A stretch of 64,000 bases of DNA from Nostoc sp. NIES-3756 (lineage in GTDB: Bacteria > Cyanobacteriota > Cyanobacteriia > Cyanobacteriales > Nostocaceae), in NCBI RefSeq assembly GCF_001548375.1, contig NZ_AP017296.1, forward strand, positions 1 to 64,000, in the 5' to 3' direction. This document shows positions 1-64,000 of this stretch, piece after piece; within the stretch, counting starts at the first letter, position 1, and each line of letters starts with the position of its first letter. The notes under the pieces are model-generated. The model searched no databases, had not been told where the DNA came from, and saw nothing but the letters and a program-made list of their open reading frames with translations. Position numbers and translations under genes: made by a program.

Positions 1-155
1 TAAGTTTATTTCTCACCAGAATTCATCAGTTGCAAAACGTCAATTAATTTGGAACATCACACCCACTATAAAATATTTCCTGTCAAACGAATATCATTTT
101 TCAATTTCGTTAATTTTTTTCTTGGTCTTCCTTGGAAGTATGCTGCTAATAAAAA

Positions 156-362
156 ATGATGGAACAAGGAAAATTGTCAACAGATGACTTTGAATTATGG
201 CGAAGCTTACGTAGTGCTGAAATGGATTTTTTTAGAGCGCGTTGGGAGTTTTTAAGTCGCTCAACAGATAAACAGTTAACAATTAAGCAAGCTCTCAAGA
301 GTCCGTCAGATAGAACCACTGCTTTGAGAATACTATTGTACTTAGAAGTAGAAGAACGGTAA
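156..362 (+). CDS. small hypothetical protein, 68 aa
   Basis: A 68-residue soluble, charged, helix-rich protein that I do not recognise. It starts at the first of two adjacent ATG codons; a weak AAGGAA-like element lies within the coding start rather than upstream, so the ribosome site is poor. It ends about 10 bases before the broken IS66 transposase and runs towards it, so it could be the surviving end of a gene cut by the insertion sequence. No signal peptide or membrane segment is visible. Confidence 0.35.
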   Translation: MMEQGKLSTDDFELWRSLRSAEMDFFRARWEFLSRSTDKQLTIKQALKSPSDRTTALRILLYLEVEER

Positions 363-372
363 GAATTCAGGT

Positions 373-1891
373 CTAATATTGCGGAAGCAAAGAAGGACGA
401 GACAGATAGTTATTAGAATCAGCCAGTAGAGATTGTGCAAAAAAATCAATGACAGACCTACCTTGACGGCGACAAGTCTGTACCACCGTCAACAAATTGG
501 CAGTATGTTGAAACCGCTCCATCGAACGAGAGCCACCACTAACTTTACGTTTTGTCACAGCCAAACGCAGCGAGCGTTCAGCCTGATTATTATCAGGAGG
601 GACTTCAGGATGGTCAAGGAAATACCACCATTGATGAGCTTTATCTCGCAAGGAACGTAAAAGCTGGCTGGCTTTTGCTCCTGCCTTATCAATCCATTGA
701 TCAATAGAGGATTACAACTTGAATTTGAATTGATTGACCCAATCGTTGTAATTAGTGGAGTTAAGAGTCTCAAACCATCGCCCATAACTTCTAAAAGCTT
801 CACCGCCACTTGACCCGGACGGCAGAGCCGCACGTGTCAGTGGCTCATCAATTAAATCAACAAATGCTTCACCAATAGCTTGGTTGTGAAGACCGGGAAG
901 TTGAATTAATTTTTTGAAGTGACGGCGCAGATGGGCCAAACATTTCTGTTGGGCAACAGCTTGATAGCCGTTATAAACGCTAAAATCATCGCTGCTGAGT
1001 ACGCCTGTATATTTAGTGCCTAAAATTGTTTCTAGTTCGGCTCTAGAACGAGTATCAGCCGCAGTGAATAGGCAGAATTCAGAATTGGCAACTACCCAAA
1101 GCCATTCTTTAACTCCCTTGACTGACCAAGGTGTTTCATCCACATGAATGTTCGGTTGTGTCTGTTTTACCCAGCTACTTAACTCAATAATGCTCGGTTC
1201 AATTGCCTGTTGAATTCGTTCATTAGTGGCAACTAACGTTCCTAGCCCAATTTCAATTTGACCCAGTTCCCACAACATTTCTTGTTGTTTTTCGCGCGGT
1301 CATATGTGCATAATTATTTGTCCATCCTAAAAATGCCTGTAATCTAACTCCTAAATCTTGCCCTGGAACAATATCTGGCGACCATGAGGCTGTTTGTATA
1401 TTTCCACAGCATTCACACACGCACGTATGGCGTTGATACTCAACTATTTCTATGGGACGCTCTACTAGCTGTGCTACAGCCTGTTTTTCTACTTTTACTG
1501 CTAGGGGTGCAAATGCTTTTTGACCACAAAGGACGCATTCGCTTGGACGTAAAATTTCATAACGATCTACTCTGCCAAAACCCTTTCGAGTCTTACCCTG
1601 ATGTCCTAGCTGCCCACCTGGTTTCTTTTTCGGCGGATTTGATTCCTCCTGGGCAGGCACTTTTTTATTTTCACTTTTTTTGTGAATGTCTTGTGATGGT
1701 GGCTTTGATGAGTTAGAACTGTCTAAATCTCTACTGACTTTTAAACGTTCTATTTCTTGCTGTAGTTCTAGGATAATTTTCTGTAACTCACTTATTACCT
1801 TTCTCTGCTCAATAATTATCTCTACCAGTTCTTCCTTCGACAACTGGTTCAAGCTTTCTCGGTCTAAATTTTGAGGCAGGTTTTCGTTCAT
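373..1891 (-). pseudogene. IS66-family transposase, broken by a frameshift and a stop
   Basis: The three parts of an IS66 transposase lie in order on the minus strand. The N-terminal part has a leucine-zipper-like helix, the SSKPPS motif, the GGQLGHQG motif and a Cys-x2-Cys zinc-finger pair. The middle part carries the DDE residues in HVDETPW and SSDDFSVYNGY. The C-terminal part carries the conserved glutamate in PDNNQAERSLR. The first break is one extra A in a run (T-run 1288-1292 on the plus strand) that shifts the frame after MTARK. The second is an in-frame TAA at 712-714, after which the reading frame continues as a normal IS66 C-terminus. A 15-residue insertion lies in the middle part. 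The likely start is MNENLPQ at 1891. The product should be inactive. No accessory IS66 orfs are present, as in the single-transposase IS66 branch. Confidence 0.9.
806..843. repeat. imperfect palindromic insert inside the IS66 transposase
   Basis: A roughly 38-bp imperfect inverted repeat with arms beginning CCACTTGACCC and ending GTGTCAGTGG. It adds about 15 codons in frame (peptide around LTRAALPSGSSGG) at a point where IS66 relatives read straight from the LIDE-like segment into the RSYGRWFE-like segment. Its short size, dyad symmetry and in-frame position suggest a small palindromic mobile repeat. Confidence 0.45.
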
Positions 1892-1960
1892 ATTTGTGAT
1901 ACTCTCCCTCAAATGTTCTCTTTGTCAATACTCTGTTACTTGAATTTTTACGATATAACA

Positions 1961-3196
1961 ATGTTTTCAAAGCAATTATTATTCGTTTGCCTTATTTCAT
2001 TAAATTTGTTTTCAGGTTGTGCTAATGGACAAGCAGAGGAAGCCACTTGCCTAAACCAGGAAGAATCCTCCGCTCAAATTCAAGTCTTAAAACCAGAACA
2101 AAAACCTTTATTCCGGATCGTACAAAATGGTAAATTAGGTTTTATTGACAATACAGGACGAATTGTTATCAAGCCAAAGTTTGAGTTAGACAAAGTTGGT
2201 AATTTTTCAGAAAACCGAGCAGCTTTAGGTGGTAAAAATGGCAAATGGGGTTTTATTGATAATACTGGTAAAGTAATAGTTTTACCGCAATTTGAGAATG
2301 TCGCTCAATTTTCTGAACAACGAGCTGCTGTCAAGCAAAACGGGAAGTGGGGTTTTATCGACCTCAATGGCAAAATCGTAGTTAAACCCCAGTTTAATAA
2401 TGTTTCTCTATTTATTGAGCAGCGTTCTGCTGTACAAAAAGGCTATTTGTGGGGCTTTATTGACCGAGATGGCAAGTTTATAGTCGAACCAAAATTCACT
2501 GGATACACCAACTTTTCCGAAGGTTTAGCAGGATTTGAAAGTTATGAAAATAATCAAGATAAAAGTGGTTTTATTGACACCAGTGGCAGAGTGGTCATCG
2601 AGCTAAAAAATGTTAATCCAGATATTGAGGGCTTAGGCTTTACTAATGGGTTAGCACCTGTTTGGGTACGTAATCCTGGCATTTGGGGAATAATTAATGG
2701 GATTTTGGATGAAACAGGACGCGGAAGGAAATTCTGGGGTTTTATTAATCGTAGTGGTCAAATAACAATTCCACTCAAGTACGACTACGCATTTAATTTT
2801 CAAGACTGTTTAGCCGCAGTCGTAGTAAATGATAAATATGGCTATATTAATACTTTTGGTAAAATGGTAATTCAGCCACAATTTGAAGAACTACTTAGAT
2901 TTTCTGAAGGATTGGCTGATTTTCAACTTAATCAAAAGTATGGCTATATTGACAAAAATGGTAAGGTAGTTATAACCCCACAGTTTATTAAAACTTTTGG
3001 ATTTTCTGAAGGGCTGGCATCTGTAAAAACAGAAAGTGGAAAATGGGGTTTTATTAATCGACAAGGAAACATTGTCATCAAACCACAATTTGATGAGGTT
3101 TCTAATTTTTCTTTTGGATTAGCACGAGTGAGGATTGGCAAAAAATACGGTTATATAGATAAACATGGAAAGTATGTATGGAATCTTTCTAACTAA
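1961..3196 (+). CDS. WG-repeat lipoprotein
   Basis: About 411 residues from the ATG at 1961, chosen because it opens directly into a lipoprotein signal: a hydrophobic stretch followed by the lipobox LFSGC. The frame is open further upstream into the IS66 gene, but that part has no signal character. The mature protein is built of about nine to ten WG (KWG) repeats of 40-50 residues with the pattern KWGFID..GK.VI.PQF....F.EGLA. Such repeats form beta-rich surface or binding modules of unknown ligand. It is probably anchored at a membrane facing the periplasm. It reads divergently from the IS66 transposase. Confidence 0.85.
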   Translation: MFSKQLLFVCLISLNLFSGCANGQAEEATCLNQEESSAQIQVLKPEQKPLFRIVQNGKLGFIDNTGRIVIKPKFELDKVGNFSENRAALGGKNGKWGFIDNTGKVIVLPQFENVAQFSEQRAAVKQNGKWGFIDLNGKIVVKPQFNNVSLFIEQRSAVQKGYLWGFIDRDGKFIVEPKFTGYTNFSEGLAGFESYENNQDKSGFIDTSGRVVIELKNVNPDIEGLGFTNGLAPVWVRNPGIWGIINGILDETGRGRKFWGFINRSGQITIPLKYDYAFNFQDCLAAVVVNDKYGYINTFGKMVIQPQFEELLRFSEGLADFQLNQKYGYIDKNGKVVITPQFIKTFGFSEGLASVKTESGKWGFINRQGNIVIKPQFDEVSNFSFGLARVRIGKKYGYIDKHGKYVWNLSN

Positions 3197-3203
3197 TGCT
3201 CTT

Positions 3204-3590
3204 TCAAGAAACACATTCGGTGGAGTGAGAGATAGGGATGAGTTCTAAACCAAGAGCCTGAGCTTTTTGCTTGAGGTGTTTGAGCATCTGTTGCTGGTAT
3301 TTATGTTCATAATAGTCCATACCAAGATCAGAATATGCAAGAGCAGTAATCCACATCTGGTAAAACAAACGAGCCAGTTTGTGAGCAGTAGCAGTGATAG
3401 CTTTAGACGCGCCCAAGCGAGAACGTAAGCGGCGATAAAAAGCACCCAACGCAGAGCGACTGTGAGTTAAAGAAAACGCCGCCATGCGAAAAGCATTGGC
3501 TGCCCGATTGACAACAGGACGAATTTTAGAGCTTTTAACTTTACCGCCAGTAACATGAGTAAAGCAGAAAACTTTACAGGTTGCTGGAGT
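3204..3590 (-). pseudogene. IS110-family transposase C-terminal remnant
   Basis: The minus strand encodes GGKVKSSKIRPVVNRAANAF followed by MAAFSLTHSRSALGAFYRR and the K-A-I-T-A-T-A-H-K-L-A-R segment. This is the Transposase_20 C-terminal domain typical of cyanobacterial IS110 elements. The frame opens only after a stop near 3590, and the RuvC-like DEDD N-terminal half is missing. The visible residue is about 130 codons of a protein normally over 400 residues long, so it is an inactive relic. Confidence 0.75.
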
Positions 3591-3617
3591 TATTTACTAA
3601 GTCAAATATAGCCAAAG

Positions 3618-3806
3618 TTAAGCTGTATTTGCTTTGGAATGAATAGGAGAAGCACTGAAGTGTTCAAACTGATTAGTCATAGCATTCCAAGCAACTTGGT
3701 ATTTGCGCCGATAATCTTTGGCAATATCAAACCAAGATTTGAAAATACGACAAAATTCACTGTTAAGAAACTGTTTCTTAACTGTCAATTGACCTTGTTT
3801 CTTCAT
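3618..3806 (-). CDS. small hypothetical protein, basic
   Basis: A 62-residue basic protein (start MKKQGQL, ATG at 3806, weak AGG-type site upstream). It is rich in aromatic and Lys/Arg residues and has no recognised motif. It lies between the IS110 remnant and a small gene on the same strand. It may be a fragment of a mobile-element gene; the reading frame also extends upstream to a TTG at 3869. Confidence 0.25.
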   Translation of the reverse strand: MKKQGQLTVKKQFLNSEFCRIFKSWFDIAKDYRRKYQVAWNAMTNQFEHFSASPIHSKANTA

Positions 3807-3858
3807 AATAAAAAACCTGCAAACAGCAGGCAGTACAAAATCGTGACAAAAATTTCCG

Positions 3859-4077
3859 CTAATCGTCAAAAAAAATCGCGTAGTTAATTCTACCTAGCTG
3901 CTCCCATTCTTTATCTAACCTCTTTAAATTCCAACGCACGTATTGAGGAGTCTTGTTTAGCCAGTTGCGAATTGTGCGGGGATCTCTATCAAAAAACGCA
4001 GACAATGAAGCTTTGATTTTTTGCTCTGTCTCTGCGTCTTCCCCCGCCCATTTAGCTAAAAATTCTATGAGGTTCAT
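3859..4077 (-). CDS. small hypothetical protein, possible HTH
   Basis: 72 residues, ATG at 4077 with a good AGAGG ribosome site seven bases upstream. The centre (SLSAFFDRDPRTIRNWLNKTP) has the spacing of a helix-turn-helix recognition unit, suggesting a small DNA-binding protein. I do not recognise the family. It diverges from the tandem gene pair at 4268 across a 190-bp region containing a HIP1 site. Confidence 0.5.
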   Translation of the reverse strand: MNLIEFLAKWAGEDAETEQKIKASLSAFFDRDPRTIRNWLNKTPQYVRWNLKRLDKEWEQLGRINYAIFFDD

Positions 4078-4267
4078 TCGCTACCTCTTTTTTTGAAGAA
4101 TAAAGGGGGGAAATCTGGCATAATGCGATCGCTCTCCTGTTTTTTACTTAACTGTGGACAAATTCATCTCTAAAATTATCTACGAACAACTTCTTCGTAA
4201 TTGGGAAAATTTGTATTATCCTCAAATCACGGCAGAAACCTCCAATAATTGGCTTAGGAACTAAATT

Positions 4268-4594
4268 GTGCAGGCAACATCAACTGAAATCACTTTAGAA
4301 AAAGTCAATCAAGCTGTTAATGCAATTCTTGAAGTTTTAGGCACTCCCGAAACTGAACTACACCAAAAAGCTTTAACTGCTTTCCAAAGTGGCGATCATC
4401 AGACTGTTAAGCGTTTAGCTTCCACAAATTTGTCTGATTACTATGTCAAATCGCTAGGTTATCTCGGCGGAGCATTAAAGCTAACCGTGAACACTGACAC
4501 CATCCTGGCAGAGTCCGCACGTTCCGCCGCAGATTTCACCAAGGAAAAGGCGCTCAAGCAGCTTGGGGATGCGATCTCGGCTGCACTGGATTAA
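4268..4594 (+). CDS. hypothetical protein, tandem paralogue A
   Basis: 108 residues, with a GTG start at 4268 preceded by a weak TAGGAA element. It is mostly helical, soluble and has no known motif. It is clearly paralogous to the next gene: both contain TLEKV..A...IL..LG....., a segment like KRLA..N..DYY.KSL.YLGGALKL, and NTDTILAES. The pair is a tandem duplication, and the two probably form one transcript. Confidence 0.6.
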   Translation: MQATSTEITLEKVNQAVNAILEVLGTPETELHQKALTAFQSGDHQTVKRLASTNLSDYYVKSLGYLGGALKLTVNTDTILAESARSAADFTKEKALKQLGDAISAALD

Positions 4595-4619
4595 TACTTT
4601 AATTTCAGGAGTCACTAAA

Positions 4620-4928
4620 ATGGTAGCAACTTCAAGTGAATTAACTCTAGAAAAGGTACAATCCGCGATCGCTCTAATCCTAGACGAGCTAGGTGAACCT
4701 TTAACGCCAGCCCAGCAACAAGCATTAAACGCTTATAAATCTGATGACCACGCAAAAGTAAAGAGATTGGCTTTACTTAACCCAACCGACTATTTCTGTA
4801 AGTCTTTAGTGTACTTGGGCGGTGCATTAAAGTTAACCCCTAACACAGATACTATCCTGGCAGAGTCCCTTCGCGCCGCAGTTGATCACAGCCGAGAAGT
4901 CAGATTATCTAATCTTGGACAAAAATAG
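4620..4928 (+). CDS. hypothetical protein, tandem paralogue B
   Basis: 102 residues from the ATG at 4620, chosen because CAGGAG sits nine bases upstream and because homology to its upstream paralogue begins here. It shares the YLGGALKLTPNTDTILAES core with the gene at 4268 but has a different C-terminus. It has no signal peptide, membrane segment or catalytic motif. Conservation of the core between the duplicates suggests that segment carries the function. Confidence 0.65.
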   Translation: MVATSSELTLEKVQSAIALILDELGEPLTPAQQQALNAYKSDDHAKVKRLALLNPTDYFCKSLVYLGGALKLTPNTDTILAESLRAAVDHSREVRLSNLGQK

Positions 4929-5043
4929 GAAGTATTTTGGAGTAGTTTAACTCTCTATATTGTTGACACAACATTGCTCAAAAGTCGGCCACTAGCGGGT
5001 AAGTCCTTTTGATTTTGGGGAATAAACAAGGAGGTTAAACAAG

Positions 5044-5424
5044 ATGGTTCAATCAATAACAGCGATGGAAATGGCGACTCTTGACCAAATCTCACTGTAC
5101 TTGTTGCAGGATGAGGAGTTTGGTTTGAAGTCAGTTGTTGCCAACGAGGAAGAAGCGCAATTGGTGAATGAGGCGATCTCTCTGGTCGGTAATTATGATC
5201 GCAATGTGTGGACTAGGCTAAAGCAGAAAGCCTTGGTGCTGGTTGGTTCACCCATTTCTGATGTAGTCAGCCGTATTGCATCAGCCTACCGTAGCCCTGA
5301 TGTTGCCTTGTCTTGTATTCGTGACGCTAGTGAGAGATCTATCGAAATAGCTGGGGATACTGCCCGTAAAAAACTAGCGGCACAACTGCGGCAGAAGTTC
5401 AGAAGTTTTAATATAGTTCAGTGA
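5044..5424 (+). CDS. hypothetical protein
   Basis: 126 residues with a very strong ribosome site (AAGGAGG, 10 bases before the ATG), so it is probably well expressed. It is predicted soluble and helical. The C-terminal half is basic (ARKKLAAQLRQKF). I do not recognise the family. It ends upstream of a clear intrinsic terminator at 5531-5560, closing the rightward unit that begins with the tandem pair. Confidence 0.65.
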   Translation: MVQSITAMEMATLDQISLYLLQDEEFGLKSVVANEEEAQLVNEAISLVGNYDRNVWTRLKQKALVLVGSPISDVVSRIASAYRSPDVALSCIRDASERSIEIAGDTARKKLAAQLRQKFRSFNIVQ

Positions 5425-5530
5425 ACACAATCCGCACCTTCCACTGCCGACGAAAGCAAAACAAAGAGTATCAAACAATTTGGGATGCCCTCACTACTGC
5501 ACTTGCTTGATAAGTTCTTTTGTTGAATAT

Positions 5531-5560
5531 AGCCCCTAAAAACCAGGGGCTATCGTTTTT
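5531..5560 (+). terminator. intrinsic terminator after the 5044-5424 gene
   Basis: A perfect 7-bp stem AGCCCCT / AGGGGCT with a 7-base loop, followed by ATCG and a five-T run. It is placed about 105 bases after the stop codon of the rightward unit. Confidence 0.75.
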
Positions 5561-5573
5561 ACTGTAGATTTCC

Positions 5574-5870
5574 TCACTCGTTAATCTCTCCCGCAATTTC
5601 ACTAACCAAAGTAGCCCCTAAAAAGCCTGCTAAAAATCCCGACACTCCAACCAGCATCAACCCCATGCAGATATTCTTTCGCGCTTGCCAGTGGTAACTG
5701 CTGCTGGTGGTCGGGTTGGTGTTGGCGGCGATAATCTCAAATCCCCAACAACAGCAATTCGCAATTCGCAATTCGCAATTCGCAATTATTATTTCACTCT
5801 TCGTATTATTGGAATTACTATAAATAGTAGTTTTTAATTCTTCACCTATAAATTTAGGAGTCATTTGCAT
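5574..5870 (-). CDS. hypothetical small membrane protein with STRR insert
   Basis: 98 residues, ATG at 5870 with AAGGAA upstream. The C-terminal third is a single hydrophobic segment (CMGLMLVGVSGFLAGFLGATL), so it may be a one-pass membrane protein. The centre is encoded by the 7-bp repeat array at 5754-5787, which yields low-complexity IANCELRIANC sequence. The array is probably a late insertion into a shorter gene. The family is unknown. Confidence 0.4.
   Translation of the reverse strand: MQMTPKFIGEELKTTIYSNSNNTKSEIIIANCELRIANCCCWGFEIIAANTNPTTSSSYHWQARKNICMGLMLVGVSGFLAGFLGATLVSEIAGEINE
5754..5787. repeat. 7-bp short tandem repeat array (STRR), GCAATTC x4.8
   Basis: Four exact GCAATTC copies plus a partial fifth. 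Heptanucleotide STRR arrays are a known feature of heterocystous cyanobacterial genomes. Confidence 0.9.
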
Positions 5871-5943
5871 AGACAGATTCCTTGAATTAAACTTATTTAC
5901 CGGAAGCTTAGAGGCTAGATGCCTTAACTGCTCAATTGGATTT

Positions 5944-6018
5944 CTAATTGCGAATTGCGAATTGTTTTTGGTCGTCGTACTCTACTTGATATTGGCGGAT
6001 GGTTCGTTTGTGCTGCAT
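5944..6018 (-). CDS. very short ORF, 24 aa, running into an STRR array
   Basis: Starts ATG at 6018 with TAGGAG placed eight bases upstream. It encodes MQHKRTIRQYQVEYDD and then reads through the 7-bp array to a stop. The good ribosome site and the natural-looking start suggest the front of a once longer small gene, cut by the repeat array. A terminator hairpin lies just upstream of it. Confidence 0.3.
   Translation of the reverse strand: MQHKRTIRQYQVEYDDQKQFAIRN
5946..5964. repeat. second STRR array, opposite orientation
   Basis: AATTGCG x2.7, the reverse complement of the array at 5754-5787, about 160 bp away. The two arrays could pair as an inverted repeat. Confidence 0.85.
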
Positions 6019-6031
6019 ATATAAACTCCTA

Positions 6032-6057
6032 AAGAAAAAAAGACAGTATGAACTGTC
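6032..6057 (-). terminator. intrinsic terminator after the RHH gene
   Basis: On the minus strand a stem GACAGT / ACTGTC with a four-base loop is followed directly by a run of seven T and CTT. It lies about 30 bases past the stop of the ribbon-helix-helix gene. Confidence 0.65.
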
Positions 6058-6089
6058 CATTATGTGTAGCGATTACCATTTGCACAACT

Positions 6090-6245
6090 TCAAGCGCTTG
6101 CTCGTAATTCCAATGTGCGAATGAGTTCCCGAATTACATCTGTCGCTGGTCTACCAGTCATTTGACAATAGGTTTCTAACATCTCTACTTCAGTTGAAGC
6201 CAAATTGACGGTGATGCGCTTTACAGACCATTTTTTGTTTGCCAT
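6090..6245 (-). CDS. ribbon-helix-helix (CopG/Arc-like) protein, 51 aa
   Basis: ATG at 6245 with AAGGAA eight bases upstream. The 51-residue product begins MANKKWSVKRITVNLAST, a typical beta-strand of a ribbon-helix-helix DNA-binding protein. Two helices follow (EVEMLETYCQMTG and PATDVIRELIRTLEL), with the usual G-R-P turn between them. Such proteins are dimeric regulators common on plasmids, in antitoxins and copy-number control. It is flanked by hairpin terminators on both sides, so it is probably a single-gene transcript. Confidence 0.7.
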   Translation of the reverse strand: MANKKWSVKRITVNLASTEVEMLETYCQMTGRPATDVIRELIRTLELRASA

Positions 6246-6266
6246 AACAATTCCTTTTGATGTTTA

Positions 6267-6295
6267 AGAAAAAAAGACAACCGATGCAGGCTGTC
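6267..6295 (-). terminator. intrinsic terminator after the 296-aa gene
   Basis: Minus-strand stem GACAGCC / GGTTGTC with a six-base loop, followed by seven T and CTT. It lies just past the stop of the gene at 6313 and before the RHH gene. It closely resembles the hairpin at 6032-6057. Confidence 0.65.
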
Positions 6296-6312
6296 CATAA
6301 CAATGGAAATTT

Positions 6313-7203
6313 TTACCGTGCAGTCACAGCCGCCTTCTGCCCTACAACATAGTTCATCCAAGCCTTGATAGCGGTGACTTCATCAGTACCAGAAGCGATC
6401 GCCGCCAACACCTGCTGCTGATAAGTAGTTTCACCACGGTAAGGATCAGCTTTGTCCGCCGCCCAAGCTAGACACATGGTTTTCACAAGTTCATCTACCT
6501 TAGACTGTGGCAATTGGCTTGGCGCTTTCGCATCCTGAAACTGCAAATACTCTTTGATAAGGTCAACTGGATAGTCCAGCATTGTACGGATTTGTCGGAC
6601 TCGCGCATCTTGAGGGTGTACGGGTGGTGGAGTTTTTGACTTAGATGCTGGGGCTTTTGATTGCAGTTTGACTGTACTTGGTTGTTCTATACCAGAAATA
6701 TCCTCATCATCAAGATCATATTTAGTAGTGAAAGACAACCTTGATTGAATATCTTGAATCATGCTGGCAAAATCAGCATTTGCATCCCAGGTATAGCGGA
6801 TTCTTTTACGAGTTTCGGCATCGAAAATACTGCAAAAGACTACCTTCTCATCACCAGGATTAGCAACAATTGTCATGGGACGGGTGAAGTCTTCTATTAA
6901 TGATGCTGCTAGAAGAAATGACTTGGTGAAAATAGTTTCAATTCCGCTTCTAATGATGTATAGCTGATCCGCAAAAACAACAATATCTAACTTTATGTTG
7001 TCTTTGCCTTTGAAGTCTACAGATGTTAGCCTCAACTCACTGATATATCCTGTTAATGAACGTTGAGGTACAAGTGTTTTTATTTTCTGTTTAGGTTCCC
7101 AATGATGCCAACTATACGTGTAGTTGTTTGCTTCTTCTTTATCTACATACAAGTAAACAGGATATGGTGGTTCACCTAAACCTAAGTTAACTTCAGTTAC
7201 CAT
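6313..7203 (-). CDS. hypothetical protein, 296 aa
   Basis: The N-terminal 160 residues are beta-rich (alternating hydrophobic strands such as IKLDIVVFADQLYIIRSG and KVVFCSIFDAETRKRIRYTW). A Pro/Ser/Lys linker follows near residues 185-200 (KAPASKSKTPPPVHP), then a helical C-terminal domain. It has no catalytic motif, signal peptide or membrane segment. The two-domain form with a flexible linker is reminiscent of single-strand-binding or adaptor proteins, but that is only a resemblance in architecture. It is transcribed alone and ends in a terminator. Confidence 0.6.
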   Translation of the reverse strand: MVTEVNLGLGEPPYPVYLYVDKEEANNYTYSWHHWEPKQKIKTLVPQRSLTGYISELRLTSVDFKGKDNIKLDIVVFADQLYIIRSGIETIFTKSFLLAASLIEDFTRPMTIVANPGDEKVVFCSIFDAETRKRIRYTWDANADFASMIQDIQSRLSFTTKYDLDDEDISGIEQPSTVKLQSKAPASKSKTPPPVHPQDARVRQIRTMLDYPVDLIKEYLQFQDAKAPSQLPQSKVDELVKTMCLAWAADKADPYRGETTYQQQVLAAIASGTDEVTAIKAWMNYVVGQKAAVTAR

Positions 7204-7412
7204 AAGATTGTCTCCAACTTGATTTCTCGTTTTTCTTTAGCGTAGCTGTTTATTATTTGTGGCTGATGAGTAATTCAGTAAAAGCTCTATATTTAACTAT
7301 TATAATATCCGCTTAATTCCTGCTTTAAATAACAAAAAATCAGAAATTGATCAATCAGAGTAAATCTATCAATTCTCTTTATGATGAATAGGTTTCCCCT
7401 GATTGATTTTGG

Positions 7413-7781
7413 TTACTCACTAATTCTTGGAAGTGGGATTGTTGAATACTGCACAGGGGAATCAAAATATCCCCCAACTCCCCCTTGAGGAGTTTGTTTC
7501 CAAGCTAAGTAATTGCTTATAACTTGATGAATGTCATATGCACTTTTTGCTATTTTGGGAACTTGTTCGCTCCTGATGCCAAAGTGGGATTGCTTGGGCA
7601 TTTGAGTAATCAGAGTATTTAATTCTTTCAGAGTTTCGGTTAGTTCTTGGTAGCGTTCTTCTGGTAATGAACTAAATAACCAAGCTATTTCTTCGAGTTG
7701 TCCCATGTGAATCCGTGCAAATAATTCGCAGGCTTTTGAGACAACTGCTAGTTGTTCATTGTTTAAATCTAATGTTGCCAT
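7413..7781 (-). CDS. hypothetical helical protein
   Basis: 122 residues, ATG at 7781. The first 75 residues are helical with regular hydrophobic spacing (ELTETLKELNTLITQM), and the C-terminus is Gly/Pro-rich and probably disordered. No family is recognised. It lies in a series of short minus-strand genes separated by 80-130 bp. Confidence 0.5.
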   Translation of the reverse strand: MATLDLNNEQLAVVSKACELFARIHMGQLEEIAWLFSSLPEERYQELTETLKELNTLITQMPKQSHFGIRSEQVPKIAKSAYDIHQVISNYLAWKQTPQGGVGGYFDSPVQYSTIPLPRISE

Positions 7782-7862
7782 GATTCGCTACTAATAAGTG
7801 GATTAAACAGAAGTTAAGTGTGCCAAATCTTATAAATTTTACACACTTATAATTCATTTTTG

Positions 7863-8072
7863 CTAACTTTTAAAATAATTAGAAATTTCTGCTGGCTCTG
7901 ATTCCTGCAAAAATCCGACTAACGCATACGGGTCTTTACAACCCAAATTTTCCTCCAAAGCTTCAGAGTTTAAATGATGCTCTTGACATACTGCGTCGAA
8001 AACATCGCCCAACTCTAGATTTACATCTGCTGACCACACTTGTTTTTCAATTGCAGCTACATCTATTTTCAT
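7863..8072 (-). CDS. small acidic hypothetical protein
   Basis: 69 residues from the ATG at 8072 (MKIDVAAIEKQ). An in-frame GTG nine bases upstream is an alternative. It is strongly acidic and helical, with one cysteine pair spaced far apart (C-QEHH and LGCKDP). The composition resembles small regulatory or inhibitor proteins, but no family is recognised. Confidence 0.5.
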   Translation of the reverse strand: MKIDVAAIEKQVWSADVNLELGDVFDAVCQEHHLNSEALEENLGCKDPYALVGFLQESEPAEISNYFKS

Positions 8073-8122
8073 GATTAACACCCAACATATTATTTTTCTG
8101 CTTGTTTTCGCGTACCTTTAAT

Positions 8123-8464
8123 TCAATAACTAACTCCCTCAATAAATTCATCAAACGATTGATATATACTTTCATCATGCCGTAAATCAGAAATCTGAAA
8201 TTCTTGACGCATCAACCCAAACCGGAACATTACATTTAAGCGACAACCTCCACGCACAGTATTTTCCAAGAACAAAACTGCACCAAAGCACAATTTTGAT
8301 TCCGCAGTAACTTGACCTTCAATAGAATTAGAATAATCCACTGTTTTGTGACAATGAAAGGCTTTATCATTTATGATACCGTCTAGAATATTATGTGCTT
8401 TTTTTGACAAAAGCACATAAGATACAGACTTTTTAAATGGGCAATCTTTACAAGGTTGTTTCAT
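8123..8464 (-). CDS. Cys-rich DUF6283-like protein
   Basis: 113 residues opening MKQPCKDCPFKKS, with later HCH and C-F-G segments (CxxCPF ... FHCHKT ... LCFGA ... GGC). This order of cysteines and histidines matches the small zinc- or metal-binding DUF6283-type proteins found in phages and plasmids. Function is unknown in the family; a structural zinc site is the simplest reading. A long hairpin (8486-8520) lies directly upstream of its start. Confidence 0.6.
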   Translation of the reverse strand: MKQPCKDCPFKKSVSYVLLSKKAHNILDGIINDKAFHCHKTVDYSNSIEGQVTAESKLCFGAVLFLENTVRGGCRLNVMFRFGLMRQEFQISDLRHDESIYQSFDEFIEGVSY

Positions 8465-8485
8465 GATATTTAGCTGATGAGTTTA

Positions 8486-8520
8486 TATATTCCCCAATGT
8501 CTATTTCACTGGGGAATATA
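8486..8520. other. perfect 11-bp hairpin between two minus-strand genes
   Basis: TATATTCCCCA and TGGGGAATATA, a perfect inverted repeat with a 13-base loop. There is no long T-run. It may be a terminator or processing site after the WGR gene, or a leader structure for the Cys-rich gene. Confidence 0.5.
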
Positions 8521-8580
8521 ATGATTTACTATTCTGCAATTTAAAACTTTACACCCATCAATTGAAAGGTGTAATACTTC

Positions 8581-9153
8581 CTAGAAATGTCGCCAGAGGT
8601 TCGGATGAATCCCCCTCAAGCTGACGACTTTCTCATCAGAAGGGGCAGATTCTTTAACTTGAACGGCAGCAGCTACAGGAGTCGCAGGTAGTAAAGAACT
8701 GAGTAGTTCTCGCTGATGCTCTACATCTGCCAAACTTCGGAATATGCTGTAAGGATCTAACTGCATTCCTAACGGGGTGGGAATGATTTTTAGATATTGG
8801 TTCAACAAGTTAATATAGTCGGCATTGAAATTTCTGTTAGCTATATAAAAACGTAAACTATTTAATAGCTGTATTGCTTGTCTTATATCTACAATACTGC
8901 ATGATTCTATTTGCGCCTGACTTTCTTCATAGCCCTTAGCTTTCTTCTCAGCTACAAGATTATTGTACTTAGCAATAGCCTGTCCTTGGCTACTCAGTTG
9001 ATGAACTTTTGTCTGAGCTTTGTACCCAACCCTCCCCCACTCAACAGTTAATTTTGTTCCTTCAACTTTGGCTGACCAAAACTTATTGCTGTTACTGGTA
9101 GTGTTAACAAAGATGAGATATGTTTCCACGAGATTAATCCTAAACATCATCAT
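8581..9153 (-). CDS. WGR-domain protein
   Basis: 190 residues with a WGR domain at about 10-80: FVNTTSNSNKFWSAKVEG, then the signature EWGRVG and KVHQLSSQGQAIAKYNNLV. WGR domains are found in PARPs and bacterial proteins and are thought to bind nucleic acid or contact partners. The second half is helical, unrecognised, and includes a short Leu-rich segment. Several ATG codons (9153, 9150, 9147) could start it. The motif GCTACGC lies a few bases before the start. Confidence 0.75.
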   Translation of the reverse strand: MMMFRINLVETYLIFVNTTSNSNKFWSAKVEGTKLTVEWGRVGYKAQTKVHQLSSQGQAIAKYNNLVAEKKAKGYEESQAQIESCSIVDIRQAIQLLNSLRFYIANRNFNADYINLLNQYLKIIPTPLGMQLDPYSIFRSLADVEHQRELLSSLLPATPVAAAVQVKESAPSDEKVVSLRGIHPNLWRHF

Positions 9154-9205
9154 TTTTGTTTTTGCGTAGCAATTGCTTCTCCTAAATTCAGCAGCAATTA
9201 ATCAA

Positions 9206-9448
9206 CTATTCAGTTTTTGTATCTAACCAATCTTCCCGGTGAATATTAATTTCTCGTTTTCTGTTGTAGTTCTGCTGCAAGATAGTCACGCTAACAAAAT
9301 ATCCTTGGCACTGAGTTATCGCTGTGACTTTTCCCTTGAGCCAAGCTCGTTCGCCTAAATCCCAGAACTTGATAATTTTCCCCACTGAGTAAACAGCAGT
9401 TGGTGTTTCAAGAGAGTTCACTTTGGTAAATTCAGGCATTTCTGGCAT
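9206..9448 (-). CDS. small hypothetical protein
   Basis: 80 residues, beta-rich, with WLKGKVTAI...GYFVSVTIL resembling a small SH3-like or OB-like barrel. No family is assigned. It follows the AAA ATPase gene on the same strand and might belong to its transcript. Confidence 0.5.
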   Translation of the reverse strand: MPEMPEFTKVNSLETPTAVYSVGKIIKFWDLGERAWLKGKVTAITQCQGYFVSVTILQQNYNRKREINIHREDWLDTKTE

Positions 9449-9593
9449 CTTCCTATTCCTGAATTTTTTTATTGAGGCTAGAAATAATTGCTTCTAAGTT
9501 ATAGGCGATGTTCAAAATTTTGTAATCAGAGCGTAGGCGCAAGCCTTGTCGCAGACATCGCTATCTTATTGAAAATAGCAATCGCTCTCGTTG

Positions 9594-11222
9594 TTAATTC
9601 ATGTTGCGATAACGGGCAGTTTTAATCGATTTAGTAGTTGGTGTGTCCGCGATCGCAGTAGAAGCCGCCCTTGCAGATTTCGCCCACTCCCGCATTCTTT
9701 CCACTGCCGCCGCATCTTGGACAGCAAGCGGTGTAATGGTTTGGCGACACTCTTCCAAGTCCCCTAGAGTTACCTGTTGGGGTCGCCCTTGCTCGAATGC
9801 CAACAATGCGGATTCGGCTGCAAGCGTTTCCAGTTCCGCACCACTAAATTTTCCGGTGCTGGCGGCGATCGCTTCCAGGTATTCCTCCTCAACGCTGATA
9901 CCAAATCGCTCCAGGTGAATCTTGAGGATTTGCGCTCTCTCCGGTTCTGAGGGTAAATCCACAAAGAAGGTTTCATCAAATCTGCCCTTACGTTTGAGTT
10001 CCGTTGGTAATGCAGTTACGTCATTACAGGTTGCCACAACGAACACCCCAGCCGTACACTCACTCATGAATGTGAGAACAGTACCGAGTATTCTTTGGGA
10101 AACACCGCTAGTATCACCCTGCCCGGATAAGGCTTTTTCCAACTCGTCTAACCATAAAACGCAGGGTGCGATCGCTTCGGCAGTCTTCAAAGCACGGCGA
10201 ACATTACCTTCGGACTCTCCAACTAAAGAACCAAGCATCGAAGCAATATCGAGCTTGAGCAATGGTAAATTCAGGATACTGGCAATATTCTTGGCACAAT
10301 GACTTTTTCCCGTTCCGGGTGGCCCAGCCAGCAGTATGCCTTTGGGTTGTGGCAGTTGCAGGCTTCTGGCTTCTTGCGTAAACAATCGCCGCCGCCGATT
10401 TAACCACTCGCGTAACAAATCAAGTCCGCCAAAGGAGTAGAGTGCGGGTTTACCCAATTCGATACCCATCTGCGACAGCATCCGGGTTTTGTACTCGACC
10501 GCTTTTGCAATAAAGCCAGAGTCGATAATCCACTCACCAGAGGGTGTTCTACTCCCTTTGAGTGTCAGACGCAAGAAATCTCTAATTTCTTCTAGCGTCA
10601 GACCCAAGGTTGCCCTAGCTAATGATTCCATCTGTTCACCAGACAAATTGATGGTCAAGTTTGCATCTTGAGCTAAAGCATTTTGTTGAAAATCCTCCAA
10701 ATAAAATGGCAAAGTTTCTTGAATTTGCTCTACAGTTGGTAGCGCCATTTCAAAATATGGTACGAGCCTGACTAACGACTCATGAAGTTGGATATTCTGT
10801 CCGAGAAATACTATCCGCTTGTCAGTAAGTTTCAAGCGATGATACAAATTCTTCACCCGGCTAAGAATTTCCCATGATAACTGCGGCGAATTTTTACCTA
10901 CAAAGGGATGCACATCTCCCAGGATAAACACCCCTACACCATCAAAATTTTCAATGTAGTCAAATATGTAGATCAACGGGTCTACTTGCGCTGGTCGCTT
11001 GTATTCTGGTGCTGGTTTGAATCGCAAATCACCATCTGCACCCACTATACATTGCTCTAACCCTGATACTCCTAAATTCCAAAAGTATACGGGAGAGTCT
11101 AATTTTTCGTTTGCTTGTCCTGTTAAGTAAGCAATAATTGTTGCCTCTTCCGGCGCTAATACCTCTAGCGCCACCACTGGAATTTGTGAGTCTATTGTGG
11201 TTAATAAGTTTTTTATGCTCAT
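9594..11222 (-). CDS. Ycf46-like AAA+ ATPase
   Basis: 542 residues. The C-terminal half is a classical AAA+ module: Walker A GPPGTGKSH, Walker B CVLWLDELEKAL, a second-region-of-homology segment ATCNDVTALPTELKRKGRFDE with the arginine finger, and sensor-2 region FSGAELE. The N-terminal 200 residues match the non-catalytic half of Ycf46-type ATPases, which are encoded in algal plastids and cyanobacteria. Such proteins are soluble remodelling ATPases; the cyanobacterial homologue has been linked to inorganic carbon use. It overlaps the 85-aa gene by ATGA, so the two are co-translated. Neighbouring DUF1257 and DUF2997 genes suggest a plasmid module built around this ATPase. Confidence 0.85.
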   Translation of the reverse strand: MSIKNLLTTIDSQIPVVALEVLAPEEATIIAYLTGQANEKLDSPVYFWNLGVSGLEQCIVGADGDLRFKPAPEYKRPAQVDPLIYIFDYIENFDGVGVFILGDVHPFVGKNSPQLSWEILSRVKNLYHRLKLTDKRIVFLGQNIQLHESLVRLVPYFEMALPTVEQIQETLPFYLEDFQQNALAQDANLTINLSGEQMESLARATLGLTLEEIRDFLRLTLKGSRTPSGEWIIDSGFIAKAVEYKTRMLSQMGIELGKPALYSFGGLDLLREWLNRRRRLFTQEARSLQLPQPKGILLAGPPGTGKSHCAKNIASILNLPLLKLDIASMLGSLVGESEGNVRRALKTAEAIAPCVLWLDELEKALSGQGDTSGVSQRILGTVLTFMSECTAGVFVVATCNDVTALPTELKRKGRFDETFFVDLPSEPERAQILKIHLERFGISVEEEYLEAIAASTGKFSGAELETLAAESALLAFEQGRPQQVTLGDLEECRQTITPLAVQDAAAVERMREWAKSARAASTAIADTPTTKSIKTARYRNMN

Positions 11223-11476
11223 TGCTGTAATTCCTTATACGGTACTGGTGCAAGTTCAAAGTGAGTCGAAACCAACTGCACAATTACTTCATATGCTTCG
11301 GCATCGCCGCAAAATACTTCTGCTACACCGTTACAGTCTTGATGTGCAATCGCCGTAACTATGGCATTCAGCAGCACACATAAGCCTTCAGTATTTGCTT
11401 TGATGATCACCGGCTGATGTGCTTTTTGCTGTGTATAAACATGGACAAATGGGTATTCTTTAGCTAATTCGTTCAT
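11219..11476 (-). CDS. 85-aa protein coupled to the AAA ATPase
   Basis: The stop overlaps the ATPase start (ATGA, 11219-11222), a strong sign of translational coupling and a shared function. The product is a small alpha/beta protein (VIIKANTEGLCVLLNAIVTAIA ... AEVFCGDAEAYEVIVQLV) with no known motif. It may be an adaptor or partner for the ATPase. Its native upstream region appears to have been replaced by the IS701 insertion. Confidence 0.7.
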   Translation of the reverse strand: MNELAKEYPFVHVYTQQKAHQPVIIKANTEGLCVLLNAIVTAIAHQDCNGVAEVFCGDAEAYEVIVQLVSTHFELAPVPYKELQQ

Positions 11477-11486
11477 AATGCTTTAT

Positions 11487-11508
11487 GGGGGATTTTCTCC
11501 CCCTTTTT
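11487..11508 (+). terminator. bidirectional-type hairpin with plus-strand T-run
   Basis: GGGGGA / TCCCCC stem with a five-base loop, followed on the plus strand by five T. It sits between the 85-aa gene and the IS701 transposase and could insulate the element from outside transcription. Confidence 0.5.
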
Positions 11509-11592
11509 ATTTACTGTCTTAACCGCGTCTGATGATTGGCATTAGCCCTCTTCTGTCAGTTTCCGGAATAAGCAAGTAGTTCAGGAGCTAAA

Positions 11593-12921
11593 TCATCCAG
11601 AAGCATAATAGGGTTTAAATTGATTCATTGCTGCAATTAAATGATTGAATCCCAGTAACAAATGTGAATTAGGGAAAATACTTAACCAGGGATAAATTAA
11701 CCAAAATAGTAAAAGTGGTTGGATAATGAGACGCAGATTATTTAAAGCATTCTTCCATCCAGATTCATGGTTCCATTGCGGATGGTTAGAAAAATCAACA
11801 TCACTATTTTCTTGTGCCTCAGTCTCAAGTTGACGAGATTGATTTAAGCCTAAGAAGACTGGAGAATTTAAACTAATCATCGTGTAAACACAAAAAATAA
11901 TCTCCCACCACCTCTCAATATGTTGGAAATTGGTGAAACGGTAATCTGTCCAGCCTAGCTCTTGTTTACACTGTCGAAATCCATATTCTACCCAGGTTCT
12001 TAATCCATATAAGTCACCTAAAATTTTCTTGAGATTACCTTGCAGATTCGTCATCACGAAGGAGGTAGAATTTTCCGGCATGGTTTCTGGGTCAGTAGTT
12101 ATTTCCCAGTAAGTTATGGCTCTTTTTTTACCATAGATTATTTCTCGTATATATCTGGTTTCTGATTTTTGATTGCTAAATGTTCTCTCAAACTTACACC
12201 ACTTATTTGCCCTAACGCTTTGCCCTGAAGGTAGCCAGACTCCATGATTACTTCTAATTGCTACAACATAAGCTAATTCATATTCATTCAGTTTTTTAAT
12301 AAATTCGCTACTTTCACCATATAAACTATCAGCCAATACTAATTTAATATTGAAGCCTAATTCCATTAATTCTGTAATTATCTCTGATGCTAACTCTATT
12401 TTAGTTTTATATTTATCTGACTCTTTTAGCGTCCCTTTTGGTTTGAATACTTTGAAGATTAATGGAAAAGTTATATTAGCATAAACTCCATAAGCGTTGA
12501 CTGAAACTATCCCATTATCTACTTTTCCTACGCTTCCTAAATATTGTCTAGCTACATAATCTGTCTTTTTACCTTTTTTCCTATCTCCTGTTTCATCTAT
12601 TACTAATGTAATTGCACGACCACCTAATTGTTTTTTTAATTTATTTAATCTTCTTTGTTTTAATTCATCTACTGACCAATCTGAATTTGCTAAGAAATGA
12701 TGTAATGATTGTGCCGAATTTATACTCACTATCTTCGCTATCTCTGGTAACGATTTTCTTTTTATCGTTGATATTATCCCCAAGTGTAAATATTTGAAGC
12801 ACTCATAATTCCTTACTTCTTTAAATAGGTCTTTATACTCTGCACAATATTCATCTATGATGCCAACTGTTGGATGAGGATCTCTCGCCAAATGTTTGAG
12901 AATTTGTAATTCTACATCCAT
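11593..12921 (-). CDS. IS701-family transposase, apparently intact
   Basis: 442 residues. DDE-type catalytic residues are visible: D in LVIDETGDRKKGKKTDYVAR, D in LVLADSLYGES and E in WVEYGFRQCKQELG. The QYLGSVGKVDNGIVSV block is characteristic of IS701. Length fits the family. ATG at 12921. No frameshift is seen, so it may be active. It separates DUF2997/DUF1257 from the AAA unit on the same strand. Terminal inverted repeats could not be fixed by eye. Confidence 0.85.
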   Translation of the reverse strand: MDVELQILKHLARDPHPTVGIIDEYCAEYKDLFKEVRNYECFKYLHLGIISTIKRKSLPEIAKIVSINSAQSLHHFLANSDWSVDELKQRRLNKLKKQLGGRAITLVIDETGDRKKGKKTDYVARQYLGSVGKVDNGIVSVNAYGVYANITFPLIFKVFKPKGTLKESDKYKTKIELASEIITELMELGFNIKLVLADSLYGESSEFIKKLNEYELAYVVAIRSNHGVWLPSGQSVRANKWCKFERTFSNQKSETRYIREIIYGKKRAITYWEITTDPETMPENSTSFVMTNLQGNLKKILGDLYGLRTWVEYGFRQCKQELGWTDYRFTNFQHIERWWEIIFCVYTMISLNSPVFLGLNQSRQLETEAQENSDVDFSNHPQWNHESGWKNALNNLRLIIQPLLLFWLIYPWLSIFPNSHLLLGFNHLIAAMNQFKPYYASG

Positions 12922-12959
12922 TGCCCTACTTCCATTCCAGCGTTTTTTTTTAATCCTTA

Positions 12960-13169
12960 TTATTCATAATACTCGGAAAGTGACAAAAGAGGGTTAGTCC
13001 GAACCGACTGCGTTTGCACTTCGTCTTTAAAAGTGCGATCGCCTACAACCCCTAACGCTTCCTCAAACGGCTGGGTCGCTTCCAGGCAAGGAAGTCCCTC
13101 AAAACCTTCGGCTTCTACTCGAACCTCACCAGTGGTTTTGTCGAAATGTATCAGTATTGAACGTTCCAT
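12960..13169 (-). CDS. DUF2997 protein
   Basis: 69 residues from the ATG at 13169, chosen because GGAGAT lies upstream and because the DUF2997 domain begins there (SILIHFDKTTGEVRVEAEGFEGLPCLEATQ). The family is small, cyanobacterial, and often beside ycf35 (DUF1257). The conserved GF.G..C.EAT segment has a cysteine that might bind a ligand. Its stop lies 39 bp from the IS701 transposase start. The gene overlaps or abuts the DUF1257 gene (2-bp gap), indicating an operon. Confidence 0.75.
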   Translation of the reverse strand: MERSILIHFDKTTGEVRVEAEGFEGLPCLEATQPFEEALGVVGDRTFKDEVQTQSVRTNPLLSLSEYYE

Positions 13170-13171
13170 TT

Positions 13172-13621
13172 CTATCTCCGTGCGAATTGCTTTACTTCCT
13201 GATGTCCAGCAAAGGTCAGGCGTAGTGTCTGAACTTGCCCTGAAACTTCTTCGCTGATGGTGCATTCTCCAAATTTCTCTTGCAATTCAAGGGCTTTGAC
13301 TCTCACCATGCGCTTGCCGTATGCTTGCAGAAGCTTGTGGCTGAAGAAGCTTTCGCCAAGACGGGGCGCTGTCTCGTATTCGTCATAAATAGCGTCAAAC
13401 ACAGCACTGTCTTGATTCCAGCGAAACCCGATATCTGCACGGGCTTTGATTGTGCAGCCTTTAACTACAATCTCTGCGCTTTGCTCATCGTCATGCCCGT
13501 AGAATCCTGTTAACGGGTGTGGAGTTTCGTATACTTGCGCCTTGAGATTCAAATCCTCCAACGCTTGCACTAGACATTCCCGATTGACTAACCGAGTTCT
13601 AACTGTTGAGAAGTGCGACAT
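13172..13621 (-). CDS. Ycf35/DUF1257 protein, copy 1
   Basis: 149 residues beginning MSHFSTVRTRLVNRECLVQALEDL, the standard opening of Ycf35/DUF1257 proteins. The domain spans most of the length. Conserved features are the FYG/GYR-like turn, an AEIVV strand and the DIGFRWN segment. It is soluble and of unknown biochemistry. It sits 2 bp before DUF2997 and 4 bp after a second DUF1257 gene, so all three form one transcript. Confidence 0.8.
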   Translation of the reverse strand: MSHFSTVRTRLVNRECLVQALEDLNLKAQVYETPHPLTGFYGHDDEQSAEIVVKGCTIKARADIGFRWNQDSAVFDAIYDEYETAPRLGESFFSHKLLQAYGKRMVRVKALELQEKFGECTISEEVSGQVQTLRLTFAGHQEVKQFARR

Positions 13622-13625
13622 ATTA

Positions 13626-14072
13626 CTATCTCCTAATTGTCTGAATTGTTTGAGTTGGCAGTGCTACACGAACAGTAGTGACCGAACCATTCATGACGGT
13701 TCCCACTACCTCACCTCCCATTTGCATCGCAATCTTTGGCAGGTACAGATTGATGTACTCCTGTTGCAGTTTGGGAAGGAAATTCCGCCCCAGTCCTAGA
13801 CAAGCTTTTGCCAAACCTGCACCTTGGTCGTATTCGCTGATCAGGCACTCGTATTCAGTACCGTTCCAGAAAAACCCCAAGTCGTTGCTCAGGCTAGAAA
13901 TTTGGTTTCGGGGTACAACGATGTGAGCCGTTTGCTCTCGCTTGTCCCCCCTGTAGCCGTACAAATGTACTGGCTTGTCGTGGATACTGGGGTAGAACCC
14001 GAATCTCTGCAACGCCTCGACCAAACACGGCTTGTCTTTGAACTTGACCGCAATCTTTGAGAAATGTGACAT
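13626..14072 (-). CDS. Ycf35/DUF1257 protein, copy 2
   Basis: 148 residues, paralogous to the next gene (MSHFSKIAVKFKDKPCLVEALQRF, then AHIVVPRN and DLGFFWNG). The two are quite divergent, so this is an old duplication with probable specialisation or heterodimer formation. ATG at 14072. The intergenic region upstream carries a strong 9-bp hairpin (14102-14128). Confidence 0.8.
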   Translation of the reverse strand: MSHFSKIAVKFKDKPCLVEALQRFGFYPSIHDKPVHLYGYRGDKREQTAHIVVPRNQISSLSNDLGFFWNGTEYECLISEYDQGAGLAKACLGLGRNFLPKLQQEYINLYLPKIAMQMGGEVVGTVMNGSVTTVRVALPTQTIQTIRR

Positions 14073-14101
14073 ATTTTTAGTTAGAACATATTGTTATTGG
14101 A

Positions 14102-14128
14102 GTGATGCCCTTGGATCATGGGCATCAC
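14102..14128. other. perfect 9-bp hairpin upstream of DUF1257 copy 2
   Basis: GTGATGCCC / GGGCATCAC with a 9-base loop, lying between the 355-aa gene and DUF1257 copy 2. There is no T-run on the minus strand, so it is either a weak terminator or an mRNA structure in the operon leader. Confidence 0.55.
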
Positions 14129-14134
14129 CGTTTC

Positions 14135-15202
14135 TTACCTGAACTTGAACGCCTGTACAGTACCTTTGCGTAACCCTACATCTTCACTAGCTAACTCTTG
14201 CAAGTTACGCTGTTGATCCAAGAGCTTGGCGCGGATCTCATCCATCTTTTCTTCTAACTGCGATCGCCCTTGTGAATCCAGGTTCTTTTGGGTAATCGCT
14301 TCGTCACTCACAATTGAGTCTAGGTGCTGCATCATTTGTTCTAGACTGCCACCAGCTTCGGGACTAGCATTCGCCAGTAGTACACGCACTTTCTGAAGAT
14401 GTTTCTCCATCTTCTTTTTGAACTGTACGGGCTTGCGTCCTGGTTCCCAATCGGCTAACTCTTCTAACAACTGGGCTGCTAGTTGTTCACCGCCGGCGAT
14501 CGCTGCTTGTTGCAAACTCTGCTCTAAGTTCTGGTTGTACTGTTCGATAAACTGGGTGATTTGGTTAAGGCATTCTTTCTGTTGAGAGTCCAATTGCTCC
14601 GATAATGCCGGGATAATCACAGGGCAACCAATGACTACCTGCAAAGATTCTTCTAACTCAGGAAATGTTGGGAATTTTTTGAGCAAGTTAGCTTTAACTT
14701 CTTCCTGTTTATCTACTGGCAATTCCCAAGTGTTCAATGAAATGAAGTTTTCGATTCGTTGCTGATAATCTTCTAGACCTTTTTGGTACTCATCTTTTAA
14801 CTGAGCGCGGAGGCTAGGCGCAATTACATCTCGGATGTTTAACAGTTGACTCCACACCAAAGGAGCCAAATCAATCGGACAAATCCAATCCCCGTTATCC
14901 GGTGACATCCACTCTTGTACCGAGGCGATTTCCGAGCGCAATTGGCTTGCAGCTTCATCTAAGGCTTTGAATACCTTAATTCCGCGCAACCCAACTTCAG
15001 AATTTGTGACTTTAACTAAGTCTGATTCTGTCTCAGTTTGGCAGTTAGTTAGCACATCTGCCCATTTGGGAGCCGCACTTTTTGTACTATTCTTTAGCTG
15101 TACTTTGAATCTAATTCTTGTCTTATTCAGTTTGGAGAAGTTTAATCTCTCAACTGTGGCATTTTGTAAGAAGGTATTATCAATTGCAATAGCTTGTACC
15201 AT
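14135..15202 (-). CDS. hypothetical coiled-coil protein, 355 aa
   Basis: Long helical protein with extended heptad-like stretches (CLNQITQFIEQYNQNLEQSLQQA, KLLDQQRNLQELA), and no signal peptide or catalytic motif. N-terminal about 60 residues are basic and strand-rich. The general form resembles DUF3150-type proteins that accompany AAA ATPases in phages and plasmids, but the match is only architectural. It lies upstream of the DUF1257 pair on the same strand and may belong to the same module. Confidence 0.6.
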   Translation of the reverse strand: MVQAIAIDNTFLQNATVERLNFSKLNKTRIRFKVQLKNSTKSAAPKWADVLTNCQTETESDLVKVTNSEVGLRGIKVFKALDEAASQLRSEIASVQEWMSPDNGDWICPIDLAPLVWSQLLNIRDVIAPSLRAQLKDEYQKGLEDYQQRIENFISLNTWELPVDKQEEVKANLLKKFPTFPELEESLQVVIGCPVIIPALSEQLDSQQKECLNQITQFIEQYNQNLEQSLQQAAIAGGEQLAAQLLEELADWEPGRKPVQFKKKMEKHLQKVRVLLANASPEAGGSLEQMMQHLDSIVSDEAITQKNLDSQGRSQLEEKMDEIRAKLLDQQRNLQELASEDVGLRKGTVQAFKFR

Positions 15203-15294
15203 TTTTCATTACCTCAATTTTTTCACTCTGCTTAAGCGTAGCTTTCATAGTATTTCGGTCATTAAACTACGCTTTGTACAACATCAATTCATTC

Positions 15295-15483
15295 CTAAAT
15301 AACAGCCCAATACATCCCTTGTTTGCGAACCATGACCGATTGCTTATTGATTGTGACTGTCCCTAACTGCTGGCTATTCTTGAGTTGTTGAATATCTCTA
15401 ATCGTCCGGTAGACTATTTTTTGAGCGTTATTCTTTTGCAGCCGAACAGGATGCTTGATAGTCCGGGGTTTGTATTTGCTCAT
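15295..15483 (-). CDS. small basic hypothetical protein
   Basis: 62 residues, highly basic (MSKYKPRTIKHPVRLQKNN), with a C-terminal beta-hairpin-like segment (GTVTINKQSVMVRKQGMYW). It follows the 87-aa gene by 4 bp, and the three genes 15295-15945 form a tight cluster. A nucleic-acid-binding role is plausible from charge only. Confidence 0.5.
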   Translation of the reverse strand: MSKYKPRTIKHPVRLQKNNAQKIVYRTIRDIQQLKNSQQLGTVTINKQSVMVRKQGMYWAVI

Positions 15484-15487
15484 GGCA

Positions 15488-15751
15488 TTAAAACAACTTC
15501 ATCTGTGTTGCGCTTTCATCAATCACTGTTGCGTTAATCTGCATTCCCACAACTTCTTCACACCGATTAATCAAGGTTTTGTGATTAATCACTAAATTGC
15601 TCTTCTTACGCTGTCCTGGCATTGGTTTAAAGTGGTATTGGGGATGTTTGATTGTCCCTGTTTGATATAAATAGCGGTACAGCGTTCTTTGTATTTGATA
15701 TACTTTTGAGAAAGATAACAATGTACTGTCGTAAACTCGGTTTAGCTGCAT
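15488..15751 (-). CDS. hypothetical protein, 87 aa
   Basis: Overlaps the upstream wHTH-like gene by 10 bp and precedes the basic 62-aa gene by 4 bp. The N-terminal part (YDSTLLSFSKVYQIQRTLYRYL) is helical. The C-terminus is mixed, with ITA-type strand segments. No family is recognised; the coupling suggests a three-gene unit. Confidence 0.5.
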   Translation of the reverse strand: MQLNRVYDSTLLSFSKVYQIQRTLYRYLYQTGTIKHPQYHFKPMPGQRKKSNLVINHKTLINRCEEVVGMQINATVIDESATQMKLF

Positions 15752-15945
15752 AGTTCTACCTCCTTTAATTCTAGGTAGTAGCCAACTTCAGTTCTCTTTA
15801 CTTTGACCAGTTCCTGATTCAACAACTTTTGGACTGTATCTTTGCTAAAGCTGATTTGACTTAGCCTTGCTCTACCACCAGAACGCCGCAGAAATTGCAA
15901 ACATACAGCCGTTGAATCCTGCCGAATCTGTTTAGTTTTCGCCAT
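15742..15945 (-). CDS. small winged-helix-like protein
   Basis: 67 residues. RLSQISFSKDTVQKLLNQELVKVKRTEVGYYLEL fits a helix-turn-helix followed by a wing hairpin, as in small plasmid regulators. ATG at 15945 has only a weak upstream site. It is the first gene of the 15295-15945 cluster, which starts just downstream of a terminator. Confidence 0.5.
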   Translation of the reverse strand: MAKTKQIRQDSTAVCLQFLRRSGGRARLSQISFSKDTVQKLLNQELVKVKRTEVGYYLELKEVELCS

Positions 15946-15971
15946 ATATTTTGATGATTTAGATTATTGAA

Positions 15972-15999
15972 AGAAAACAGGAGAGTTTTTCGCTCTCCC
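15972..15999 (-). terminator. intrinsic terminator after the 126-aa gene
   Basis: Minus-strand GGGAGAG-loop-CTCTCC stem followed by TGTTTTCTTTC. It lies about 65 bases past the stop of the gene at 16064. Confidence 0.55.
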
Positions 16000-16063
16000 G
16001 TCAGATAACGAGGTTTGAGTCTCACTTCTGCTTTGGCGTAGCCGTTTTAGTTAGCCACTAATT

Positions 16064-16444
16064 CTAAGCACTAACTTTCTTCTTTCTCGGCTTAGATAAC
16101 CTAGATGTGCCATTAATAGAATTACTTGCTTTTCTTGGCGGTTGAATTTCTCCAAACGGTGTGCGAATTTCTAAATCTGTATTCAACTCTTTTTGCAACA
16201 GGACTAATTGGGTCATGTGTGAATCAATCTCTGCCAATATTCGCGCTTCTCTTTCTTGCTGAGACAATAACTTAATTTCTGATTCTGCTAGTTTGACTGT
16301 TCGCTTGGATTCTTCATTTAACACAGTGTACTGCCAACCTCGCATTACATGATTTATACCTATGATTCTTCCCTGCTTTACACGATCTCCAATAGTGTAT
16401 AAGGGGTCAGTGAATGAACTGGATATTTTAGTTGTCGCTTGCAT
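16064..16444 (-). CDS. hypothetical protein, paralogue of the 39372 gene
   Basis: 126 residues. The N-terminal half has YTIGDRVKQGRIIGINHVMRGWQYTV, then EIKLLSQQE and AEIDSHMTQLVLLQKEL. The same order of motifs (FGQR..QGPIIG, GWRYIL, EVKLLTPEE, AEIDHHSRQLELLKFEL) is found in the plus-strand gene at 39372. The first half looks like a small beta-barrel and the second like a coiled coil. The C-terminus is Lys/Arg-rich. Function is unknown. Confidence 0.65.
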   Translation of the reverse strand: MQATTKISSSFTDPLYTIGDRVKQGRIIGINHVMRGWQYTVLNEESKRTVKLAESEIKLLSQQEREARILAEIDSHMTQLVLLQKELNTDLEIRTPFGEIQPPRKASNSINGTSRLSKPRKKKVSA

Positions 16445-16471
16445 GATTTTCTCCTGATTATTTACTGTTTG

Positions 16472-16693
16472 TTAATTGAACAAATTGATACTTTCTGCCA
16501 CTGCTTGGATAGCATCACCTAATGTTGCATCTTGTCCTTGAGTGCAGAGATATTGATAAGTTGTGGGATAACTTTGTTGAAACTTAGCCAAAAGCCCAGA
16601 TATTTCTACTAGTTCTGAACGTGCTTGTTGCTGAGAAATACCATCTATTGTCAAGGCTTTGTTTAATGTTTGCTGCTGGTGCTGTTGGGTCAT
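16472..16693 (-). CDS. small hypothetical protein, Gln-rich helical
   Basis: 73 residues from the ATG at 16693 (MTQQHQQQTLNKAL). The frame extends further upstream across a terminator hairpin, which makes the later ATG more likely. It is helical, soluble and unrecognised. The gap to the preceding Rpn-like gene holds the repeated terminator hairpin. Confidence 0.5.
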   Translation of the reverse strand: MTQQHQQQTLNKALTIDGISQQQARSELVEISGLLAKFQQSYPTTYQYLCTQGQDATLGDAIQAVAESINLFN

Positions 16694-16706
16694 AATGTCT
16701 CTATAC

Positions 16707-16736
16707 AAAAAGCGGTCTGTTCTAAACAAACCGCTT
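16707..16736 (-). terminator. repeated hairpin terminator, copy 1
   Basis: Stem of about 8 bp, AAGCGGT and ACCGCTT, around a loop holding CTGTTCTAAACA. On the minus strand it is followed at once by a T-run; the plus strand also has TTTTT after GCAG. A near-identical hairpin occurs at 18597-18626. Confidence 0.65.
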
Positions 16737-16767
16737 GCAGTTTTTATGTGGTTGAGGAATGTTTTTA

Positions 16768-17667
16768 TTAATGTGCAAATCTCGCTAACAGTTCTTCACG
16801 AGATAAATTAGTTAATTGCAGTAATACATTGGCAAATTCTTCTGGAGACAACAGTAGCAAGCTATCAACAACTCTCGACAGTTCTTCGTCTACTGAACCA
16901 AACCGAACTCTAAGCAAATTTTCAACGACTTGACGTTGACCTTGTTGCACTCCCTCTTGTACTGCCTGCGCTCTAGCTTCCTCATATGCTTGGGTCAAGT
17001 TCATAATTAGCTCTCTCTCGTCTTGGGTTAATTCCGGTTGTGCCATTACACTGATACGCCATCTATAAATTATCTCCAGCACATTGCGGCGTACAAGATC
17101 CTCTGCTGGTAGTGCCACCAGTTCCTCTACTGCTTGCCTTTGAACCTTTCCCCTGCCTAATAGTCTAAACCACAGCGTTTCGGGTGTCACTGGCAACTGA
17201 TTAATAGCTACTACTGCGGCTCTTAAACCGTCAGGCAGAAAATACACCCCACTCATCCAATTTTCTAAATCTAGTGTAGCCTTAAAAGTTTTGAGTATAC
17301 CTTTTGAAATGCTTGGTGCAAGAATCCAAAGATGTGGTAAATCTTGCTCACGTATCCTTCTTTTCTCTCGCTGGGCTTCACGTTCCACATCGGCTATCAG
17401 TATAAATATTTTTGCTATACAGTTACGTATCTGTGGCCTGCTTGGCTGATTGCGATACGGTTCTAGCAATGCAGTGTTCTGTGTGGCTACTTTACCCAAC
17501 AAACCTAATGTTTGGGCTTGTGTAATAGATGTTGGTGTTGGGGAAAATAATACATCTACAAATCTTGCTTCATCTGTTACTTCATTACCAACCAATACTT
17601 CCCCTAACGGCGAAAGTAATTCTTGTAGAAACTGCTTGGCAAATCTATCGTGCGGTTTTGTCGTCAT
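16768..17667 (-). CDS. Rpn-family / DUF4351 nuclease-like protein
   Basis: 299 residues. The N-terminus (KPHDRFAKQFLQELLSPLGE) and overall arrangement match the Rpn/PD-(D/E)xK recombination-promoting nuclease family. C-terminal helices (FGSVDEELSRVVDSLLLLSPEEFANVLLQLTNLSREEL) match DUF4351. A clear D...ExK motif is not obvious; EVTDEARFVDVLFSP has the first Asp and later QxK-type residues are missing, so activity is uncertain. Such genes are abundant and often mobile in cyanobacteria. It is transcribed alone and ends at a terminator. Confidence 0.75.
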   Translation of the reverse strand: MTTKPHDRFAKQFLQELLSPLGEVLVGNEVTDEARFVDVLFSPTPTSITQAQTLGLLGKVATQNTALLEPYRNQPSRPQIRNCIAKIFILIADVEREAQREKRRIREQDLPHLWILAPSISKGILKTFKATLDLENWMSGVYFLPDGLRAAVVAINQLPVTPETLWFRLLGRGKVQRQAVEELVALPAEDLVRRNVLEIIYRWRISVMAQPELTQDERELIMNLTQAYEEARAQAVQEGVQQGQRQVVENLLRVRFGSVDEELSRVVDSLLLLSPEEFANVLLQLTNLSREELLARFAH

Positions 17668-17771
17668 AGCTTTACTGTTAACCGGGAAGTATTATACTCG
17701 TCCATTTGCTCGATTACCTTTTGCTCTGTGGCGATCGTCTCCTGTTTGTCTAGCATTGTGATAAATTTCTT

Positions 17772-18008
17772 TTACATATCTGCGGCTGACCCTGTTGGAA
17801 GCAATAAGCTCTTTTCCTCACACTCTCCGCAATAAATTAGTCCTAAGTTTGGTTCTGGAAAGGTGTCAGTTCGTGTAAAGTAAAGCGGTGTCATATTAAA
17901 TACTTTGCATACAATTACTAAGCGATTGCTTGTTTCTACTTCAGGCGATCGCATTTTATTTTGATGTTGATACCGTTCTTTCTTCGTTTGTTCAAGGCTG
18001 AACTTCAC
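17772..18008 (-). CDS. hypothetical protein, 78 aa
   Basis: Starts at a GTG (18008) just after a GCTACGC motif; an ATG at 17954 is an alternative. It has a Cys-x2-Cys pair (IYCGECEEKS) near the C-terminus and basic residues near the N-terminus. It could be a small zinc-binding protein. No family is recognised. Confidence 0.4.
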   Translation of the reverse strand: MKFSLEQTKKERYQHQNKMRSPEVETSNRLVIVCKVFNMTPLYFTRTDTFPEPNLGLIYCGECEEKSLLLPTGSAADM

Positions 18009-18048
18009 CTTTCTTTTGCGTAGCCTTTTTCAGCTTCTCTCGGCGTTG

Positions 18049-18489
18049 TTACAATCCCTCTTCTGCTGGCAGTTGCAATTCAAACTCAACGCCTTTGAAT
18101 CTCAACCACGCTAGACAAACGGCTAAAGCTATTGATTTTGGTATCCCCTTCTCGCCAGTAACCGCCATGCCTGTGTTCCTTTCATCAGCGATTAAAGGTT
18201 TAATACCACAACTCACCATTGTCGGTGTTATCGTTATTTGAGTTACTAATCTTTGGCGATCGCACTCCGGGATCAAAAACGCTTCAACATTCCACAATTC
18301 GTTAGCAAAATCTGGTGCTATTCCAAATTCATCAAACCAACGCTCTCGCCTATCTTCTTCAATATCAACAGGATAGTAAAACTCAACTTCGGCTTGAAAT
18401 TTCCCTTGCTCAATGAGTTCTACGCCTGTTTGCCAGCCTAAAGACTCGGCTACTAGTTTATTAAGTTGTTCATAGCTCGTGATTTTCAT
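18049..18489 (-). CDS. hypothetical protein, phage-ABA-sandwich-like
   Basis: 146 residues. The C-terminal pattern AVTGEKGIPKSIALAVCLAWLRFKGVE resembles the ending of small phage ABA-sandwich-type proteins, where a helix with AICLAAL spacing follows a substrate-like loop. The match is by appearance only. It is soluble and acidic, with ATG at 18489. Confidence 0.45.
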   Translation of the reverse strand: MKITSYEQLNKLVAESLGWQTGVELIEQGKFQAEVEFYYPVDIEEDRRERWFDEFGIAPDFANELWNVEAFLIPECDRQRLVTQITITPTMVSCGIKPLIADERNTGMAVTGEKGIPKSIALAVCLAWLRFKGVEFELQLPAEEGL

Positions 18490-18596
18490 TTTTAACTCTT
18501 AATCTTAAGCTACAATTAGTTTTTGCAATTCCGTTTCGTACATAATCACTCGTCTTGCTACAAAATATTTTCCTTCCACGCGATTTCTCCAGCGTG

Positions 18597-18626
18597 AAAA
18601 AGCGGTCTGTAATGGACAAACCGCTT
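18597..18626 (-). terminator. repeated hairpin terminator, copy 2
   Basis: Same stem and nearly the same loop as the copy at 16707-16736 (AAAAAGCGGTCTGT ... ACAAACCGCTTG). It lies about 30 bases past the stop of the 98-aa gene at 18655. Confidence 0.65.
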
Positions 18627-18654
18627 GTAATTTTTATGTCTAGTTGTAGCAAAA

Positions 18655-18951
18655 TCAATTTGTCTGAATTTCTCTGACTTTAAAGGAACGTTCAGCAAAT
18701 AACTCTGGATTTTCTTTCTGAAACTCTAAATCGTCTGCATATTTTGGATCTTCTTTAAAGAATCTATCGTTCTCGACTTTCAGCAATGCTATTAATGATT
18801 CATCATCGGTATACAACGCATATTCATTGTCTTGCAATTGACTAATCAATTGCAAATGGCATCCACTACTAATGGCATACCTTTGGCAACCGTAGTTATG
18901 ACCTTGCTGCCCAAAGTACGGACATAGGATTTTTTGGCAAACATTGATCAT
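18655..18951 (-). CDS. small Cys-containing hypothetical protein
   Basis: 98 residues. Cysteines at the N-terminus (NVCQKILCPYFGQQGHNYGCQRYAISSGCH) have the spacing of a small zinc or disulfide cluster. The remainder is acidic and helical. ATG at 18951 with AGGTGA upstream. It ends at the repeated hairpin terminator. No family is recognised. Confidence 0.5.
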   Translation of the reverse strand: MINVCQKILCPYFGQQGHNYGCQRYAISSGCHLQLISQLQDNEYALYTDDESLIALLKVENDRFFKEDPKYADDLEFQKENPELFAERSFKVREIQTN

Positions 18952-18967
18952 TATTGATCACCTTAAA

Positions 18968-19234
18968 CTATGCTTCAGAATTATTACCACGCCGCAATAG
19001 CCTTAAAACTTCTTCCATCCCTGCGTTCAAATTCCGAATATCAGCCTTCATGTCACGGATTTCTGCTTTGACTTCTCGCATATCCGATGCCAATCCAGTT
19101 GCTAGACTCAAAGTTCTCGCGATCGCTACCTGAGATGTGCCAATAGTTCCTGCTTGTATTTTCAGGTTGGCTACGTCTTCTGTCAATTCATTGAGCCGCA
19201 GGTAAATATCGTCAAATCTGCTTTCATCGCTCAT
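18968..19234 (-). CDS. coiled-coil hypothetical protein
   Basis: 88 residues that form an almost continuous amphipathic helix, with repeats such as DMREVKAEIRDMKADIRNLN. Proteins of this form are common in cyanobacteria and resemble tail or adaptor coiled coils. It precedes the Cys-containing gene by 16 bp, so the two are probably co-transcribed. Confidence 0.6.
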   Translation of the reverse strand: MSDESRFDDIYLRLNELTEDVANLKIQAGTIGTSQVAIARTLSLATGLASDMREVKAEIRDMKADIRNLNAGMEEVLRLLRRGNNSEA

Positions 19235-19309
19235 TGTTCAATTCCTTGTTCAATAATTGCTAGGTAGCCAGAGTATACCTGTTTAAGTCCCACCTGTATT
19301 TTAATCCAA

Positions 19310-19621
19310 CTATTCAAAGCTTGGTGGTTGGTAATTTTGTGCCGCTATAATTGCCTGTTGGGGAACAATTTGGTTTTGATACTCTGTTAGTGTACAAAAA
19401 TAAGTACCTACCGTCAGAGTTCTCCAAGTTAGTACCACAAAATATTGCTCTTGCTGTGCGTGTTCGCGGATAGTAGCAGCAAAATTATTTAGTCCTGCTT
19501 CTAAATTGTCTGATTCAAATAACCCTTTTACATTGATTGAAGGAGGTAAGTTGCCATCAGTTTTATAGCCAAAGTCAACGTAGAAATTTTCAAACTGTTG
19601 CTCAAATTCTTCAGCATTCAT
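19310..19621 (-). CDS. hypothetical protein, 103 aa
   Basis: Starts at the ATG at 19621 (MNAEEFEQQFENFYVDFGY). The frame is open to 19771, but the extra 50 residues have no protein-like character and overlap the next gene. The centre has a strand-rich part (YFVVLTWRTLTVGTYFCTL). Family unknown. Confidence 0.5.
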   Translation of the reverse strand: MNAEEFEQQFENFYVDFGYKTDGNLPPSINVKGLFESDNLEAGLNNFAATIREHAQQEQYFVVLTWRTLTVGTYFCTLTEYQNQIVPQQAIIAAQNYQPPSFE

Positions 19622-19703
19622 GACGCTTGTTTTATTTAAGTGAAGCGAATTAGAGTTAAAACAAGAGCGTAGAATTACGCCTACGCCTCCACAAAAGTGG
19701 TCT

Positions 19704-19895
19704 TTAATTGTCAGATACCTTTGGGAAAAATCTATAACCCTTAGACGTTTTGACCGCTTCAATATCATCAATTTCTTTAACAGTCCTGATTACCGTCCCG
19801 TTGACTACACCTAATTGTTGGCGTAATTCTTCGGTCGTAATCCCTGGAGACTTTAAAACAATTTCTTTGATTCTCTCTCTATCAATACCAGACAT
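19704..19895 (-). CDS. small winged-helix protein
   Basis: 63 residues, with a helix-turn-helix pattern SPGITTEELRQQLGVVNGTVIRTVKEI followed by a wing (AVKTSKGYRFFP). It resembles the DNA-binding part of MarR/ArsR-type regulators, but it lacks a dimerisation helix. ATG at 19895. Confidence 0.55.
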   Translation of the reverse strand: MSGIDRERIKEIVLKSPGITTEELRQQLGVVNGTVIRTVKEIDDIEAVKTSKGYRFFPKVSDN

Positions 19896-20003
19896 AAACT
19901 ATCAGAGCATTTTTCCTTTTTTCTACATTATACGGACAGTACGATAGCGCAAACTATGTCGCACCAATGTCTACGACAAGACTTGCGTCTACACACTTCC
20001 AAA

Positions 20004-20276
20004 CTAAACCGCTAGTTCTTCACCACCCCCGAACAAAATCTTCCTTTGCTCTGGACTCAACTGACCTATCGGCACATCCAGCAAATCAACAGACTCGCAC
20101 AAGAATTGCGGTTGTTCTTCTAAAGTCTGGACATAATAGTATTGACCATTGGAGTGAACGAACTCGACCAGTCGTCTATCGCCAGAATAAATGCCGTCTT
20201 CGAGCAGTTCCAGACCCACACTCTCGCAGCATTGGGCGATGTTGGACAGAATTTCGTTTCCTGTAACGGCGGACAT
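20004..20276 (-). CDS. small protein, paralogue of a domain in the 38596 gene
   Basis: 90 residues from the ATG at 20276 (MSAVTGNEILSNIAQCCESVG). The order GNEI..IA..CE..GLELL.DGIY.GD..L....NG..Y is the same as in the C-terminal domain of the plus-strand gene at 38596. The family is otherwise unknown. The domain looks alpha/beta. The C-terminus (QLSPEQRKILFGGGEEL) differs between the two. Confidence 0.6.
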   Translation of the reverse strand: MSAVTGNEILSNIAQCCESVGLELLEDGIYSGDRRLVEFVHSNGQYYYVQTLEEQPQFLCESVDLLDVPIGQLSPEQRKILFGGGEELAV

Positions 20277-20435
20277 ACTCAATATTTTCCATTACACAAT
20301 GATTGCTTTTTTAACTGTTGTGTATCGCCAACCCATAAATATAGTATGATGTTAACAAAGTGTTATTAGAATGTTAGTTAAATGCTTCTTGCCAATGCGA
20401 TCGCTTGTATGGAACCCAGGCGATCGCATTTCCAT

Positions 20436-20921
20436 CTACACCGTCACTAACTGCCTAACCCCTAACTTGAAGAGCGCATCAGCAGCACTACTGGCATATC
20501 GGTCAGGCTCCGTCGCTCTACGGCTACAACTCCACATCTTCCCGAAACGATTGAACCCGACAAAGCCGACTAAATCCCGACCCCGATAGACCTTCGTTGA
20601 GAACATCAAATAGTCTATCTCGCCGTGCTGCAACCCACACTCGGTGCAGGCTTGGTTTAACTCGTCCTCTAATCTTTGGTTCTGCCTGTGGAGATTCTCT
20701 TGAGCATCTAGAGAAGTCTTTTCTTGAGCTACTCTCTGCGCGAACCAGTTTCGGTCAAATGGCAGTCGTCCGCCGTCCTGGAGTTGCACCCAAACCGTGA
20801 TTCCGCAGTCAATCCAGAGGGTGCGGATTTCGTCTGGATGGCGTTGGATGATGGTTGCAATCATTTGGCGATCGCGGTCGGTTAATGGACTTTGTTGCTT
20901 GTTTATTGTTGTATGTGTCAT
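20436..20921 (-). CDS. hypothetical protein, 161 aa
   Basis: Helical N-terminus, a coiled-coil centre (LDAQENLHRQNQRLEDELNQ), and a C-terminal strand-rich part (VYRGRDLVGFVGFNRFGKMWSCSRR). A Cys pair (ACTECG) occurs near residue 95. It may be a small DNA- or protein-binding accessory factor. No family is recognised. ATG at 20921. Confidence 0.5.
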   Translation of the reverse strand: MTHTTINKQQSPLTDRDRQMIATIIQRHPDEIRTLWIDCGITVWVQLQDGGRLPFDRNWFAQRVAQEKTSLDAQENLHRQNQRLEDELNQACTECGLQHGEIDYLMFSTKVYRGRDLVGFVGFNRFGKMWSCSRRATEPDRYASSAADALFKLGVRQLVTV

Positions 20922-21290
20922 GATAAAAACCTTATTTAGACCAAAGGGCGGTCGCTGAGTTTACCAGACAGAGCGATCGCCTTTCTTTTGCTGACTACGT
21001 TGTGGGTAGCCACAACGCTTTCACTCAGCTTCGGCGTAGCCGTTTCTTATTCGGTCAATACAAGCAGTAGCAGTAATTGGGGTGGCGATTACAATGGATT
21101 GCGATCGCCTTATATAGTCATTAGGATTTAGCGAAGCTATTAAAATTGCCCGTCCACGCGCCTGCGTCCCCTTTCCCTGGCTGCGTAACTCGTCGGCTAT
21201 ACAATTTTCAAGGTTCTGTTAGTAGCACCACTTTATTTACTAAGAGGGTGGTGCTTGTTCCTCTATTATCACTAACTTAGTTAGTGTTTG
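20922..21290. other. intergenic region with a long imperfect hairpin
   Basis: No gene is supported here. Arms at 20943-20956 and 20972-20984 (AAAGGGCGGTCGCT / AGCGATCGCCTTT) form an imperfect stem containing a HIP1-like core, followed by CTTTTG. A second stem AGCACCAC / GTGGTGCT at 21224-21255 lies before the XRE operator. A GCGTAGC motif and HIP1-type sites are also present. Confidence 0.5.
21270..21286. promoter_or_regulatory. 17-bp palindrome, likely XRE operator, downstream of the gene
   Basis: Perfect palindrome CACTAAC-TTA-GTTAGTG. The same half-site (CACTAACTTAGTT, or TAGTTAGTG) recurs upstream of the XRE gene at 21655-21699. This strongly suggests a family of operators for the small XRE repressor. 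Confidence 0.6.
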
Positions 21291-21647
21291 TCAAGTTAAT
21301 GGCGGTAGTTTTTTAGGATTTTTCACTAACTGAACTTGTAAAAAATCTTCTACAGATATGTTGAGAGCTTTGCAAATTCCTTCTAACTTTTCCCAAGAAA
21401 CACTGGGTTTAAGGCTTTTGCGTTCTTCAACGGTATATTCTCCGCGTTCTAAATGCTGTATGGATTGGTAGGAACATCCAGCCCTTTTAGCTAAGGAAGC
21501 CATCGACTCTTCGCCTCTAAGTATTTTCAATCGCTCTCCCATCTCTTTAGTCCACCAGACACTAGCGATAAGAGTTCTTGACATAATTAATAGTTCTTCT
21601 TCTAAGTAATCTTTTTTATTATCGCTACTTGACTTATCCCCTATCAT
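21291..21647 (-). CDS. XRE-family transcriptional regulator
   Basis: 118 residues with a Cro/CI helix-turn-helix at about 40-100: ERLKILRGEESMASLAKRAGCSYQSIQHLERGEY, and a C-terminal segment NISVEDFLQV typical of such repressors. ATG at 21647; MSRTLIASVWW at 21584 is an alternative that aligns better with the XRE gene at 38208 (both have W..KE.G..L..LRG). Palindromes of CACTAAC type flank the gene on both sides, consistent with autoregulation. Confidence 0.8.
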   Translation of the reverse strand: MIGDKSSSDNKKDYLEEELLIMSRTLIASVWWTKEMGERLKILRGEESMASLAKRAGCSYQSIQHLERGEYTVEERKSLKPSVSWEKLEGICKALNISVEDFLQVQLVKNPKKLPPLT

Positions 21648-21654
21648 ACAATAA

Positions 21655-21699
21655 CCTAGTTAGTGATTAAAGTTAATTCCTTTCACTAACTTAGTTTGA
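21655..21699. promoter_or_regulatory. operator half-sites upstream of the XRE gene
   Basis: CCTAGTTAGTG (21655-21665) and TCACTAACTTAGTTTGA (21683-21699), copies of the palindrome seen at 21270-21286, lie in the divergent region between the XRE gene and the HNH gene. Binding here could repress both. Confidence 0.5.
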
Positions 21700-21824
21700 A
21701 GTACCACCAAAGTAAAAGCGATCGCTTGCTTTAATGCAATGCGACTAGTTTCACTTGACTGATATAGCAATGTCAGTTGCGTCAAAAACTTTTATTTCCA
21801 TTCAAATAAAGCTGAATCCGCTCT

Positions 21825-22319
21825 ATGAGTCCTCAAATTATAGACCTTGTAGATAGATCAACTGCTCAAAAGTCAGCAACCGATGTTTTTGAGGTTAAAG
21901 GGTTTATTAAGTTTGTTCCTGGTGAGGGATATTTTGTTGGCAAGTGGAGAATTAAACCTAAACAACTAAAAAACTACGGTTACACCTTAAAGCAAGGAAT
22001 AATTATATCTGTTTTAGCTAAAGTTGTTCGCCCAGGCTCAACAGATATTAAGGTTATACAAAGAGTAGAAGAAGACAATAGAAAGTTATGTGACATGAGA
22101 AATAATCGTGTTTGGCGAAAAAAAGTCCCAGATTTAATTAGACAAATAGACTGGTTTTACCAAGAGCGTGATCGCTTAACCCGTGAGACGAAAATTCCTC
22201 ACCACGTAGATCACATACATCCTGTCAATCACCCAAATTTGTGTGGTTTAACAGTTCCAGCTAATTTACAAGTGATTCCAGCCACTCGAAATCGCCAAAA
22301 AAGCAACAAATTGATTTGA
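21825..22319 (+). CDS. HNH-type endonuclease-like protein
   Basis: 164 residues. The C-terminal part reads HHVDHIHPVNHPNLCGLTVPANLQVIPATRNRQKSNK, the pattern of a phage-type HNH domain (DH, then N, then N/H-like). The N-terminal half is a beta-rich domain that may bind DNA. ATG at 21825. It is divergent from the XRE gene, with putative operator sites between them, so it may be controlled by that repressor. It could be a homing-like or defence nuclease. Confidence 0.75.
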   Translation: MSPQIIDLVDRSTAQKSATDVFEVKGFIKFVPGEGYFVGKWRIKPKQLKNYGYTLKQGIIISVLAKVVRPGSTDIKVIQRVEEDNRKLCDMRNNRVWRKKVPDLIRQIDWFYQERDRLTRETKIPHHVDHIHPVNHPNLCGLTVPANLQVIPATRNRQKSNKLI

Positions 22320-22910
22320 GGTTATAAACCATCATCAGAGCAATACATGGTTGCAATATCTGGAGGAATCACTGTCTGTAGAAAAACAGGGGTTGTGAGT
22401 AATTAAAACTTTCCGCACTTATCGACAAAAAGAACTAAAGTTAGATTTGCACAGACTCACACATAAAAAGCAACCACTTCGAGGAGCAAGCGCAAATTCT
22501 CAATCAGTGAAGACAACGGAAATATAAAATTTAATTTTCCTAAAATCTTATTTTTTAGTTTAACCAGATTTTTTACAGTAAAAATACTTAAACCTTAACT
22601 TACCTTATTATTAGGCAATTTAATTTATGTGGATTTTACGGTGGTATACTAATAACCTTTATGTTTTATTTATAAAAAGGTATTAAAGTTACTTATATTA
22701 TAAATTATAAGCAAAACATTCTTTAGCCGAAAAAATTACTATTCATTATCACCTATTTTATAAATTTATTCAGGTAAATCTAACAATTCAATTATTTAAA
22801 TCTAATATAAATAAGTTTTTAAAGTAAAAAATTTTAATTAATGTTTATCATTTAGCTCTTAAAAAATTTAGTAAAAATATAAGGCTCTTAAGATAGAATG
22901 GAATAAATTA
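22320..22910. other. AT-rich gap without a gene
   Basis: About 590 bases between the HNH and dGTPase genes. The first 200 bases have mixed composition and no good reading frame. The last 350 are strongly AT-rich with runs of T and A, which fits a promoter region for an AT-rich acquired gene. I see no tRNA, repeat or clear hairpin. Confidence 0.4.
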
Positions 22911-24302
22911 TTGTGCAGTAAACGCCAAGGACACGAAGAACATCCTAATGAAGATCCTCATAATCGAAATCCTTTTGAAAGAGACTTAGATAGAATTGTA
23001 TTTTCCGAGTCTTTCAGAAGGTTAAAAGATAAAACACAAGTTTTTCCAGTCAATGATAATGATCATGTTCATAATAGGTTAACTCACAGTTTGGAAGTAT
23101 CTTGTATAGGTAGATCACTAGGAAGGATTGTAGGTGTATATATACTTGATAAGCATAAAGAGACATTAGCAGAATTAGTTAACAAAGAAGGATTAAATGA
23201 AGCTAGTTTTGGTGCTATAGTACAAGCTGCTTGTCTCGCTCATGATATAGGTAACCCTCCGTTTGGTCATTCTGGGGAAAATGCTATCCAAGCTTGGTTT
23301 TACTCAGAAACCGGACAAAAATATTTAGAAAACTTAACTCTTAAAGAAAGAGAAGATTTAGAATTATTTGAAGGTAATGCTCAAGGATTTAGAATTATTA
23401 CAAGAATAGAAGGCCAAACTAAGCGTATGGGTATGCAGCTAACATATGCTACTTTAGCTACTTTTAGCAAATACCCTAGAGAGTCATTACTTAATATTGA
23501 GAATAATGATGTTTTAAAACATGAACGCCAAAATAGAACCAGTGCCAAAAAGTATGGTTTTTTCCAGTCAGAGAAGAAAATATTTGAAGAGGTTGCAGAT
23601 AAAGTTGGCTTAATAAGAATCGATGAAAATTTAGCATGGTGGTGTAGACATCCATTAGCTTTCCTTGTAGAAGCTGCTGATGATATATGCTACCTTATTA
23701 TGGATTTTGAAGATGGATTTAATACTGGGTATATTGATTATAATACAACTAGAGACTTACTAATTGATATCGCAGGTGAAAATTATTTAAATGATTTAAA
23801 TCAAGAAGATGACAAATCTAGTAGAAGAGAAAATATAAGATTTTTACGAGGTAAAGCAATTAATAAGCTGATTGATGTAGCTGTGGATTCATTTAAGAAA
23901 CATGAAAGTGAATTACTGGCTGGTAGTTTCGATAGTCCACTGTTAAGCGCTGATAATCAAGAAATAAGTCAAAAGATTAAAAATATCAAGGATAAAATCA
24001 AAGAAAAAGTTTATAAATGCCAAGAAGTTCTTAGTATAGAAGTGGCAGGATATGATGTTGTATCTGGATTATTAAATGAATTTGTAACTGCTGTAAATGA
24101 TGAACCAAGTGTAATATTCATTAAAAGAAATCATAAAGGTGATAAAATTAGAGAAATGCTACCTCGTCAAACAATATTTAATGGACAACTAGGTAATGAA
24201 AGCTATTTAAACATTTTAAAAGTAACAGATTACATATCAGGGATGACTGACTCTTACGCTGTTTCATTATTTAAAAAAATTAAAGGTATCTCTTTAGGAT
24301 AA
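22911..24302 (+). CDS. dGTPase-like HD-domain dNTP triphosphohydrolase
   Basis: 463 residues from a TTG. Domain features are RNPFERDLDRIVFSESFRRL, LTHSLEVSCIGR, the HD pair in AHDIGNPPFGHSGE and the DDICYLIMDFEDG segment, all diagnostic of dGTPase-type hydrolases that split dNTPs into nucleoside and triphosphate. The frame extends upstream to a stop at 22872-22874, and the extra codons read KIEWNKLL, the conserved W..LL opening of the family. However, no ATG, GTG or TTG lies before them, so the true start is odd or damaged. Such enzymes can deplete nucleotides during phage attack; a housekeeping role is also possible. Codon use is AT-rich compared with upstream genes. Confidence 0.8.
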   Translation: MCSKRQGHEEHPNEDPHNRNPFERDLDRIVFSESFRRLKDKTQVFPVNDNDHVHNRLTHSLEVSCIGRSLGRIVGVYILDKHKETLAELVNKEGLNEASFGAIVQAACLAHDIGNPPFGHSGENAIQAWFYSETGQKYLENLTLKEREDLELFEGNAQGFRIITRIEGQTKRMGMQLTYATLATFSKYPRESLLNIENNDVLKHERQNRTSAKKYGFFQSEKKIFEEVADKVGLIRIDENLAWWCRHPLAFLVEAADDICYLIMDFEDGFNTGYIDYNTTRDLLIDIAGENYLNDLNQEDDKSSRRENIRFLRGKAINKLIDVAVDSFKKHESELLAGSFDSPLLSADNQEISQKIKNIKDKIKEKVYKCQEVLSIEVAGYDVVSGLLNEFVTAVNDEPSVIFIKRNHKGDKIREMLPRQTIFNGQLGNESYLNILKVTDYISGMTDSYAVSLFKKIKGISLG

Positions 24303-24393
24303 AAACTCTAGAGAAACAAATATTACGAAAAATAAATTACAAATATATTTATATAAAATCAATTAACTTTAGTCTAGTTTAATTGTTATTAAC

Positions 24394-24948
24394 TTAAGAT
24401 TCCTGACAGCTTTGCTGGCGAAGCCATATTATTATTTCTTCAACAAGCTGTTCTACTTGTTTATTACCGTCTACTATCAAATTAGCCATTTTTTTCAATC
24501 TTGTTTGTACTTCTACTTCCGTAGAATGTTCATCAATCTGCTGCAATTCTTCATATTGAGTTAATCCTTTCTCAATTAAGCGACTTTCGCGCGTTTGCTC
24601 ATTTACTGCTATAAAAATAATTAATAACTGTGAGGGAAAAAGAAGCCTCCGCAGCACAGAAACAGCTTCTACATGACGAATACCATCAATAATTAGTGGT
24701 TGTCCTAGCCGCCAATTAGCTTGTTCTAAAACTGAACAACAGAATTGTTCCATACCTTGGTTAATAAGCGATGCACCAACAGACTGCAAAACTTTTCGTG
24801 ATACTTCTATCCCTTGATGCTGTGCGACAGATCGAACATAGTCCCCAAAGCTAACACGTTCCCATTTGAGGCAAGAAGCTATCCTGATTGAAAGCGTAGA
24901 TTTTCCACTGGCAATACTGCCAGAAAAACCGAGAATAATTGGTTTCAC
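24394..24948 (-). CDS. P-loop (nucleotide kinase-like) protein
   Basis: 184 residues from a GTG at 24948, chosen because it overlaps the ASCH stop (GTGA) and places the P-loop near the N-terminus: VKPIILGFSGSIASGKSTLS. Later features are VSFGDYVRSVAQ and IIDGIRHVEAV, which together resemble dephospho-CoA-kinase- and dNMP-kinase-type P-loop kinases. It is the last gene of the overlapping operon. A nucleotide or nucleoside monophosphate substrate is a reasonable guess from the fold. Confidence 0.7.
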   Translation of the reverse strand: MKPIILGFSGSIASGKSTLSIRIASCLKWERVSFGDYVRSVAQHQGIEVSRKVLQSVGASLINQGMEQFCCSVLEQANWRLGQPLIIDGIRHVEAVSVLRRLLFPSQLLIIFIAVNEQTRESRLIEKGLTQYEELQQIDEHSTEVEVQTRLKKMANLIVDGNKQVEQLVEEIIIWLRQQSCQES

Positions 24949-25496
24949 AAAATTCCCAAATTTAATTGTAACTGACCAGAACTTTCCTGCAAAACTACCC
25001 AACCTCGGCGATCTCGTTTCGTAAACTTGATTGGATCAATTGATTTAACGTGTTGAATCCGCATTAAGGTTGCAAATGAAGCAGCTTCACGAGCTTTCCA
25101 AAATTCGGGGTCTTGAGCGCATAAAACTGCTGCAAAATCTTCTCTAATAGTTCGCCATGATTCCTGGTCTAACTGATAAAACCAAACATAATTTACTTGG
25201 CATAATCCAACAATTGGCCCACTGGATTCTTTCAATAAAACAACGTCTCCTTTGCTTACTCGATTGTATGGGGCGAACCTACGAGTAGAAAACCTTGATT
25301 CTACTGTTTTCTTACCATCCAAAACAAATTGGAGGTATGGTTCTACTAAAATAGCTAAGTGGAGCGTAAAAGGTAATGACTCAGACGGATTTAAATCATC
25401 TAAATAATTTTCCCAGAAAGAATCTCCCTGTACTGCTAACCTTAATTGATCAACTAATAATTTTAAAGAATTATGTGTCGTTGCGCTGTTCTCCAA
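24945..25496 (-). CDS. ASCH-domain protein
   Basis: 183 residues. HLAILVEPYLQFVLDGKKTVESRFSTRR and VSKGDVVLLKESSGPIVGLCQV form the ASCH fold (PUA-like), whose known members bind RNA or modified bases, or cut N4-acetylcytidine. The N-terminal 45 residues form an unrelated helical part. The start is a TTG (25496) with AAGGAG about ten bases upstream. It overlaps the previous gene by 26 bp and the kinase gene by 4 bp. Confidence 0.75.
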   Translation of the reverse strand: MENSATTHNSLKLLVDQLRLAVQGDSFWENYLDDLNPSESLPFTLHLAILVEPYLQFVLDGKKTVESRFSTRRFAPYNRVSKGDVVLLKESSGPIVGLCQVNYVWFYQLDQESWRTIREDFAAVLCAQDPEFWKAREAASFATLMRIQHVKSIDPIKFTKRDRRGWVVLQESSGQLQLNLGIL

Positions 25497-26754
25497 AAAG
25501 AAAATTCTCCTTCTGTTCTATATTAACGATATTCTTAATTTGATTTGTCGTGTCAAAGACAAGCTTAGTTTCATCTAAATTTAATGGGCGGTTTAAAGCT
25601 AAACCTACCATTTCATCAGGAGAGATACAAGCAAGCAAAGCCTGCAATATATGCAATAGTACACCCCGCCCTCGACAAGTAAAGATGCGGTTACCAGAAG
25701 TCCAAACATCAACAAACTGACGACGCGAATCTCTCCGGCTTACTGATTGAAGCACATCTCCAGACACAATTGGCATTAATGATGGGTCAGCAAAGCCTGA
25801 TAAAATTGGTTGCCGCACACGTATTCTAACGCCAAACAGTACCAGCTCAATCCATTCATCCTCTTGCTGTAAAAATGTTGGGCGTGGCATTTCTGTGTGA
25901 CGGTTATGCAGAAATACAGCTAGATCACTCCTTCGCCATTCATTGGAAACTGTATGCAGTCCCTCTGCTTTAAGAACATTTACTTCAAAAGGTGGTGATA
26001 CATATGATAGAGAGCTTGGTTCCAAATACATTAGATCAAGACCAAGCTGTTCTGCCCAGTTTAAAGTTTCTATCCATTCTCGCTCAATACCAGGACGAGT
26101 ACCAACGGGGGGCATACTAATAAAAATGTATCCGCCAATTTTACACAGTTGACAAGCTGCCCACAGAAAAGATTTAATATGCTCTGGATACCAGGGTGGA
26201 TCGAGAACAATAGCTGATGCTTGAATATTTGGTAGCGGATGTTGAATCAAATTACAGTGGAATATCTGCCCTTTTAACCCTAATTGACTAAAACTATTGA
26301 TTATAGTATTACTTAACTCAAACAATATCAATTGGCGCGAATATGACTGTTCCAGCCCCATCCTTAGTAAACTGGGAGTTCCAAGCAAAGCAATAGTTTC
26401 GTTCAGGCTTGTCACTTCTACACATTTATTTAATAAATATTGAGACGCTGTATCACTAAATCGCCAATCATAATCAAGAGGATGGGGAATAGGTAATATA
26501 ATTTGGTGGTAATGTGATTGATATTGCTTGTTTAGTCCTTGTACATCTGATTTACTGAAATCAATCAGAATATCGGAAGAAATTCTCTGAGTTTCAGCAA
26601 GGCGTTTAAGAGCTTTAAGGGCTACAGACGGATATACTCCTGGTAGTAAAGCTAGCATTTCATTGAAAGTGGCTGCTCCATTGGCGATCGCTTCAAGCAC
26701 CCAAACATCAACAGCATCTTCAAAAATTTGTGTTTCAGTTTTAGCAACTTTCAT
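25471..26754 (-). CDS. HTH plus methyltransferase-like protein with DPPWY motif
   Basis: 427 residues. The N-terminus (VWVLEAIANGAATFNEMLALL) looks like a winged-helix-type domain. The centre has the Rossmann methyltransferase order: an LLGTPSLLRMG loop in place of motif I, LFELS after strand 2, the HCNLIQHPLP strand, then VLDPPWYPEHI (motif IV of N6-adenine type), and CKIGGYIFISMPPVG (motif VI-like). The glycine-rich motif I is unusual. A further C-terminal domain is unrecognised. It could modify DNA, RNA or nucleotides, or be a non-catalytic relative. It starts 2 bp after the radical SAM gene. Confidence 0.65.
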   Translation of the reverse strand: MKVAKTETQIFEDAVDVWVLEAIANGAATFNEMLALLPGVYPSVALKALKRLAETQRISSDILIDFSKSDVQGLNKQYQSHYHQIILPIPHPLDYDWRFSDTASQYLLNKCVEVTSLNETIALLGTPSLLRMGLEQSYSRQLILFELSNTIINSFSQLGLKGQIFHCNLIQHPLPNIQASAIVLDPPWYPEHIKSFLWAACQLCKIGGYIFISMPPVGTRPGIEREWIETLNWAEQLGLDLMYLEPSSLSYVSPPFEVNVLKAEGLHTVSNEWRRSDLAVFLHNRHTEMPRPTFLQQEDEWIELVLFGVRIRVRQPILSGFADPSLMPIVSGDVLQSVSRRDSRRQFVDVWTSGNRIFTCRGRGVLLHILQALLACISPDEMVGLALNRPLNLDETKLVFDTTNQIKNIVNIEQKENFLFGEQRNDT

Positions 26755-26756
26755 GC

Positions 26757-27764
26757 TTACCTGCCTCGACGAAGAGGTATATCAGTTATATTGCAAGCTC
26801 TTTTCTCAAAAGGAAATCTATTTTCTAACTCTTGTAACCAAGCTTCAATAGCAACTTGCTGATTTTGCAATGCTTCATGAGTATCCTGTTTCAAACGTTC
26901 TTTAACTGGAGTAAACTCCTGAATCTGGAGTGGCACAGTTCTTAGTGGCAAATTTTCATCAAGCATTTGAAGACGATCAACAAAACAACGCATATCTTCT
27001 GCTATACCAACTGCTGATGGGGAAGTAAATGTAGCGTAAGCATATAAGTCAATACCTAACGTTAAAAGCCTTTTCATTAATTCAAACTGTTGGTTAAATA
27101 AAGCAGGCTCGGCACAAGTGTTAAATGCAAATGATTCTGCATTGAAACCCTTGAAGCAACAAACGCGACCGTAACTGGGATATGTAGCGATGAGTTCAAT
27201 GTCTGCATCACAGAGAAATTGCCAGAAATAATCATTACTGAGATTGTCATCAGACCAAAGATAGACTTGGCGTTCTAAGCCACGATTTCTGAGTTCAGTC
27301 ATCATCCAAGGCACCCATTCGGGAACAAGATCCGGCTGGCCACCAGTGAGGTCTATAATAGGTGGTGGATCAGGCTGGTTGATATAGCGATCAATCAAAG
27401 CGGTAGGAGTTAACCAATCTGAGTATTTGGGGTTAGCAGAAAGTAAGTCAAAGGGAACATAGCAATACCAACAACGCCAGTTACAAACTGCGTTTTGGAA
27501 AACCTGCGCCCGAATCATATCTGTTGATGGCAAACCAAGCACTTTGCAGGCGGGGTCAATGGGTAAAGGATTTAGCGGCCACCAAGTGTTACTAAGGATG
27601 CGTCGAAAGTGTCTGATGCGCCCGACACCACCACAGTTAGGAGGTTCACTCAAATCCTTTTCCTGTTCTGTGTTTAGAAAATTGGTGATGAGAAGACGCT
27701 TACCTTTTAAATCAACTGATGCAGATCGATAACGAGATGACAAAGCTTCTGTGTTAATTGCCAT
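26757..27764 (-). CDS. radical SAM protein
   Basis: 335 residues from the ATG at 27764 (MAINTEALSS); 27785 is an alternative. The iron-sulfur cluster motif CNWRCWYC (C-x3-C-x2-C) lies near residue 95, followed by DLTGGQPDLVPEW, the GG(E/Q)P-type SAM-contacting segment. The fold is a radical SAM barrel with no obvious auxiliary cluster domain, though extra cysteines (GRVCCFKG, FNTCAEP) exist. It overlaps the DUF4186 gene by 11 bp and lies 2 bp from the methyltransferase-like gene, so the products probably act together. Confidence 0.8.
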   Translation of the reverse strand: MAINTEALSSRYRSASVDLKGKRLLITNFLNTEQEKDLSEPPNCGGVGRIRHFRRILSNTWWPLNPLPIDPACKVLGLPSTDMIRAQVFQNAVCNWRCWYCYVPFDLLSANPKYSDWLTPTALIDRYINQPDPPPIIDLTGGQPDLVPEWVPWMMTELRNRGLERQVYLWSDDNLSNDYFWQFLCDADIELIATYPSYGRVCCFKGFNAESFAFNTCAEPALFNQQFELMKRLLTLGIDLYAYATFTSPSAVGIAEDMRCFVDRLQMLDENLPLRTVPLQIQEFTPVKERLKQDTHEALQNQQVAIEAWLQELENRFPFEKRACNITDIPLRRGR

Positions 27765-28413
27765 TGCTTCTCTTACCCTTCTCATCTTCTTTAGACGACT
27801 TTTCAGGAGTTATCTTTCTTATTCGTGGTACTTTTTCTCCATTTTCTGTAAGATATGATAGTCGTTCTTCAATATAAAGTATTACTAAGTTTGTGAAATA
27901 TTCAAGCTCTGTTTCTGTCAACTCGTGGCCAACAGGAATATTGTGCCAGTATTCTATACATTTACGGCAACAACAGGCTGTGGCGTGTTGAGCATAATGA
28001 ATAGCAGTGGCTTTCTCTGAATCATCTCTTGGAGTTTGGAGGCCGTCGATATAACGAGGTTCTGCCAAACCTACTGATTTGTATATCTCTTTTTTAGCTG
28101 CAACTCGTAACCCAATTTTACCTTTGCGACGAGCATGATTAATAGCTTTTTGACTAATTTCAACATGCCACATATGATGTCGAAAAAGTTCAGTTTTGAG
28201 ACATTGAAAAGTATATGTAGCATCTATAAGGTTACGTTTGTAAACTCGCTTCCAGTCAACCAACTCTACTCCACATTCACGGCATTGACCAAATTGTTTA
28301 GCTGCTTTCATTTCCTCATTTGGTAAAAAGCAGTGCAAATTCTGTTTACAATTTGAACTTGTACATGTAAACCTAGTAGGTTCTAGTTTCTCTTCTGCAT
28401 TCCATGTTGACAT
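27754..28413 (-). CDS. zinc-ribbon-DUF4186 protein
   Basis: 219 residues. Residues 15-50 hold a cysteine cluster (CTSSNCKQNLHC ... CRECG) like a zinc ribbon. The C-terminal half matches DUF4186: KGKIGLRVAAKKEIYKSVG, then IHYAQHATACCCRKCIEYWHNIPVGHELTETELEY. DUF4186 has unknown function; its conserved QHAT..CCR.C..KWH segment could bind metal. The Lys/Asp/Glu-rich tail overlaps the radical SAM start. It follows the ImmA/IrrE gene by 38 bp. Confidence 0.7.
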   Translation of the reverse strand: MSTWNAEEKLEPTRFTCTSSNCKQNLHCFLPNEEMKAAKQFGQCRECGVELVDWKRVYKRNLIDATYTFQCLKTELFRHHMWHVEISQKAINHARRKGKIGLRVAAKKEIYKSVGLAEPRYIDGLQTPRDDSEKATAIHYAQHATACCCRKCIEYWHNIPVGHELTETELEYFTNLVILYIEERLSYLTENGEKVPRIRKITPEKSSKEDEKGKRSNGN

Positions 28414-28451
28414 AAGTTAAGAATTTTTAATTAATGAAGCTTGGTTAGTGT

Positions 28452-29918
28452 TCAAATATTAGATAAAGCTCGTAACAGAAGATTACGATCAACTTCATTC
28501 AAAGTTCCAAAGTTAGCTCGTTCTAATAAATAATCCCTCGCTATCTGCCAAGGATCAGCATAGTCTATATCCTCAGTTTGCAAGTTAGTTGCAGTTCCCC
28601 ACCAGTTTTTGCCTTCTAATGACAAACGAAACGCCATGTAGTTAGCTAGTGAAGCGACTGATACATTTTCTCTAGCTGCAACTAAAGGAACAATTTTCTT
28701 CAACCGCTCTATACTTCCTTTCGCTTCTTGCTGGCATAATTTGACTAATTCCTCAGCACGACCATCGAGTATAATATGTCCTGCAAATCTATTTGCTGTT
28801 AGTTCTTCATTTGAACTCCATTGCTCTTCACTTGCTTCACTATCTTCAAGAACTATTCGTTCTTCCAGTTCTGGCTCTTGAGCTGCGTGCCATAGTTCAT
28901 GAAGAAGGTCAAAAAGCCAACGGGCTGCTGACTTTGTTTGCTGCTTAAGAACTATAACGTTACGACCTTCTACACGCCAGAAAGCACCGTGAAAGGCACT
29001 TGAATCATTCAGGGGTAGGACTGGCACTCCTAAACTCCATAAATAATGCAGCGCGTGTTTAAAAGTTAGAGAACCATAAGTAGACAAAATCGCTTCCCGA
29101 ACTTCATCAGGATTTGCAGGAATTGTTTTTTTAGGTAAGTGTGATGTAGCATCAAGTACAAGAAGTGCCAGAAAATGCGCGTAAAGAGTGTAGGCACTTA
29201 AACGACGCTCATCTGTTCCCTTGCTTACTTTAAAACGAACCGTTGCTAAGGCTGCTGTATTTAGTTGAAGTGGACTGGAACTAAAGATAGCAGCTGGTGC
29301 CAATCCGAATATTCGGTTTAAAATTGCTGATGCTCGCAGAGCTATACTGCCTGTTTGATCTTCAGACATATCATCTGCTTGCAAATTTCTCAAAACTGAT
29401 TGGGGAAGAAGTCTTTTAATAACGAAGTCGCGCTCGATTCCAACTTGCTTTAAGCGATTAAACAGAGTGTTTAGTGAAACTTGAGCATTGGGTAAAAAGA
29501 CATCTTCTCGTATTTTAATTCCAAGAGCTTGACTTACTTCTATTAATCGTGTAAGGCTAGCGGAAGCATATTCTGTATCTTCGTAGCGTTGTATCTGTTG
29601 CTCTTTAATTCCAAGCCTATCAGCCAAATCTTTTTGACTAAGGCCAGCAGCAATGCGTGCTTTGATAAGAGCAAGTGGTAGCTCTTCTAATGATTCAAGC
29701 TCAAGCACTTTGTATTTACCGGATTTCAGAGCTTCATACTCCTCAATCTCCTCGCAAAGTTCACTTAGCTGACTCTGTAAGGCATCTCGTTGAGCTTTCC
29801 ACAACAACGGATGAACTCCTTCTCTATTCTCTAAATTTTGGTCAAATCGCGCTAACGCTTCCTCAAACTTTCTTGCTTGAGTTTGTGTTACACGGTACTG
29901 TCTCTCATTCTTAATCAT
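28452..29918 (-). CDS. HTH-ImmA/IrrE-type metallopeptidase
   Basis: 488 residues. The N-terminal 80 residues are helical; then comes an XRE helix-turn-helix (GLSQKDLADRLGIKEQQIQRYEDTEYASASL) at about 90-130. A zinc metallopeptidase region carries HELWH near residue 340 with downstream acidic residues (EELTANRFAGHIIL). ImmA/IrrE peptidases cleave repressors in response to a signal, and paired HTH-peptidase proteins act in toxin-antitoxin and phage-linked regulation. It overlaps the DUF6932 gene by ATGA. It may control the whole operon. Confidence 0.8.
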   Translation of the reverse strand: MIKNERQYRVTQTQARKFEEALARFDQNLENREGVHPLLWKAQRDALQSQLSELCEEIEEYEALKSGKYKVLELESLEELPLALIKARIAAGLSQKDLADRLGIKEQQIQRYEDTEYASASLTRLIEVSQALGIKIREDVFLPNAQVSLNTLFNRLKQVGIERDFVIKRLLPQSVLRNLQADDMSEDQTGSIALRASAILNRIFGLAPAAIFSSSPLQLNTAALATVRFKVSKGTDERRLSAYTLYAHFLALLVLDATSHLPKKTIPANPDEVREAILSTYGSLTFKHALHYLWSLGVPVLPLNDSSAFHGAFWRVEGRNVIVLKQQTKSAARWLFDLLHELWHAAQEPELEERIVLEDSEASEEQWSSNEELTANRFAGHIILDGRAEELVKLCQQEAKGSIERLKKIVPLVAARENVSVASLANYMAFRLSLEGKNWWGTATNLQTEDIDYADPWQIARDYLLERANFGTLNEVDRNLLLRALSNI

Positions 29919-30355
29919 AACTGCAACCCTCCTAAATCTATAGCAACAATGCCTTTCGGGTTACCATTTCTATCAATCTGAAAAAAATCGAGATACGTTT
30001 TTCCTTCCGCATCTGCTATGAAAGATGTTGGAAATAGTTCTCCTCGGTATTTAGCCTTTTGTTTTTCGCGTTTAGAACTCAAATCTAGAAGAATGGGATC
30101 AAGAAGTTCTACATCAACGCCTTTAATGTCCCAACAGCCATCAAAGTCATTAGGACTCTCCTTTTTGGTTACAAAACTGCCATCAATGTAAATAGTCTGG
30201 CAGCCAGCCTTTAACAATGAATCTATGGCGGATTTTAGTCCTTTAAGAAGTTCTTGTCGGCGAGGTGTAATTCCAAATCGTTCCATAAATTCTTGCCATG
30301 TGGCCCAATGCACTCCTGGAGGCAAGTTTCCATCAGGATTAAACTCTGGTATCAT
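29915..30355 (-). CDS. DUF6932 nucleotidyltransferase-like protein
   Basis: 146 residues. FNPDGNLPPGVHWATWQEFMERFG and IYIDGSFVTKKESPNDFDGCWD match DUF6932, a minimal-nucleotidyltransferase-like family with GSF(V/T)..K..P.D.D catalytic-type residues (DGS, then DxD-like NDFDG). Such proteins occur as partners of HTH/peptidase proteins in toxin-antitoxin-like pairs. It is the first gene of the seven-gene unit; TTGTTGTGxT-type direct repeats lie upstream (around 30357-30390) and could be regulatory. Confidence 0.7.
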   Translation of the reverse strand: MIPEFNPDGNLPPGVHWATWQEFMERFGITPRRQELLKGLKSAIDSLLKAGCQTIYIDGSFVTKKESPNDFDGCWDIKGVDVELLDPILLDLSSKREKQKAKYRGELFPTSFIADAEGKTYLDFFQIDRNGNPKGIVAIDLGGLQL

Positions 30356-30423
30356 AACACAACTATTTTGTTGTGATGCTAATATAACACAACAAATTTG
30401 GTTTGTTAATCAAATTTCAAAAC

Positions 30424-31077
30424 TTAATTGTTTTTAACTTTTCTCAACACCAGCAATATCTCCCTAACCGCCGCTTTCTCTTGCTCCATCTGCTGAACGC
30501 GCTTCAGTTGGCGCTTGGGAATGTACCTGAATGATTTGAAATTGCGATCTATTCCCGCACCGGAAACCGCCGCATCATCTCCGCCAAAACCACAGCCTCA
30601 CTATCCGGCGTGTACACAACCTCACCTGACATCGCAATCACAATCCTGTTTTTCCTAGCCTACTCAAACCAATCCTTCACAGCAGACTTGACCTGTGCGG
30701 ATTCCGGTTTTTTACCCTCCTAGCAACTTGACCCCCTTCCAAGTCCGCAATGCCTCCTTCAAATACGCGATCACTTCACATTGTAGAAAGTAGTTTCTGA
30801 CTTCTTTTCCTTGGAGAATGCCGGGCATCATGCCCATTTCTTTAAAGTAGTTAACTGTGCGGTAAATATCTCGACACGTCAAACTCTTGCCTGGATATGA
30901 TTTCTCAACCTTGAAGACCCGGTTATCTTCATTTTCTACAAAGTGTTTAAATAAAAACCGATTAACGTTTACTCTCTTGCTGTATCCTAACTACTACCAA
31001 GCAATCTCAATATCAACAGAGTATTTATCCTCAGATTCATACCAGGCAAATGCTATTTCAAATTGCCGTTGTTCCAT
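30424..31077 (-). pseudogene. decayed hybrid of antirepressor-like and replisome-organizer-like genes
   Basis: On the minus strand, residues like WYESEDKYSVDIEIAW, two stops, LGYSKR and YFKEMGM....G..VRNYFLQCE match the intact gene at 35520. The frame then passes directly into VIAYLKEALRTWKGVK, which matches the C-terminal part of the gene at 34421, with later frameshifts and a final MMRRFPVRE before a stop at 30549. The join lies at a shared CEAIA/GAIA-like codon run. A short tail (FRYIPKRQLKRVQQMEQEKAA) continues to 30424 in another frame. It is clearly non-functional. Confidence 0.75.
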
Positions 31078-31233
31078 ATTAAAAATCCTTTTTAGTGCAT
31101 CAAAATTTCTTCTTTGCACTTGAAAAGGGTACAAGGTTTGCTAAATCTTCATACTAATAGCCGTAGTTATCGGGTGTACATGTTTAGATGTCAGCAGTTA
31201 GAAGTTATTTATACGCTATTTGACCCTCTGACA

Positions 31234-31620
31234 ATGACTAAAAGAATCTTTTTGACTACTGCACTGCTTGCTACTTTGTTTTTACAAAGTCCATCAAAAG
31301 CTGGTAAAAGGTTTTACCAGATTGGCACTGATAGTGATGGTAAGCCATACCTTCTGGATACAACCACAATGGGCAAAATAGATAAAGATTTTGGTAAAGT
31401 AATCAGCATCTACCAGTTGGATGGGCGCTTCATGAATGAACTATTGCTTCGTCCTGCCTGTGGTAATGAGGAGCTTTGGCTTGTAGGTGCTAGGGTGTGG
31501 TCAAACGGTGTGAAAGTGAGCCAACACAAAAGCCGGGAACAACTTCCAGCACGCGGTACAAGTCCGGCTGCTAATGCCATGAGCTACTACTGTCAAAGCA
31601 TCGGCGCTCGTGGTTGGTAA
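31234..31620 (+). CDS. secreted hypothetical protein
   Basis: 128 residues from the ATG at 31234, chosen because it begins a signal peptide (MTKRIFLTTALLATLFLQSPSKA-G). The mature part has KRFYQIGTDSDGKPYLLDTTTMG and two cysteines that could pair (RPACG, YYCQS). Proteins with this DS.G..Y.LDT pattern are frequent, unassigned, exported proteins in cyanobacteria. It faces away from the decayed remnant. Confidence 0.65.
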   Translation: MTKRIFLTTALLATLFLQSPSKAGKRFYQIGTDSDGKPYLLDTTTMGKIDKDFGKVISIYQLDGRFMNELLLRPACGNEELWLVGARVWSNGVKVSQHKSREQLPARGTSPAANAMSYYCQSIGARGW

Positions 31621-31625
31621 TATAA

Positions 31626-31754
31626 ATCCTTATTCCAAGTTATGGTAGTAGTTATACCCCAAGCTATGGAGGTTCAACATGTGGCAGTGTTTATGTTCGT
31701 CCTTACACCCGCTCTAATGGCACTTCTGTTCGGAGTTATTGGCGCAGAAGGTAA
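31626..31754 (+). pseudogene. fragment encoding a YVRPYTRSNGT-type tail
   Basis: An open frame without a start codon that encodes GSVYVRPYTRSNGTSVRSYWRRR and then stops. The YVR.YTRS.GT..R.Y motif is a common C-terminal element of cyanobacterial exported proteins. Only the tail remains here, right after the secreted-protein gene. Confidence 0.5.
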
Positions 31755-31838
31755 GTTAATTAGCGCGATCTCACTACCCACTGCAATCATCCCCGACAAG
31801 ATGTCAAATTATTACTAGTGTATTTTTTTTAATAGATA

Positions 31839-34286
31839 ATGAATAAAAATTTCGAGATAAAAAAAAGATTAAAAATAATACTGCCAGAAGATTGGAGTAA
31901 TAATGATAAAGGAAGATTTTGGGAAGATATAGTAACACCATTGTTTCGTCAACAGAGATGGGAAGCTTTACAAAATGTCGAATTTGAGGGTATGCAAACT
32001 GATATATACATTAAAAGTTTAGACTCTAATGCAAAAGCTCTTGTAGAATGCAAATTTCAAAAAGAGCCTATTGACGCTCCAACTATATTTAAATTAATGG
32101 GACAAGCTAATTATGAGAAAGTAACAGATGCCTACTTGCTATCAGTATCGGATTTGAATGCTAAAGCCAAAGGTGTTGTTGAAAGACATAAAGCTGATCC
32201 TCACAAAAATTTTAACCTAATTGTTTGGAGTTCTGAAACACTCGTTGAAGTTTTTATGTCTATAAAAAATATAGACATTCCCAACATTCATCAAAATAAA
32301 AATATTAATATATTAGCAATTACACTTCTCATAACTCATACAAAAGATTTTTATTGGGTAGCAGAAGAAGTTGGAGAAGATGGAGAGCCAAAACGAGCTA
32401 TTATTTTTCCTATCTTAGAAAACAAGTTTTCTTTGGAAGAATGGAAAACATATTTTGCAAGATATGAAATTTGGCAAGGAGTTGAGATAGAATTAGCAGA
32501 CAAAGACAATTCTGTTACAGAAAAACCTTTTTCTTTTCGAGCTAAAAAAGACCAATTAGAGAATGTAATTTTATCAAAAATCAACCAAGCTGATAGTTTT
32601 GATGATTATCATCGTCCTTGCCGACCAGAAGATTTTTTTGGACGTTCTCAGCCTCAAAAACAGTTTTGGGATTTTTTAAACAATGTAAGAGATCGTAAGA
32701 CAGACCTAAGAGTTGTTTGTTTTACAGGTACTACTGGTGTAGGCAAATCATCTTTGATTCTTAAATTATCAGAAAGTTGTTATCAAAATCCAGATTATAA
32801 GAATAGCTTTTATATTTATCATATTGATGTTACAAGCATTAATCCAACGAAAGCAAATCTTTTTGTTCCAAGTGCTATAAGAAAAGCACTGCAAGAAGCT
32901 GTTAATGATCAATTTATTGAAATCCTTAACCATAAAATAGTTCTTGAGAGTACTGAGCCACCATTTTTTGATTGTGACTCAATTCTATTAACAATAAACA
33001 AGCTAGAAGAAAGTAATAAAACAATTATTATAATTTTTGATCAGTTTGAGGAAATTTTATTTAAAGAATCTTTATCATCTGTTTATAATTCTTTTAAATC
33101 AGTTGCTTATGAAATTGATTCTTTAAAAACAAACATCGTTCTAGGATTTTGTTGGAGAACAGACATTAGCTTGCCTGCAAAACATCAAGCATACTTTACT
33201 TGGCATGAACTTGAGCGCATCAGAAAAAATATCGATTTAAATGATTTTCCTTTCTCAGAAAAAGATTCACAAGAAGTCTTAAATAAATTTGAACAGTACT
33301 TAAAAGGAAATGGTAAACAATTGCCTGCAAGAATAAAAAAATGGTTACTAGAAAATTGCCAAAATTCGCCTTGGTTGATTAAAAAAATTTGTGGTGATAT
33401 ATACAACCAAAATTTAAATAATTCATATTTTAAGGATAAAAAAATTATTACTAAATTTGATATCAAAAAGATTTTTGATAGAGACATGAGTAGATATATT
33501 ATTTCAGAGGAACATGAATCCTGCTTAAAATATGTTGCAGCTAATTCCCCATTACTGAGGACAGATGTATTCACCAAATTTGATGTTAGTGTAATTAATA
33601 GCCTTTTAGCTAATAAATTAATAATTGAAACTGGAAATAATTATAAAATATATTGGGATATATTTCGTGAGTATATTGTATATGGAACATTGCCTACAAT
33701 AAATATCAGTTATAAGCCTAGAACGCAGATTTCTACCTTATTAAAAATATTAAAATTGCTCAATCATAATTTAACAAAATCAGAGTTAGCTAATGCAATT
33801 AATTTAAAAGAAAGTACTGTTCAAAATGCCCTTGATGATTTACGTAATTTTTTTCAGGTCGAACAAGACAGAAAAACCGGAAAAATAACTGTTTCAAAAG
33901 AAATTGTAAAATTAGGAGATAATGAATTATCTGACATTTTAGCAGAACAGATAGAATCTCATATAGTTATTAAAGAAATATATAATAAACTTAAGCCAGA
34001 TCAATCGCTTTGGTATGATGAATTTAAAAAAATTCTACAAAAGAAATCTTCAGAAGAGCAAAAGCTAAAACCCGATACTCCAAAAGATTATGCTAGTAGA
34101 ATGCTTTCATGGTTTTGTTTTGCAGGATTACTTGAAATTAGGCAAGATTGGCTGATAGCCAGACCAATTAATGTTAGACAAGGTAAACAGAAAGGAAAAG
34201 CATCAGAGTGTGAATTTAAAAAAAGAAAAATACGTAAATCTGAAATTAAGCCGGGACAGTTAAGCTTATTAGATTTATTAAATTAA
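31839..34286 (+). CDS. nuclease-STAND ATPase, candidate defence protein
   Basis: 815 residues, AT-rich. The N-terminus has a PD-(D/E)xK-type nuclease pattern: WEDIVTPLFRQQRWE, D55 in MQTDIYIK and E70-x-K72 in ALVECKFQ, as in Mrr-like restriction endonucleases. A middle P-loop domain follows a DFFGR lead-in: Walker A GTTGVGKSS near residues 295-303, Walker B IIIIFDQFEE near 398. The C-terminus has winged-helix-like parts (KSELANAINLKESTVQNALDDL). This nuclease-NTPase-sensor order is that of STAND-type anti-phage proteins (Avs-like). ATG at 31839. No partner gene is needed, and it stands alone beside the other defence-like genes. Confidence 0.75.
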   Translation: MNKNFEIKKRLKIILPEDWSNNDKGRFWEDIVTPLFRQQRWEALQNVEFEGMQTDIYIKSLDSNAKALVECKFQKEPIDAPTIFKLMGQANYEKVTDAYLLSVSDLNAKAKGVVERHKADPHKNFNLIVWSSETLVEVFMSIKNIDIPNIHQNKNINILAITLLITHTKDFYWVAEEVGEDGEPKRAIIFPILENKFSLEEWKTYFARYEIWQGVEIELADKDNSVTEKPFSFRAKKDQLENVILSKINQADSFDDYHRPCRPEDFFGRSQPQKQFWDFLNNVRDRKTDLRVVCFTGTTGVGKSSLILKLSESCYQNPDYKNSFYIYHIDVTSINPTKANLFVPSAIRKALQEAVNDQFIEILNHKIVLESTEPPFFDCDSILLTINKLEESNKTIIIIFDQFEEILFKESLSSVYNSFKSVAYEIDSLKTNIVLGFCWRTDISLPAKHQAYFTWHELERIRKNIDLNDFPFSEKDSQEVLNKFEQYLKGNGKQLPARIKKWLLENCQNSPWLIKKICGDIYNQNLNNSYFKDKKIITKFDIKKIFDRDMSRYIISEEHESCLKYVAANSPLLRTDVFTKFDVSVINSLLANKLIIETGNNYKIYWDIFREYIVYGTLPTINISYKPRTQISTLLKILKLLNHNLTKSELANAINLKESTVQNALDDLRNFFQVEQDRKTGKITVSKEIVKLGDNELSDILAEQIESHIVIKEIYNKLKPDQSLWYDEFKKILQKKSSEEQKLKPDTPKDYASRMLSWFCFAGLLEIRQDWLIARPINVRQGKQKGKASECEFKKRKIRKSEIKPGQLSLLDLLN

Positions 34287-34322
34287 TATTCACGACTATT
34301 TTACTAACACTCAATCAGAAAC

Positions 34323-34427
34323 TTAAATCCTAGACTTTCGCGCAATCTCTCTACCATCTTCGATTACTACATCCGTTTTGTACGCGCCATAAACTGTGCA
34401 GCGACCATGCCTCACTTGCACTACCAC
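34323..34427 (-). CDS. very short protein overlapping the replication gene
   Basis: 34 residues from a GTG that overlaps the stop of the gene at 34421 (GTGGTAG). The sequence (VRHGRCTVYGAYKTDVVIED) looks like a compact beta-rich mini-protein rather than random translation. No family is known. Coupling to the replication gene suggests co-expression. Confidence 0.35.
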   Translation of the reverse strand: MVVQVRHGRCTVYGAYKTDVVIEDGREIARKSRI

Positions 34428-35503
34428 TCCCCCACCGGATACCGCCGCATCATTTCCGCCAGTGCCACAGCCTCCCCATCCGGCGTGTACACCACCTCCC
34501 CCGACATAGCAATCACAATCCTGTTTTTCCTCGCCCACTCAAACCAAGCCGTTACCTCAGATTTAGCCTGTGCGGATTCCGGCTTCCTCCCTTCCTTACA
34601 AGCAGCAACAAACACAGCCTCCGGTGACTTAATCTCCTTCCAAGTCCGCACTGCCTCCTTGAGATATGCGATCGCCCCTGGTACATTCACCCAATACCGC
34701 TTAACTGTACGCTGAATCTCTCCGTTTAAACGAAACTGCGGAGTACAAGGAATCTCCCTCAACTGCTGCAAAACATCCTGAACCTCCTGCGGACTCGGCT
34801 GTATTGACTTTTCTTGTGGTTCAATGTAATCATCATCACCAGAGTCTTCATCACAAAAATTTGACGCAACCGGGGCGGCGGAAGAATGGCCCTCATGAGT
34901 ATCTGTCTTGCTAGTCGAGTTAATCTGTTGTGGTTCATCAACGAAGTGAGTAACTTGGGGTAGTTCTAACTCTGGGGTTTGCCTTGCCCCTTCCTGGTCG
35001 CATTCCAAAATCTCGTTTTCCAGTTCCTCACTTTTAAAAGGCGCAACAGCAGTGTGTTGTTGTGAAGCGAAGTCTTTGAGAGGGAAGTCTTTGTTATGAT
35101 CTGCCGTGTGTGAGCAGATCGATGTGTCCAAAACGCTCACATCGATTTGCTGATTTTGACAAATGCGATTCCATAAGGCTTGGACGTTCTCGACGTTAAC
35201 CGTGAACCAGTTGGCTTGATACCAAGTTTTCTCACTGTGACGACACACATCAATCAACTTGAAATTATCCCTCAAGTTGGCGATCGCTCGTCTGATTGCT
35301 GATGTGGAGAGAAATGGCAGTGTTTGCCCCCAATCCTTGAGTGTCTTCCAAAACCATCGCCGTCCATCACGTTTAATGTGTTTAGAGATTTGGCAGAAGT
35401 AATGAATCTGCTGGAGTATTACCGCTTCTTCTAAACCAATCTCTGCGGCCAACAAAGGAGGAACCAACAGAGGGGATTCAGGTGTGATTAATTTACTGGT
35501 CAT
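34421..35503 (-). CDS. replisome-organizer-like plasmid replication protein
   Basis: 360 residues. N-terminal about 110 residues (PLLVPPLLAAEIGLEEAVILQQIHYFC, GRRWFWKTLKDWG, TSAIRRAIANLR) match the winged-helix part of phage/plasmid replisome organizers, as in DnaD/O-type initiators. A disordered acidic linker (about 150-225) precedes a helical C-terminal domain (AIAYLKEAVRTWKEI ... WFEWARKNRIVIAMSGEVVYTPDGEAV). A decayed copy of this C-terminus lies at 30549-31077. It sits 16 bp downstream of the antirepressor-like gene, so both are one transcript. Confidence 0.7.
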   Translation of the reverse strand: MTSKLITPESPLLVPPLLAAEIGLEEAVILQQIHYFCQISKHIKRDGRRWFWKTLKDWGQTLPFLSTSAIRRAIANLRDNFKLIDVCRHSEKTWYQANWFTVNVENVQALWNRICQNQQIDVSVLDTSICSHTADHNKDFPLKDFASQQHTAVAPFKSEELENEILECDQEGARQTPELELPQVTHFVDEPQQINSTSKTDTHEGHSSAAPVASNFCDEDSGDDDYIEPQEKSIQPSPQEVQDVLQQLREIPCTPQFRLNGEIQRTVKRYWVNVPGAIAYLKEAVRTWKEIKSPEAVFVAACKEGRKPESAQAKSEVTAWFEWARKNRIVIAMSGEVVYTPDGEAVALAEMMRRYPVGEW

Positions 35504-35519
35504 ATTCTTAACTCAATAT

Positions 35520-36284
35520 TTAAAATGGCATATTTTCTTGGTCTTCTTCAGGCGCTTGTGACCAAAATTCTCGAAGTGCTTGGAGTTTTGCTGCTTGCAA
35601 CCGTTGTTTTTCTTCTGGGGAGACTTCACCGACTAACTGCGCTACTTCATCCATCTGGTTTCGCTTCATCTGCTCGGTATTGATGGCGGGTAGTGCCTTG
35701 GGTTGATCTTGTCCTTGCTGGGAGGGGCGGAAGTTACGGCGGCGGAACAGGAAGCGGAAATGCCTTTTATCTTGTGGGGGGAGACTTCGCCAAACCTCGG
35801 CATCCCAACCAGGGGGCATAAAATCAGATGATGGGGGTAATAGCGTTTGGACTTGGGCTTGTAACTGGGCAAAATTTTGTTGTAGTTCCTGAATTTGTTG
35901 CTGTAACTGAGGAATTAACCTGACTGATTCTTTGGCAATGGCTTCACATTGCAGAAAGTATTTGCGGATCTGTCTGCCTTGTTCACTCTTAGACAGCATC
36001 CCCATTTCTTTAAAACATTCAATCGTCAAATAAATTTTTTCAGATGGTCTACCTGCTTTTGAATTTTCCACATTGATGTGGAAAATATCATGTGGCAAGG
36101 CTTCGGGCGATTCATCAGGAAGTTGTACGAAATAATCGAAGTTTTGTTCAAAGTATCCTGTTAGCATTCGCTTGGCACTATCCTTTCGGCTATACCCCAA
36201 CACAGACCAAGCCCAATCAAAATCAATAATCTGGTTGCTGTTATGCAATTTCTGAGCAAGTTCAAGCGTAAATTCTGATGTCAT
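35520..36284 (-). CDS. antirepressor-like (AntA/B-type) protein
   Basis: 254 residues from the ATG at 36284 (MTSEFTLELAQ); an earlier ATG at 36353 also exists. Residues 10-110 carry IIDFDWAWSVLGYSRKDSAKRML and KIYLTIECFKEMGMLSKSEQGRQIRKYFLQCE, the AntA/AntB antirepressor-domain pattern. A Gln-rich coiled coil and helical tail follow. In phages such domains counter repressors; on plasmids they sit beside replication genes. A decayed paralogue is at 30776-31077. Confidence 0.7.
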   Translation of the reverse strand: MTSEFTLELAQKLHNSNQIIDFDWAWSVLGYSRKDSAKRMLTGYFEQNFDYFVQLPDESPEALPHDIFHINVENSKAGRPSEKIYLTIECFKEMGMLSKSEQGRQIRKYFLQCEAIAKESVRLIPQLQQQIQELQQNFAQLQAQVQTLLPPSSDFMPPGWDAEVWRSLPPQDKRHFRFLFRRRNFRPSQQGQDQPKALPAINTEQMKRNQMDEVAQLVGEVSPEEKQRLQAAKLQALREFWSQAPEEDQENMPF

Positions 36285-36386
36285 AAAATTCTTAGTGGTA
36301 AAAGTGGATATTTGACGCATGAAAATATCAGCAGCAGTTGATTCATGCCGCATTTAGTTGTTTGGGTTATCTAGTAGTCGCTGGTG

Positions 36387-37964
36387 CTACAACAGCCGTA
36401 ACTCGTCCTTGAAATAGCGATCAGTCTTTTTCGGTTTGTCTTGCCAATGCTCCCAGGCGACCCAAACCTCATCACCCAGGTCTTCTATAACTTCTCCTCT
36501 CGCCGCATATAAGGCACAGTAGGGGTCAGAGTGGGCAACGATAGACCCCACACCTATAGTTTTGGGTTGTGCAGATTTCTCCAGTGCAGTAATTAACTCG
36601 ATTTCTTGAGGTGTCAGTTCCGCCAGATAGTCTTGTTTAATAACCTCGTACTCTCGCGCCACATCCAAATAGTCCTGCCAACTACAACCCGGCTTGGCAA
36701 GTACTGCCCGAATATCGCTCACTGCTTGGGGTAATAGTTGCAATTGTTCGGCACGATATGCGATCGCAATTGGTGTGGGTTCACTCCCCAAAATCAAGGC
36801 CGCAGCTTGTAAGGCTTGGGTATTGTTCATGGCACTGGCGAGATTACCCAAAGCAATACCCATTAGGCGTAAGCACTCCTGAGCATTTTCCTTGGGTGGT
36901 TCAAGGGCAAGCGATCGCAGGTCAATAGTTTTATCTAGAGCTTGTTTGACTCCCTTGTTTAAAGCCTTAGCTGCCTGCTTAGTGAGAGTATTTCCCCATT
37001 CTTGGGTAGGAAGTTGTTGTACAGCTTTCTCTAGCTCCTGAATACGCTGCTTAAGTTCTTGGTTCTCGTATTCCAACTGTTTCAATGCTTCCATCTCAGA
37101 GAGCCGTTGCTGTAGCTGGATGTTCTGCTCTTTCTGCTGCTGAAACAATTGTTGCAGCGATGTCAGTTGTTCTTGTACTTGTTCTTCGGCTCTAGCGTTG
37201 GCTTCGGAGAGTAACCCAATCCTTAACTCCTGCTCCAGCCGTTCCAGTTCTTGCTGGTGCTGCTGTTTAAGTTGAGCGATCGCTTCAGTGTATTCTGGGT
37301 GGTAAGCCCTTTCACTACTAAATGACTCAATTGTGTCATTACTCAAGTTAGTCAAATCAGCATTATTAATCAGTAACTTTTCACCATCAGCGAAAGTGAC
37401 AATCTGCTGGGTTGGGTTCGGTGCGTCCGCCTCAATGGTTCCTTCATCTCCACATCTGGGGTGTGATGGTGATGTAACTTTGAGCCTATTGGATTTGGGA
37501 ACCAATGGTTCCTGAGTTGGGGCTTTTTGTCGTGGTTGGCGAGGAACCACTTTCCGAGCCGCCGCCGCAAAGTCCGATTCACTGGGTGAGGGGTTTTCTT
37601 GTACTGCAATCGCTACAGCTTCCCTTAGTTTTTCTGGTTCCTTTACCAGTCGGAGCAAAGGACGGGCTTGACGCTCATTCTTGATGTGCTGTCCTAACTC
37701 GCCAACCGTATTGATGACTTTCTTAGCCCCTAGCAGTTGGTTAATTCGTCGCAAGCCACCCCAGGCGGATAATTCATTTTGACAGTATTGCTCAAAGCTT
37801 TTGTACCCTGCTTTGAGATAAATCTGTTGTTCTCGCATCTGCAATATTTCATCAACAGCTTGCCACTCAAAGCGGTCAATGGAGGTAAACGTTTCTTTGA
37901 TGCTGCTGTTGAGAATGCTGTAGTCAAGGGGTGAAATAGTTTCGGATTTGTCTAGTGTCAGCAT
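36387..37964 (-). CDS. coiled-coil plasmid maintenance protein
   Basis: 525 residues from the ATG at 37964, where the protein-like part begins (MLTLDKSETISPLDYSILNSS); the open frame runs on to 38135. It has a helical N-terminal domain (EWQAVDEILQMREQQIYLKAGYKSFEQYC, then GLRRINQLLGAKKVI) with a helix-turn-helix look, a long coiled coil (about 220-340), and a C-terminal SH3-like segment (GVGSIVAHSDPYC ... VWVAWEHWQDKP). Such proteins are common on cyanobacterial plasmids. A replication or partition role is inferred from position. Confidence 0.6.
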   Translation of the reverse strand: MLTLDKSETISPLDYSILNSSIKETFTSIDRFEWQAVDEILQMREQQIYLKAGYKSFEQYCQNELSAWGGLRRINQLLGAKKVINTVGELGQHIKNERQARPLLRLVKEPEKLREAVAIAVQENPSPSESDFAAAARKVVPRQPRQKAPTQEPLVPKSNRLKVTSPSHPRCGDEGTIEADAPNPTQQIVTFADGEKLLINNADLTNLSNDTIESFSSERAYHPEYTEAIAQLKQQHQQELERLEQELRIGLLSEANARAEEQVQEQLTSLQQLFQQQKEQNIQLQQRLSEMEALKQLEYENQELKQRIQELEKAVQQLPTQEWGNTLTKQAAKALNKGVKQALDKTIDLRSLALEPPKENAQECLRLMGIALGNLASAMNNTQALQAAALILGSEPTPIAIAYRAEQLQLLPQAVSDIRAVLAKPGCSWQDYLDVAREYEVIKQDYLAELTPQEIELITALEKSAQPKTIGVGSIVAHSDPYCALYAARGEVIEDLGDEVWVAWEHWQDKPKKTDRYFKDELRLL

Positions 37965-38110
37965 GGCATTACCTGTATGTGCTGCATACAACGCAAAAGA
38001 CTGGTGAATGCAAAAGAAAACTGCTGTACTATCAGAAATCACCTCCTTAATATAAGTTGACATAGTAAGTTGGCGGCTGGAATACTCATTCCACCGACAA
38101 ATTCTTGTAT

Positions 38111-38127
38111 AACTAAGCTGGTTAGTT
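38111..38127. promoter_or_regulatory. palindrome, likely operator of the XRE gene at 38208
   Basis: AACTAA-GCTGG-TTAGTT, a 6-bp inverted repeat in the divergent promoter region between the coiled-coil gene and the XRE gene. It resembles the CACTAAC/GTTAGTG sites beside the other XRE gene. Confidence 0.45.
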
Positions 38128-38207
38128 GAACTCACAGTACAAAATTATCTTGCCACATGACAACTGAAAGTGCAAATATAAAATTAAAAAATACAAAGGA
38201 GGTAATT

Positions 38208-38492
38208 ATGGTTCCCTTGGACTGGGTTGTAATGCTTGCATGGAATAAAGAATGCGGAAATAACCTGAGAGTATTGCGTGGTAAGAAGTCTAGGCGTGAA
38301 ATTGCCGATGCGCTTTTAACTCAACAGGTTGAATGCTCCCAAGAATACATCAGAAAGCTCGAAAATGGGGAAGCTGCGTCTGTCTCTACGAAAATTATTA
38401 CAGCAATCGCCAAAACTCTTGGTGTAGAACTGATTGAGATTATGACAGAGTTACGTGTTGAAGTCACAAAAAATATTTGTACTTCTAGTTGA
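38208..38492 (+). CDS. XRE-family regulator
   Basis: 94 residues from the ATG at 38208, which has a very good ribosome site (AAGGAGG). The helix-turn-helix spans about 15-75 (NLRVLRGKKSRREIADALLTQQVECSQEYIRKLENGE). Its N-terminus resembles that of the XRE protein at 21291 (W..KE.G..LR.LRG). It probably controls the divergent replication-linked unit and itself. Confidence 0.8.
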   Translation: MVPLDWVVMLAWNKECGNNLRVLRGKKSRREIADALLTQQVECSQEYIRKLENGEAASVSTKIITAIAKTLGVELIEIMTELRVEVTKNICTSS

Positions 38493-38595
38493 TGTTTGTA
38501 CTCTGAGTTGTTATTATAGATGTATGAAAACAAAAGACGACCGCCCCAGCCTACGAAACTTGTGCGATCGCCTTTGCCTTTACAGGATCTATATT

Positions 38596-39285
38596 ATGAC
38601 TCAATCAATTAGCGCACAGCAAGCACCAAAAAGCTTCAACCGCACCCCAATTTCGGAGCAAGCCGTAGCACAGGCAGAGCTATACAACCACCTCGAAGCC
38701 CAAACTCAGACAATCGCACCCGAAGAATACACCAGCGTTGAAATCAACTTCTACTACCATGAAATCTATGCCAATGGTCAACTAATAGCCCACATCGCCT
38801 ATGATCACAACGAATTTGTCACCCAAAGGTGGCTTGTACTAGTCAACGGCAAAGAAGAATTTCGAGCTAATACTTGGGCTAAATCATACCGCTACATCTG
38901 CACACATCACAAAGATGGTTCATTGCCAGTACAAGAAGAAGAAACCCCAGCCGCTACAACGGGCAATGAAATCATGGTACAGATTGCCAACGAGTGCGAA
39001 AACCTTGGGTTGGAATTGCTAGACGATGGAATTTACCGAGGCGACGAGAAACTTGGGGAAGCAGGACAGACTAATGGTAACTGGTGGTTCACCCGTACAG
39101 ATGACGCAACTCAACAACGAATTTTCTGTAACTCTGCCTCAGATGCAGTGTGGTTAGTTTCAAGAGCAGAATTGCCAGAGTGTGCCGATACGCTTGATGA
39201 ATACCTGCAATACAGACCGCTTGAGCAAATGCCTTCTATGGAGTTGAAGCACTTGCTTGATAGCGCGGAGTTAACAGCAGCGTAA
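38596..39285 (+). CDS. hypothetical protein with a domain shared with the 20004 gene
   Basis: 229 residues from the ATG at 38596 with AGGATC upstream. The N-terminal half (YTSVEINFYYHEIYANGQLIAHIAYDHNEF) is beta-rich; the C-terminal domain begins TTGNEIMVQIANECENLGLELLDDGIYRGDEKL and is the paralogue of the small gene at 20004. This shows a domain that occurs alone and fused. Family unknown. Confidence 0.65.
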   Translation: MTQSISAQQAPKSFNRTPISEQAVAQAELYNHLEAQTQTIAPEEYTSVEINFYYHEIYANGQLIAHIAYDHNEFVTQRWLVLVNGKEEFRANTWAKSYRYICTHHKDGSLPVQEEETPAATTGNEIMVQIANECENLGLELLDDGIYRGDEKLGEAGQTNGNWWFTRTDDATQQRIFCNSASDAVWLVSRAELPECADTLDEYLQYRPLEQMPSMELKHLLDSAELTAA

Positions 39286-39298
39286 CTCAGAACTAATG

Positions 39299-39337
39299 AG
39301 TCAGGAATCAGTTGATTCCGGTTTCTGACTCCTGACT
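39299..39337. other. inverted repeat after the 38596 gene
   Basis: AGTCAGGA / TCCTGACT, 8-bp arms, 23-base spacer that itself contains a second nested dyad (GGAATCA..TGATTCC). No T-run follows, so it is not a standard terminator. Confidence 0.4.
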
Positions 39338-39371
39338 ATTCCAAACATCTCTTCACTCATCAATTAAAACA

Positions 39372-39950
39372 ATGGAATACACAATATCAATTCCACAGGG
39401 CTGGCAATGCCCCTGGTTTACCTTTGGTCAACGTACCCAGCAAGGGCCAATCATTGGTATGAAGTATTACCCCGCAGGTACATTTCTCGCCAGTGAGTAC
39501 GGGGAAGGATGGCGTTATATTCTCATGCCTGATAAGCGGTATGAGGATGAAGAACACCGAGTAGAGAACGAGGTAAAGCTACTCACGCCAGAGGAGTTAA
39601 AAACACAAATCCAGGCAGAGATAGACCACCACTCACGCCAGCTTGAACTGCTCAAGTTTGAATTAGAAACCATCCCTGCCACTGTAGCGACGGCTGAATC
39701 TGCTGTCAATAACGAAGCACCCATCCAGCAACAACAGAAGTCTTGGGATTCTCCACCAACTCTACAGTCATTTATTGATGCGGCTCAACTCATCCTCAGA
39801 GAAATTGCTAAACACCCTGATTTTGTGACACTTGAGTATCAACCTGATCTAACTGTAGCTGATGCCCAAACTGCACTGTCTTATCTGCAATCGGGTTTAG
39901 AAGATAGTCAAAAGTTTGACATTACCGCAAACATTTTTCCAGAAGGTTAA
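39372..39950 (+). CDS. hypothetical protein, paralogue of the 16064 gene
   Basis: 192 residues. WFTFGQRTQQGPIIGMKYY, EGWRYILMP, VENEVKLLTPEELKTQIQAEID and RQLELLKFELE mirror the gene at 16064. This version has a longer C-terminus with SFIDAAQLILREIAKHPDF. It follows the 38596 gene, while the two related genes at 16064 and 20004 also lie in one neighbourhood, so two linked gene families have been duplicated. Confidence 0.65.
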   Translation: MEYTISIPQGWQCPWFTFGQRTQQGPIIGMKYYPAGTFLASEYGEGWRYILMPDKRYEDEEHRVENEVKLLTPEELKTQIQAEIDHHSRQLELLKFELETIPATVATAESAVNNEAPIQQQQKSWDSPPTLQSFIDAAQLILREIAKHPDFVTLEYQPDLTVADAQTALSYLQSGLEDSQKFDITANIFPEG

Positions 39951-40015
39951 ACACTCCAATTACGCTAATTCACAACTATATAACCACTTCACGTAAACCG
40001 TAGAAATTTACAGTC

Positions 40016-40771
40016 ATGGAAACCATCAAAATTAACAACAGCGTTTTCTTAATCCCTCCCAGCCAACCCAAACTGCAAGCAAACTGCGCCAAGGAGTACG
40101 GGCAATTTCTGCTCGATTGTCCACCAAAGCTAACAATTCTGGAAGCACAGCAGGGTGGTTATCTCAAAGGCAACAAGGCGGATTTTGCGATCGCAATTTC
40201 TCGTCCTGACCGTTTACTCACTATCAACGAAAACTTCACCAACGAAGCATTTACCGAACTGTAGGTAATTCCCGTTACTGGCGGACTCAAAGACCAGTTC
40301 AAGGGTCAAGCCTCCATGCTGCTTTCGTTTCTGATGCACCGCCGTAGTAAGGACTCATTCGCCGGACTGTACAACCATTTCGCCCATCGTGCATTTCAGC
40401 AGTGGTGTGAGGATGGAATGCCCGGAGATCCGAAAGAGTTTTGCTATGAGGCGATCGCTTCGGTACTCAAGAACTACATTTTCTGCGCCGAGTTCCAGAA
40501 GGTGGACGGTGCGCTCGGAACGTACTGGTTTATTCAGTGGAGTTACCGCAACCCGCAATCTGACTTTGAGAAAGATGCACTGGAAGCAGCAGAGATGATT
40601 CGTAGCGGTGCAGAATCAGGGGCGACGCTTCATTGGGTGGTTAATGAGACTTACGAGCGTTGGGCTTTAAATGCAGAAGTGGCTCCAGCACTAACGGGAG
40701 TGTCTGAGGCAGAAGCAAGGGCATCGTTACAGCCCCAGAATCAGCCAGTTGTACCTACTAGAAGACGGTAG
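40016..40771 (+). pseudogene. hypothetical 251-codon gene interrupted by an in-frame TAG
   Basis: The first 82 codons (METIKINNSVFLIPPSQPKL) end at TAG 40262-40264. The same frame continues immediately with VIPVTGGLKDQFKGQASMLLSFLMHRRSKDS and runs to 40771, ending VVPTRRR. The part after the stop is protein-like throughout with no start codon of its own nearer than 40316. The simplest reading is one gene with a nonsense mutation. No family is recognised. Confidence 0.65.
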
Positions 40772-40866
40772 TTAAAAACCCGTAGCGGTGGCTCAAATTT
40801 GGGTCGCCTCTACAAAATATTAATCCAGTTCTGATTTCAATATTGATGAGTTTTTGAGGTTTATCT

Positions 40867-41256
40867 ATGAGGATTAAATGGACTGAAGAAGAATTAGACA
40901 CACTTGAAGAAATGGCGGAGATGTTCACAATAAAGCAAATCGCTTTCCGCCTCAAAAGAAGGGGTTATTACCGTACTGAATTAGCGATCGCTTGCAAATT
41001 GTACAAACTTGGTTACTCTATCCGTCCTACTCTCGATAACTATAGTTGCAGTGAAATTGCCAAAAGTCTTTGTTTACACCCAACAACTATTACTAAATGG
41101 GTGAGACAGGGCTGGCTCAAGGCCAAAAAGCGATCTATTCATTGTTATCAGGTTAGAAGTCAGGACTTAAAGCGTTTTTTTCAGAATCCACCTGCGTCAA
41201 TTAGAAAGCGGATTATGGCGATAGATCCGCAAGTTATTAGTTATTTGGTGGGGTAG
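40867..41256 (+). CDS. DNA-binding protein with SANT-like and MerR-type HTH
   Basis: 129 residues. The N-terminal part (KWTEEELDTLEEMAEMFTIKQIAFRLKRRG) resembles a SANT/Myb-like unit, and the centre (SCSEIAKSLCLHPTTITKWVRQGWLKAKK) an excisionase/MerR-type helix-turn-helix that recognises DNA. Basic tail. It lies 35 bp before the TnpB gene and may belong to the same mobile cargo. Confidence 0.6.
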   Translation: MRIKWTEEELDTLEEMAEMFTIKQIAFRLKRRGYYRTELAIACKLYKLGYSIRPTLDNYSCSEIAKSLCLHPTTITKWVRQGWLKAKKRSIHCYQVRSQDLKRFFQNPPASIRKRIMAIDPQVISYLVG

Positions 41257-41291
41257 TCAATATTCAAACGTAAAGTAAGAGGATTGCAACG

Positions 41292-42461
41292 ATGAGATTA
41301 ACCTACCAGTACCGTTTACGTCTAACCAAAAAACAAATAGCCATATTTGAAAACTGGATTGAATTGTGCCGTCGCCAGTATAATTACAGGTTAGCAGAAC
41401 GGTTTAACTGGTACGAGCAAAATCGTTGTGATATTGACCGATGCTCTATTATCTCTTGCAGTATTGCACCCTTAAAAGATAAACCTAATAGGTGGTCACA
41501 ACAAAAAGATTTAGCAAACACTAAAGCGCTATTTCCTGAATACAAAGAACTTGTATCACACACATTACAAGATGTAATTGCTAGGGTAGATAAGACTTTT
41601 GAACGTTGGCTTAAGGGTGATTGTAATGGGAAAAAATCTGGTCGTCCAAGATTCAAAGGTAAAGGGCGTTATCGCTCTCTTACTTTCCCAGATCCAATTA
41701 AGCTGAAACATATTCAAGGTAAATTTATTCAATTACCCAAAATTGGTAAAGTAAAAACAATATTACATCGTCCGATACCTGACGGCTTCCAAATCAAAAT
41801 GGCTACTATTACTCGTAAAGCGGATGGTTGGTACATTGGGCTTAGTTTAGAAGATATGGCTGTACCTAGCTTTACAACTGATGCCATACCTACACCAGAT
41901 AACACTGTAGGTATTGATATGGGGCTTAAATCTTTTTTGGTAACGAGCGACGGTGAAGAAGTTGCTATTCCCCAGTATTACCGCAAAGCACAAAAGCATC
42001 TCAAACACCTACAACGCCAGTTGTCTCGTAAACACAAAGGGTCAAAACGTAGAGTAATAGCTGTAAGACGGGTTGCAAAACTACATCAAAAGGTAGCCAG
42101 CCAACGCAGAGATTTTCATTATAAAACTGTCCTGTGGTTGTTATCCCTTGGATATAAATTTATTGCTTATGAAGATTTAAACATCATCGGTCTAACTAGA
42201 TCACGACTAGCTAAATCAATTACGGACGCGGCGTGGGGTCAATTTTTGGAAATCGTTAGTCTCAAAGCTGCAAATGCTGGAGGCGCAGGATTGCCACAAA
42301 ACCCATATAAATCAACCATTGAATGTTCTGATTGTGGGGCGGAGGTTCCAAAGACACTGGCTGACCGTTGGCACAATTGTCAATGCGGTGCAAGTTACAA
42401 CCGTGACCACAACGCCGCGCGAAATATAAAACATAGGGCGGTGGGGCATCGCGTCCTTTAA
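41292..42461 (+). CDS. tnpB: TnpB RNA-guided nuclease, C-terminus frameshifted
   Basis: 389 residues. The RuvC residues are in VGIDMGLKSF (D near 208), AYEDLNI (E near 294) and NRDHNAARN (D near 372). The zinc finger is CSDCGAEV ... CQCG. TnpB proteins are guided by an omega RNA from the element end and cut DNA next to a short motif. No TnpA is present. After HRVL the expected tail KAQSMSDPLGGVTEKPRLS is out of frame: one extra T in CTTTAAAG (about 42457-42461) ends the protein early. All catalytic residues are kept. Confidence 0.85.
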   Translation: MRLTYQYRLRLTKKQIAIFENWIELCRRQYNYRLAERFNWYEQNRCDIDRCSIISCSIAPLKDKPNRWSQQKDLANTKALFPEYKELVSHTLQDVIARVDKTFERWLKGDCNGKKSGRPRFKGKGRYRSLTFPDPIKLKHIQGKFIQLPKIGKVKTILHRPIPDGFQIKMATITRKADGWYIGLSLEDMAVPSFTTDAIPTPDNTVGIDMGLKSFLVTSDGEEVAIPQYYRKAQKHLKHLQRQLSRKHKGSKRRVIAVRRVAKLHQKVASQRRDFHYKTVLWLLSLGYKFIAYEDLNIIGLTRSRLAKSITDAAWGQFLEIVSLKAANAGGAGLPQNPYKSTIECSDCGAEVPKTLADRWHNCQCGASYNRDHNAARNIKHRAVGHRVL

Positions 42462-42530
42462 AGCTCAGTCAATGTCCGACCCGTTGGGGGGAGTCACTGA
42501 GAAGCCCAGGTTGTCTTAAAGGGCAATACT
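42400..42530 (+). ncRNA. candidate omega RNA region of TnpB element
   Basis: In TnpB elements the guide RNA is made from the 3' end of tnpB and the right end of the element. The segment with GAGAAGCCCAGG-like sequence and the end of the frameshifted tail fits that position. The boundary and guide are not fixed here. Confidence 0.3.
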
Positions 42531-42555
42531 GGGAGTATGTCACAAGGACTGGGCT

Positions 42556-43761
42556 TTGGATACATATTGCCAAATTGAGGCGCAGAGAAACTGGTCAATC
42601 AATAATTTACGGGCTGATCTGCGATCGCTGTTGGTGGAAATGGGTAACACCATCGTCTCAGCCGGGGATAGCACGGATGAAGCAGCACGGCATCTGATGA
42701 AAGCGGCGGGGAATGCCATTGATGCGGAGCATTACCGTCAGGTTGCTAATGCCAAAGATATTGACAGGAAAACTTACACAGCTAGACAACACCAGGATTA
42801 TCTTAAACCAGAAGAAGCGTTAGAGTGCGAAAAGTTCCGCATTTGGGATACCTACGGCATGACCGTTACCCCTGAATTAGTTCAGAAGGATGACGGGGGG
42901 CGGCTCATCAAGAAGATTGTCGCTCTTGAAGCAATCTTAGCCGCGCCAGGGGAAGTTGTGACTGATGAGCGTGGGCGGGAGTTTGTCACGCCGCCTGATG
43001 TTGTGGTGGAACGGGATAAATCGGAGCGCGATCGCTTGTCCATTTGCACCGACTGGGGTAATCACTCTACCTCTTGGCTCATGCGTCATCGTTTGGGACT
43101 AAGGGCGATATTGACAGATTTGATAGATGGGTTGGAGATTAAGGGGGATGAAGCGACGATTGAAGGGTTAGCTCATTTCTCCAAACGCAATGCTACCCAC
43201 ATCAAGGGTATTCTCAACCTGACTATACCTCTTGATGAGTCTCCGGTGTGGATTTTAAGTCAATACCTGAGTCAACTGTCCTTATCTACTCAATCGCGCC
43301 GGCCTATGGAAGATGGTAAGCGAGTGAGGTATTATCGGCTCAATGCTGAGGATGTGGCGTTTGCTCGACAGGTATTAGGGTATCGGCAAAGGCTCAGAGA
43401 AGAGAGGGAACGGAGACGACAGGAAGAAAAAGAAGCTCAAGCGGCGTATGCGGCTAGGATGCAGGCTATGTATGGCATTGATGTCCCGTCCAACCCCCCC
43501 GCTAATGTAATTGGGAATAATAATTGTGGGGGTGTGGACGGACTAATTGACCCTTGTGATTCTTGGTGGAGGCAGGTAAAAGATTTTGCCCAATCGGTGA
43601 TAGAACGGGTGGCGCATGGGGTTGATGCAGTTAAACAGTTCCTCAGTACCCTTACGAGTGACGAGCGCTGGGGTGTAATGGTGGCAATTGATGAGCAAGA
43701 GCCGCAGGTGTTTGAGCAGTTGACGGCACAGGCTCCTGAGTGGGTCGAATGGATGGGGTGA
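42556..43761 (+). CDS. C-terminal part of a CyRepA1-like plasmid replication protein, copy 1
   Basis: 401 residues from TTG 42556 (the frame opens at 42520 right beside the TnpB element). The text YCQIEAQRNWSINNLRADLRSLL, DRKTYTARQHQDYLKPEEALECEKFRI, ILNLTIPLDESPVWILSQYL and DVAFARQVLGYRQR resembles the C-terminal region of the large cyanobacterial plasmid replication proteins, which normally have over 900 residues with helicase/primase domains ahead of it. The N-terminal part is missing, apparently cut by the TnpB insertion. Ends DSWWRQVKDFAQSVIERVAHG and EWVEWMG. Two more degraded copies occur at 44912 and 61197. Confidence 0.55.
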   Translation: MDTYCQIEAQRNWSINNLRADLRSLLVEMGNTIVSAGDSTDEAARHLMKAAGNAIDAEHYRQVANAKDIDRKTYTARQHQDYLKPEEALECEKFRIWDTYGMTVTPELVQKDDGGRLIKKIVALEAILAAPGEVVTDERGREFVTPPDVVVERDKSERDRLSICTDWGNHSTSWLMRHRLGLRAILTDLIDGLEIKGDEATIEGLAHFSKRNATHIKGILNLTIPLDESPVWILSQYLSQLSLSTQSRRPMEDGKRVRYYRLNAEDVAFARQVLGYRQRLREERERRRQEEKEAQAAYAARMQAMYGIDVPSNPPANVIGNNNCGGVDGLIDPCDSWWRQVKDFAQSVIERVAHGVDAVKQFLSTLTSDERWGVMVAIDEQEPQVFEQLTAQAPEWVEWMG

Positions 43762-44012
43762 GTTGGGTTTGCGATCGCGCTTGGCTGGCGCTTTTGATAG
43801 TTGCGGCATACTCACGATGCTTGATAAACTTTGCGCTCAATGGCATAGTGAGAAATTGAGAGTTGGCGAATGCAGTTCTACTTTGAACCGATGAATGCGT
43901 TAAGGGCAGAGCCACTTACTCACATACTCTCTAGCATTATCAGCCACCTTACGATTTGTACAATAGTACAGTGCTTAGATTTTCACTTTCAGTATCTTCG
44001 CTAGTTCCACAC

Positions 44013-44564
44013 CTAATTCTCAGGTGGTGGCAAGTCGTCGCCAATCTTTTTGGATGAACCCTTCATACGACAGTGCCAGTCGCCAAAGGTATTTTGAAAA
44101 CAGATCCCCGTGCTGTTTGGGAACTGCGCCACGGTGCAGTTCTTTCCAGGCAGACGACTACCCCTAATTTCAAAACAAGTATAACCAGTGAAGCTGCCTC
44201 GAATATCGTATACGGGTTTTTCTGTACTCATGCTTAAAGACCCTTCGTAGTTACTGTTGTATTCAAGGTCGGTTTCGTTGAACGGGCGAGAGCTTGGGGC
44301 AATTTGAAGGGTGAGATCGCTGATAAGTCTTATAAAATTAGTACCACCTTGACCGGGAGTTCCAAACTGCGATTCCTGGTCGCACAGAAAATACTTCTTG
44401 GCTTGTTCGACACTGGGCGCTCCTTTTTTTGGTTCTACCCTCGATGGGCAAGTGCGAGGTTTGCGTGCCGTTCCATACGGAAGAGTTTGAGCTATTACTG
44501 TGGTGGTCGTTAACACCGTAAGCACGATACAGCCTATTATTCTCAGAGTCAACCTTAATTTCAT
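44013..44564 (-). CDS. secreted Cys-containing hypothetical protein
   Basis: 183 residues with a signal peptide (IIGCIVLTVLTTTTVIAQ). The mature part has six or so cysteines (PRTCPS, YFLCDQE, YTCFEI, KNCTV, GICFQN, WHCRM), so it is probably disulfide-bonded and exported. Unrecognised. It faces the replication-protein fragment. Confidence 0.6.
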   Translation of the reverse strand: MKLRLTLRIIGCIVLTVLTTTTVIAQTLPYGTARKPRTCPSRVEPKKGAPSVEQAKKYFLCDQESQFGTPGQGGTNFIRLISDLTLQIAPSSRPFNETDLEYNSNYEGSLSMSTEKPVYDIRGSFTGYTCFEIRGSRLPGKNCTVAQFPNSTGICFQNTFGDWHCRMKGSSKKIGDDLPPPEN

Positions 44565-44909
44565 GTTGATTTCTTTGTATTTACAAATATGAAAAAGACC
44601 GATGTCATTGGTTGTGTAAGTCTTGGCGATCGCTTAAGAATATCAAATAAGCATAAATAACCATAGCTATATTAGCTGTCAGTTTAAACAGCTTTACGTA
44701 TTTAATCTAACGGTATTAGTTCAAATTAAACCATAAAAAGCGTACATATATGTTCGGTGTAAAAGTTTTTATAAATTGGACATACAAATACGCAAAAATA
44801 GCTGTATCTCAATTCCCATAAAGCTTACAGCTTATTTGCTTTCTTATTGTGGTTTCGCGCATTGCCTTGGAAAGCAGTTTTAGCCCGGGATGTTTGCAGT
44901 TCGCTACAT
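44565..44909. other. intergenic, no gene seen
   Basis: About 345 bases, AT-rich, with one HIP1 site near 44627. No reading frame, hairpin or repeat could be supported. It precedes the second replication-protein fragment. Confidence 0.4.
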
Positions 44910-44911
44910 TT

Positions 44912-45551
44912 AATGGATGGGCTGGAAATTAAGGGGGATGAGGCGACAATTGAAGCATTGGCTGACTTTTCCAAACGCAATGCTACCCACATTAAGGGTA
45001 TTCTCAATCTGACTATCCTGCTTGATGAGTCGCCAGTGTGGATTTTGAGTCAGTATCTTTTGCAGCTTGGTTTATCTATGAAGTCGCGGCGGCCTGTTGA
45101 GGATGGTAAGCGGGTTAGGTATTACCGATTAAACACTGAGGATGTTGCTTTTGCTCGACAGGTATTGGGGTATCGGCAACGGCAGAGGGATGAGAGAGAA
45201 CGGCGGCGACAGGAGGAACGGGAACAGCAAGCGGCTTATGCGGCTAGGATGCAGGCTATGTATGGCATTGATGTCCCGTCCAACCCCCCTGCTAATGTAA
45301 TTGGGAATAATAATTGCCGGGGTATGGACGGACAGGCTGACCCCTGTTATTCATGGTGGCAGCAGGTAAAATATTATGCAACGTTTGCGATTAAACGGGT
45401 AAAGCATGGGGTGGATTCGGTCAAACAATTCCTCAGTACCCTCAGCAGTGACGAGCGCTGGGGCGTGATGATGGCAATTGATGAGTCACAGCCGCAGGTG
45501 TTTGAGCAATTAGTAACGCAGGCTTCCGATTGGGTGGTGTGGATGGGGTGA
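44912..45551 (+). pseudogene. CyRepA1-like C-terminal fragment, copy 2
   Basis: Homology to the fragment at 42556 begins at DGLEIKGDEATIEALADFSKRN (the codons before it from 44847 are unrelated) and continues to the end DWVVWMG. The nucleotide sequence is nearly identical to copy 1 over long stretches (IPSNPP.NVIGNNNC, RYYRLN.EDVAFARQVLGYRQR). It lacks more of the N-terminus than copy 1. Confidence 0.65.
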
Positions 45552-45697
45552 AACTGGAAAAATCCTGTATAGTCTGGCTTTGAAATTATTTACAGGCTCA
45601 GTAAAAATATTTACTTAAAGTCTAAGGCGGAAATACGCAACAACATCGAGTTGAATAGCAATTCCTATAAATTTGTTTTTACCTGTACTTTTTTATC

Positions 45698-46135
45698 TTA
45701 TTTACAATACTTCTGCAAAAGGGATACTGCTAATTCAAAACTGTTAGGCTGACTTTGTACAGCGTAAGCTTCTCTTTCTATATCTTGACGATGTACATCA
45801 CTATAGCGTAGGAAAAACGGTCGGACATAATTGCTAGGCTTAATTTTTAACCCTAAAAGTTTTACTTTTCCTTGCCCAGCACACACCTGTGCGGCATGAA
45901 CAGCTTCATGAATTAAAGTCTGATTCCCAATGTTTAAATCGAATACTACTGGATTAATCCAGATTTTTTTATCAGCTTCTCTTAATAAACCGTATGCTCC
46001 TCGCTTTGGAGGTAGCTCAATCATCACATGAAATCCTAGTTTTTCCAATTGATTTTTTAGCTGGAGAAATATTGGCTCAGGGTTTGCTATTTGAGAAAGT
46101 AAAAATAAGGAATTGGCAATTAAAAACTTATTCAT
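45698..46135 (-). CDS. HExxH metallopeptidase-like protein
   Basis: 145 residues. TLIHEAVHAAQVC is an HExxH zinc motif, with a likely third ligand in the DIEREAYAVQ segment, as in minimal gluzincin-type peptidases. The N-terminal segment (MNKFLIANSLFLLSQIANP) could be a weak signal. The substrate is unknown; the small size fits an anti-anti or processing protease. Confidence 0.65.
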   Translation of the reverse strand: MNKFLIANSLFLLSQIANPEPIFLQLKNQLEKLGFHVMIELPPKRGAYGLLREADKKIWINPVVFDLNIGNQTLIHEAVHAAQVCAGQGKVKLLGLKIKPSNYVRPFFLRYSDVHRQDIEREAYAVQSQPNSFELAVSLLQKYCK

Positions 46136-46329
46136 ATAACCAGAAACATCAATAATTTTACTACTAGCCTATCATGCTCTATTGGCAAAGAATGGCTTTT
46201 TTAACAAACTAAATAAAATTAATGAGAGCTTAATTTCAGATTAAATTTAAGAGTTCAGTATATTAAAATTCTTAAATTCACTTAAACTTAGACTTATCAA
46301 AAGTATGAAATATTTAGGGAGTAATATTA

Positions 46330-46836
46330 ATGACTCTTTCAATGTACCAAGCTTCAATCCCTGTTTCCATTCATGTACTCAGTAATCTCATAGCCATTCT
46401 GGAAAAAGGTGCTACATATGCAGACACGAAAAAGATAGAGCCTTCTGTATTGCTCAATAGCCGTTTATACCCAGATATGTTTTCCTTATCACGGCAAGTA
46501 CAAATCGCCTGTGACATTGTAAATAGAGGTGCGGCACGGCTGGTTGGTACAGAAGCACCCCAGTTTGAGGATAATGAAACAACCTTTGAACAACTGATTG
46601 AACGCATTCAAAAGACCGTTTCACATCTCAATACATTTCAACCTGAACAAATTGATGGTTCACAAGAAAGAACAATTACTCTACAAATACGTGACAACAC
46701 CTTATCCTTTCAAGGAATGCAGTTTCTCCTCTACTTTGTTTTACCAAACCTTTATTTCCATGTCACAACTGCCTATGACATTCTCAGGCACTGCGGCGTA
46801 GAACTTGGCAAACGTGACTTCCTTGGTCAAATTTAA
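46330..46836 (+). CDS. DUF1993 protein
   Basis: 168 residues. MTLSMYQASIPVSIHVLSNLIAILEKG and YPDMFSLSRQVQIACDIVNRGAARLVG match DUF1993, a helical DinB-like small protein of unknown role, present across bacteria and fungi. ATG at 46330 with GGGAG about nine bases upstream. Confidence 0.75.
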   Translation: MTLSMYQASIPVSIHVLSNLIAILEKGATYADTKKIEPSVLLNSRLYPDMFSLSRQVQIACDIVNRGAARLVGTEAPQFEDNETTFEQLIERIQKTVSHLNTFQPEQIDGSQERTITLQIRDNTLSFQGMQFLLYFVLPNLYFHVTTAYDILRHCGVELGKRDFLGQI

Positions 46837-46974
46837 AGTATGTCGTCTTTCAGGTGAATGCTTTTTAGTTGCTGATACCAAATCGAATAGCGAAGCGACG
46901 ATGCTCCGTCCCGCCATAGGCGATTGCTATTCTTGAGGCGCTTGCTCCATCACCACTGTTATCTCAGTGTTGTA

Positions 46975-47583
46975 ATGCCCTATCATAGCTCTGGTCGCAT
47001 TCAACCAACACCATTGGAACCGCAACAACTCAATCTCTTCGCCGATAATACAATTACACCCAGCTACGGCAGTAAAGCAGACACACTGCTAATGAGTGCT
47101 GATGCTTTACAACAATGGAAGTCGCGAATACGAGAGTATCAGCAAGGGGTAAAAATAAATCAATCGCCCCAGCAAGCTACACTGTTTGACCTAGCTCCAA
47201 CACACTGTGACCCGGAGGCAATAGATCCGTTCACGTTACATTTACAACCAATGGCTTTTTACCGAATGCCTGATGATTTCGGTCAAGCCGCTTTGTACTT
47301 TGTCATTGATTCTGCGGCTTCCCTATTACTTTATGTTGGGGAAACCAAACGAAGCAATAAACGTTGGCGCGGGACGCATGACTGCAAGCATTACATCAGC
47401 AGTTATCAAGACTTACATTATCACTACCAAATGAAGACGGCTGTTAACATTGGGTTTTGGTGGGATGCCCCCGTTGAGCGACGAGCGCGGCAGCAGTTGG
47501 AGTTGAGCCTAATAGTGAAGTGGCGCTCCCCGTTCAACAAAGAAAACTGGGATTTGTGGGGGCAACCGTTTAAGTCTCTGTGA
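46975..47583 (+). CDS. GIY-YIG nuclease-like protein
   Basis: 202 residues from the ATG at 46975; the frame is open to 46924. ALYFVIDSAASLLLYVGETKRSNKRWRGTHDCKHYI is the GIY-YIG core (degenerate first tyrosine pattern, YVGET intact, with later NKENWDLWG). The N-terminal 100 residues form an unassigned domain. It may be a DNA-cutting accessory protein. A second C-terminal fragment of a paralogue lies at 58959. Its 3' end overlaps the converging amylosucrase gene. Confidence 0.7.
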   Translation: MPYHSSGRIQPTPLEPQQLNLFADNTITPSYGSKADTLLMSADALQQWKSRIREYQQGVKINQSPQQATLFDLAPTHCDPEAIDPFTLHLQPMAFYRMPDDFGQAALYFVIDSAASLLLYVGETKRSNKRWRGTHDCKHYISSYQDLHYHYQMKTAVNIGFWWDAPVERRARQQLELSLIVKWRSPFNKENWDLWGQPFKSL

Positions 47584-49525
47584 GCCAATAAAATTGATAT
47601 CCTTGTAAAGTAATATGACTATCACATTGCTCTGGTTTCATCCCAGTATATAAATCAACAAACTTACTATAACTATTGAAGCCTACAGTTCTAAGCGGCT
47701 CTAAAGATAGGTATTGCGGATTTGCATCAAAGTTGGCGATAACCAGCACTTTTTCTGATGGACGTTGATGATTGAAACGAATAAAACATAACAAATGTTC
47801 ATTCTCTAGGTGCAGCAATTCACGGTTATTAAAATCAGCAAATGCAGAAATTTCTTTACGGATCGCAATCATTTTTTTCGTAGCATTGAAGACTCTGTAT
47901 TCTACCGTGCCTTGTTTTTTGCGTAAGTCGGCTTTTTCCCAATTGATTTTAGGTCGGTGTACCCAGCGATTGTCATTGGTTTTACTTGGGTCATCAATAT
48001 AACTGTAATCATTGAGTACAGCAATTGCATCGCCATTATAAATTAGAGGGATTCCTCCAAAAGATAAGATAATTGCGTGCATTAATAAAATTCTATTAAT
48101 TGCCAGGGCTATTAAATCCTCATCACCAGTTTCCAGCGCAGATTCTAATCCTACCAATGAAGCTAATGAACCACAAATACGCGCATCTCCTGTAGCTTCA
48201 TTAGGCATGAACACCAGTCCCCTAGATGATGATCCCTCAAACTGACCACTTAAGTAATTAACTAAAAATCTTCTATGTGCTTGCGGTTCATAACCAACTG
48301 CGCGAATATCACTATCGTCAAAACCAAAGCCAATGTCATCATGACAACGCACATAGTTTAGCCAAGTCGCACGTTCTAATTTGTTAGGTAAACTTTTTAT
48401 GCCTTGGTAAAGTAGGTTAGTATTTTTAGTTGCTACTCCATCCCATATTAATGCCATTAATGTTGCATTATAAGCAATCTCACATTCTTTGGCGGCGATC
48501 GCATCCTCACCGAAATACTTAATCACTTCCACAGGAGCAACAATCGCTTCAGCTATAAACAACACACCAGGCGCAGTCACTTGACAACAATCTTTCATTA
48601 ACTGCAAAATTAAATGTGCATTGCGCTCATTTTGACAGGAACTACCAATTTTTTTCCATAAAAAAGCAACTGCATCGAGTCGGAGAACATCTACACCTTG
48701 ATTTGCCCAAAAAAGAATAATGTCGAGCATTTCAATAAAAACTTTGGGATTGCTGTAATTTAGATCCCATTGATAATGATGGAAAACCGTCATTACCCAT
48801 TTTTCCATCTCGGCATTCCAAGTAAAATTGCCCGGATCTGTTTGGGGAAAAACTTCTGGCATATTTTGCTCAAACATATCAGGGATTTCTCTATTTTTAA
48901 AAATAAAATAGTAATCTTGAAAACTTCGCTCCCCCATCTTCGCCTTTTGCGCCCATTCATGTTCGTCAGAAGTATGGTTAAGCACAATGTCCAGAACCAG
49001 TAAAATATCACGCTTTCTCAACTCCTTAGCGATTCGGCGAATATCTTCTAAATCACCAACGCGCTCGTCAATTTGTCTAAAATCACTGATGGCATAGCCC
49101 CCATCACTTTGACCATTTGGACACATCAAAATTGGCATAATATGTACCATATTGATGCCTAACTCTTGAAAGTAGCCTATTTTGTTCTCTAAATCTGCCA
49201 GGTTTTCTGCAAAACCATTGGAATAAAGGGCCATTCCTACCCACTTTTGCGACAAAAACCAGTTGTGGTCTTGCTCACGTTGAATATCCAACCGCTCTAA
49301 CTCTGGAGAGCGTTCAATATAGCCTTTCGCCATTGTTTCAACTAGTCGTAACATTTGCAGTTCAAAATCATCCCGATGCCCATATAGCGTAAAGAATAGC
49401 GAATGAATTGCGTAAAAGTTTGCGCCAAGACGGGTATAAAAATGTCGTAAATCTTGCCGACGAATTTCTGGCTTTAAATCATCTAGTATTGAATTTAACA
49501 GTGAGTGAGAAATTTGTTCGTACAT
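47570..49525 (-). CDS. ams: amylosucrase-like GH13 enzyme
   Basis: 651 residues, a length usual for amylosucrase. GH13 motifs are visible: VLDIVLNHTSDEHEW, DVLRLDAVAFLW (nucleophile D near 283), VLFIAEAIVAP (acid/base E near 324) and YVRCHDDIGFGF (D near 394), with the N-terminal helical extension of the amylosucrase group. It makes alpha-glucan from sucrose, releasing fructose, or acts as a related sucrose-active enzyme. Soluble, ATG at 49525. Confidence 0.85.
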   Translation of the reverse strand: MYEQISHSLLNSILDDLKPEIRRQDLRHFYTRLGANFYAIHSLFFTLYGHRDDFELQMLRLVETMAKGYIERSPELERLDIQREQDHNWFLSQKWVGMALYSNGFAENLADLENKIGYFQELGINMVHIMPILMCPNGQSDGGYAISDFRQIDERVGDLEDIRRIAKELRKRDILLVLDIVLNHTSDEHEWAQKAKMGERSFQDYYFIFKNREIPDMFEQNMPEVFPQTDPGNFTWNAEMEKWVMTVFHHYQWDLNYSNPKVFIEMLDIILFWANQGVDVLRLDAVAFLWKKIGSSCQNERNAHLILQLMKDCCQVTAPGVLFIAEAIVAPVEVIKYFGEDAIAAKECEIAYNATLMALIWDGVATKNTNLLYQGIKSLPNKLERATWLNYVRCHDDIGFGFDDSDIRAVGYEPQAHRRFLVNYLSGQFEGSSSRGLVFMPNEATGDARICGSLASLVGLESALETGDEDLIALAINRILLMHAIILSFGGIPLIYNGDAIAVLNDYSYIDDPSKTNDNRWVHRPKINWEKADLRKKQGTVEYRVFNATKKMIAIRKEISAFADFNNRELLHLENEHLLCFIRFNHQRPSEKVLVIANFDANPQYLSLEPLRTVGFNSYSKFVDLYTGMKPEQCDSHITLQGYQFYWLTET

Positions 49526-50175
49526 TTTATTTATCTTAATTTACACTGAACAACGTACTGTGAAGCGATGCTTTACTACAGGCTGAGTCCTATGAACAAG
49601 CTACGCAAATGCTAACAGTTATACATAGGCTTTTTACCCAACACAAAGCGCAGTAGTGGTTTTCTTATGCCCACCCTTACTTCGACTTATATCATTGCAG
49701 CATCATCAACACGATGAATCAAACTTGCAGTATATCTTGTTGTTTAAACATGTCCGATGTACAAGCAAGCTAATTCGTGATTTTGTGTTGCAGCTTTCAT
49801 CTACCATTGTTGAGCTACACCTTCACCCTTGGCACAACTGGATTATTTATTAATGTTTGCAAGAGTGGAGCTAAGAGCAAGAAGTCTGTAACGAATGATG
49901 TACAGACTTGGTTGAAGTGGATGCGGCAGAAGCAGAGCGTGATTAGAATGCTGGAAGAGTTCACCTATACGTGCTTAGGTGGATACTGTAGATTTGCAAA
50001 ATATGATACAAGGCTTTGAAATTGAGGAGTAGCTCATTGGTAGGATTTGCTTCCTTAATCTTGAGCCAAACTTGATCAATTTCTGAAACACGCCAGGACA
50101 AAAAGCAGTTAGAATTGAAATTCTGCGAAATTTTTGGCGGGGATTTGAGAAGGTTCAGGAGTAGAGGACAAAACT
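49526..50175. other. 650-bp gap with possible gene relic
   Basis: No convincing gene. Near 50010-50100 the minus strand reads SWRVSEIDQVWLKIKEANPTNELL for a short stretch without a start, possibly a relic. No tRNA, terminator or repeat array was recognised. Confidence 0.35.
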
Positions 50176-53100
50176 ATGATTAAGCTTGGCTCACTAGTGC
50201 AGTCCTCAAATAATACCTTGGGGACAGGTAAAGTAATTGAAGTGTCTGGTGGCAGTATTTTGGTTGAGTATTTTTGTACGATAGGGCATCGCTTACAAAA
50301 AACTTTACCCTTGCAATCTTTGTCTAGGATTATACTACGACCCAAAACGCGATGTTATGTTCAATTAAAAGACCAAGATAAATGGGTGATTGGCAGAATT
50401 TCTGGATGGGATGAAGACATCCAAAAGTATGAAATTGATTTACCAGGGCAAAAATCAATAATTAAATCTGAACAAGAAGTTTACGTCCGTTGTAATTTAA
50501 CAATCAAAGACCCAGTTGAAACACTAGCAATCAAGGCACACGAGACACCCTACTTACACCAGAAAAGGTCAGCTTTAGTTAAATGCTTAATCCAGCAGAG
50601 GGCTGTAAGTCGGGGAATGAGTGGACTAATTTCATCCAATATTCATCTTTACCCTCATCAAGTAGAAGTTATCCGGCAGGTATTACAAGATCCAGTTCAA
50701 CGCTACGTATTAGCTGATGAAGCCGGATTAGGAAAAACTATTGAAGCTGGTGTAATTGTACGCCAATATCTACTTGATGAACCAGAAAAAAAAGTAGTAG
50801 TTTTGGTTCCAGGTAAATTACTACAACAATGGAAAAATGAATTAGAGCATAAATTTTATATTTCTTCGTTTCCTACAAGAGTAGTAGTGCTGGCATATGA
50901 GGATTTATCTAAAATTAATGCACAGAAAAATATTGGCTTGCTAATTTTAGATGAAGCTCACCACATTGCGGCAATGGCTAACTCCCAAGATAGCAAACTA
51001 CGCCAGAATTTTGAAACCTATAAGTATCTAGCCCATAGAAGTGAACACTTACTTTTACTATCTGCTAGTCATATTCTTCAATGTGAACAAGAGTTACTAG
51101 TCCTGCTGCACTTACTTGAGCCTAAAATTTATCAACTCAATAATCTAGAAGATTTTCAGCAAAAAATTGATAAAGACAAACTGCTAGCTCAACTCATCTC
51201 CTCATTAATAAATGAGGAAAATACTTCTAATGTCCACAATGGTTTAAAGCAATTACAAGCATTATTACCAGAAGACAAGTATTTATTAACTTTATTAGGT
51301 AAGTGGGAAGATAGGTTAAACACTGATTCACCTGCTCATACTCAAACCCTTAAAGAAATTTGCACTTATGTTAATGAAAACTATCGACTTTATCAGCGAA
51401 TACTATCTAATCGTCGTGCTTGTCTAGAAGGTGACACATTTAGGCGCAATATTACACCCAAGGAAGAATACGATTTAGATGAGAGATCACCTGATATTCA
51501 TGAATTGCTAGAGAAATGGCGTACTATTGCCCCCAGACAGGAAGCTTATCAACGGATTTTTCTGCTGTTGTTCTTAGCTTCTGGTACATGGTTAGGTATT
51601 TTAAAACGAGTAATTGCCGCACGCCAAAGTGGAGTGCGCCATCCACTGTTACTTAAAGAGTTTAGTAGTGATGATATCAATCTCTTAACCCAAACTTCCA
51701 AGTTTGAAGGTGAAGAAGAGGTTTTAATATCTTTACGCCAAGTTATTAATCAACCTTCAGAAGACGGAGATCGGCTTGAACTATTAAAAATCATCATTCT
51801 CTACCGTTTATCAGAAATTTTTGGTTTGCAATCATTTCGCAGCGACCTTAGCAAACTCAGCGAAAGAATCCGGCAGAGAATTTCTAGACCTATTCCTGGT
51901 GATTATTTGCCAAAGATATTGATATTTACCAGTTTTGGACAAACCTGCCTAGAAATCGTTCGTTCGCTATCAAGTGTTTTTGGTACAGAAACTATTGCTG
52001 TTCATCAATCAGAACAAAATTGGGGAGAAATCGAGAAAAACTTACAGCAGTTTTACAGTAATCCTAATTGCTTTATCCTCATCTGTGATACTTCTGCACA
52101 AGAAGGTCATAATTTTGGATTTGTTGATTGGGTAATTAATTTTGACCTACCTTGGCAACCACATCAATTAGAACAGAGGATTACTAGATTCGACCGGATT
52201 GGGCGTTCTAAAAATATTGATTTTACCGTACTAGTTGGCGCTGATTTAGATGATAGTCTTCATTATGCTTGGTATCAGCTTTTAAAGGATGGATTTTCCA
52301 TTTTTACTAAGTCCATAGCTAGTTTTCGATTAGATGATGAATTATCACAACTAGAACAAAGCTTGTTTCAACTAGGCGCTATTGGTTTACTCAAACAAGT
52401 AGAATACATCAAAAACACAATTGCTCAGGCACAATCCCAGGTGGTTGCAGAGTATCAATTAAATAAGGCTCTGCTTGGAGAAAATAACGATACATTTTTT
52501 CCAGAGCTAAATAGTTCTGAGCTTAATCATCTGGAAATTAAACGAGCAATAGAAGGTTGGATTGATAATTCACTAAAATTCAAATCTGTTTATCACCCAG
52601 ATTTAGCCGATGTCAAGTATTATCAAGCAACTAAGTATACTTTAGTTCCTCTCAATGAGTTAAAATCTCGCTTTATCAATAGCAATCTCAACCAATTTGG
52701 TACTTATGATCGCCAAGTAGCAAACCATAATCCTGGCATCAAACTTTATCGTATAGGCGAAGGATTAGTAGATGCGCTTTCCACTTATATAGAATGGGAT
52801 GATCGGGGTCAAGCTTTTGCTCTTTGGCGACAAGATTCATCTTGGGACAGTCGTGAGGGAATGGAATGGTTTGGTTTTCAATGCAATTATTTAATTGAAT
52901 TTAATCTTGAAAAAGTCAAGCAGATTTTTACAGATTATCAACTTGATAATTCTCGGTTTAACGTTTTGAAGCGTCAGGTTGATGCTTTATTTCCACCATT
53001 GATTGAAACTATCTTTATTGATGCTCGTTCCCAAATGTTCCGTGAAGTTCAGGATGAATTACTCTTGAGTATATTACAACGCCCATATCAAAAAGATAAA

Positions 53101-53475
53101 ACTTCTCCTGGAGTACAAGATCATAATCTTGCTAAAGAACGTTTAGGAATCATTGACAATTTTATTGCTCCTACTAATTGGTCTAAAGTTTGTCAAGAAG
53201 TTAGTAATATATCAAGGACATTACTCGCCCAACGTCAACAATTGATTCAACTATGTCAACGTTATGCTCATTTAGCAGAGCAGAAGTTAGCTGCTAAAGT
53301 AGAGCAGTTAAATTCACGTTTGAATACACAAGCTTGGGATAATACTCTAGCTGAAGAATTGAAAATCGAAAGGCTTTTGAAGTCTGCTATTGTCCAAGGC
53401 ATCCATCAGCCACAGCTTCAACTCGATTCTGTTGGTTTCATTGTTATATCTGCTCACTCTCCTGGCCATTTTTAA
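50176..53475 (+). CDS. SNF2/RapA-type helicase, DpdE-like
   Basis: 1099 residues. Helicase motifs: VLADEAGLGKTIEAG (I) near residue 180, LLILDEAHHIAA (II), LLLSASH (III), LIFTSFGQT, SAQEGHNF and QRITRFDRIGR (V-VI). The N-terminus (GSLVQSSNNTLGTGKVIEVSGGSILVEYF) looks like an SH3/Tudor-type barrel, a feature of RapA and of DpdE, the SNF2 component of the deazapurine DNA modification cluster. No other dpd gene is nearby, so the assignment is by resemblance. ATG at 50176. Standalone. It may act in DNA-transaction defence or modification. Confidence 0.75.
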   Translation: MIKLGSLVQSSNNTLGTGKVIEVSGGSILVEYFCTIGHRLQKTLPLQSLSRIILRPKTRCYVQLKDQDKWVIGRISGWDEDIQKYEIDLPGQKSIIKSEQEVYVRCNLTIKDPVETLAIKAHETPYLHQKRSALVKCLIQQRAVSRGMSGLISSNIHLYPHQVEVIRQVLQDPVQRYVLADEAGLGKTIEAGVIVRQYLLDEPEKKVVVLVPGKLLQQWKNELEHKFYISSFPTRVVVLAYEDLSKINAQKNIGLLILDEAHHIAAMANSQDSKLRQNFETYKYLAHRSEHLLLLSASHILQCEQELLVLLHLLEPKIYQLNNLEDFQQKIDKDKLLAQLISSLINEENTSNVHNGLKQLQALLPEDKYLLTLLGKWEDRLNTDSPAHTQTLKEICTYVNENYRLYQRILSNRRACLEGDTFRRNITPKEEYDLDERSPDIHELLEKWRTIAPRQEAYQRIFLLLFLASGTWLGILKRVIAARQSGVRHPLLLKEFSSDDINLLTQTSKFEGEEEVLISLRQVINQPSEDGDRLELLKIIILYRLSEIFGLQSFRSDLSKLSERIRQRISRPIPGDYLPKILIFTSFGQTCLEIVRSLSSVFGTETIAVHQSEQNWGEIEKNLQQFYSNPNCFILICDTSAQEGHNFGFVDWVINFDLPWQPHQLEQRITRFDRIGRSKNIDFTVLVGADLDDSLHYAWYQLLKDGFSIFTKSIASFRLDDELSQLEQSLFQLGAIGLLKQVEYIKNTIAQAQSQVVAEYQLNKALLGENNDTFFPELNSSELNHLEIKRAIEGWIDNSLKFKSVYHPDLADVKYYQATKYTLVPLNELKSRFINSNLNQFGTYDRQVANHNPGIKLYRIGEGLVDALSTYIEWDDRGQAFALWRQDSSWDSREGMEWFGFQCNYLIEFNLEKVKQIFTDYQLDNSRFNVLKRQVDALFPPLIETIFIDARSQMFREVQDELLLSILQRPYQKDKTSPGVQDHNLAKERLGIIDNFIAPTNWSKVCQEVSNISRTLLAQRQQLIQLCQRYAHLAEQKLAAKVEQLNSRLNTQAWDNTLAEELKIERLLKSAIVQGIHQPQLQLDSVGFIVISAHSPGHF

Positions 53476-53680
53476 CTGAGGGGTTCATGGATAAAGGCGT
53501 TGAAGTTGGCGGTTTTTCAATCTCCCCTTCACTGTAACCGAGTTCATACATACTCGCTGCTTCAGTATCATGCTCTGGTGGTGCTTTGGGTTTTCCCTCC
53601 CAAGCATCAGATTTTCCTAAATTAACCCAATCTTCATTACTCATCCCAGAACCGGATTCGTCTAAATTTGTTGTGTTCAT
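53444..53680 (-). CDS. small acidic hypothetical protein
   Basis: 78 residues, rich in Glu, Ser, Pro and Gly; probably largely disordered. The 3' end overlaps the helicase gene by 32 bp on the other strand. Unrecognised. Confidence 0.45.
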   Translation of the reverse strand: MNTTNLDESGSGMSNEDWVNLGKSDAWEGKPKAPPEHDTEAASMYELGYSEGEIEKPPTSTPLSMNPSVKNGQESEQI

Positions 53681-53810
53681 TAATACTTAGATTAGGGGTT
53701 AAGGTTTGCTTGTAGCTATGTTCTGATCATCTTTACGCAAAAACATATACCTAGAGTTATAACAAGTAGTAGCGATCGCCCCAAATGATAGTTTTATGAC
53801 GATTTTTCCT

Positions 53811-54119
53811 TCATGTGTGCAGGAATGCGAGATTTTCTAATGCACGGAGCGAATGGGGGATGTTTGCGGGTATGTAAACGAATACTCCTGGTTCTAAAAT
53901 AACTTCACTTCCTTCTAGGGTTAGAACTCCGCGCCCTTCGATTACAGTTACTGAAATATTCCGTGAAGCTACATGTTCTGGTATTTCAGTGTCCGCCGTT
54001 AGGCAAACGAGTGAGAATTGCACTTGCTCATCTTTAACCAAAGACTTTCGGCTGAGTCCAGGTTTGTTGTAGTTAGCTTGCTCTTGAAGCTGAGTTGTAA
54101 AAAATTTTTGGGTCATCAC
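53811..54119 (-). CDS. small cupin-domain protein
   Basis: 102 residues with a cupin core: ISVTVIEGRGVLTLEGSEVILEPGVFVYIPANIPHSLRALE, including the PG..V.IP..IPH motif. The first metal-binding motif is degenerate (EHVASRNISVTV). Function likely ligand or metal binding; no enzyme can be named. Confidence 0.7.
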   Translation of the reverse strand: MMTQKFFTTQLQEQANYNKPGLSRKSLVKDEQVQFSLVCLTADTEIPEHVASRNISVTVIEGRGVLTLEGSEVILEPGVFVYIPANIPHSLRALENLAFLHT

Positions 54120-54336
54120 TATGAGTCTCCTATAGTGCTGTGATAGTGGGCTTTATTTCAGAATAGACAAGCACTGTTTTTATACAATGGGAACAAAAAC
54201 AGTAAATTTAATGGTGTTAGATATACCTTATTAATGAATAAAAGTCATAAGCAATAGATCATCTAGGTGAACTTAATTAACAGGCTTTTATAGCTACTGA
54301 ATTACAGGTAATTCAACTAAAAAACTCGTATATAAT

Positions 54337-54816
54337 TTAGTCAATATAATCCGTTGGCATTTGCTGTTCAACAACACTATCTGAGATTGGACGACTCCCA
54401 TCTACTTCTAAGGTACCTTGAACTTCAAAACTATTCTTAGTAATTGGACGTTGACCATCTATCTTAAGAATTTCTTCTATTTCCAATTCATTGGGGTCAA
54501 TTGGACGTTGCCCGTCTATGTTTAGCATCTCCCTGTCTTGGAAATCACTTTTAGCAATTGGGCGTTGACCATCTATGTCAATTGTTCTGTCTGAATAATT
54601 CTCTACCTTTTCAATTGGGCGTTGACCATCTATGTCAATTGTTTCTTTAATTTCGATTTCACTAGGCTCAACTGGACGATGACCATCTATATTAATTGTT
54701 TTCTTTGTTTGTTCCGGTTCCTTAGATAATGATTCAGAAATCATCCCATCTTTGCTAACAATTGCCTGCTTTCTCAAATTATTTTCATCATTTTCAACCG
54801 GGTTGACATTATCCAT
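54337..54816 (-). CDS. IDGQRPI tandem-repeat protein
   Basis: 159 residues. Six repeats of about 21 residues with core IDGQRPI (INIDGHRPV, IDIDGQRPI twice, LNIDGQRPI, LKIDGQRPI, LEVDGSRPI), separated by acidic spacers. No signal peptide. The repeats are conserved in protein and DNA, suggesting recent amplification. Unknown family. It may be a structural or binding scaffold. Confidence 0.7.
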   Translation of the reverse strand: MDNVNPVENDENNLRKQAIVSKDGMISESLSKEPEQTKKTINIDGHRPVEPSEIEIKETIDIDGQRPIEKVENYSDRTIDIDGQRPIAKSDFQDREMLNIDGQRPIDPNELEIEEILKIDGQRPITKNSFEVQGTLEVDGSRPISDSVVEQQMPTDYID

Positions 54817-55057
54817 AATTCCTCTTTCGTTTTATAAACTTTTGTTTACATAAAAGTTAAAATTATAAAATTGTTTACTTTTAAATAATGAAGATAAATT
54901 TTATATAAATAAAGAATCATCAATTATTGGTTAGACTTAATACTTTACTATAATTAAATTAACAAACTCTCTACCATAACAAATATTTTATCTCTAACTT
55001 GAGAGTGATTTGTTACTTATCATGAAATACTTGTTTATAACTGTTACTTTGTCTGAA

Positions 55058-55753
55058 TCAAGACTGAGCAAAATCTAGCTGACTTTCAATAAACTTCGCT
55101 CCGGTTAAATTCGCCTCGTTTAAATTGCATAAGTGGAGATTTGCTCCTCTTAGTTCTGCTAAAGACAGATTAGCTCTAGTTAAATCTGCATTAGTCAGAT
55201 CAGCTTCAGCTAAGTTGGCTCCACTTAAGTTAGCTCCACATAATAAGGCTTGTTTTAGGTTAGCCCCTTTGAGATTTGCTCTAGTTAGGTTTGCTCCACT
55301 CAGTTCGGCTCCACTTAAATTAGCTTGGCTAATGTCTGCTGCTGTCAAATCGGCTTTTTCTAGATTGGCTTGGCTTAAATCTGCCCAACTCAATTTTGCA
55401 TAACTTAGATTAATTTCAGTTAGCTCTGCGGATACAAGTTCCGCACATCTCAAATTTGCATTAATAAAATTTCTCTCCCCCACTGCATAGCGTCGGAAAA
55501 TTTCCTCAGATGTTACTCGTTCTAAAACTGCTTGAGATGCACCTTGATAACACCATGTAACTTCTAATAGTTTGGCAGCAGTATTAACAGCTATCTCATC
55601 ACATTCAATCAGAGATACACTATTACATCCATCCCATTCACCATTAAGTATTTGAGCAATTTCATTTGCTCCAACAGTTGAGTCAAATAATAAGATAGAT
55701 TCTTTATGCCCGTTTAAAATACCCTTGAGAAGAATCGAGATAATATCTTTCAT
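55058..55753 (-). CDS. pentapeptide-repeat protein
   Basis: 231 residues. The C-terminal two-thirds is A(D/N)LXX pentapeptide repeats (ADLSQANLEKADLTAADIS, ANLSGANLAEADLTNADLT), a right-handed beta-helix. The N-terminal 90 residues are helical and unassigned (EIAQILNGEWDGCNSV). Common in cyanobacteria. Precise role unknown. Confidence 0.85.
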   Translation of the reverse strand: MKDIISILLKGILNGHKESILLFDSTVGANEIAQILNGEWDGCNSVSLIECDEIAVNTAAKLLEVTWCYQGASQAVLERVTSEEIFRRYAVGERNFINANLRCAELVSAELTEINLSYAKLSWADLSQANLEKADLTAADISQANLSGAELSGANLTRANLKGANLKQALLCGANLSGANLAEADLTNADLTRANLSLAELRGANLHLCNLNEANLTGAKFIESQLDFAQS

Positions 55754-55825
55754 TTATACAAATTTTAATAGCTTAAACTTTAATAACAGTTGATAACAGC
55801 CTTGTCGGTGTTTTAACAATTCAGA

Positions 55826-56182
55826 TTGTATATTTATTATATTAAATATAAATATCAACTGTATAAAAGGCTGACTTCATCAAGAGTAAATTCTGCCAAA
55901 AGATTGATTGACGAAGGGTTACGTCAAACACAACAAACATTTAACATGGCTCGTCAAAGTTTTATACTTGCATTGGTGATGACAGGCGCAAGCGCCATTG
56001 TAGGGTTTGTGGGTGTTGGATTTTTATTATTAGGGAAAGCTTCTGAGGGAACTATTACTACTGCTGGGGGACTTGTCTCAAGTATGGTATTCGTTCAACT
56101 TGCTAAAGATGCAAGCGATCGCCTCGATAAAGCTAACAAACGTCTTGATAAAATCGCAGCAAAAGTCAAGGACGAAGACTAA
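55826..56182 (+). CDS. TRADD-N-associated two-TM domain protein
   Basis: 118 residues with a doubtful TTG start; the first Met at residue 41 (55946) would be too late, since the preceding helix (AKRLIDEGLRQTQQTF) belongs to the family pattern. Two membrane segments (ALVMTGASAIVGFVGVGFLLLG and TTAGGLVSSMVFVQLA) are followed by DASDRLDKANKRLDKI. This is the pattern of the cyanobacterial TRADD-N-associated membrane domain, found next to proteins of conflict and immune systems. Here it stands alone; the signalling partner is absent. Confidence 0.55.
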   Translation: MYIYYIKYKYQLYKRLTSSRVNSAKRLIDEGLRQTQQTFNMARQSFILALVMTGASAIVGFVGVGFLLLGKASEGTITTAGGLVSSMVFVQLAKDASDRLDKANKRLDKIAAKVKDED

Positions 56183-56234
56183 ATTATTTCTGCTTGAGCA
56201 GTGCGATCGCACCCTTGTCCCATTTCCCCCAGAA

Positions 56235-56447
56235 CTAATCCCCCCAAACTGCCATAAATTCTTCCCACTCCTCGTCTGTTTCTGGTGCTTTGTCTTGTGT
56301 CAGCCCCACCAGCCGCGCTAGTTTCCTGGCTTGCTCTGAGCTTTCGCCAAGCTCTATCAACTGGTGTTCTAGGTTGGGGTCGTAGCCTTGGGTTAGTAGC
56401 TTTGCATACTCAGTATCAGTTATGCCCAGTTTGTGGATGTTAGTCAT
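56235..56447 (-). CDS. small acidic hypothetical protein
   Basis: 70 residues, ATG at 56447. Acidic, helical (LGESSEQARKLARLVGL), no family. It lies between the TRADD-associated gene and the TVP38-like gene. Confidence 0.45.
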   Translation of the reverse strand: MTNIHKLGITDTEYAKLLTQGYDPNLEHQLIELGESSEQARKLARLVGLTQDKAPETDEEWEEFMAVWGD

Positions 56448-56469
56448 GGTTGGGGGTGGGAGATCGCTT

Positions 56470-57132
56470 CTATTTCATTTTCCACCAGCGCTTAAATAAC
56501 AACGGTGACACCGATAAGAATACCAAAAAAACCGACGCGAGTATAAACGAGGACGCATCGCTTCCTTGTAAAGCGGTTTTTCCGGAAGCGCCCAACCAGG
56601 TATAAGCAATCGTCCCTGGAATTACTCCAATTAAGGTTCCAAGGGTATAAATTTTCAGGTTGATTGCGGTTAGTGCCAATAAAAAGTTAATAATATTAAA
56701 CGGAGCAATCGGGGCAAAGCGTAGAGATAGAACTAAGGAAAAGGGATTGTGTTCGAGTGCTTGATGCCATTTTTTCAGCAGTTTATGTTGACCGAATTTT
56801 GCTGCTGCCCAATCTCGAAATAGGTATCGAGTTAGACAAAATGCTCCTACTGCTCCCAATGTTGCAGCTAATGTAGACCAGAGGCTTCCCCATCCCAAAC
56901 CAAAAACCATGCCTCCAGTTAATGTATGAATTGTTATCGGCAAACCTAAGACTGTGACCAATACGTAGGTGGAGATAAATAAGGGAACAGCCCAAATACC
57001 TAATCTTTGTAACCAAAATGAGAGAATCTCTTGATTGAGTAAATTCCGTAAGGGAGTTGTGAAAAAGAGTAAGATTGCACCCAGCAGTAGTAAAGGAAGG
57101 AAATTTTTGCGGAGTAAATGCTTTAATCTCAC
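56470..57132 (-). CDS. TVP38/TMEM64 (SNARE-associated) membrane protein
   Basis: 220 residues, about five to six membrane segments. VPLFISTYVLVTVLGLPITIHTLTGGMVFG and LRFAPIAPFNIINFLLALTAI match the VTT/TVP38 core, including the F.PI.PFN..N re-entrant segment. It is a lipid-scramblase-like or transport protein at the inner membrane. It lies 4 bp after the CDP-alcohol transferase gene, so both are probably one unit of lipid-related function. Confidence 0.8.
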   Translation of the reverse strand: MRLKHLLRKNFLPLLLLGAILLFFTTPLRNLLNQEILSFWLQRLGIWAVPLFISTYVLVTVLGLPITIHTLTGGMVFGLGWGSLWSTLAATLGAVGAFCLTRYLFRDWAAAKFGQHKLLKKWHQALEHNPFSLVLSLRFAPIAPFNIINFLLALTAINLKIYTLGTLIGVIPGTIAYTWLGASGKTALQGSDASSFILASVFLVFLSVSPLLFKRWWKMK

Positions 57133-57136
57133 GGAG

Positions 57137-57739
57137 CTACACTCCGTCCTGACTAGTTGACGAGTGCATCAAGGCTTTACGTAACTCCACTACATGAAAG
57201 ATACTCAAAATATCACATTGCCAAGTTGGTAACAACAGTGTCATAGCAATTTCTTCTAAACTATTGATCCAACAAAGCGCGATTGCAAACCAAAGCGTGT
57301 TCACGTAACCAAAACCAAATAGCCCCACTGTCGCCGCAAGTAGGGCTAATCCCCATGCTTTAGCAGTGTAGGTATGGAAACTGGGGAATTTCTGAAACTT
57401 GATTAAACTAATCGCGAATAATATTAGTTGGATAGCGATCGCAGATAATAAAGGTACTCGAAAATCGATGATTACTTGGGGATATACTAACCAAGTGCTA
57501 ATCGCCACACACAAATACAAACAAATATCAGCCCAGCTATCTGCTTGACGAAGTTGGGCTGTACTAACCTTTAAGCGACGAGCAATGATGCCATCAAAAA
57601 TGTCTGAAAGTACGGCAATAACATAACCGATGATGAACCAAAAACTGGTTCTATGGTCTAAAGCATCGAAAACTAGTAAAGGAGCTAGAGCGAAGCGCAT
57701 CCCCACTAAAATACTCGGAAGATGTGATAATTTTATCAT
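57137..57739 (-). CDS. CDP-alcohol phosphatidyltransferase-like membrane protein
   Basis: 200 residues with several membrane segments. The signature DIFDGIIARRLKVSTAQLRQADSWAD corresponds to D-x2-DG-x2-AR-x8-G-x3-D-x3-D with Leu in place of the usual Gly. The acidic residues are all kept, so catalysis is possible. Enzymes of this family join CDP-linked lipids or alcohols to make phospholipids. It abuts the TVP38 gene. Confidence 0.75.
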   Translation of the reverse strand: MIKLSHLPSILVGMRFALAPLLVFDALDHRTSFWFIIGYVIAVLSDIFDGIIARRLKVSTAQLRQADSWADICLYLCVAISTWLVYPQVIIDFRVPLLSAIAIQLILFAISLIKFQKFPSFHTYTAKAWGLALLAATVGLFGFGYVNTLWFAIALCWINSLEEIAMTLLLPTWQCDILSIFHVVELRKALMHSSTSQDGV

Positions 57740-58021
57740 CGTTCCCCACTTTCCTGAAGTTAATTAAATTAGTATAAGAACTCTTACGGCTGGTATCAAT
57801 CCAGTAGCCAATGTCAGGGGGGGTTAGTAATAATCTTGGGCGGCTCGGTAATCTCTGCGATCGCCTATGACGGGGCAGAGCATCGTCGCATATATCCCTG
57901 CCTGATCCCCAGATTTCCAGATCAGCGCACCATCATCAACAGCCATGTCCTTTGTATAGCATGTGGTCAACCAAGACATAATGGAATAGAGATATGCCCC
58001 AGAATTCCTAGAGGTGTCAGT

Positions 58022-58483
58022 ATGACTGTTATCACTCCTGCTCGTCTCATCGTAGAGGAAAGCCTTTCTCACGCCGCGCACGAGCCAAATCGCACGCTCT
58101 GGATCAGCGAAGCAGGAGGGCTTACCCAGTTCGGTGCGTTCATCGAAGTCCTGCAACCTGGCTCTCGTTCATCACTCAAGCATTGGCATAGTGCTGAGGA
58201 TGAAATGGTCTATGTCCTCGAAGGCGAAATCACACTCATTGAAGGAGACGCAGAGACTATACTACGTCCTGGCGATGCCGCAACATTTCAAGCAGGAGTG
58301 CCAGTAGGTCACTGTCTTGAGAATCGCAGCGCCAAGGCAACGCGATGCCTAGTAGTCGGCAACCGAGCGGCAGTAGACACAATCACTTATCCTGACCTTG
58401 ATCGGGTATGTCACCGTGATAGATCGCTGCCAGACGACATCTGGACTAACAGTGTGGGAGAACCTGCTCCAAGTCTCTACTAG
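58022..58483 (+). CDS. cupin-domain protein, GC-rich, possibly acquired
   Basis: 153 residues from the ATG at 58022; an upstream open frame begins at 57836 but reads through poor sequence. The cupin motifs are KHWHSAEDEMVYVLEGEIT and ETILRPGDAATFQAGVPVGHCLEN. GC content is higher and codons differ from flanking genes, which suggests transfer from a non-cyanobacterial donor. Substrate unknown; such cupins often bind metals and small ligands. Confidence 0.7.
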   Translation: MTVITPARLIVEESLSHAAHEPNRTLWISEAGGLTQFGAFIEVLQPGSRSSLKHWHSAEDEMVYVLEGEITLIEGDAETILRPGDAATFQAGVPVGHCLENRSAKATRCLVVGNRAAVDTITYPDLDRVCHRDRSLPDDIWTNSVGEPAPSLY

Positions 58484-58589
58484 CAATAAAGACGGCAAAC
58501 CACTTATGCCAACAAAACCTAGTTGAGCTAGACGTTAGCTTAAAGGTGGAACCAAGCCAACCGAGAGTAGCCTTGAGGCTCTATCCCAC

Positions 58590-58953
58590 CACGTATATTA
58601 AACACACGAGAATTTAATGAATTTGCCGAGCTTCTGTTCAAGCCATTTGATGGAAAACCACATGAGGTTCCTCTTGAAGTTGCTCAAGGGATCATATTTA
58701 GTGCTTGCGAATTTGCGAATATGCCCAAAGTTTAGGATTTGAACCACATAAAGATTTTGAAAAATCGCGTTCCCACATTGGCAACTGGTATGGAAGCATT
58801 CGGATTGAATGTGGTCGTAACGGCAAACCTTGCTATGTTAGTGGCCCCTACGATAACTCCAAAAAAATTATTGAAACGCTCAATAGGAGTCAGGGTGAAG
58901 GTAATTTTGATTTTATAGTTGGTTCTGCCCCCATAGGACAGGATTTTTGGTAA
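58590..58953 (+). pseudogene. hypothetical gene frameshifted by an 8-bp duplication
   Basis: The first frame reads EFNEFAELLFKPFDGKPHEVP, then LEVAQGIIFSACE. After TTGCGAATTTGCGAAT, an exact tandem duplication of 8 bases, the correct continuation CEYAQSLGFEPHKDFEKSRSH follows in another frame and runs to DFIVGSAPIGQDFW. Deleting one copy restores a single reading frame. The product is unrecognised. Confidence 0.65.
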
Positions 58954-58958
58954 GCGCA

Positions 58959-59084
58959 GCATTTTGGTGGGATGCTCCCGTTGACCGACGCGAACGGCAA
59001 CAGTTGGAGTTGAAGTTGATTTTGAAGTGGCGATCTCCTTTTAATAAGGAGAACTGGGATCTGTGGGGACAACCGTTTAAGTAA
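58959..59084 (+). pseudogene. GIY-YIG nuclease C-terminal fragment
   Basis: Encodes FWWDAPVDRRERQQLEL and KWRSPFNKENWDLWGQPFK, nearly identical to the end of the protein at 46975. The catalytic part is absent. It is directly downstream of the frameshifted gene. Confidence 0.7.
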
Positions 59085-59370
59085 AGCTGCCAATTTTCTA
59101 AGCCAACTCGAAAGTGATGTATGTTATCAAGTTAAGGACTAGATTAGCCAACTTATATCAATTTTAATTAAACTAACTTTGACAACTTTACACCTAATGA
59201 TGAATCATTTATTTTAAAAAATTCTGTTCTCACAAAATCTTGCTTAATTTAATAGCACCAATTTATTGATTATCAAATAATTAATAGCTTGGCTGTAGTA
59301 GTCATAGCTAAATTTACTTGTTAAACTTTAAGTTGGGTTACATAGTTGTCGATTACTAAAGTTAGAACTA

Positions 59371-60837
59371 ATGAATGAACAGTTGAAAGCAATTCAAGTT
59401 GCTTGGTGTAGTTCACTAGATTTGCCTCAACCAAAAAATACTTCCCTCAATTTTGAGTTGTTTAAAATTGATATTTCTGACTTGCTGGGAAAAGATTTTG
59501 ATGTGATTGTACTCGACATCAGAGATTTTGAAACCCTTGAGGCACTCAGGTATATATATACTACTATTCATTTACCCACAGTAATTTTGGTAGACACAAT
59601 TGAACAAGAATCTACTGTTCTCTGTTGGTTAGAAGCAGAAGATGATATCTGTAAACGCGATGCAATCGAACAACAAATAATACTGCGTTTGCAACGCAGT
59701 ATTTGGCATAATAAGCAAAAGCATTTATTTAACCTTGATAAACTAACAGGAATTGCTAATTTTCGCAAATTTAATGATTATGCGCTCAAACTTTTGACAT
59801 CAAAGGAGGAAGTAGAACTTGTATCTTTGATTTACTTAGATATTGACCGTTTCAAGTTTATTAACGATAGTCATGGCCATATTGTAGGAGATCAGATATT
59901 ACAAGAGATTGGACAACTTCTCCAAAAATACTCACTCGGAGCAGGGATTGTTGCTCGAACAGGCGGTGATAAATTTGCTATTTGCCTTCGTGGTAGTATT
60001 GAGCAGGGTAAAGCTTTTGCAGAATTTCTTAAAACTCAGATCCAAACTCATAAATTCCAGCTTGATGCAATGTCTTGTATTCATCTAACAGCTTCATTTG
60101 GAGTAGTTTCATTGCCAGGACATTCTTCGGTTGAGCAACTATGGCAGGAAATCAATCAATGTATCTATGCTGCCAAGCAAAAAGGACGTAATCAAGTTGT
60201 GACTAGTGAGGATTTTGATGCTATTGCCGACGCTTCTGGGCAGGACAAGCTGATTACTGATTTTGAGCATCGAATTCGTGTTAATGCTGAGAGGATGATT
60301 AATGAAATGGTGCTTAAGGCCAGCCGTCTAGCCAATAAATACCGAATGGAAGCCGAACGCGATGGACTGACTGAGATTTTCAATCGCCGATATCTCGACA
60401 GATTACTAGCGCGTGAGATCGACAAGGCTTACAAGTATCAACAACGACTCACAATTTTACTCCTCGATTTAGATCATTTCGGGGAAGTGAATCGAACTTA
60501 CGGTTTTCCGACTGGCGATCAAGCTCTCAGAACTGCTGCACAAATATTTCAAAGTCATATCAGAGCAGGAGATTGGGTGACACGCTATGGTGGAGAGGAA
60601 TTCTGTATCGTTATGTCTAACACTGATCTCAACACAGGATGTCAGATCGCTGAACGAATTCGCCTAGCTCTGAGCGAGGAAATCGTCATCGCCTATAACG
60701 GTCAGAAGTTTCGGCTAACTACCAGTATTGGGGCTGTTGAACTTATGGAAGAAAACAATCTTGTATCCTTGTTGCAGCGTGCCAGCGATAAAGTTAGACA
60801 AGCAAAGAAAAACGGACGTAATCAAATCTGCTTTTGA
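59371..60837 (+). CDS. diguanylate cyclase with two GGDEF domains
   Basis: 488 residues. A receiver-like domain comes first (about 1-110, FDVIVLDIRDFETLEA with an aspartate pocket residue). GGDEF 1 (about 125-285) has LTGIANFRKFND and RTGGDKFAICL, a degenerate GGDKF signature. GGDEF 2 (about 330-488) has LTEIFNRRYLDRLL and RYGGEEFCIVMS with the canonical signature. The second is probably the active c-di-GMP synthase and the first a regulatory or GTP-binding copy. ATG at 59371. Membrane segments are absent. Confidence 0.85.
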   Translation: MNEQLKAIQVAWCSSLDLPQPKNTSLNFELFKIDISDLLGKDFDVIVLDIRDFETLEALRYIYTTIHLPTVILVDTIEQESTVLCWLEAEDDICKRDAIEQQIILRLQRSIWHNKQKHLFNLDKLTGIANFRKFNDYALKLLTSKEEVELVSLIYLDIDRFKFINDSHGHIVGDQILQEIGQLLQKYSLGAGIVARTGGDKFAICLRGSIEQGKAFAEFLKTQIQTHKFQLDAMSCIHLTASFGVVSLPGHSSVEQLWQEINQCIYAAKQKGRNQVVTSEDFDAIADASGQDKLITDFEHRIRVNAERMINEMVLKASRLANKYRMEAERDGLTEIFNRRYLDRLLAREIDKAYKYQQRLTILLLDLDHFGEVNRTYGFPTGDQALRTAAQIFQSHIRAGDWVTRYGGEEFCIVMSNTDLNTGCQIAERIRLALSEEIVIAYNGQKFRLTTSIGAVELMEENNLVSLLQRASDKVRQAKKNGRNQICF

Positions 60838-61196
60838 TGATTACAACCTAGCAAACTAACTTCTGCTCTAACGCCAGATTCGTGTGTCTTCATCAGTGCA
60901 ACAACTTCGTTACTAGAGGCGAGTTTACCTACTTCTCCCTTGTCTATCTCTTGTAAAGCTGCATCTAATCTATTGACGCTGTTAAGTTTAAGGGGATTAT
61001 CAGCCTACATCTACCCACTAAAAGTAGTAGAGCAAAACCACACAGAACTACAAATAAAAAGCAACCGCACTACAAGTGATCGCTTCAACTACCAATGAAA
61101 ATCCAGTGAATACTTGCCAACAGAATAACACTACTTTTAGAAAAGTATAAGTAAATTCACGCTCATCGTTAGCACAAGAATTAACCTGTTTTTTCT
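60838..61196. other. gap without a gene
   Basis: About 360 bases with mixed composition. No frame, repeat, hairpin with T-run or tRNA was supported. The replication-protein fragment starts at its right edge. Confidence 0.4.
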
Positions 61197-61884
61197 CCTG
61201 GTTAATGCGTCACCGTTTGGGTTTAAGGGTAGTGTTGGCAGATTTGATGGATGAGCTGGAGATTAAGGGGGATGAACCGACGATTGAAGCATTGGCTGAT
61301 TTCTCCAAACGCAATGCACCACATATCAAAGGTATTCTCAACCTGACTATTCCGCTTGATGAGTCGCCAGTGTGGATTTTGAGTCAATATTTGGGGCAAC
61401 TTGGTTTGTCTACCCAGTCACGACGGCCTTTAGAAGATGGTAAGCGCGTGAGGTATTACCGACTATGCACTGAGGATGTGGCGTTTGCCCAACAGGTGCT
61501 GGAGTATCGGCAACGGCAACGCGATGCAGAGAAAGGAGGCGACAGGAGGAACGGGAACAGCAAGCGGCTTATACTGCTAGAATGCAGACCATGTATGGCA
61601 TTGATGCCCCGTCCACACCCCCCGCTAATGTAATTGGAGATAATAATTGTGGGGGTATGGACGGACAAGTCAACCCCTGTGATTCTTGGTGGAGGCAGGT
61701 AAAATCTTATGCAACGCTTGCAATAGAACGGATAGCGCATGGGGTGGATTCAGTTAAACAGTTCCTCAATACCCTCAGCAGTGACGAGCGTTGGGGGGTG
61801 ATGATGGCGATTGATGAGCAAGCGCCTGTGATGTTTGAACAGTTGGTGGCCGAGGTTCCCGATTGGGTGCTGTGGATGGGGTGA
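61197..61884 (+). pseudogene. CyRepA1-like C-terminal fragment, copy 3, frameshifted
   Basis: Starts within SWLMRHRLGLRVVLADLMDELEIKG and continues through RYYRLCTEDVAFAQQVLEYRQRQRD. At AGAGAAAGGAGGCGACAG (about 61528-61545) the frame shifts, and the remainder (YTARMQTMYGIDAPSTPP to DWVLWMG) is in another frame. The N-terminal part is missing, as in copies 1 and 2. Confidence 0.7.
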
Positions 61885-62004
61885 GTTTTGCGGGGGGAAA
61901 GCGATCGCACTGGGTTGTTCTGTTTTCAAAGTGAAACCGTTTTGGAGCGGAGTTTTCAGACAGTAGCTGGTGTAGATAAGTTAACTTTGGGGGCGATTAT
62001 TCTT

Positions 62005-62637
62005 TTAAAAAAGCGCATTGAAGTAGTCGCGCCAACTTTTAGGTAAGGCTTCTAGTTGAGCAGCTCGGTACAGTAACTCTGGATTGTGTTCCTCACGCAT
62101 ATAAAGTTGAGTGATATTGGCAACAGTAATATTGTTGTCATCCCGGTTTACCAACTCCAACGTGTCTCCGGCTCCAACTTCGCCCTCTTGCAAAACACGA
62201 AAGTAAAATCCGGTGCGACGACTGGCAAGAAATTGTTTGACTATATCAGGTTTTTCAAATCTAATCCCTAACTTGTAGCAAGGTAGGCGAGGTTGTGTCA
62301 CCATAACTTTGATAGTGCCAATTTGGAAGCAATCTCCAATGTTCACTTCGTCTTCTCTCAAGCCAGTGGTTGTGAAATTTTCACCAAAGATAGCTAGCGG
62401 CAAATTTGTGTCAGGCAATTTACCCCGCCAGTAATCATAATGCTCAAGCGGATAGACTTAGACTGCTTTGTCTGCTCCGCCATGAACGGTTAGATCCGCT
62501 TGCCCATCACCGTCTAGGTTGAGCGATCGCACCATCACCCGTTTATGAACTGGCTCTTTGAAAATTCCAGTTGTTACAGTTTTTCCTTTCCAATTAACTT
62601 CGCGTGGAAGCCCAACGTTCACAGAGATAAGTTTCAT
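62005..62637 (-). pseudogene. MOSC-domain protein interrupted by TAA
   Basis: N-terminus MKLISVNVGLPREVNWKGKTVTTG, then HGGADKAV, then TAA at 62458-62460, then VYPLEHYDYWRGKLPDTNL in the same frame. In MOSC proteins of this type the triplet after DKAV is a tyrosine, so the stop is one base from a normal codon. Downstream the MOSC core is intact, with the conserved cysteine in PRLPCYKLGIRF. A YiiM-like sulfur-transfer or stress role in the intact family. Confidence 0.75.
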
Positions 62638-62716
62638 CTTTAGCTCCAAAGTTTTAGACGGTATGTGGAATCCTTGCAGAACTGGAACTGGGTGATACGA
62701 TCATTGCTGCGGCTTC

Positions 62717-63196
62717 TCAAAGATTGAGGTCGGACAGTCCGGGATGATTGTCAGGACGACGACCCAGTATCCAGTGGAATTTGCGTTCGCTTTGCTCAAT
62801 TGGCAAGTCGTTGATGCTGGCAATACGCCATCGCATGAATCCTTGTTCGTCGAACTCCCAATTTTCATTGCCGTAAGAACGGAACCAGTTGCCGCAATCA
62901 TCATGCCATTCGTAAGCAAAGCGGACAGCAATTCGATTGTCGCCAAAAGTCCAAAGCTGTTTGATCAGACGATAGTCCAATTCTTTAAGCCATTTACGTT
63001 TCAGGAAAAGGATGATCTCCTGACGACCAGATAGAAATTCTGTGCGGTTGCGCCATACGCTATCTGAGGTATAAGCGAGTGATACTAGTTCAGGGTTACG
63101 GCTGTTCCAAGCATCTTCTGCAATTCTGACTTTTTGGATGGCCGATTCGTAATCAAAAGGCGGCAAGGGTAGTCGAGGATTTTCAAAATTATTCAT
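62717..63196 (-). CDS. NTF2-like (DUF1348-type) protein
   Basis: 159 residues. [26 protein letters not shown] and [31 protein letters not shown] match the SnoaL/DUF1348-like NTF2 fold, a cone-shaped small-ligand-binding fold. No catalytic residues can be assigned with confidence. ATG at 63196. Confidence 0.75.
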
Positions 63197-63282
63197 ATTA
63201 TAAAAGTGTTGAATATTTAGCTTGCCAAATGCCTACTGTGTCTTGACAAAAACAAATTCTAGTTTTTAGCTATAACGCAATT

Positions 63283-63747
63283 TTAGAGTTTTTTTGCCAT
63301 AAATACGCTATTTGGGTCATTATCGTAGTCTCCAAATGAGTCTCAGTACTTAAAACCATACCTTGTGTATAAAGCTCGTGCTGGGGCGAATGCAGGTAAA
63401 GACCCTGTTTGCAAGTTCAGGCATTCGTAACCACGCCTTTGTGCTTCTCTGATGATGTGTTCTAGAATCTTCGAGGCAATACCTCTACGAAGGTGAGCTT
63501 TGGCAGTACGCATTGATTTAATTTCGCCAGTTCTCAAATCTAATTGCTTCAATGCCCCACAGCCAAGTAATTCTTCTGCTTCCCAAGCCGAAAAGAAAGT
63601 AATATCAGGTGAACGTAATGCTTCTAAATCAAGAGCATAGACGCTCTGTGGCGGTGTAATCTCATACATATGTTCTAGATGTTCCCGCAGAAGGTCAGCA
63701 ATCTTTTCACCTGTGAGGTCATCTTCGCGTATTTGCAATTGATTCAT
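63283..63747 (-). pseudogene. GNAT acetyltransferase interrupted by TGA near the end
   Basis: 154 codons overall. Core motifs AEELLGCGALKQLD, EIKSMRTAKAHLRRGIASKILEHIIREAQRRG and LNLQTGSLPAFAPARALYTRYGF are intact GNAT sequence. TGA at 63343-63345 stands where relatives have Cys (YGF.YC.PF..Y), and the frame continues with DSFGDYDNDPNSVFMAKKL to 63283. The stop would remove the last strand. One base change restores it. Confidence 0.7.
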
Positions 63748-63931
63748 CTCCTCAATTGATTAAGAAACTTTCTTGACCAAGGTAAACGCTATAGATTTTT
63801 CAGCCCTTAGTTTACCAAACTAAATCAATGAAAATAAATTTATCAATTAGTTGCGTGTATAATCATTGCTAAAAATCTTACTCAAACAGCAACGTACATT
63901 AGTTCCTTAAGCTTTAAGAGGTTTAAAGCCC

Positions 63932-64000
63932 ATGATATTTTCTGAGTGTGACTCAATTGATGCTGTAGACGAACTACTCAAGAAAATTCGTATTAAGGAA
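63932..64000 (+). CDS. start of a gene cut by the window edge
   Basis: ATG at 63932 preceded by AAGAGG about 13 bases upstream. The first 23 codons read MIFSECDSIDAVDELLKKIRIKE. Too short to name. Confidence 0.35.
   Translation, partial: MIFSECDSIDAVDELLKKIRIKE

Follow-up and report, generated by a model that had tools for sequence, protein, structure and literature searches.

A mobile seven-gene cassette with a radical SAM enzyme in Nostoc sp. NIES-3756 and distant prokaryotes, a candidate anti-phage system

Investigating a stretch of 64,000 nucleotides of the cyanobacterium Nostoc sp. NIES-3756 (the window: positions 1 to 64,000 of a contig of 447,304 bp, in a genome of 6.99 Mb and three contigs), we found seven adjacent genes, which form a jointly inherited and mobile cassette and likely represent an undescribed anti-phage system. 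How such a system would act can be proposed more tentatively: we give somewhat less than an even chance to an inducible anti-phage system, in which a radical SAM enzyme, a kinase and an ASCH protein are predicted to make and handle a modified nucleotide.

All seven ORFs, lettered A to G in the order of transcription, lie on the minus strand between positions 24394 and 30355, and all six junctions either overlap or are separated by 2-38 nt, as the initial annotation had stated. Gene A (29915..30355, 146 aa) encodes a DUF6932 protein (PF22014, 148.2 bits, cutoff 27) and overlaps by 4 nt (ATGA) with gene B (28452..29918, 488 aa), a fusion of an HTH domain (HTH_3, 40.7, cutoff 23) with an M78 (ImmA/IrrE) metallopeptidase (Peptidase_M78, 31.7, cutoff 22). 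After a gap of 38 nt follows gene C (27754..28413, 219 aa), consisting of an N-terminal four-Cys segment and DUF4186 (PF13811, 76.2 bits, cutoff 25). Gene D (26757..27785) encodes a radical SAM enzyme with CxxxCxxC, whose Radical_SAM score stays below cutoff (23.3 versus 29.5); its start is probably ATG 27764, close to the start of most aligned relatives, giving an 11-nt overlap with C (32 nt with the upstream ATG). Two nucleotides further begins gene E (25471..26754, 427 aa), methyltransferase-like, with a sub-cutoff PF10237 match alone (17.8 versus 23.2), which overlaps by 26 nt with gene F (24945..25496, 183 aa), an ASCH-domain protein (PF04266, 21.4 bits, cutoff 21.2). Gene G (24394..24948), P-loop nucleotide-kinase-like (AAA_17, 27.9 bits, cutoff 27), shares a 4-nt GTGA overlap with F when started at GTG 24948, the start that matches relatives (for example, in L007); a longer ORF opens with TTG at 25002. 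A promoter and terminator scan returned sites no commoner than in shuffles (16 versus 16.1; 6 versus 5.8). Outside the core, an accessory dGTPase gene on the plus strand (22911..24302; NF002205, 474.2 bits, cutoff 439) stands tail to tail with G at a spacing of 91 nt, and a neighbouring Mrr_cat/NTPase gene is present as well (Mrr_cat 30.1, cutoff 21); these are the dGTPase and nuclease-STAND neighbours named initially.

To collect related loci, genome contigs were scanned with a D profile: 206 stretches matched either of two strict peptide patterns, 84 of them encoded a relative and the best 80 of these 84 were retained, which together with the window and four annotated plasmid loci makes 85 loci. 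Iterated HMM searches seeded with the window proteins recovered D in 84 loci, as follows from the way in which the loci were collected. Each of B, C and G was seen in 76 loci, F was seen in 73, E in 69 and A in 59, with many contigs terminating inside the cluster; three of the 76 B matches are not full length, at least one of which, in L032, is a short HTH protein away from the cluster. The initial annotation had staked its reading on co-occurrence of the genes in other genomes, and the cluster is conserved far beyond cyanobacteria: among 62 flank-complete loci (at least 4 kb upstream and at least 3.5 kb downstream of D), 37 carry the full order ABCDEFG on one strand, six BCDEFG on one strand, five DEFG and 14 other arrangements, D being alone on its strand in two of the latter. 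Fusions occur between F and G (L018), B and G (L038) and E and F (L055 and L057). For each of the other six proteins, pairwise distances correlate with the distances of D (53-64 loci; Spearman coefficients run from 0.32, for G, to 0.58, for A), each correlation exceeding 200 permutations; the genes are thus inherited together for the most part, although some exchange occurs. Conserved content and order in distant genomes rule out a chance neighbourhood.

The cassette is also mobile. In a D tree made by a quick method (81 rows), 14 phylum labels are mixed, with 25 label changes where the minimum is 13 and shuffled labels average 54.4; the cyanobacterial rows form one group, and one label is that of an archaeal MAG, for which mis-binning is possible. 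In a sample of 386 genomes from the phylum to which the window belongs, D was found in one and E in one, in both cases the window's own genome. All six plasmid matches are typed conjugative. Six loci lie on contigs longer than 1 Mb, one of these titled chromosome. In Tolypothrix PCC 7712, the cluster resides within a transposon-like insertion, reported to span 18,401 bases and to be absent from PCC 7601; the paper counts the genes as insertion content, and its section on the insertion proposes no role for them (PMC9679502). Checking this insertion, we found its flanks to be 100% identical on both plasmids, spaced 18.6 kb versus 0.24 kb apart, and the insertion also to hold a site-specific integrase and a stretch with genes for a recombinase, a DDE integrase and an AAA ATPase. 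This recombinase-DDE-AAA stretch has matches of its own on plasmids of Calothrix and Anabaena, whereas in Aulosira the match covers the cassette and the next two genes and lacks the stretch. Plasmid records with flanks like those of the window are mostly from Nostoc (17/23 and 24/39); because these flank matches to Nostoc-type plasmids are scattered, no clean boundary of an empty site could be read for the window.

Plasmid carriage would also suit a cassette that keeps plasmids stable by addiction or as a toxin-antitoxin system, with A and B as regulator or antitoxin and D to G making a toxic metabolite; A is NTase-like and B matches repressor and antitoxin families. ASCH and AAA_17 ATPase genes, in some cases with an XRE-type HTH gene, also occur in the PIN-GNAT-EVE operons, which are discussed as toxin-antitoxin systems (PMC7641849), but the cassette has no PIN, GNAT or EVE protein and contains radical SAM, DUF4186 and BpsA-like genes instead. 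We consider addiction improbable: seven genes including a radical SAM enzyme are costly, the loci on the large contigs, with the one titled chromosome, speak against it, and no toxin fold is constant. Relatives of D were absent from the phage records searched and from the viral contigs scanned with peptide patterns, leaving the phage-modified-base origin that had been suggested at first without support. Among the viral contigs, an F-like protein was seen in three and a short E-like form in two; for the short-E pair of L110, no near DNA match was present in the E. coli genomes searched.

Cassette neighbourhoods resemble defence islands. For 84 loci we took no more than three ORFs from the 5 kb on either side, plus inserts, which gave 426 flank ORFs, of which 425 were scanned; PADLOC matches at 1e-10 included, among the matches listed (top 25 families per list), dGTPase, pAgo, restriction-modification, DISARM, BREX, AbiE, Bil, Nsn, IetA and TIR, and there were at least 12 phage-integrase Pfam matches. 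The control consisted of 9-kb stretches, at hand-chosen positions, from 20 of the same genomes, each on the contig that carries the cassette but at a distance from it: 137 PADLOC models were matched among 140 flank ORFs versus 51 among 130 control ORFs, a supportive contrast that carries no test statistic, since models overlap and the positions were chosen by the analyst. Among the matches listed (25 models for the control), the control models were mad3, mad8, mad6, PD-T4-6, AriA and HerA, and the flank models of the same 20 loci AbiE, Bil, IetA, HNH and capP. Defence detection on the loci, proposed as a check at the outset, and the Tolypothrix insertion together support a mobile, defence-island setting. 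A niche metabolic or natural-product pathway with no tie to conflict, to which the several enzymes, the lack of a recognised nuclease and the TylF-like methyltransferase adjoining G in L015 and L017 might point, is in our view very improbable in light of the rarity of the genes within the phylum, the mixed-phylum D tree, the integrases nearby and the defence models in the surroundings.

The first impression that the gene set matches no known system held in the PADLOC and NCBIfam models scanned, none of which describes the seven-gene set, and in the literature searched (preprints and subscription papers being outside its scope), where no description of the system appeared among the matches listed. 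With PADLOC v2.0.0 (2023), matches of A to G were scattered, with no one named system strongly matched; the strongest were those of A to the candidate PDC-M63A (58.5 bits) and of B to RmrA (41.9 bits).

Gene B retains HExxH in 73 of 76 relatives (71 of the 73 full-length ones) and, besides RmrA, matches capP (20.0 bits) and capH (18.3). The kept motif and these matches suggest a protease-controlled switch, and we prefer such a predicted repressor-peptidase to the toxin-antitoxin-like front pair that the initial annotation had seen in A and B. HTH and M78 peptidase with HExxH are likewise found in CapH/CapP of CBASS and in PprI/DdrO, whose damage-triggered derepression would fit gene B, with the difference that B unites both halves in one protein. 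Single-stranded DNA is described to activate the cleavage of CapH by CapP (PMC10904395). A cyclic-nucleotide synthase, which a CBASS operon would contain, was not seen: no cyclase model matched any of the A-G proteins in the PADLOC scan. Gene A contains, in 59 of 59 relatives, the motif GS...DxD, which we take to be nucleotidyltransferase-like. Gene C, which is Cys-rich and probably metal-binding, shows CCxxC in all 76 relatives, with C17, C22, C44 and C47 invariant in the alignment. Around standalone DUF4186 copies (11 loci), no neighbour was common to most; the E. coli copy yneG is referred to as an orphan of unknown function (PMC9283627) and is also listed in PMC11502571.

Despite its sub-cutoff Pfam score, gene D belongs to the radical SAM superfamily by motif (CxxxCxxC in 83 of 84 relatives) and by predicted fold, its top structural matches being radical SAM enzymes; it falls in an unnamed family of 3191 proteins at E <= 0.001. 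The structure prediction envisaged initially gave a radical SAM fold for D and a BpsA-like one for E, each as the closest among the matches listed. Within the superfamily, the predicted fold of D is closest, among the matches listed, to pyruvate formate-lyase (PFL) activase, with 12-13% identity in structural alignments; QueE, TYW1, spore photoproduct lyase and RlmN come after it. Unlike PFL activase, D has an N-terminal region peculiar to itself, which is strongly conserved. The substrate of PFL activase is a protein, those of the other four are pterin, nucleobases or RNA. Of all results, this closest likeness, among the matches listed, of a predicted fold to a protein-acting enzyme speaks most strongly against a nucleotide as the substrate or product in our reading. 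D might accordingly modify a protein, as PFL activase or a peptide maturase does, by introducing a radical or a cross-link into a partner, for which C is the obvious candidate; the modified protein would be the effector, and G and F would sense nucleotides or nucleic acids. We hold this to be unlikely: we recognised no glycyl-radical enzyme and no precursor peptide in the loci, among the flank families listed (top 25 per set), the four enzymes acting on other substrates are also among the listed folds of D, and the DCD-like, dGTPase, deoxynucleoside kinase and MazG-like companions described below point to nucleotides.

A viperin identity of D was rejected (NF038283, 13.6 versus a cutoff of 180 bits); the logic may nevertheless be alike. 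Systems of pVip and kinase (PADLOC pVip, pVip-kinase, VakA) likewise pair a radical SAM enzyme with a P-loop kinase, match weakly (D to pVip 19.3 bits, G to VakA 28.2, G to pVip-kinase 15.3) and make a nucleotide product, which the cassette may have in common with them. They differ in that the nearest fold of D, among the matches listed, is PFL activase and in that five further genes belong to the unit.

Gene E is composed of an N-terminal helical domain, a class I methyltransferase-like domain with DPPW, a motif that occurs in adenine-N6 methyltransferases, and a C-terminal region with a TSGNR motif. Its overall predicted fold is closest, among the matches listed, to the branched-chain polyamine synthase BpsA, from which E differs by DPPW and a longer C-terminal region. 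The GDDD motif, indispensable in BpsA (PMC12979288), occurs in none of 69 E proteins, and E was rejected as a BpsA in spite of the fold. Gene F shows K..[ED][ST]RF in 69 of 73 relatives; gene G keeps the P-loop in 75 of 76, its best full-length profile match being the UPF0200/AdkA-like 3lw7 (E 3.1e-14).

Some of these features would also agree with a cassette that marks bases of DNA or RNA, with F as reader, in an operon without restriction partner, and that may protect against the nucleases of competing elements; the DPPW of E with its sub-cutoff PF10237 match and the presence of TYW1, RlmN and QueE among the folds of D point in this direction. For ASCH/PUA domains, binding of modified bases is described or predicted (PMC7641849). 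Marks on polymer bases need no free-nucleotide kinase, however, no nuclease is constant, and E, the best candidate for the marking, is missing from some genomes. It was not found in 16 of the 85 loci, some of these cut by contig ends; a genome-wide search of seven E-less loci with intact surroundings (L056, L069, L076, L083 and L085, E-less locally, were left out) found it absent in seven of seven genomes, all keeping the remainder of the cassette or the greater part of it, and present in 21 of 21 other genomes searched. On the D tree, presence and absence of E amount to six changes. With no E anywhere in these seven genomes, E is a dispensable step, and we rate base marking as not very probable.

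A nucleotide as substrate is the reading we favour, and accessory genes, present in a minority of loci, share a nucleotide theme. Seven loci come with a DCD-like gene (dCTP deaminase-like, PF22769), which five of the seven have between C and D; its presence and absence amount to five changes on the D tree. The dGTPase occurs with five loci, the window and four other cyanobacterial ones, in which it is on the same strand as G and 11-35 nt downstream (that of L012 spans 214 residues, open near the contig end). The window dGTPase scores 205.9 with the anti-phage dGTPase model NF041026, below the cutoff of 400, and fits the ordinary dGTPase model NF002205. A MazG-like gene lies between D and E in L055, and a deoxynucleoside kinase beside G in L017. 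The nucleotide or base modification pathway put forward in the initial annotation is plausible, favoured by these enzymes and by the fit of G to nucleotide kinases; the substrate, the product, the switch and the anti-phage effect are inferred.

Following this reading, the HTH domain of B would repress the operon, and the M78 peptidase of B itself would lift the repression once an infection signal, such as single-stranded DNA, triggers it in the manner of CapP and PprI; the cassette is thus predicted to be switched on after DNA damage. A, the small nucleotidyltransferase-like protein overlapping B, might tune B. With a [4Fe-4S] cluster and SAM, D would alter a nucleotide, or the base of one, by radical chemistry, G would phosphorylate the product of D or the precursor of that product, and E, in most though not all loci, would alkylate or methylate it. 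F may bind the modified base, and C may assist D or B. The product of the cassette would harm phage replication. Tight control would protect the host, helped in some loci by enzymes that clear nucleotides (dGTPase, DCD-like, MazG-like).

Taken at its widest, the cassette would represent a new class of prokaryotic immunity, in which an HTH-peptidase switch, by cleaving itself, would activate a radical SAM pathway to a hitherto unknown, phage-poisoning modified nucleotide, and which plasmids and transposons would have carried across bacteria and into one archaeon or more; so broad a claim we regard as possible, though rather doubtful. If true, it would add a second radical SAM immune chemistry beside the viperins, provide a setting for DUF4186, DUF6932 and the unnamed radical SAM family of D, and reveal a BpsA-like fold in a different use, all in a seven-gene unit of laboratory size, which would allow direct tests of substrate, product and target.

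Immediately after G, the P-loop kinase-like gene that ends the cassette, three alphaproteobacterial loci, two of them from near-identical Rhizobium, carry a DUF763 gene (L005, 11321-12583; L062, 12320-13570; L075, 8894-10168). Downstream of G in the cyanobacterial plasmids L002 and L003 lies a two-gene module: the first gene encodes a protein of 1,012 aa, and the product of the second, with 1,223 aa, carries the annotation helicase-like or ATP-binding. Trichormus plasmids match this module alone. The methyltransferase-like gene E is interrupted in the archaeal MAG (L015, 9984-12160), where a 284-aa ORF, by its looks presumably a zinc-finger IS transposase, splits the gene, and G is found on the opposite strand.

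A short E-like protein of about 310-340 aa with the motif PHPLD[FY]DWR is encoded on two further contigs (L110, L111) and at the plasmid loci L112-L114. Its gene is followed and overlapped by one for a protein of 477-497 aa, annotated as metallophosphoesterase in three plasmids; the pair occupies 5986-8354 of L110, which, with its AlpA-like and primase-like ORFs (candidate names), resembles a P4-type satellite, and 742-3110 of L111. On two rhizobial plasmids, this unit adjoins a 533-aa adenylosuccinate-synthetase-like protein (regions 9199-11482 of L112 and 3589-5888 of L114). The synthetase match of the L112 protein excludes residues 1 to 180, at the start of which a P-loop is found, and the 229-aa protein encoded next is without a solved relative.

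Genes for proteins resembling F, the ASCH protein, with 41-53% identity, are present on three viral contigs (L107, 534-1058; L108, 5902-6426; L109, 5815-6414), in which no other cassette gene was detected by HMM. One sequence is common to L107 and L108, and about 1 kb from its F-like gene a Cys-rich protein is encoded, presumably, from its appearance, a DUF5131 member.

In the window, the neighbouring Mrr-nuclease/NTPase gene (31839-34286) lies between direct repeats (30553-30772 and 34428-34673; 174 and 47 nt, 83-85% identity). In Nostoc plasmids, blastn connects both flanks of this gene across a shorter distance than in the window, a spacing that the repeat itself could explain; the Mrr-nuclease/NTPase gene is possibly a separate insertion.
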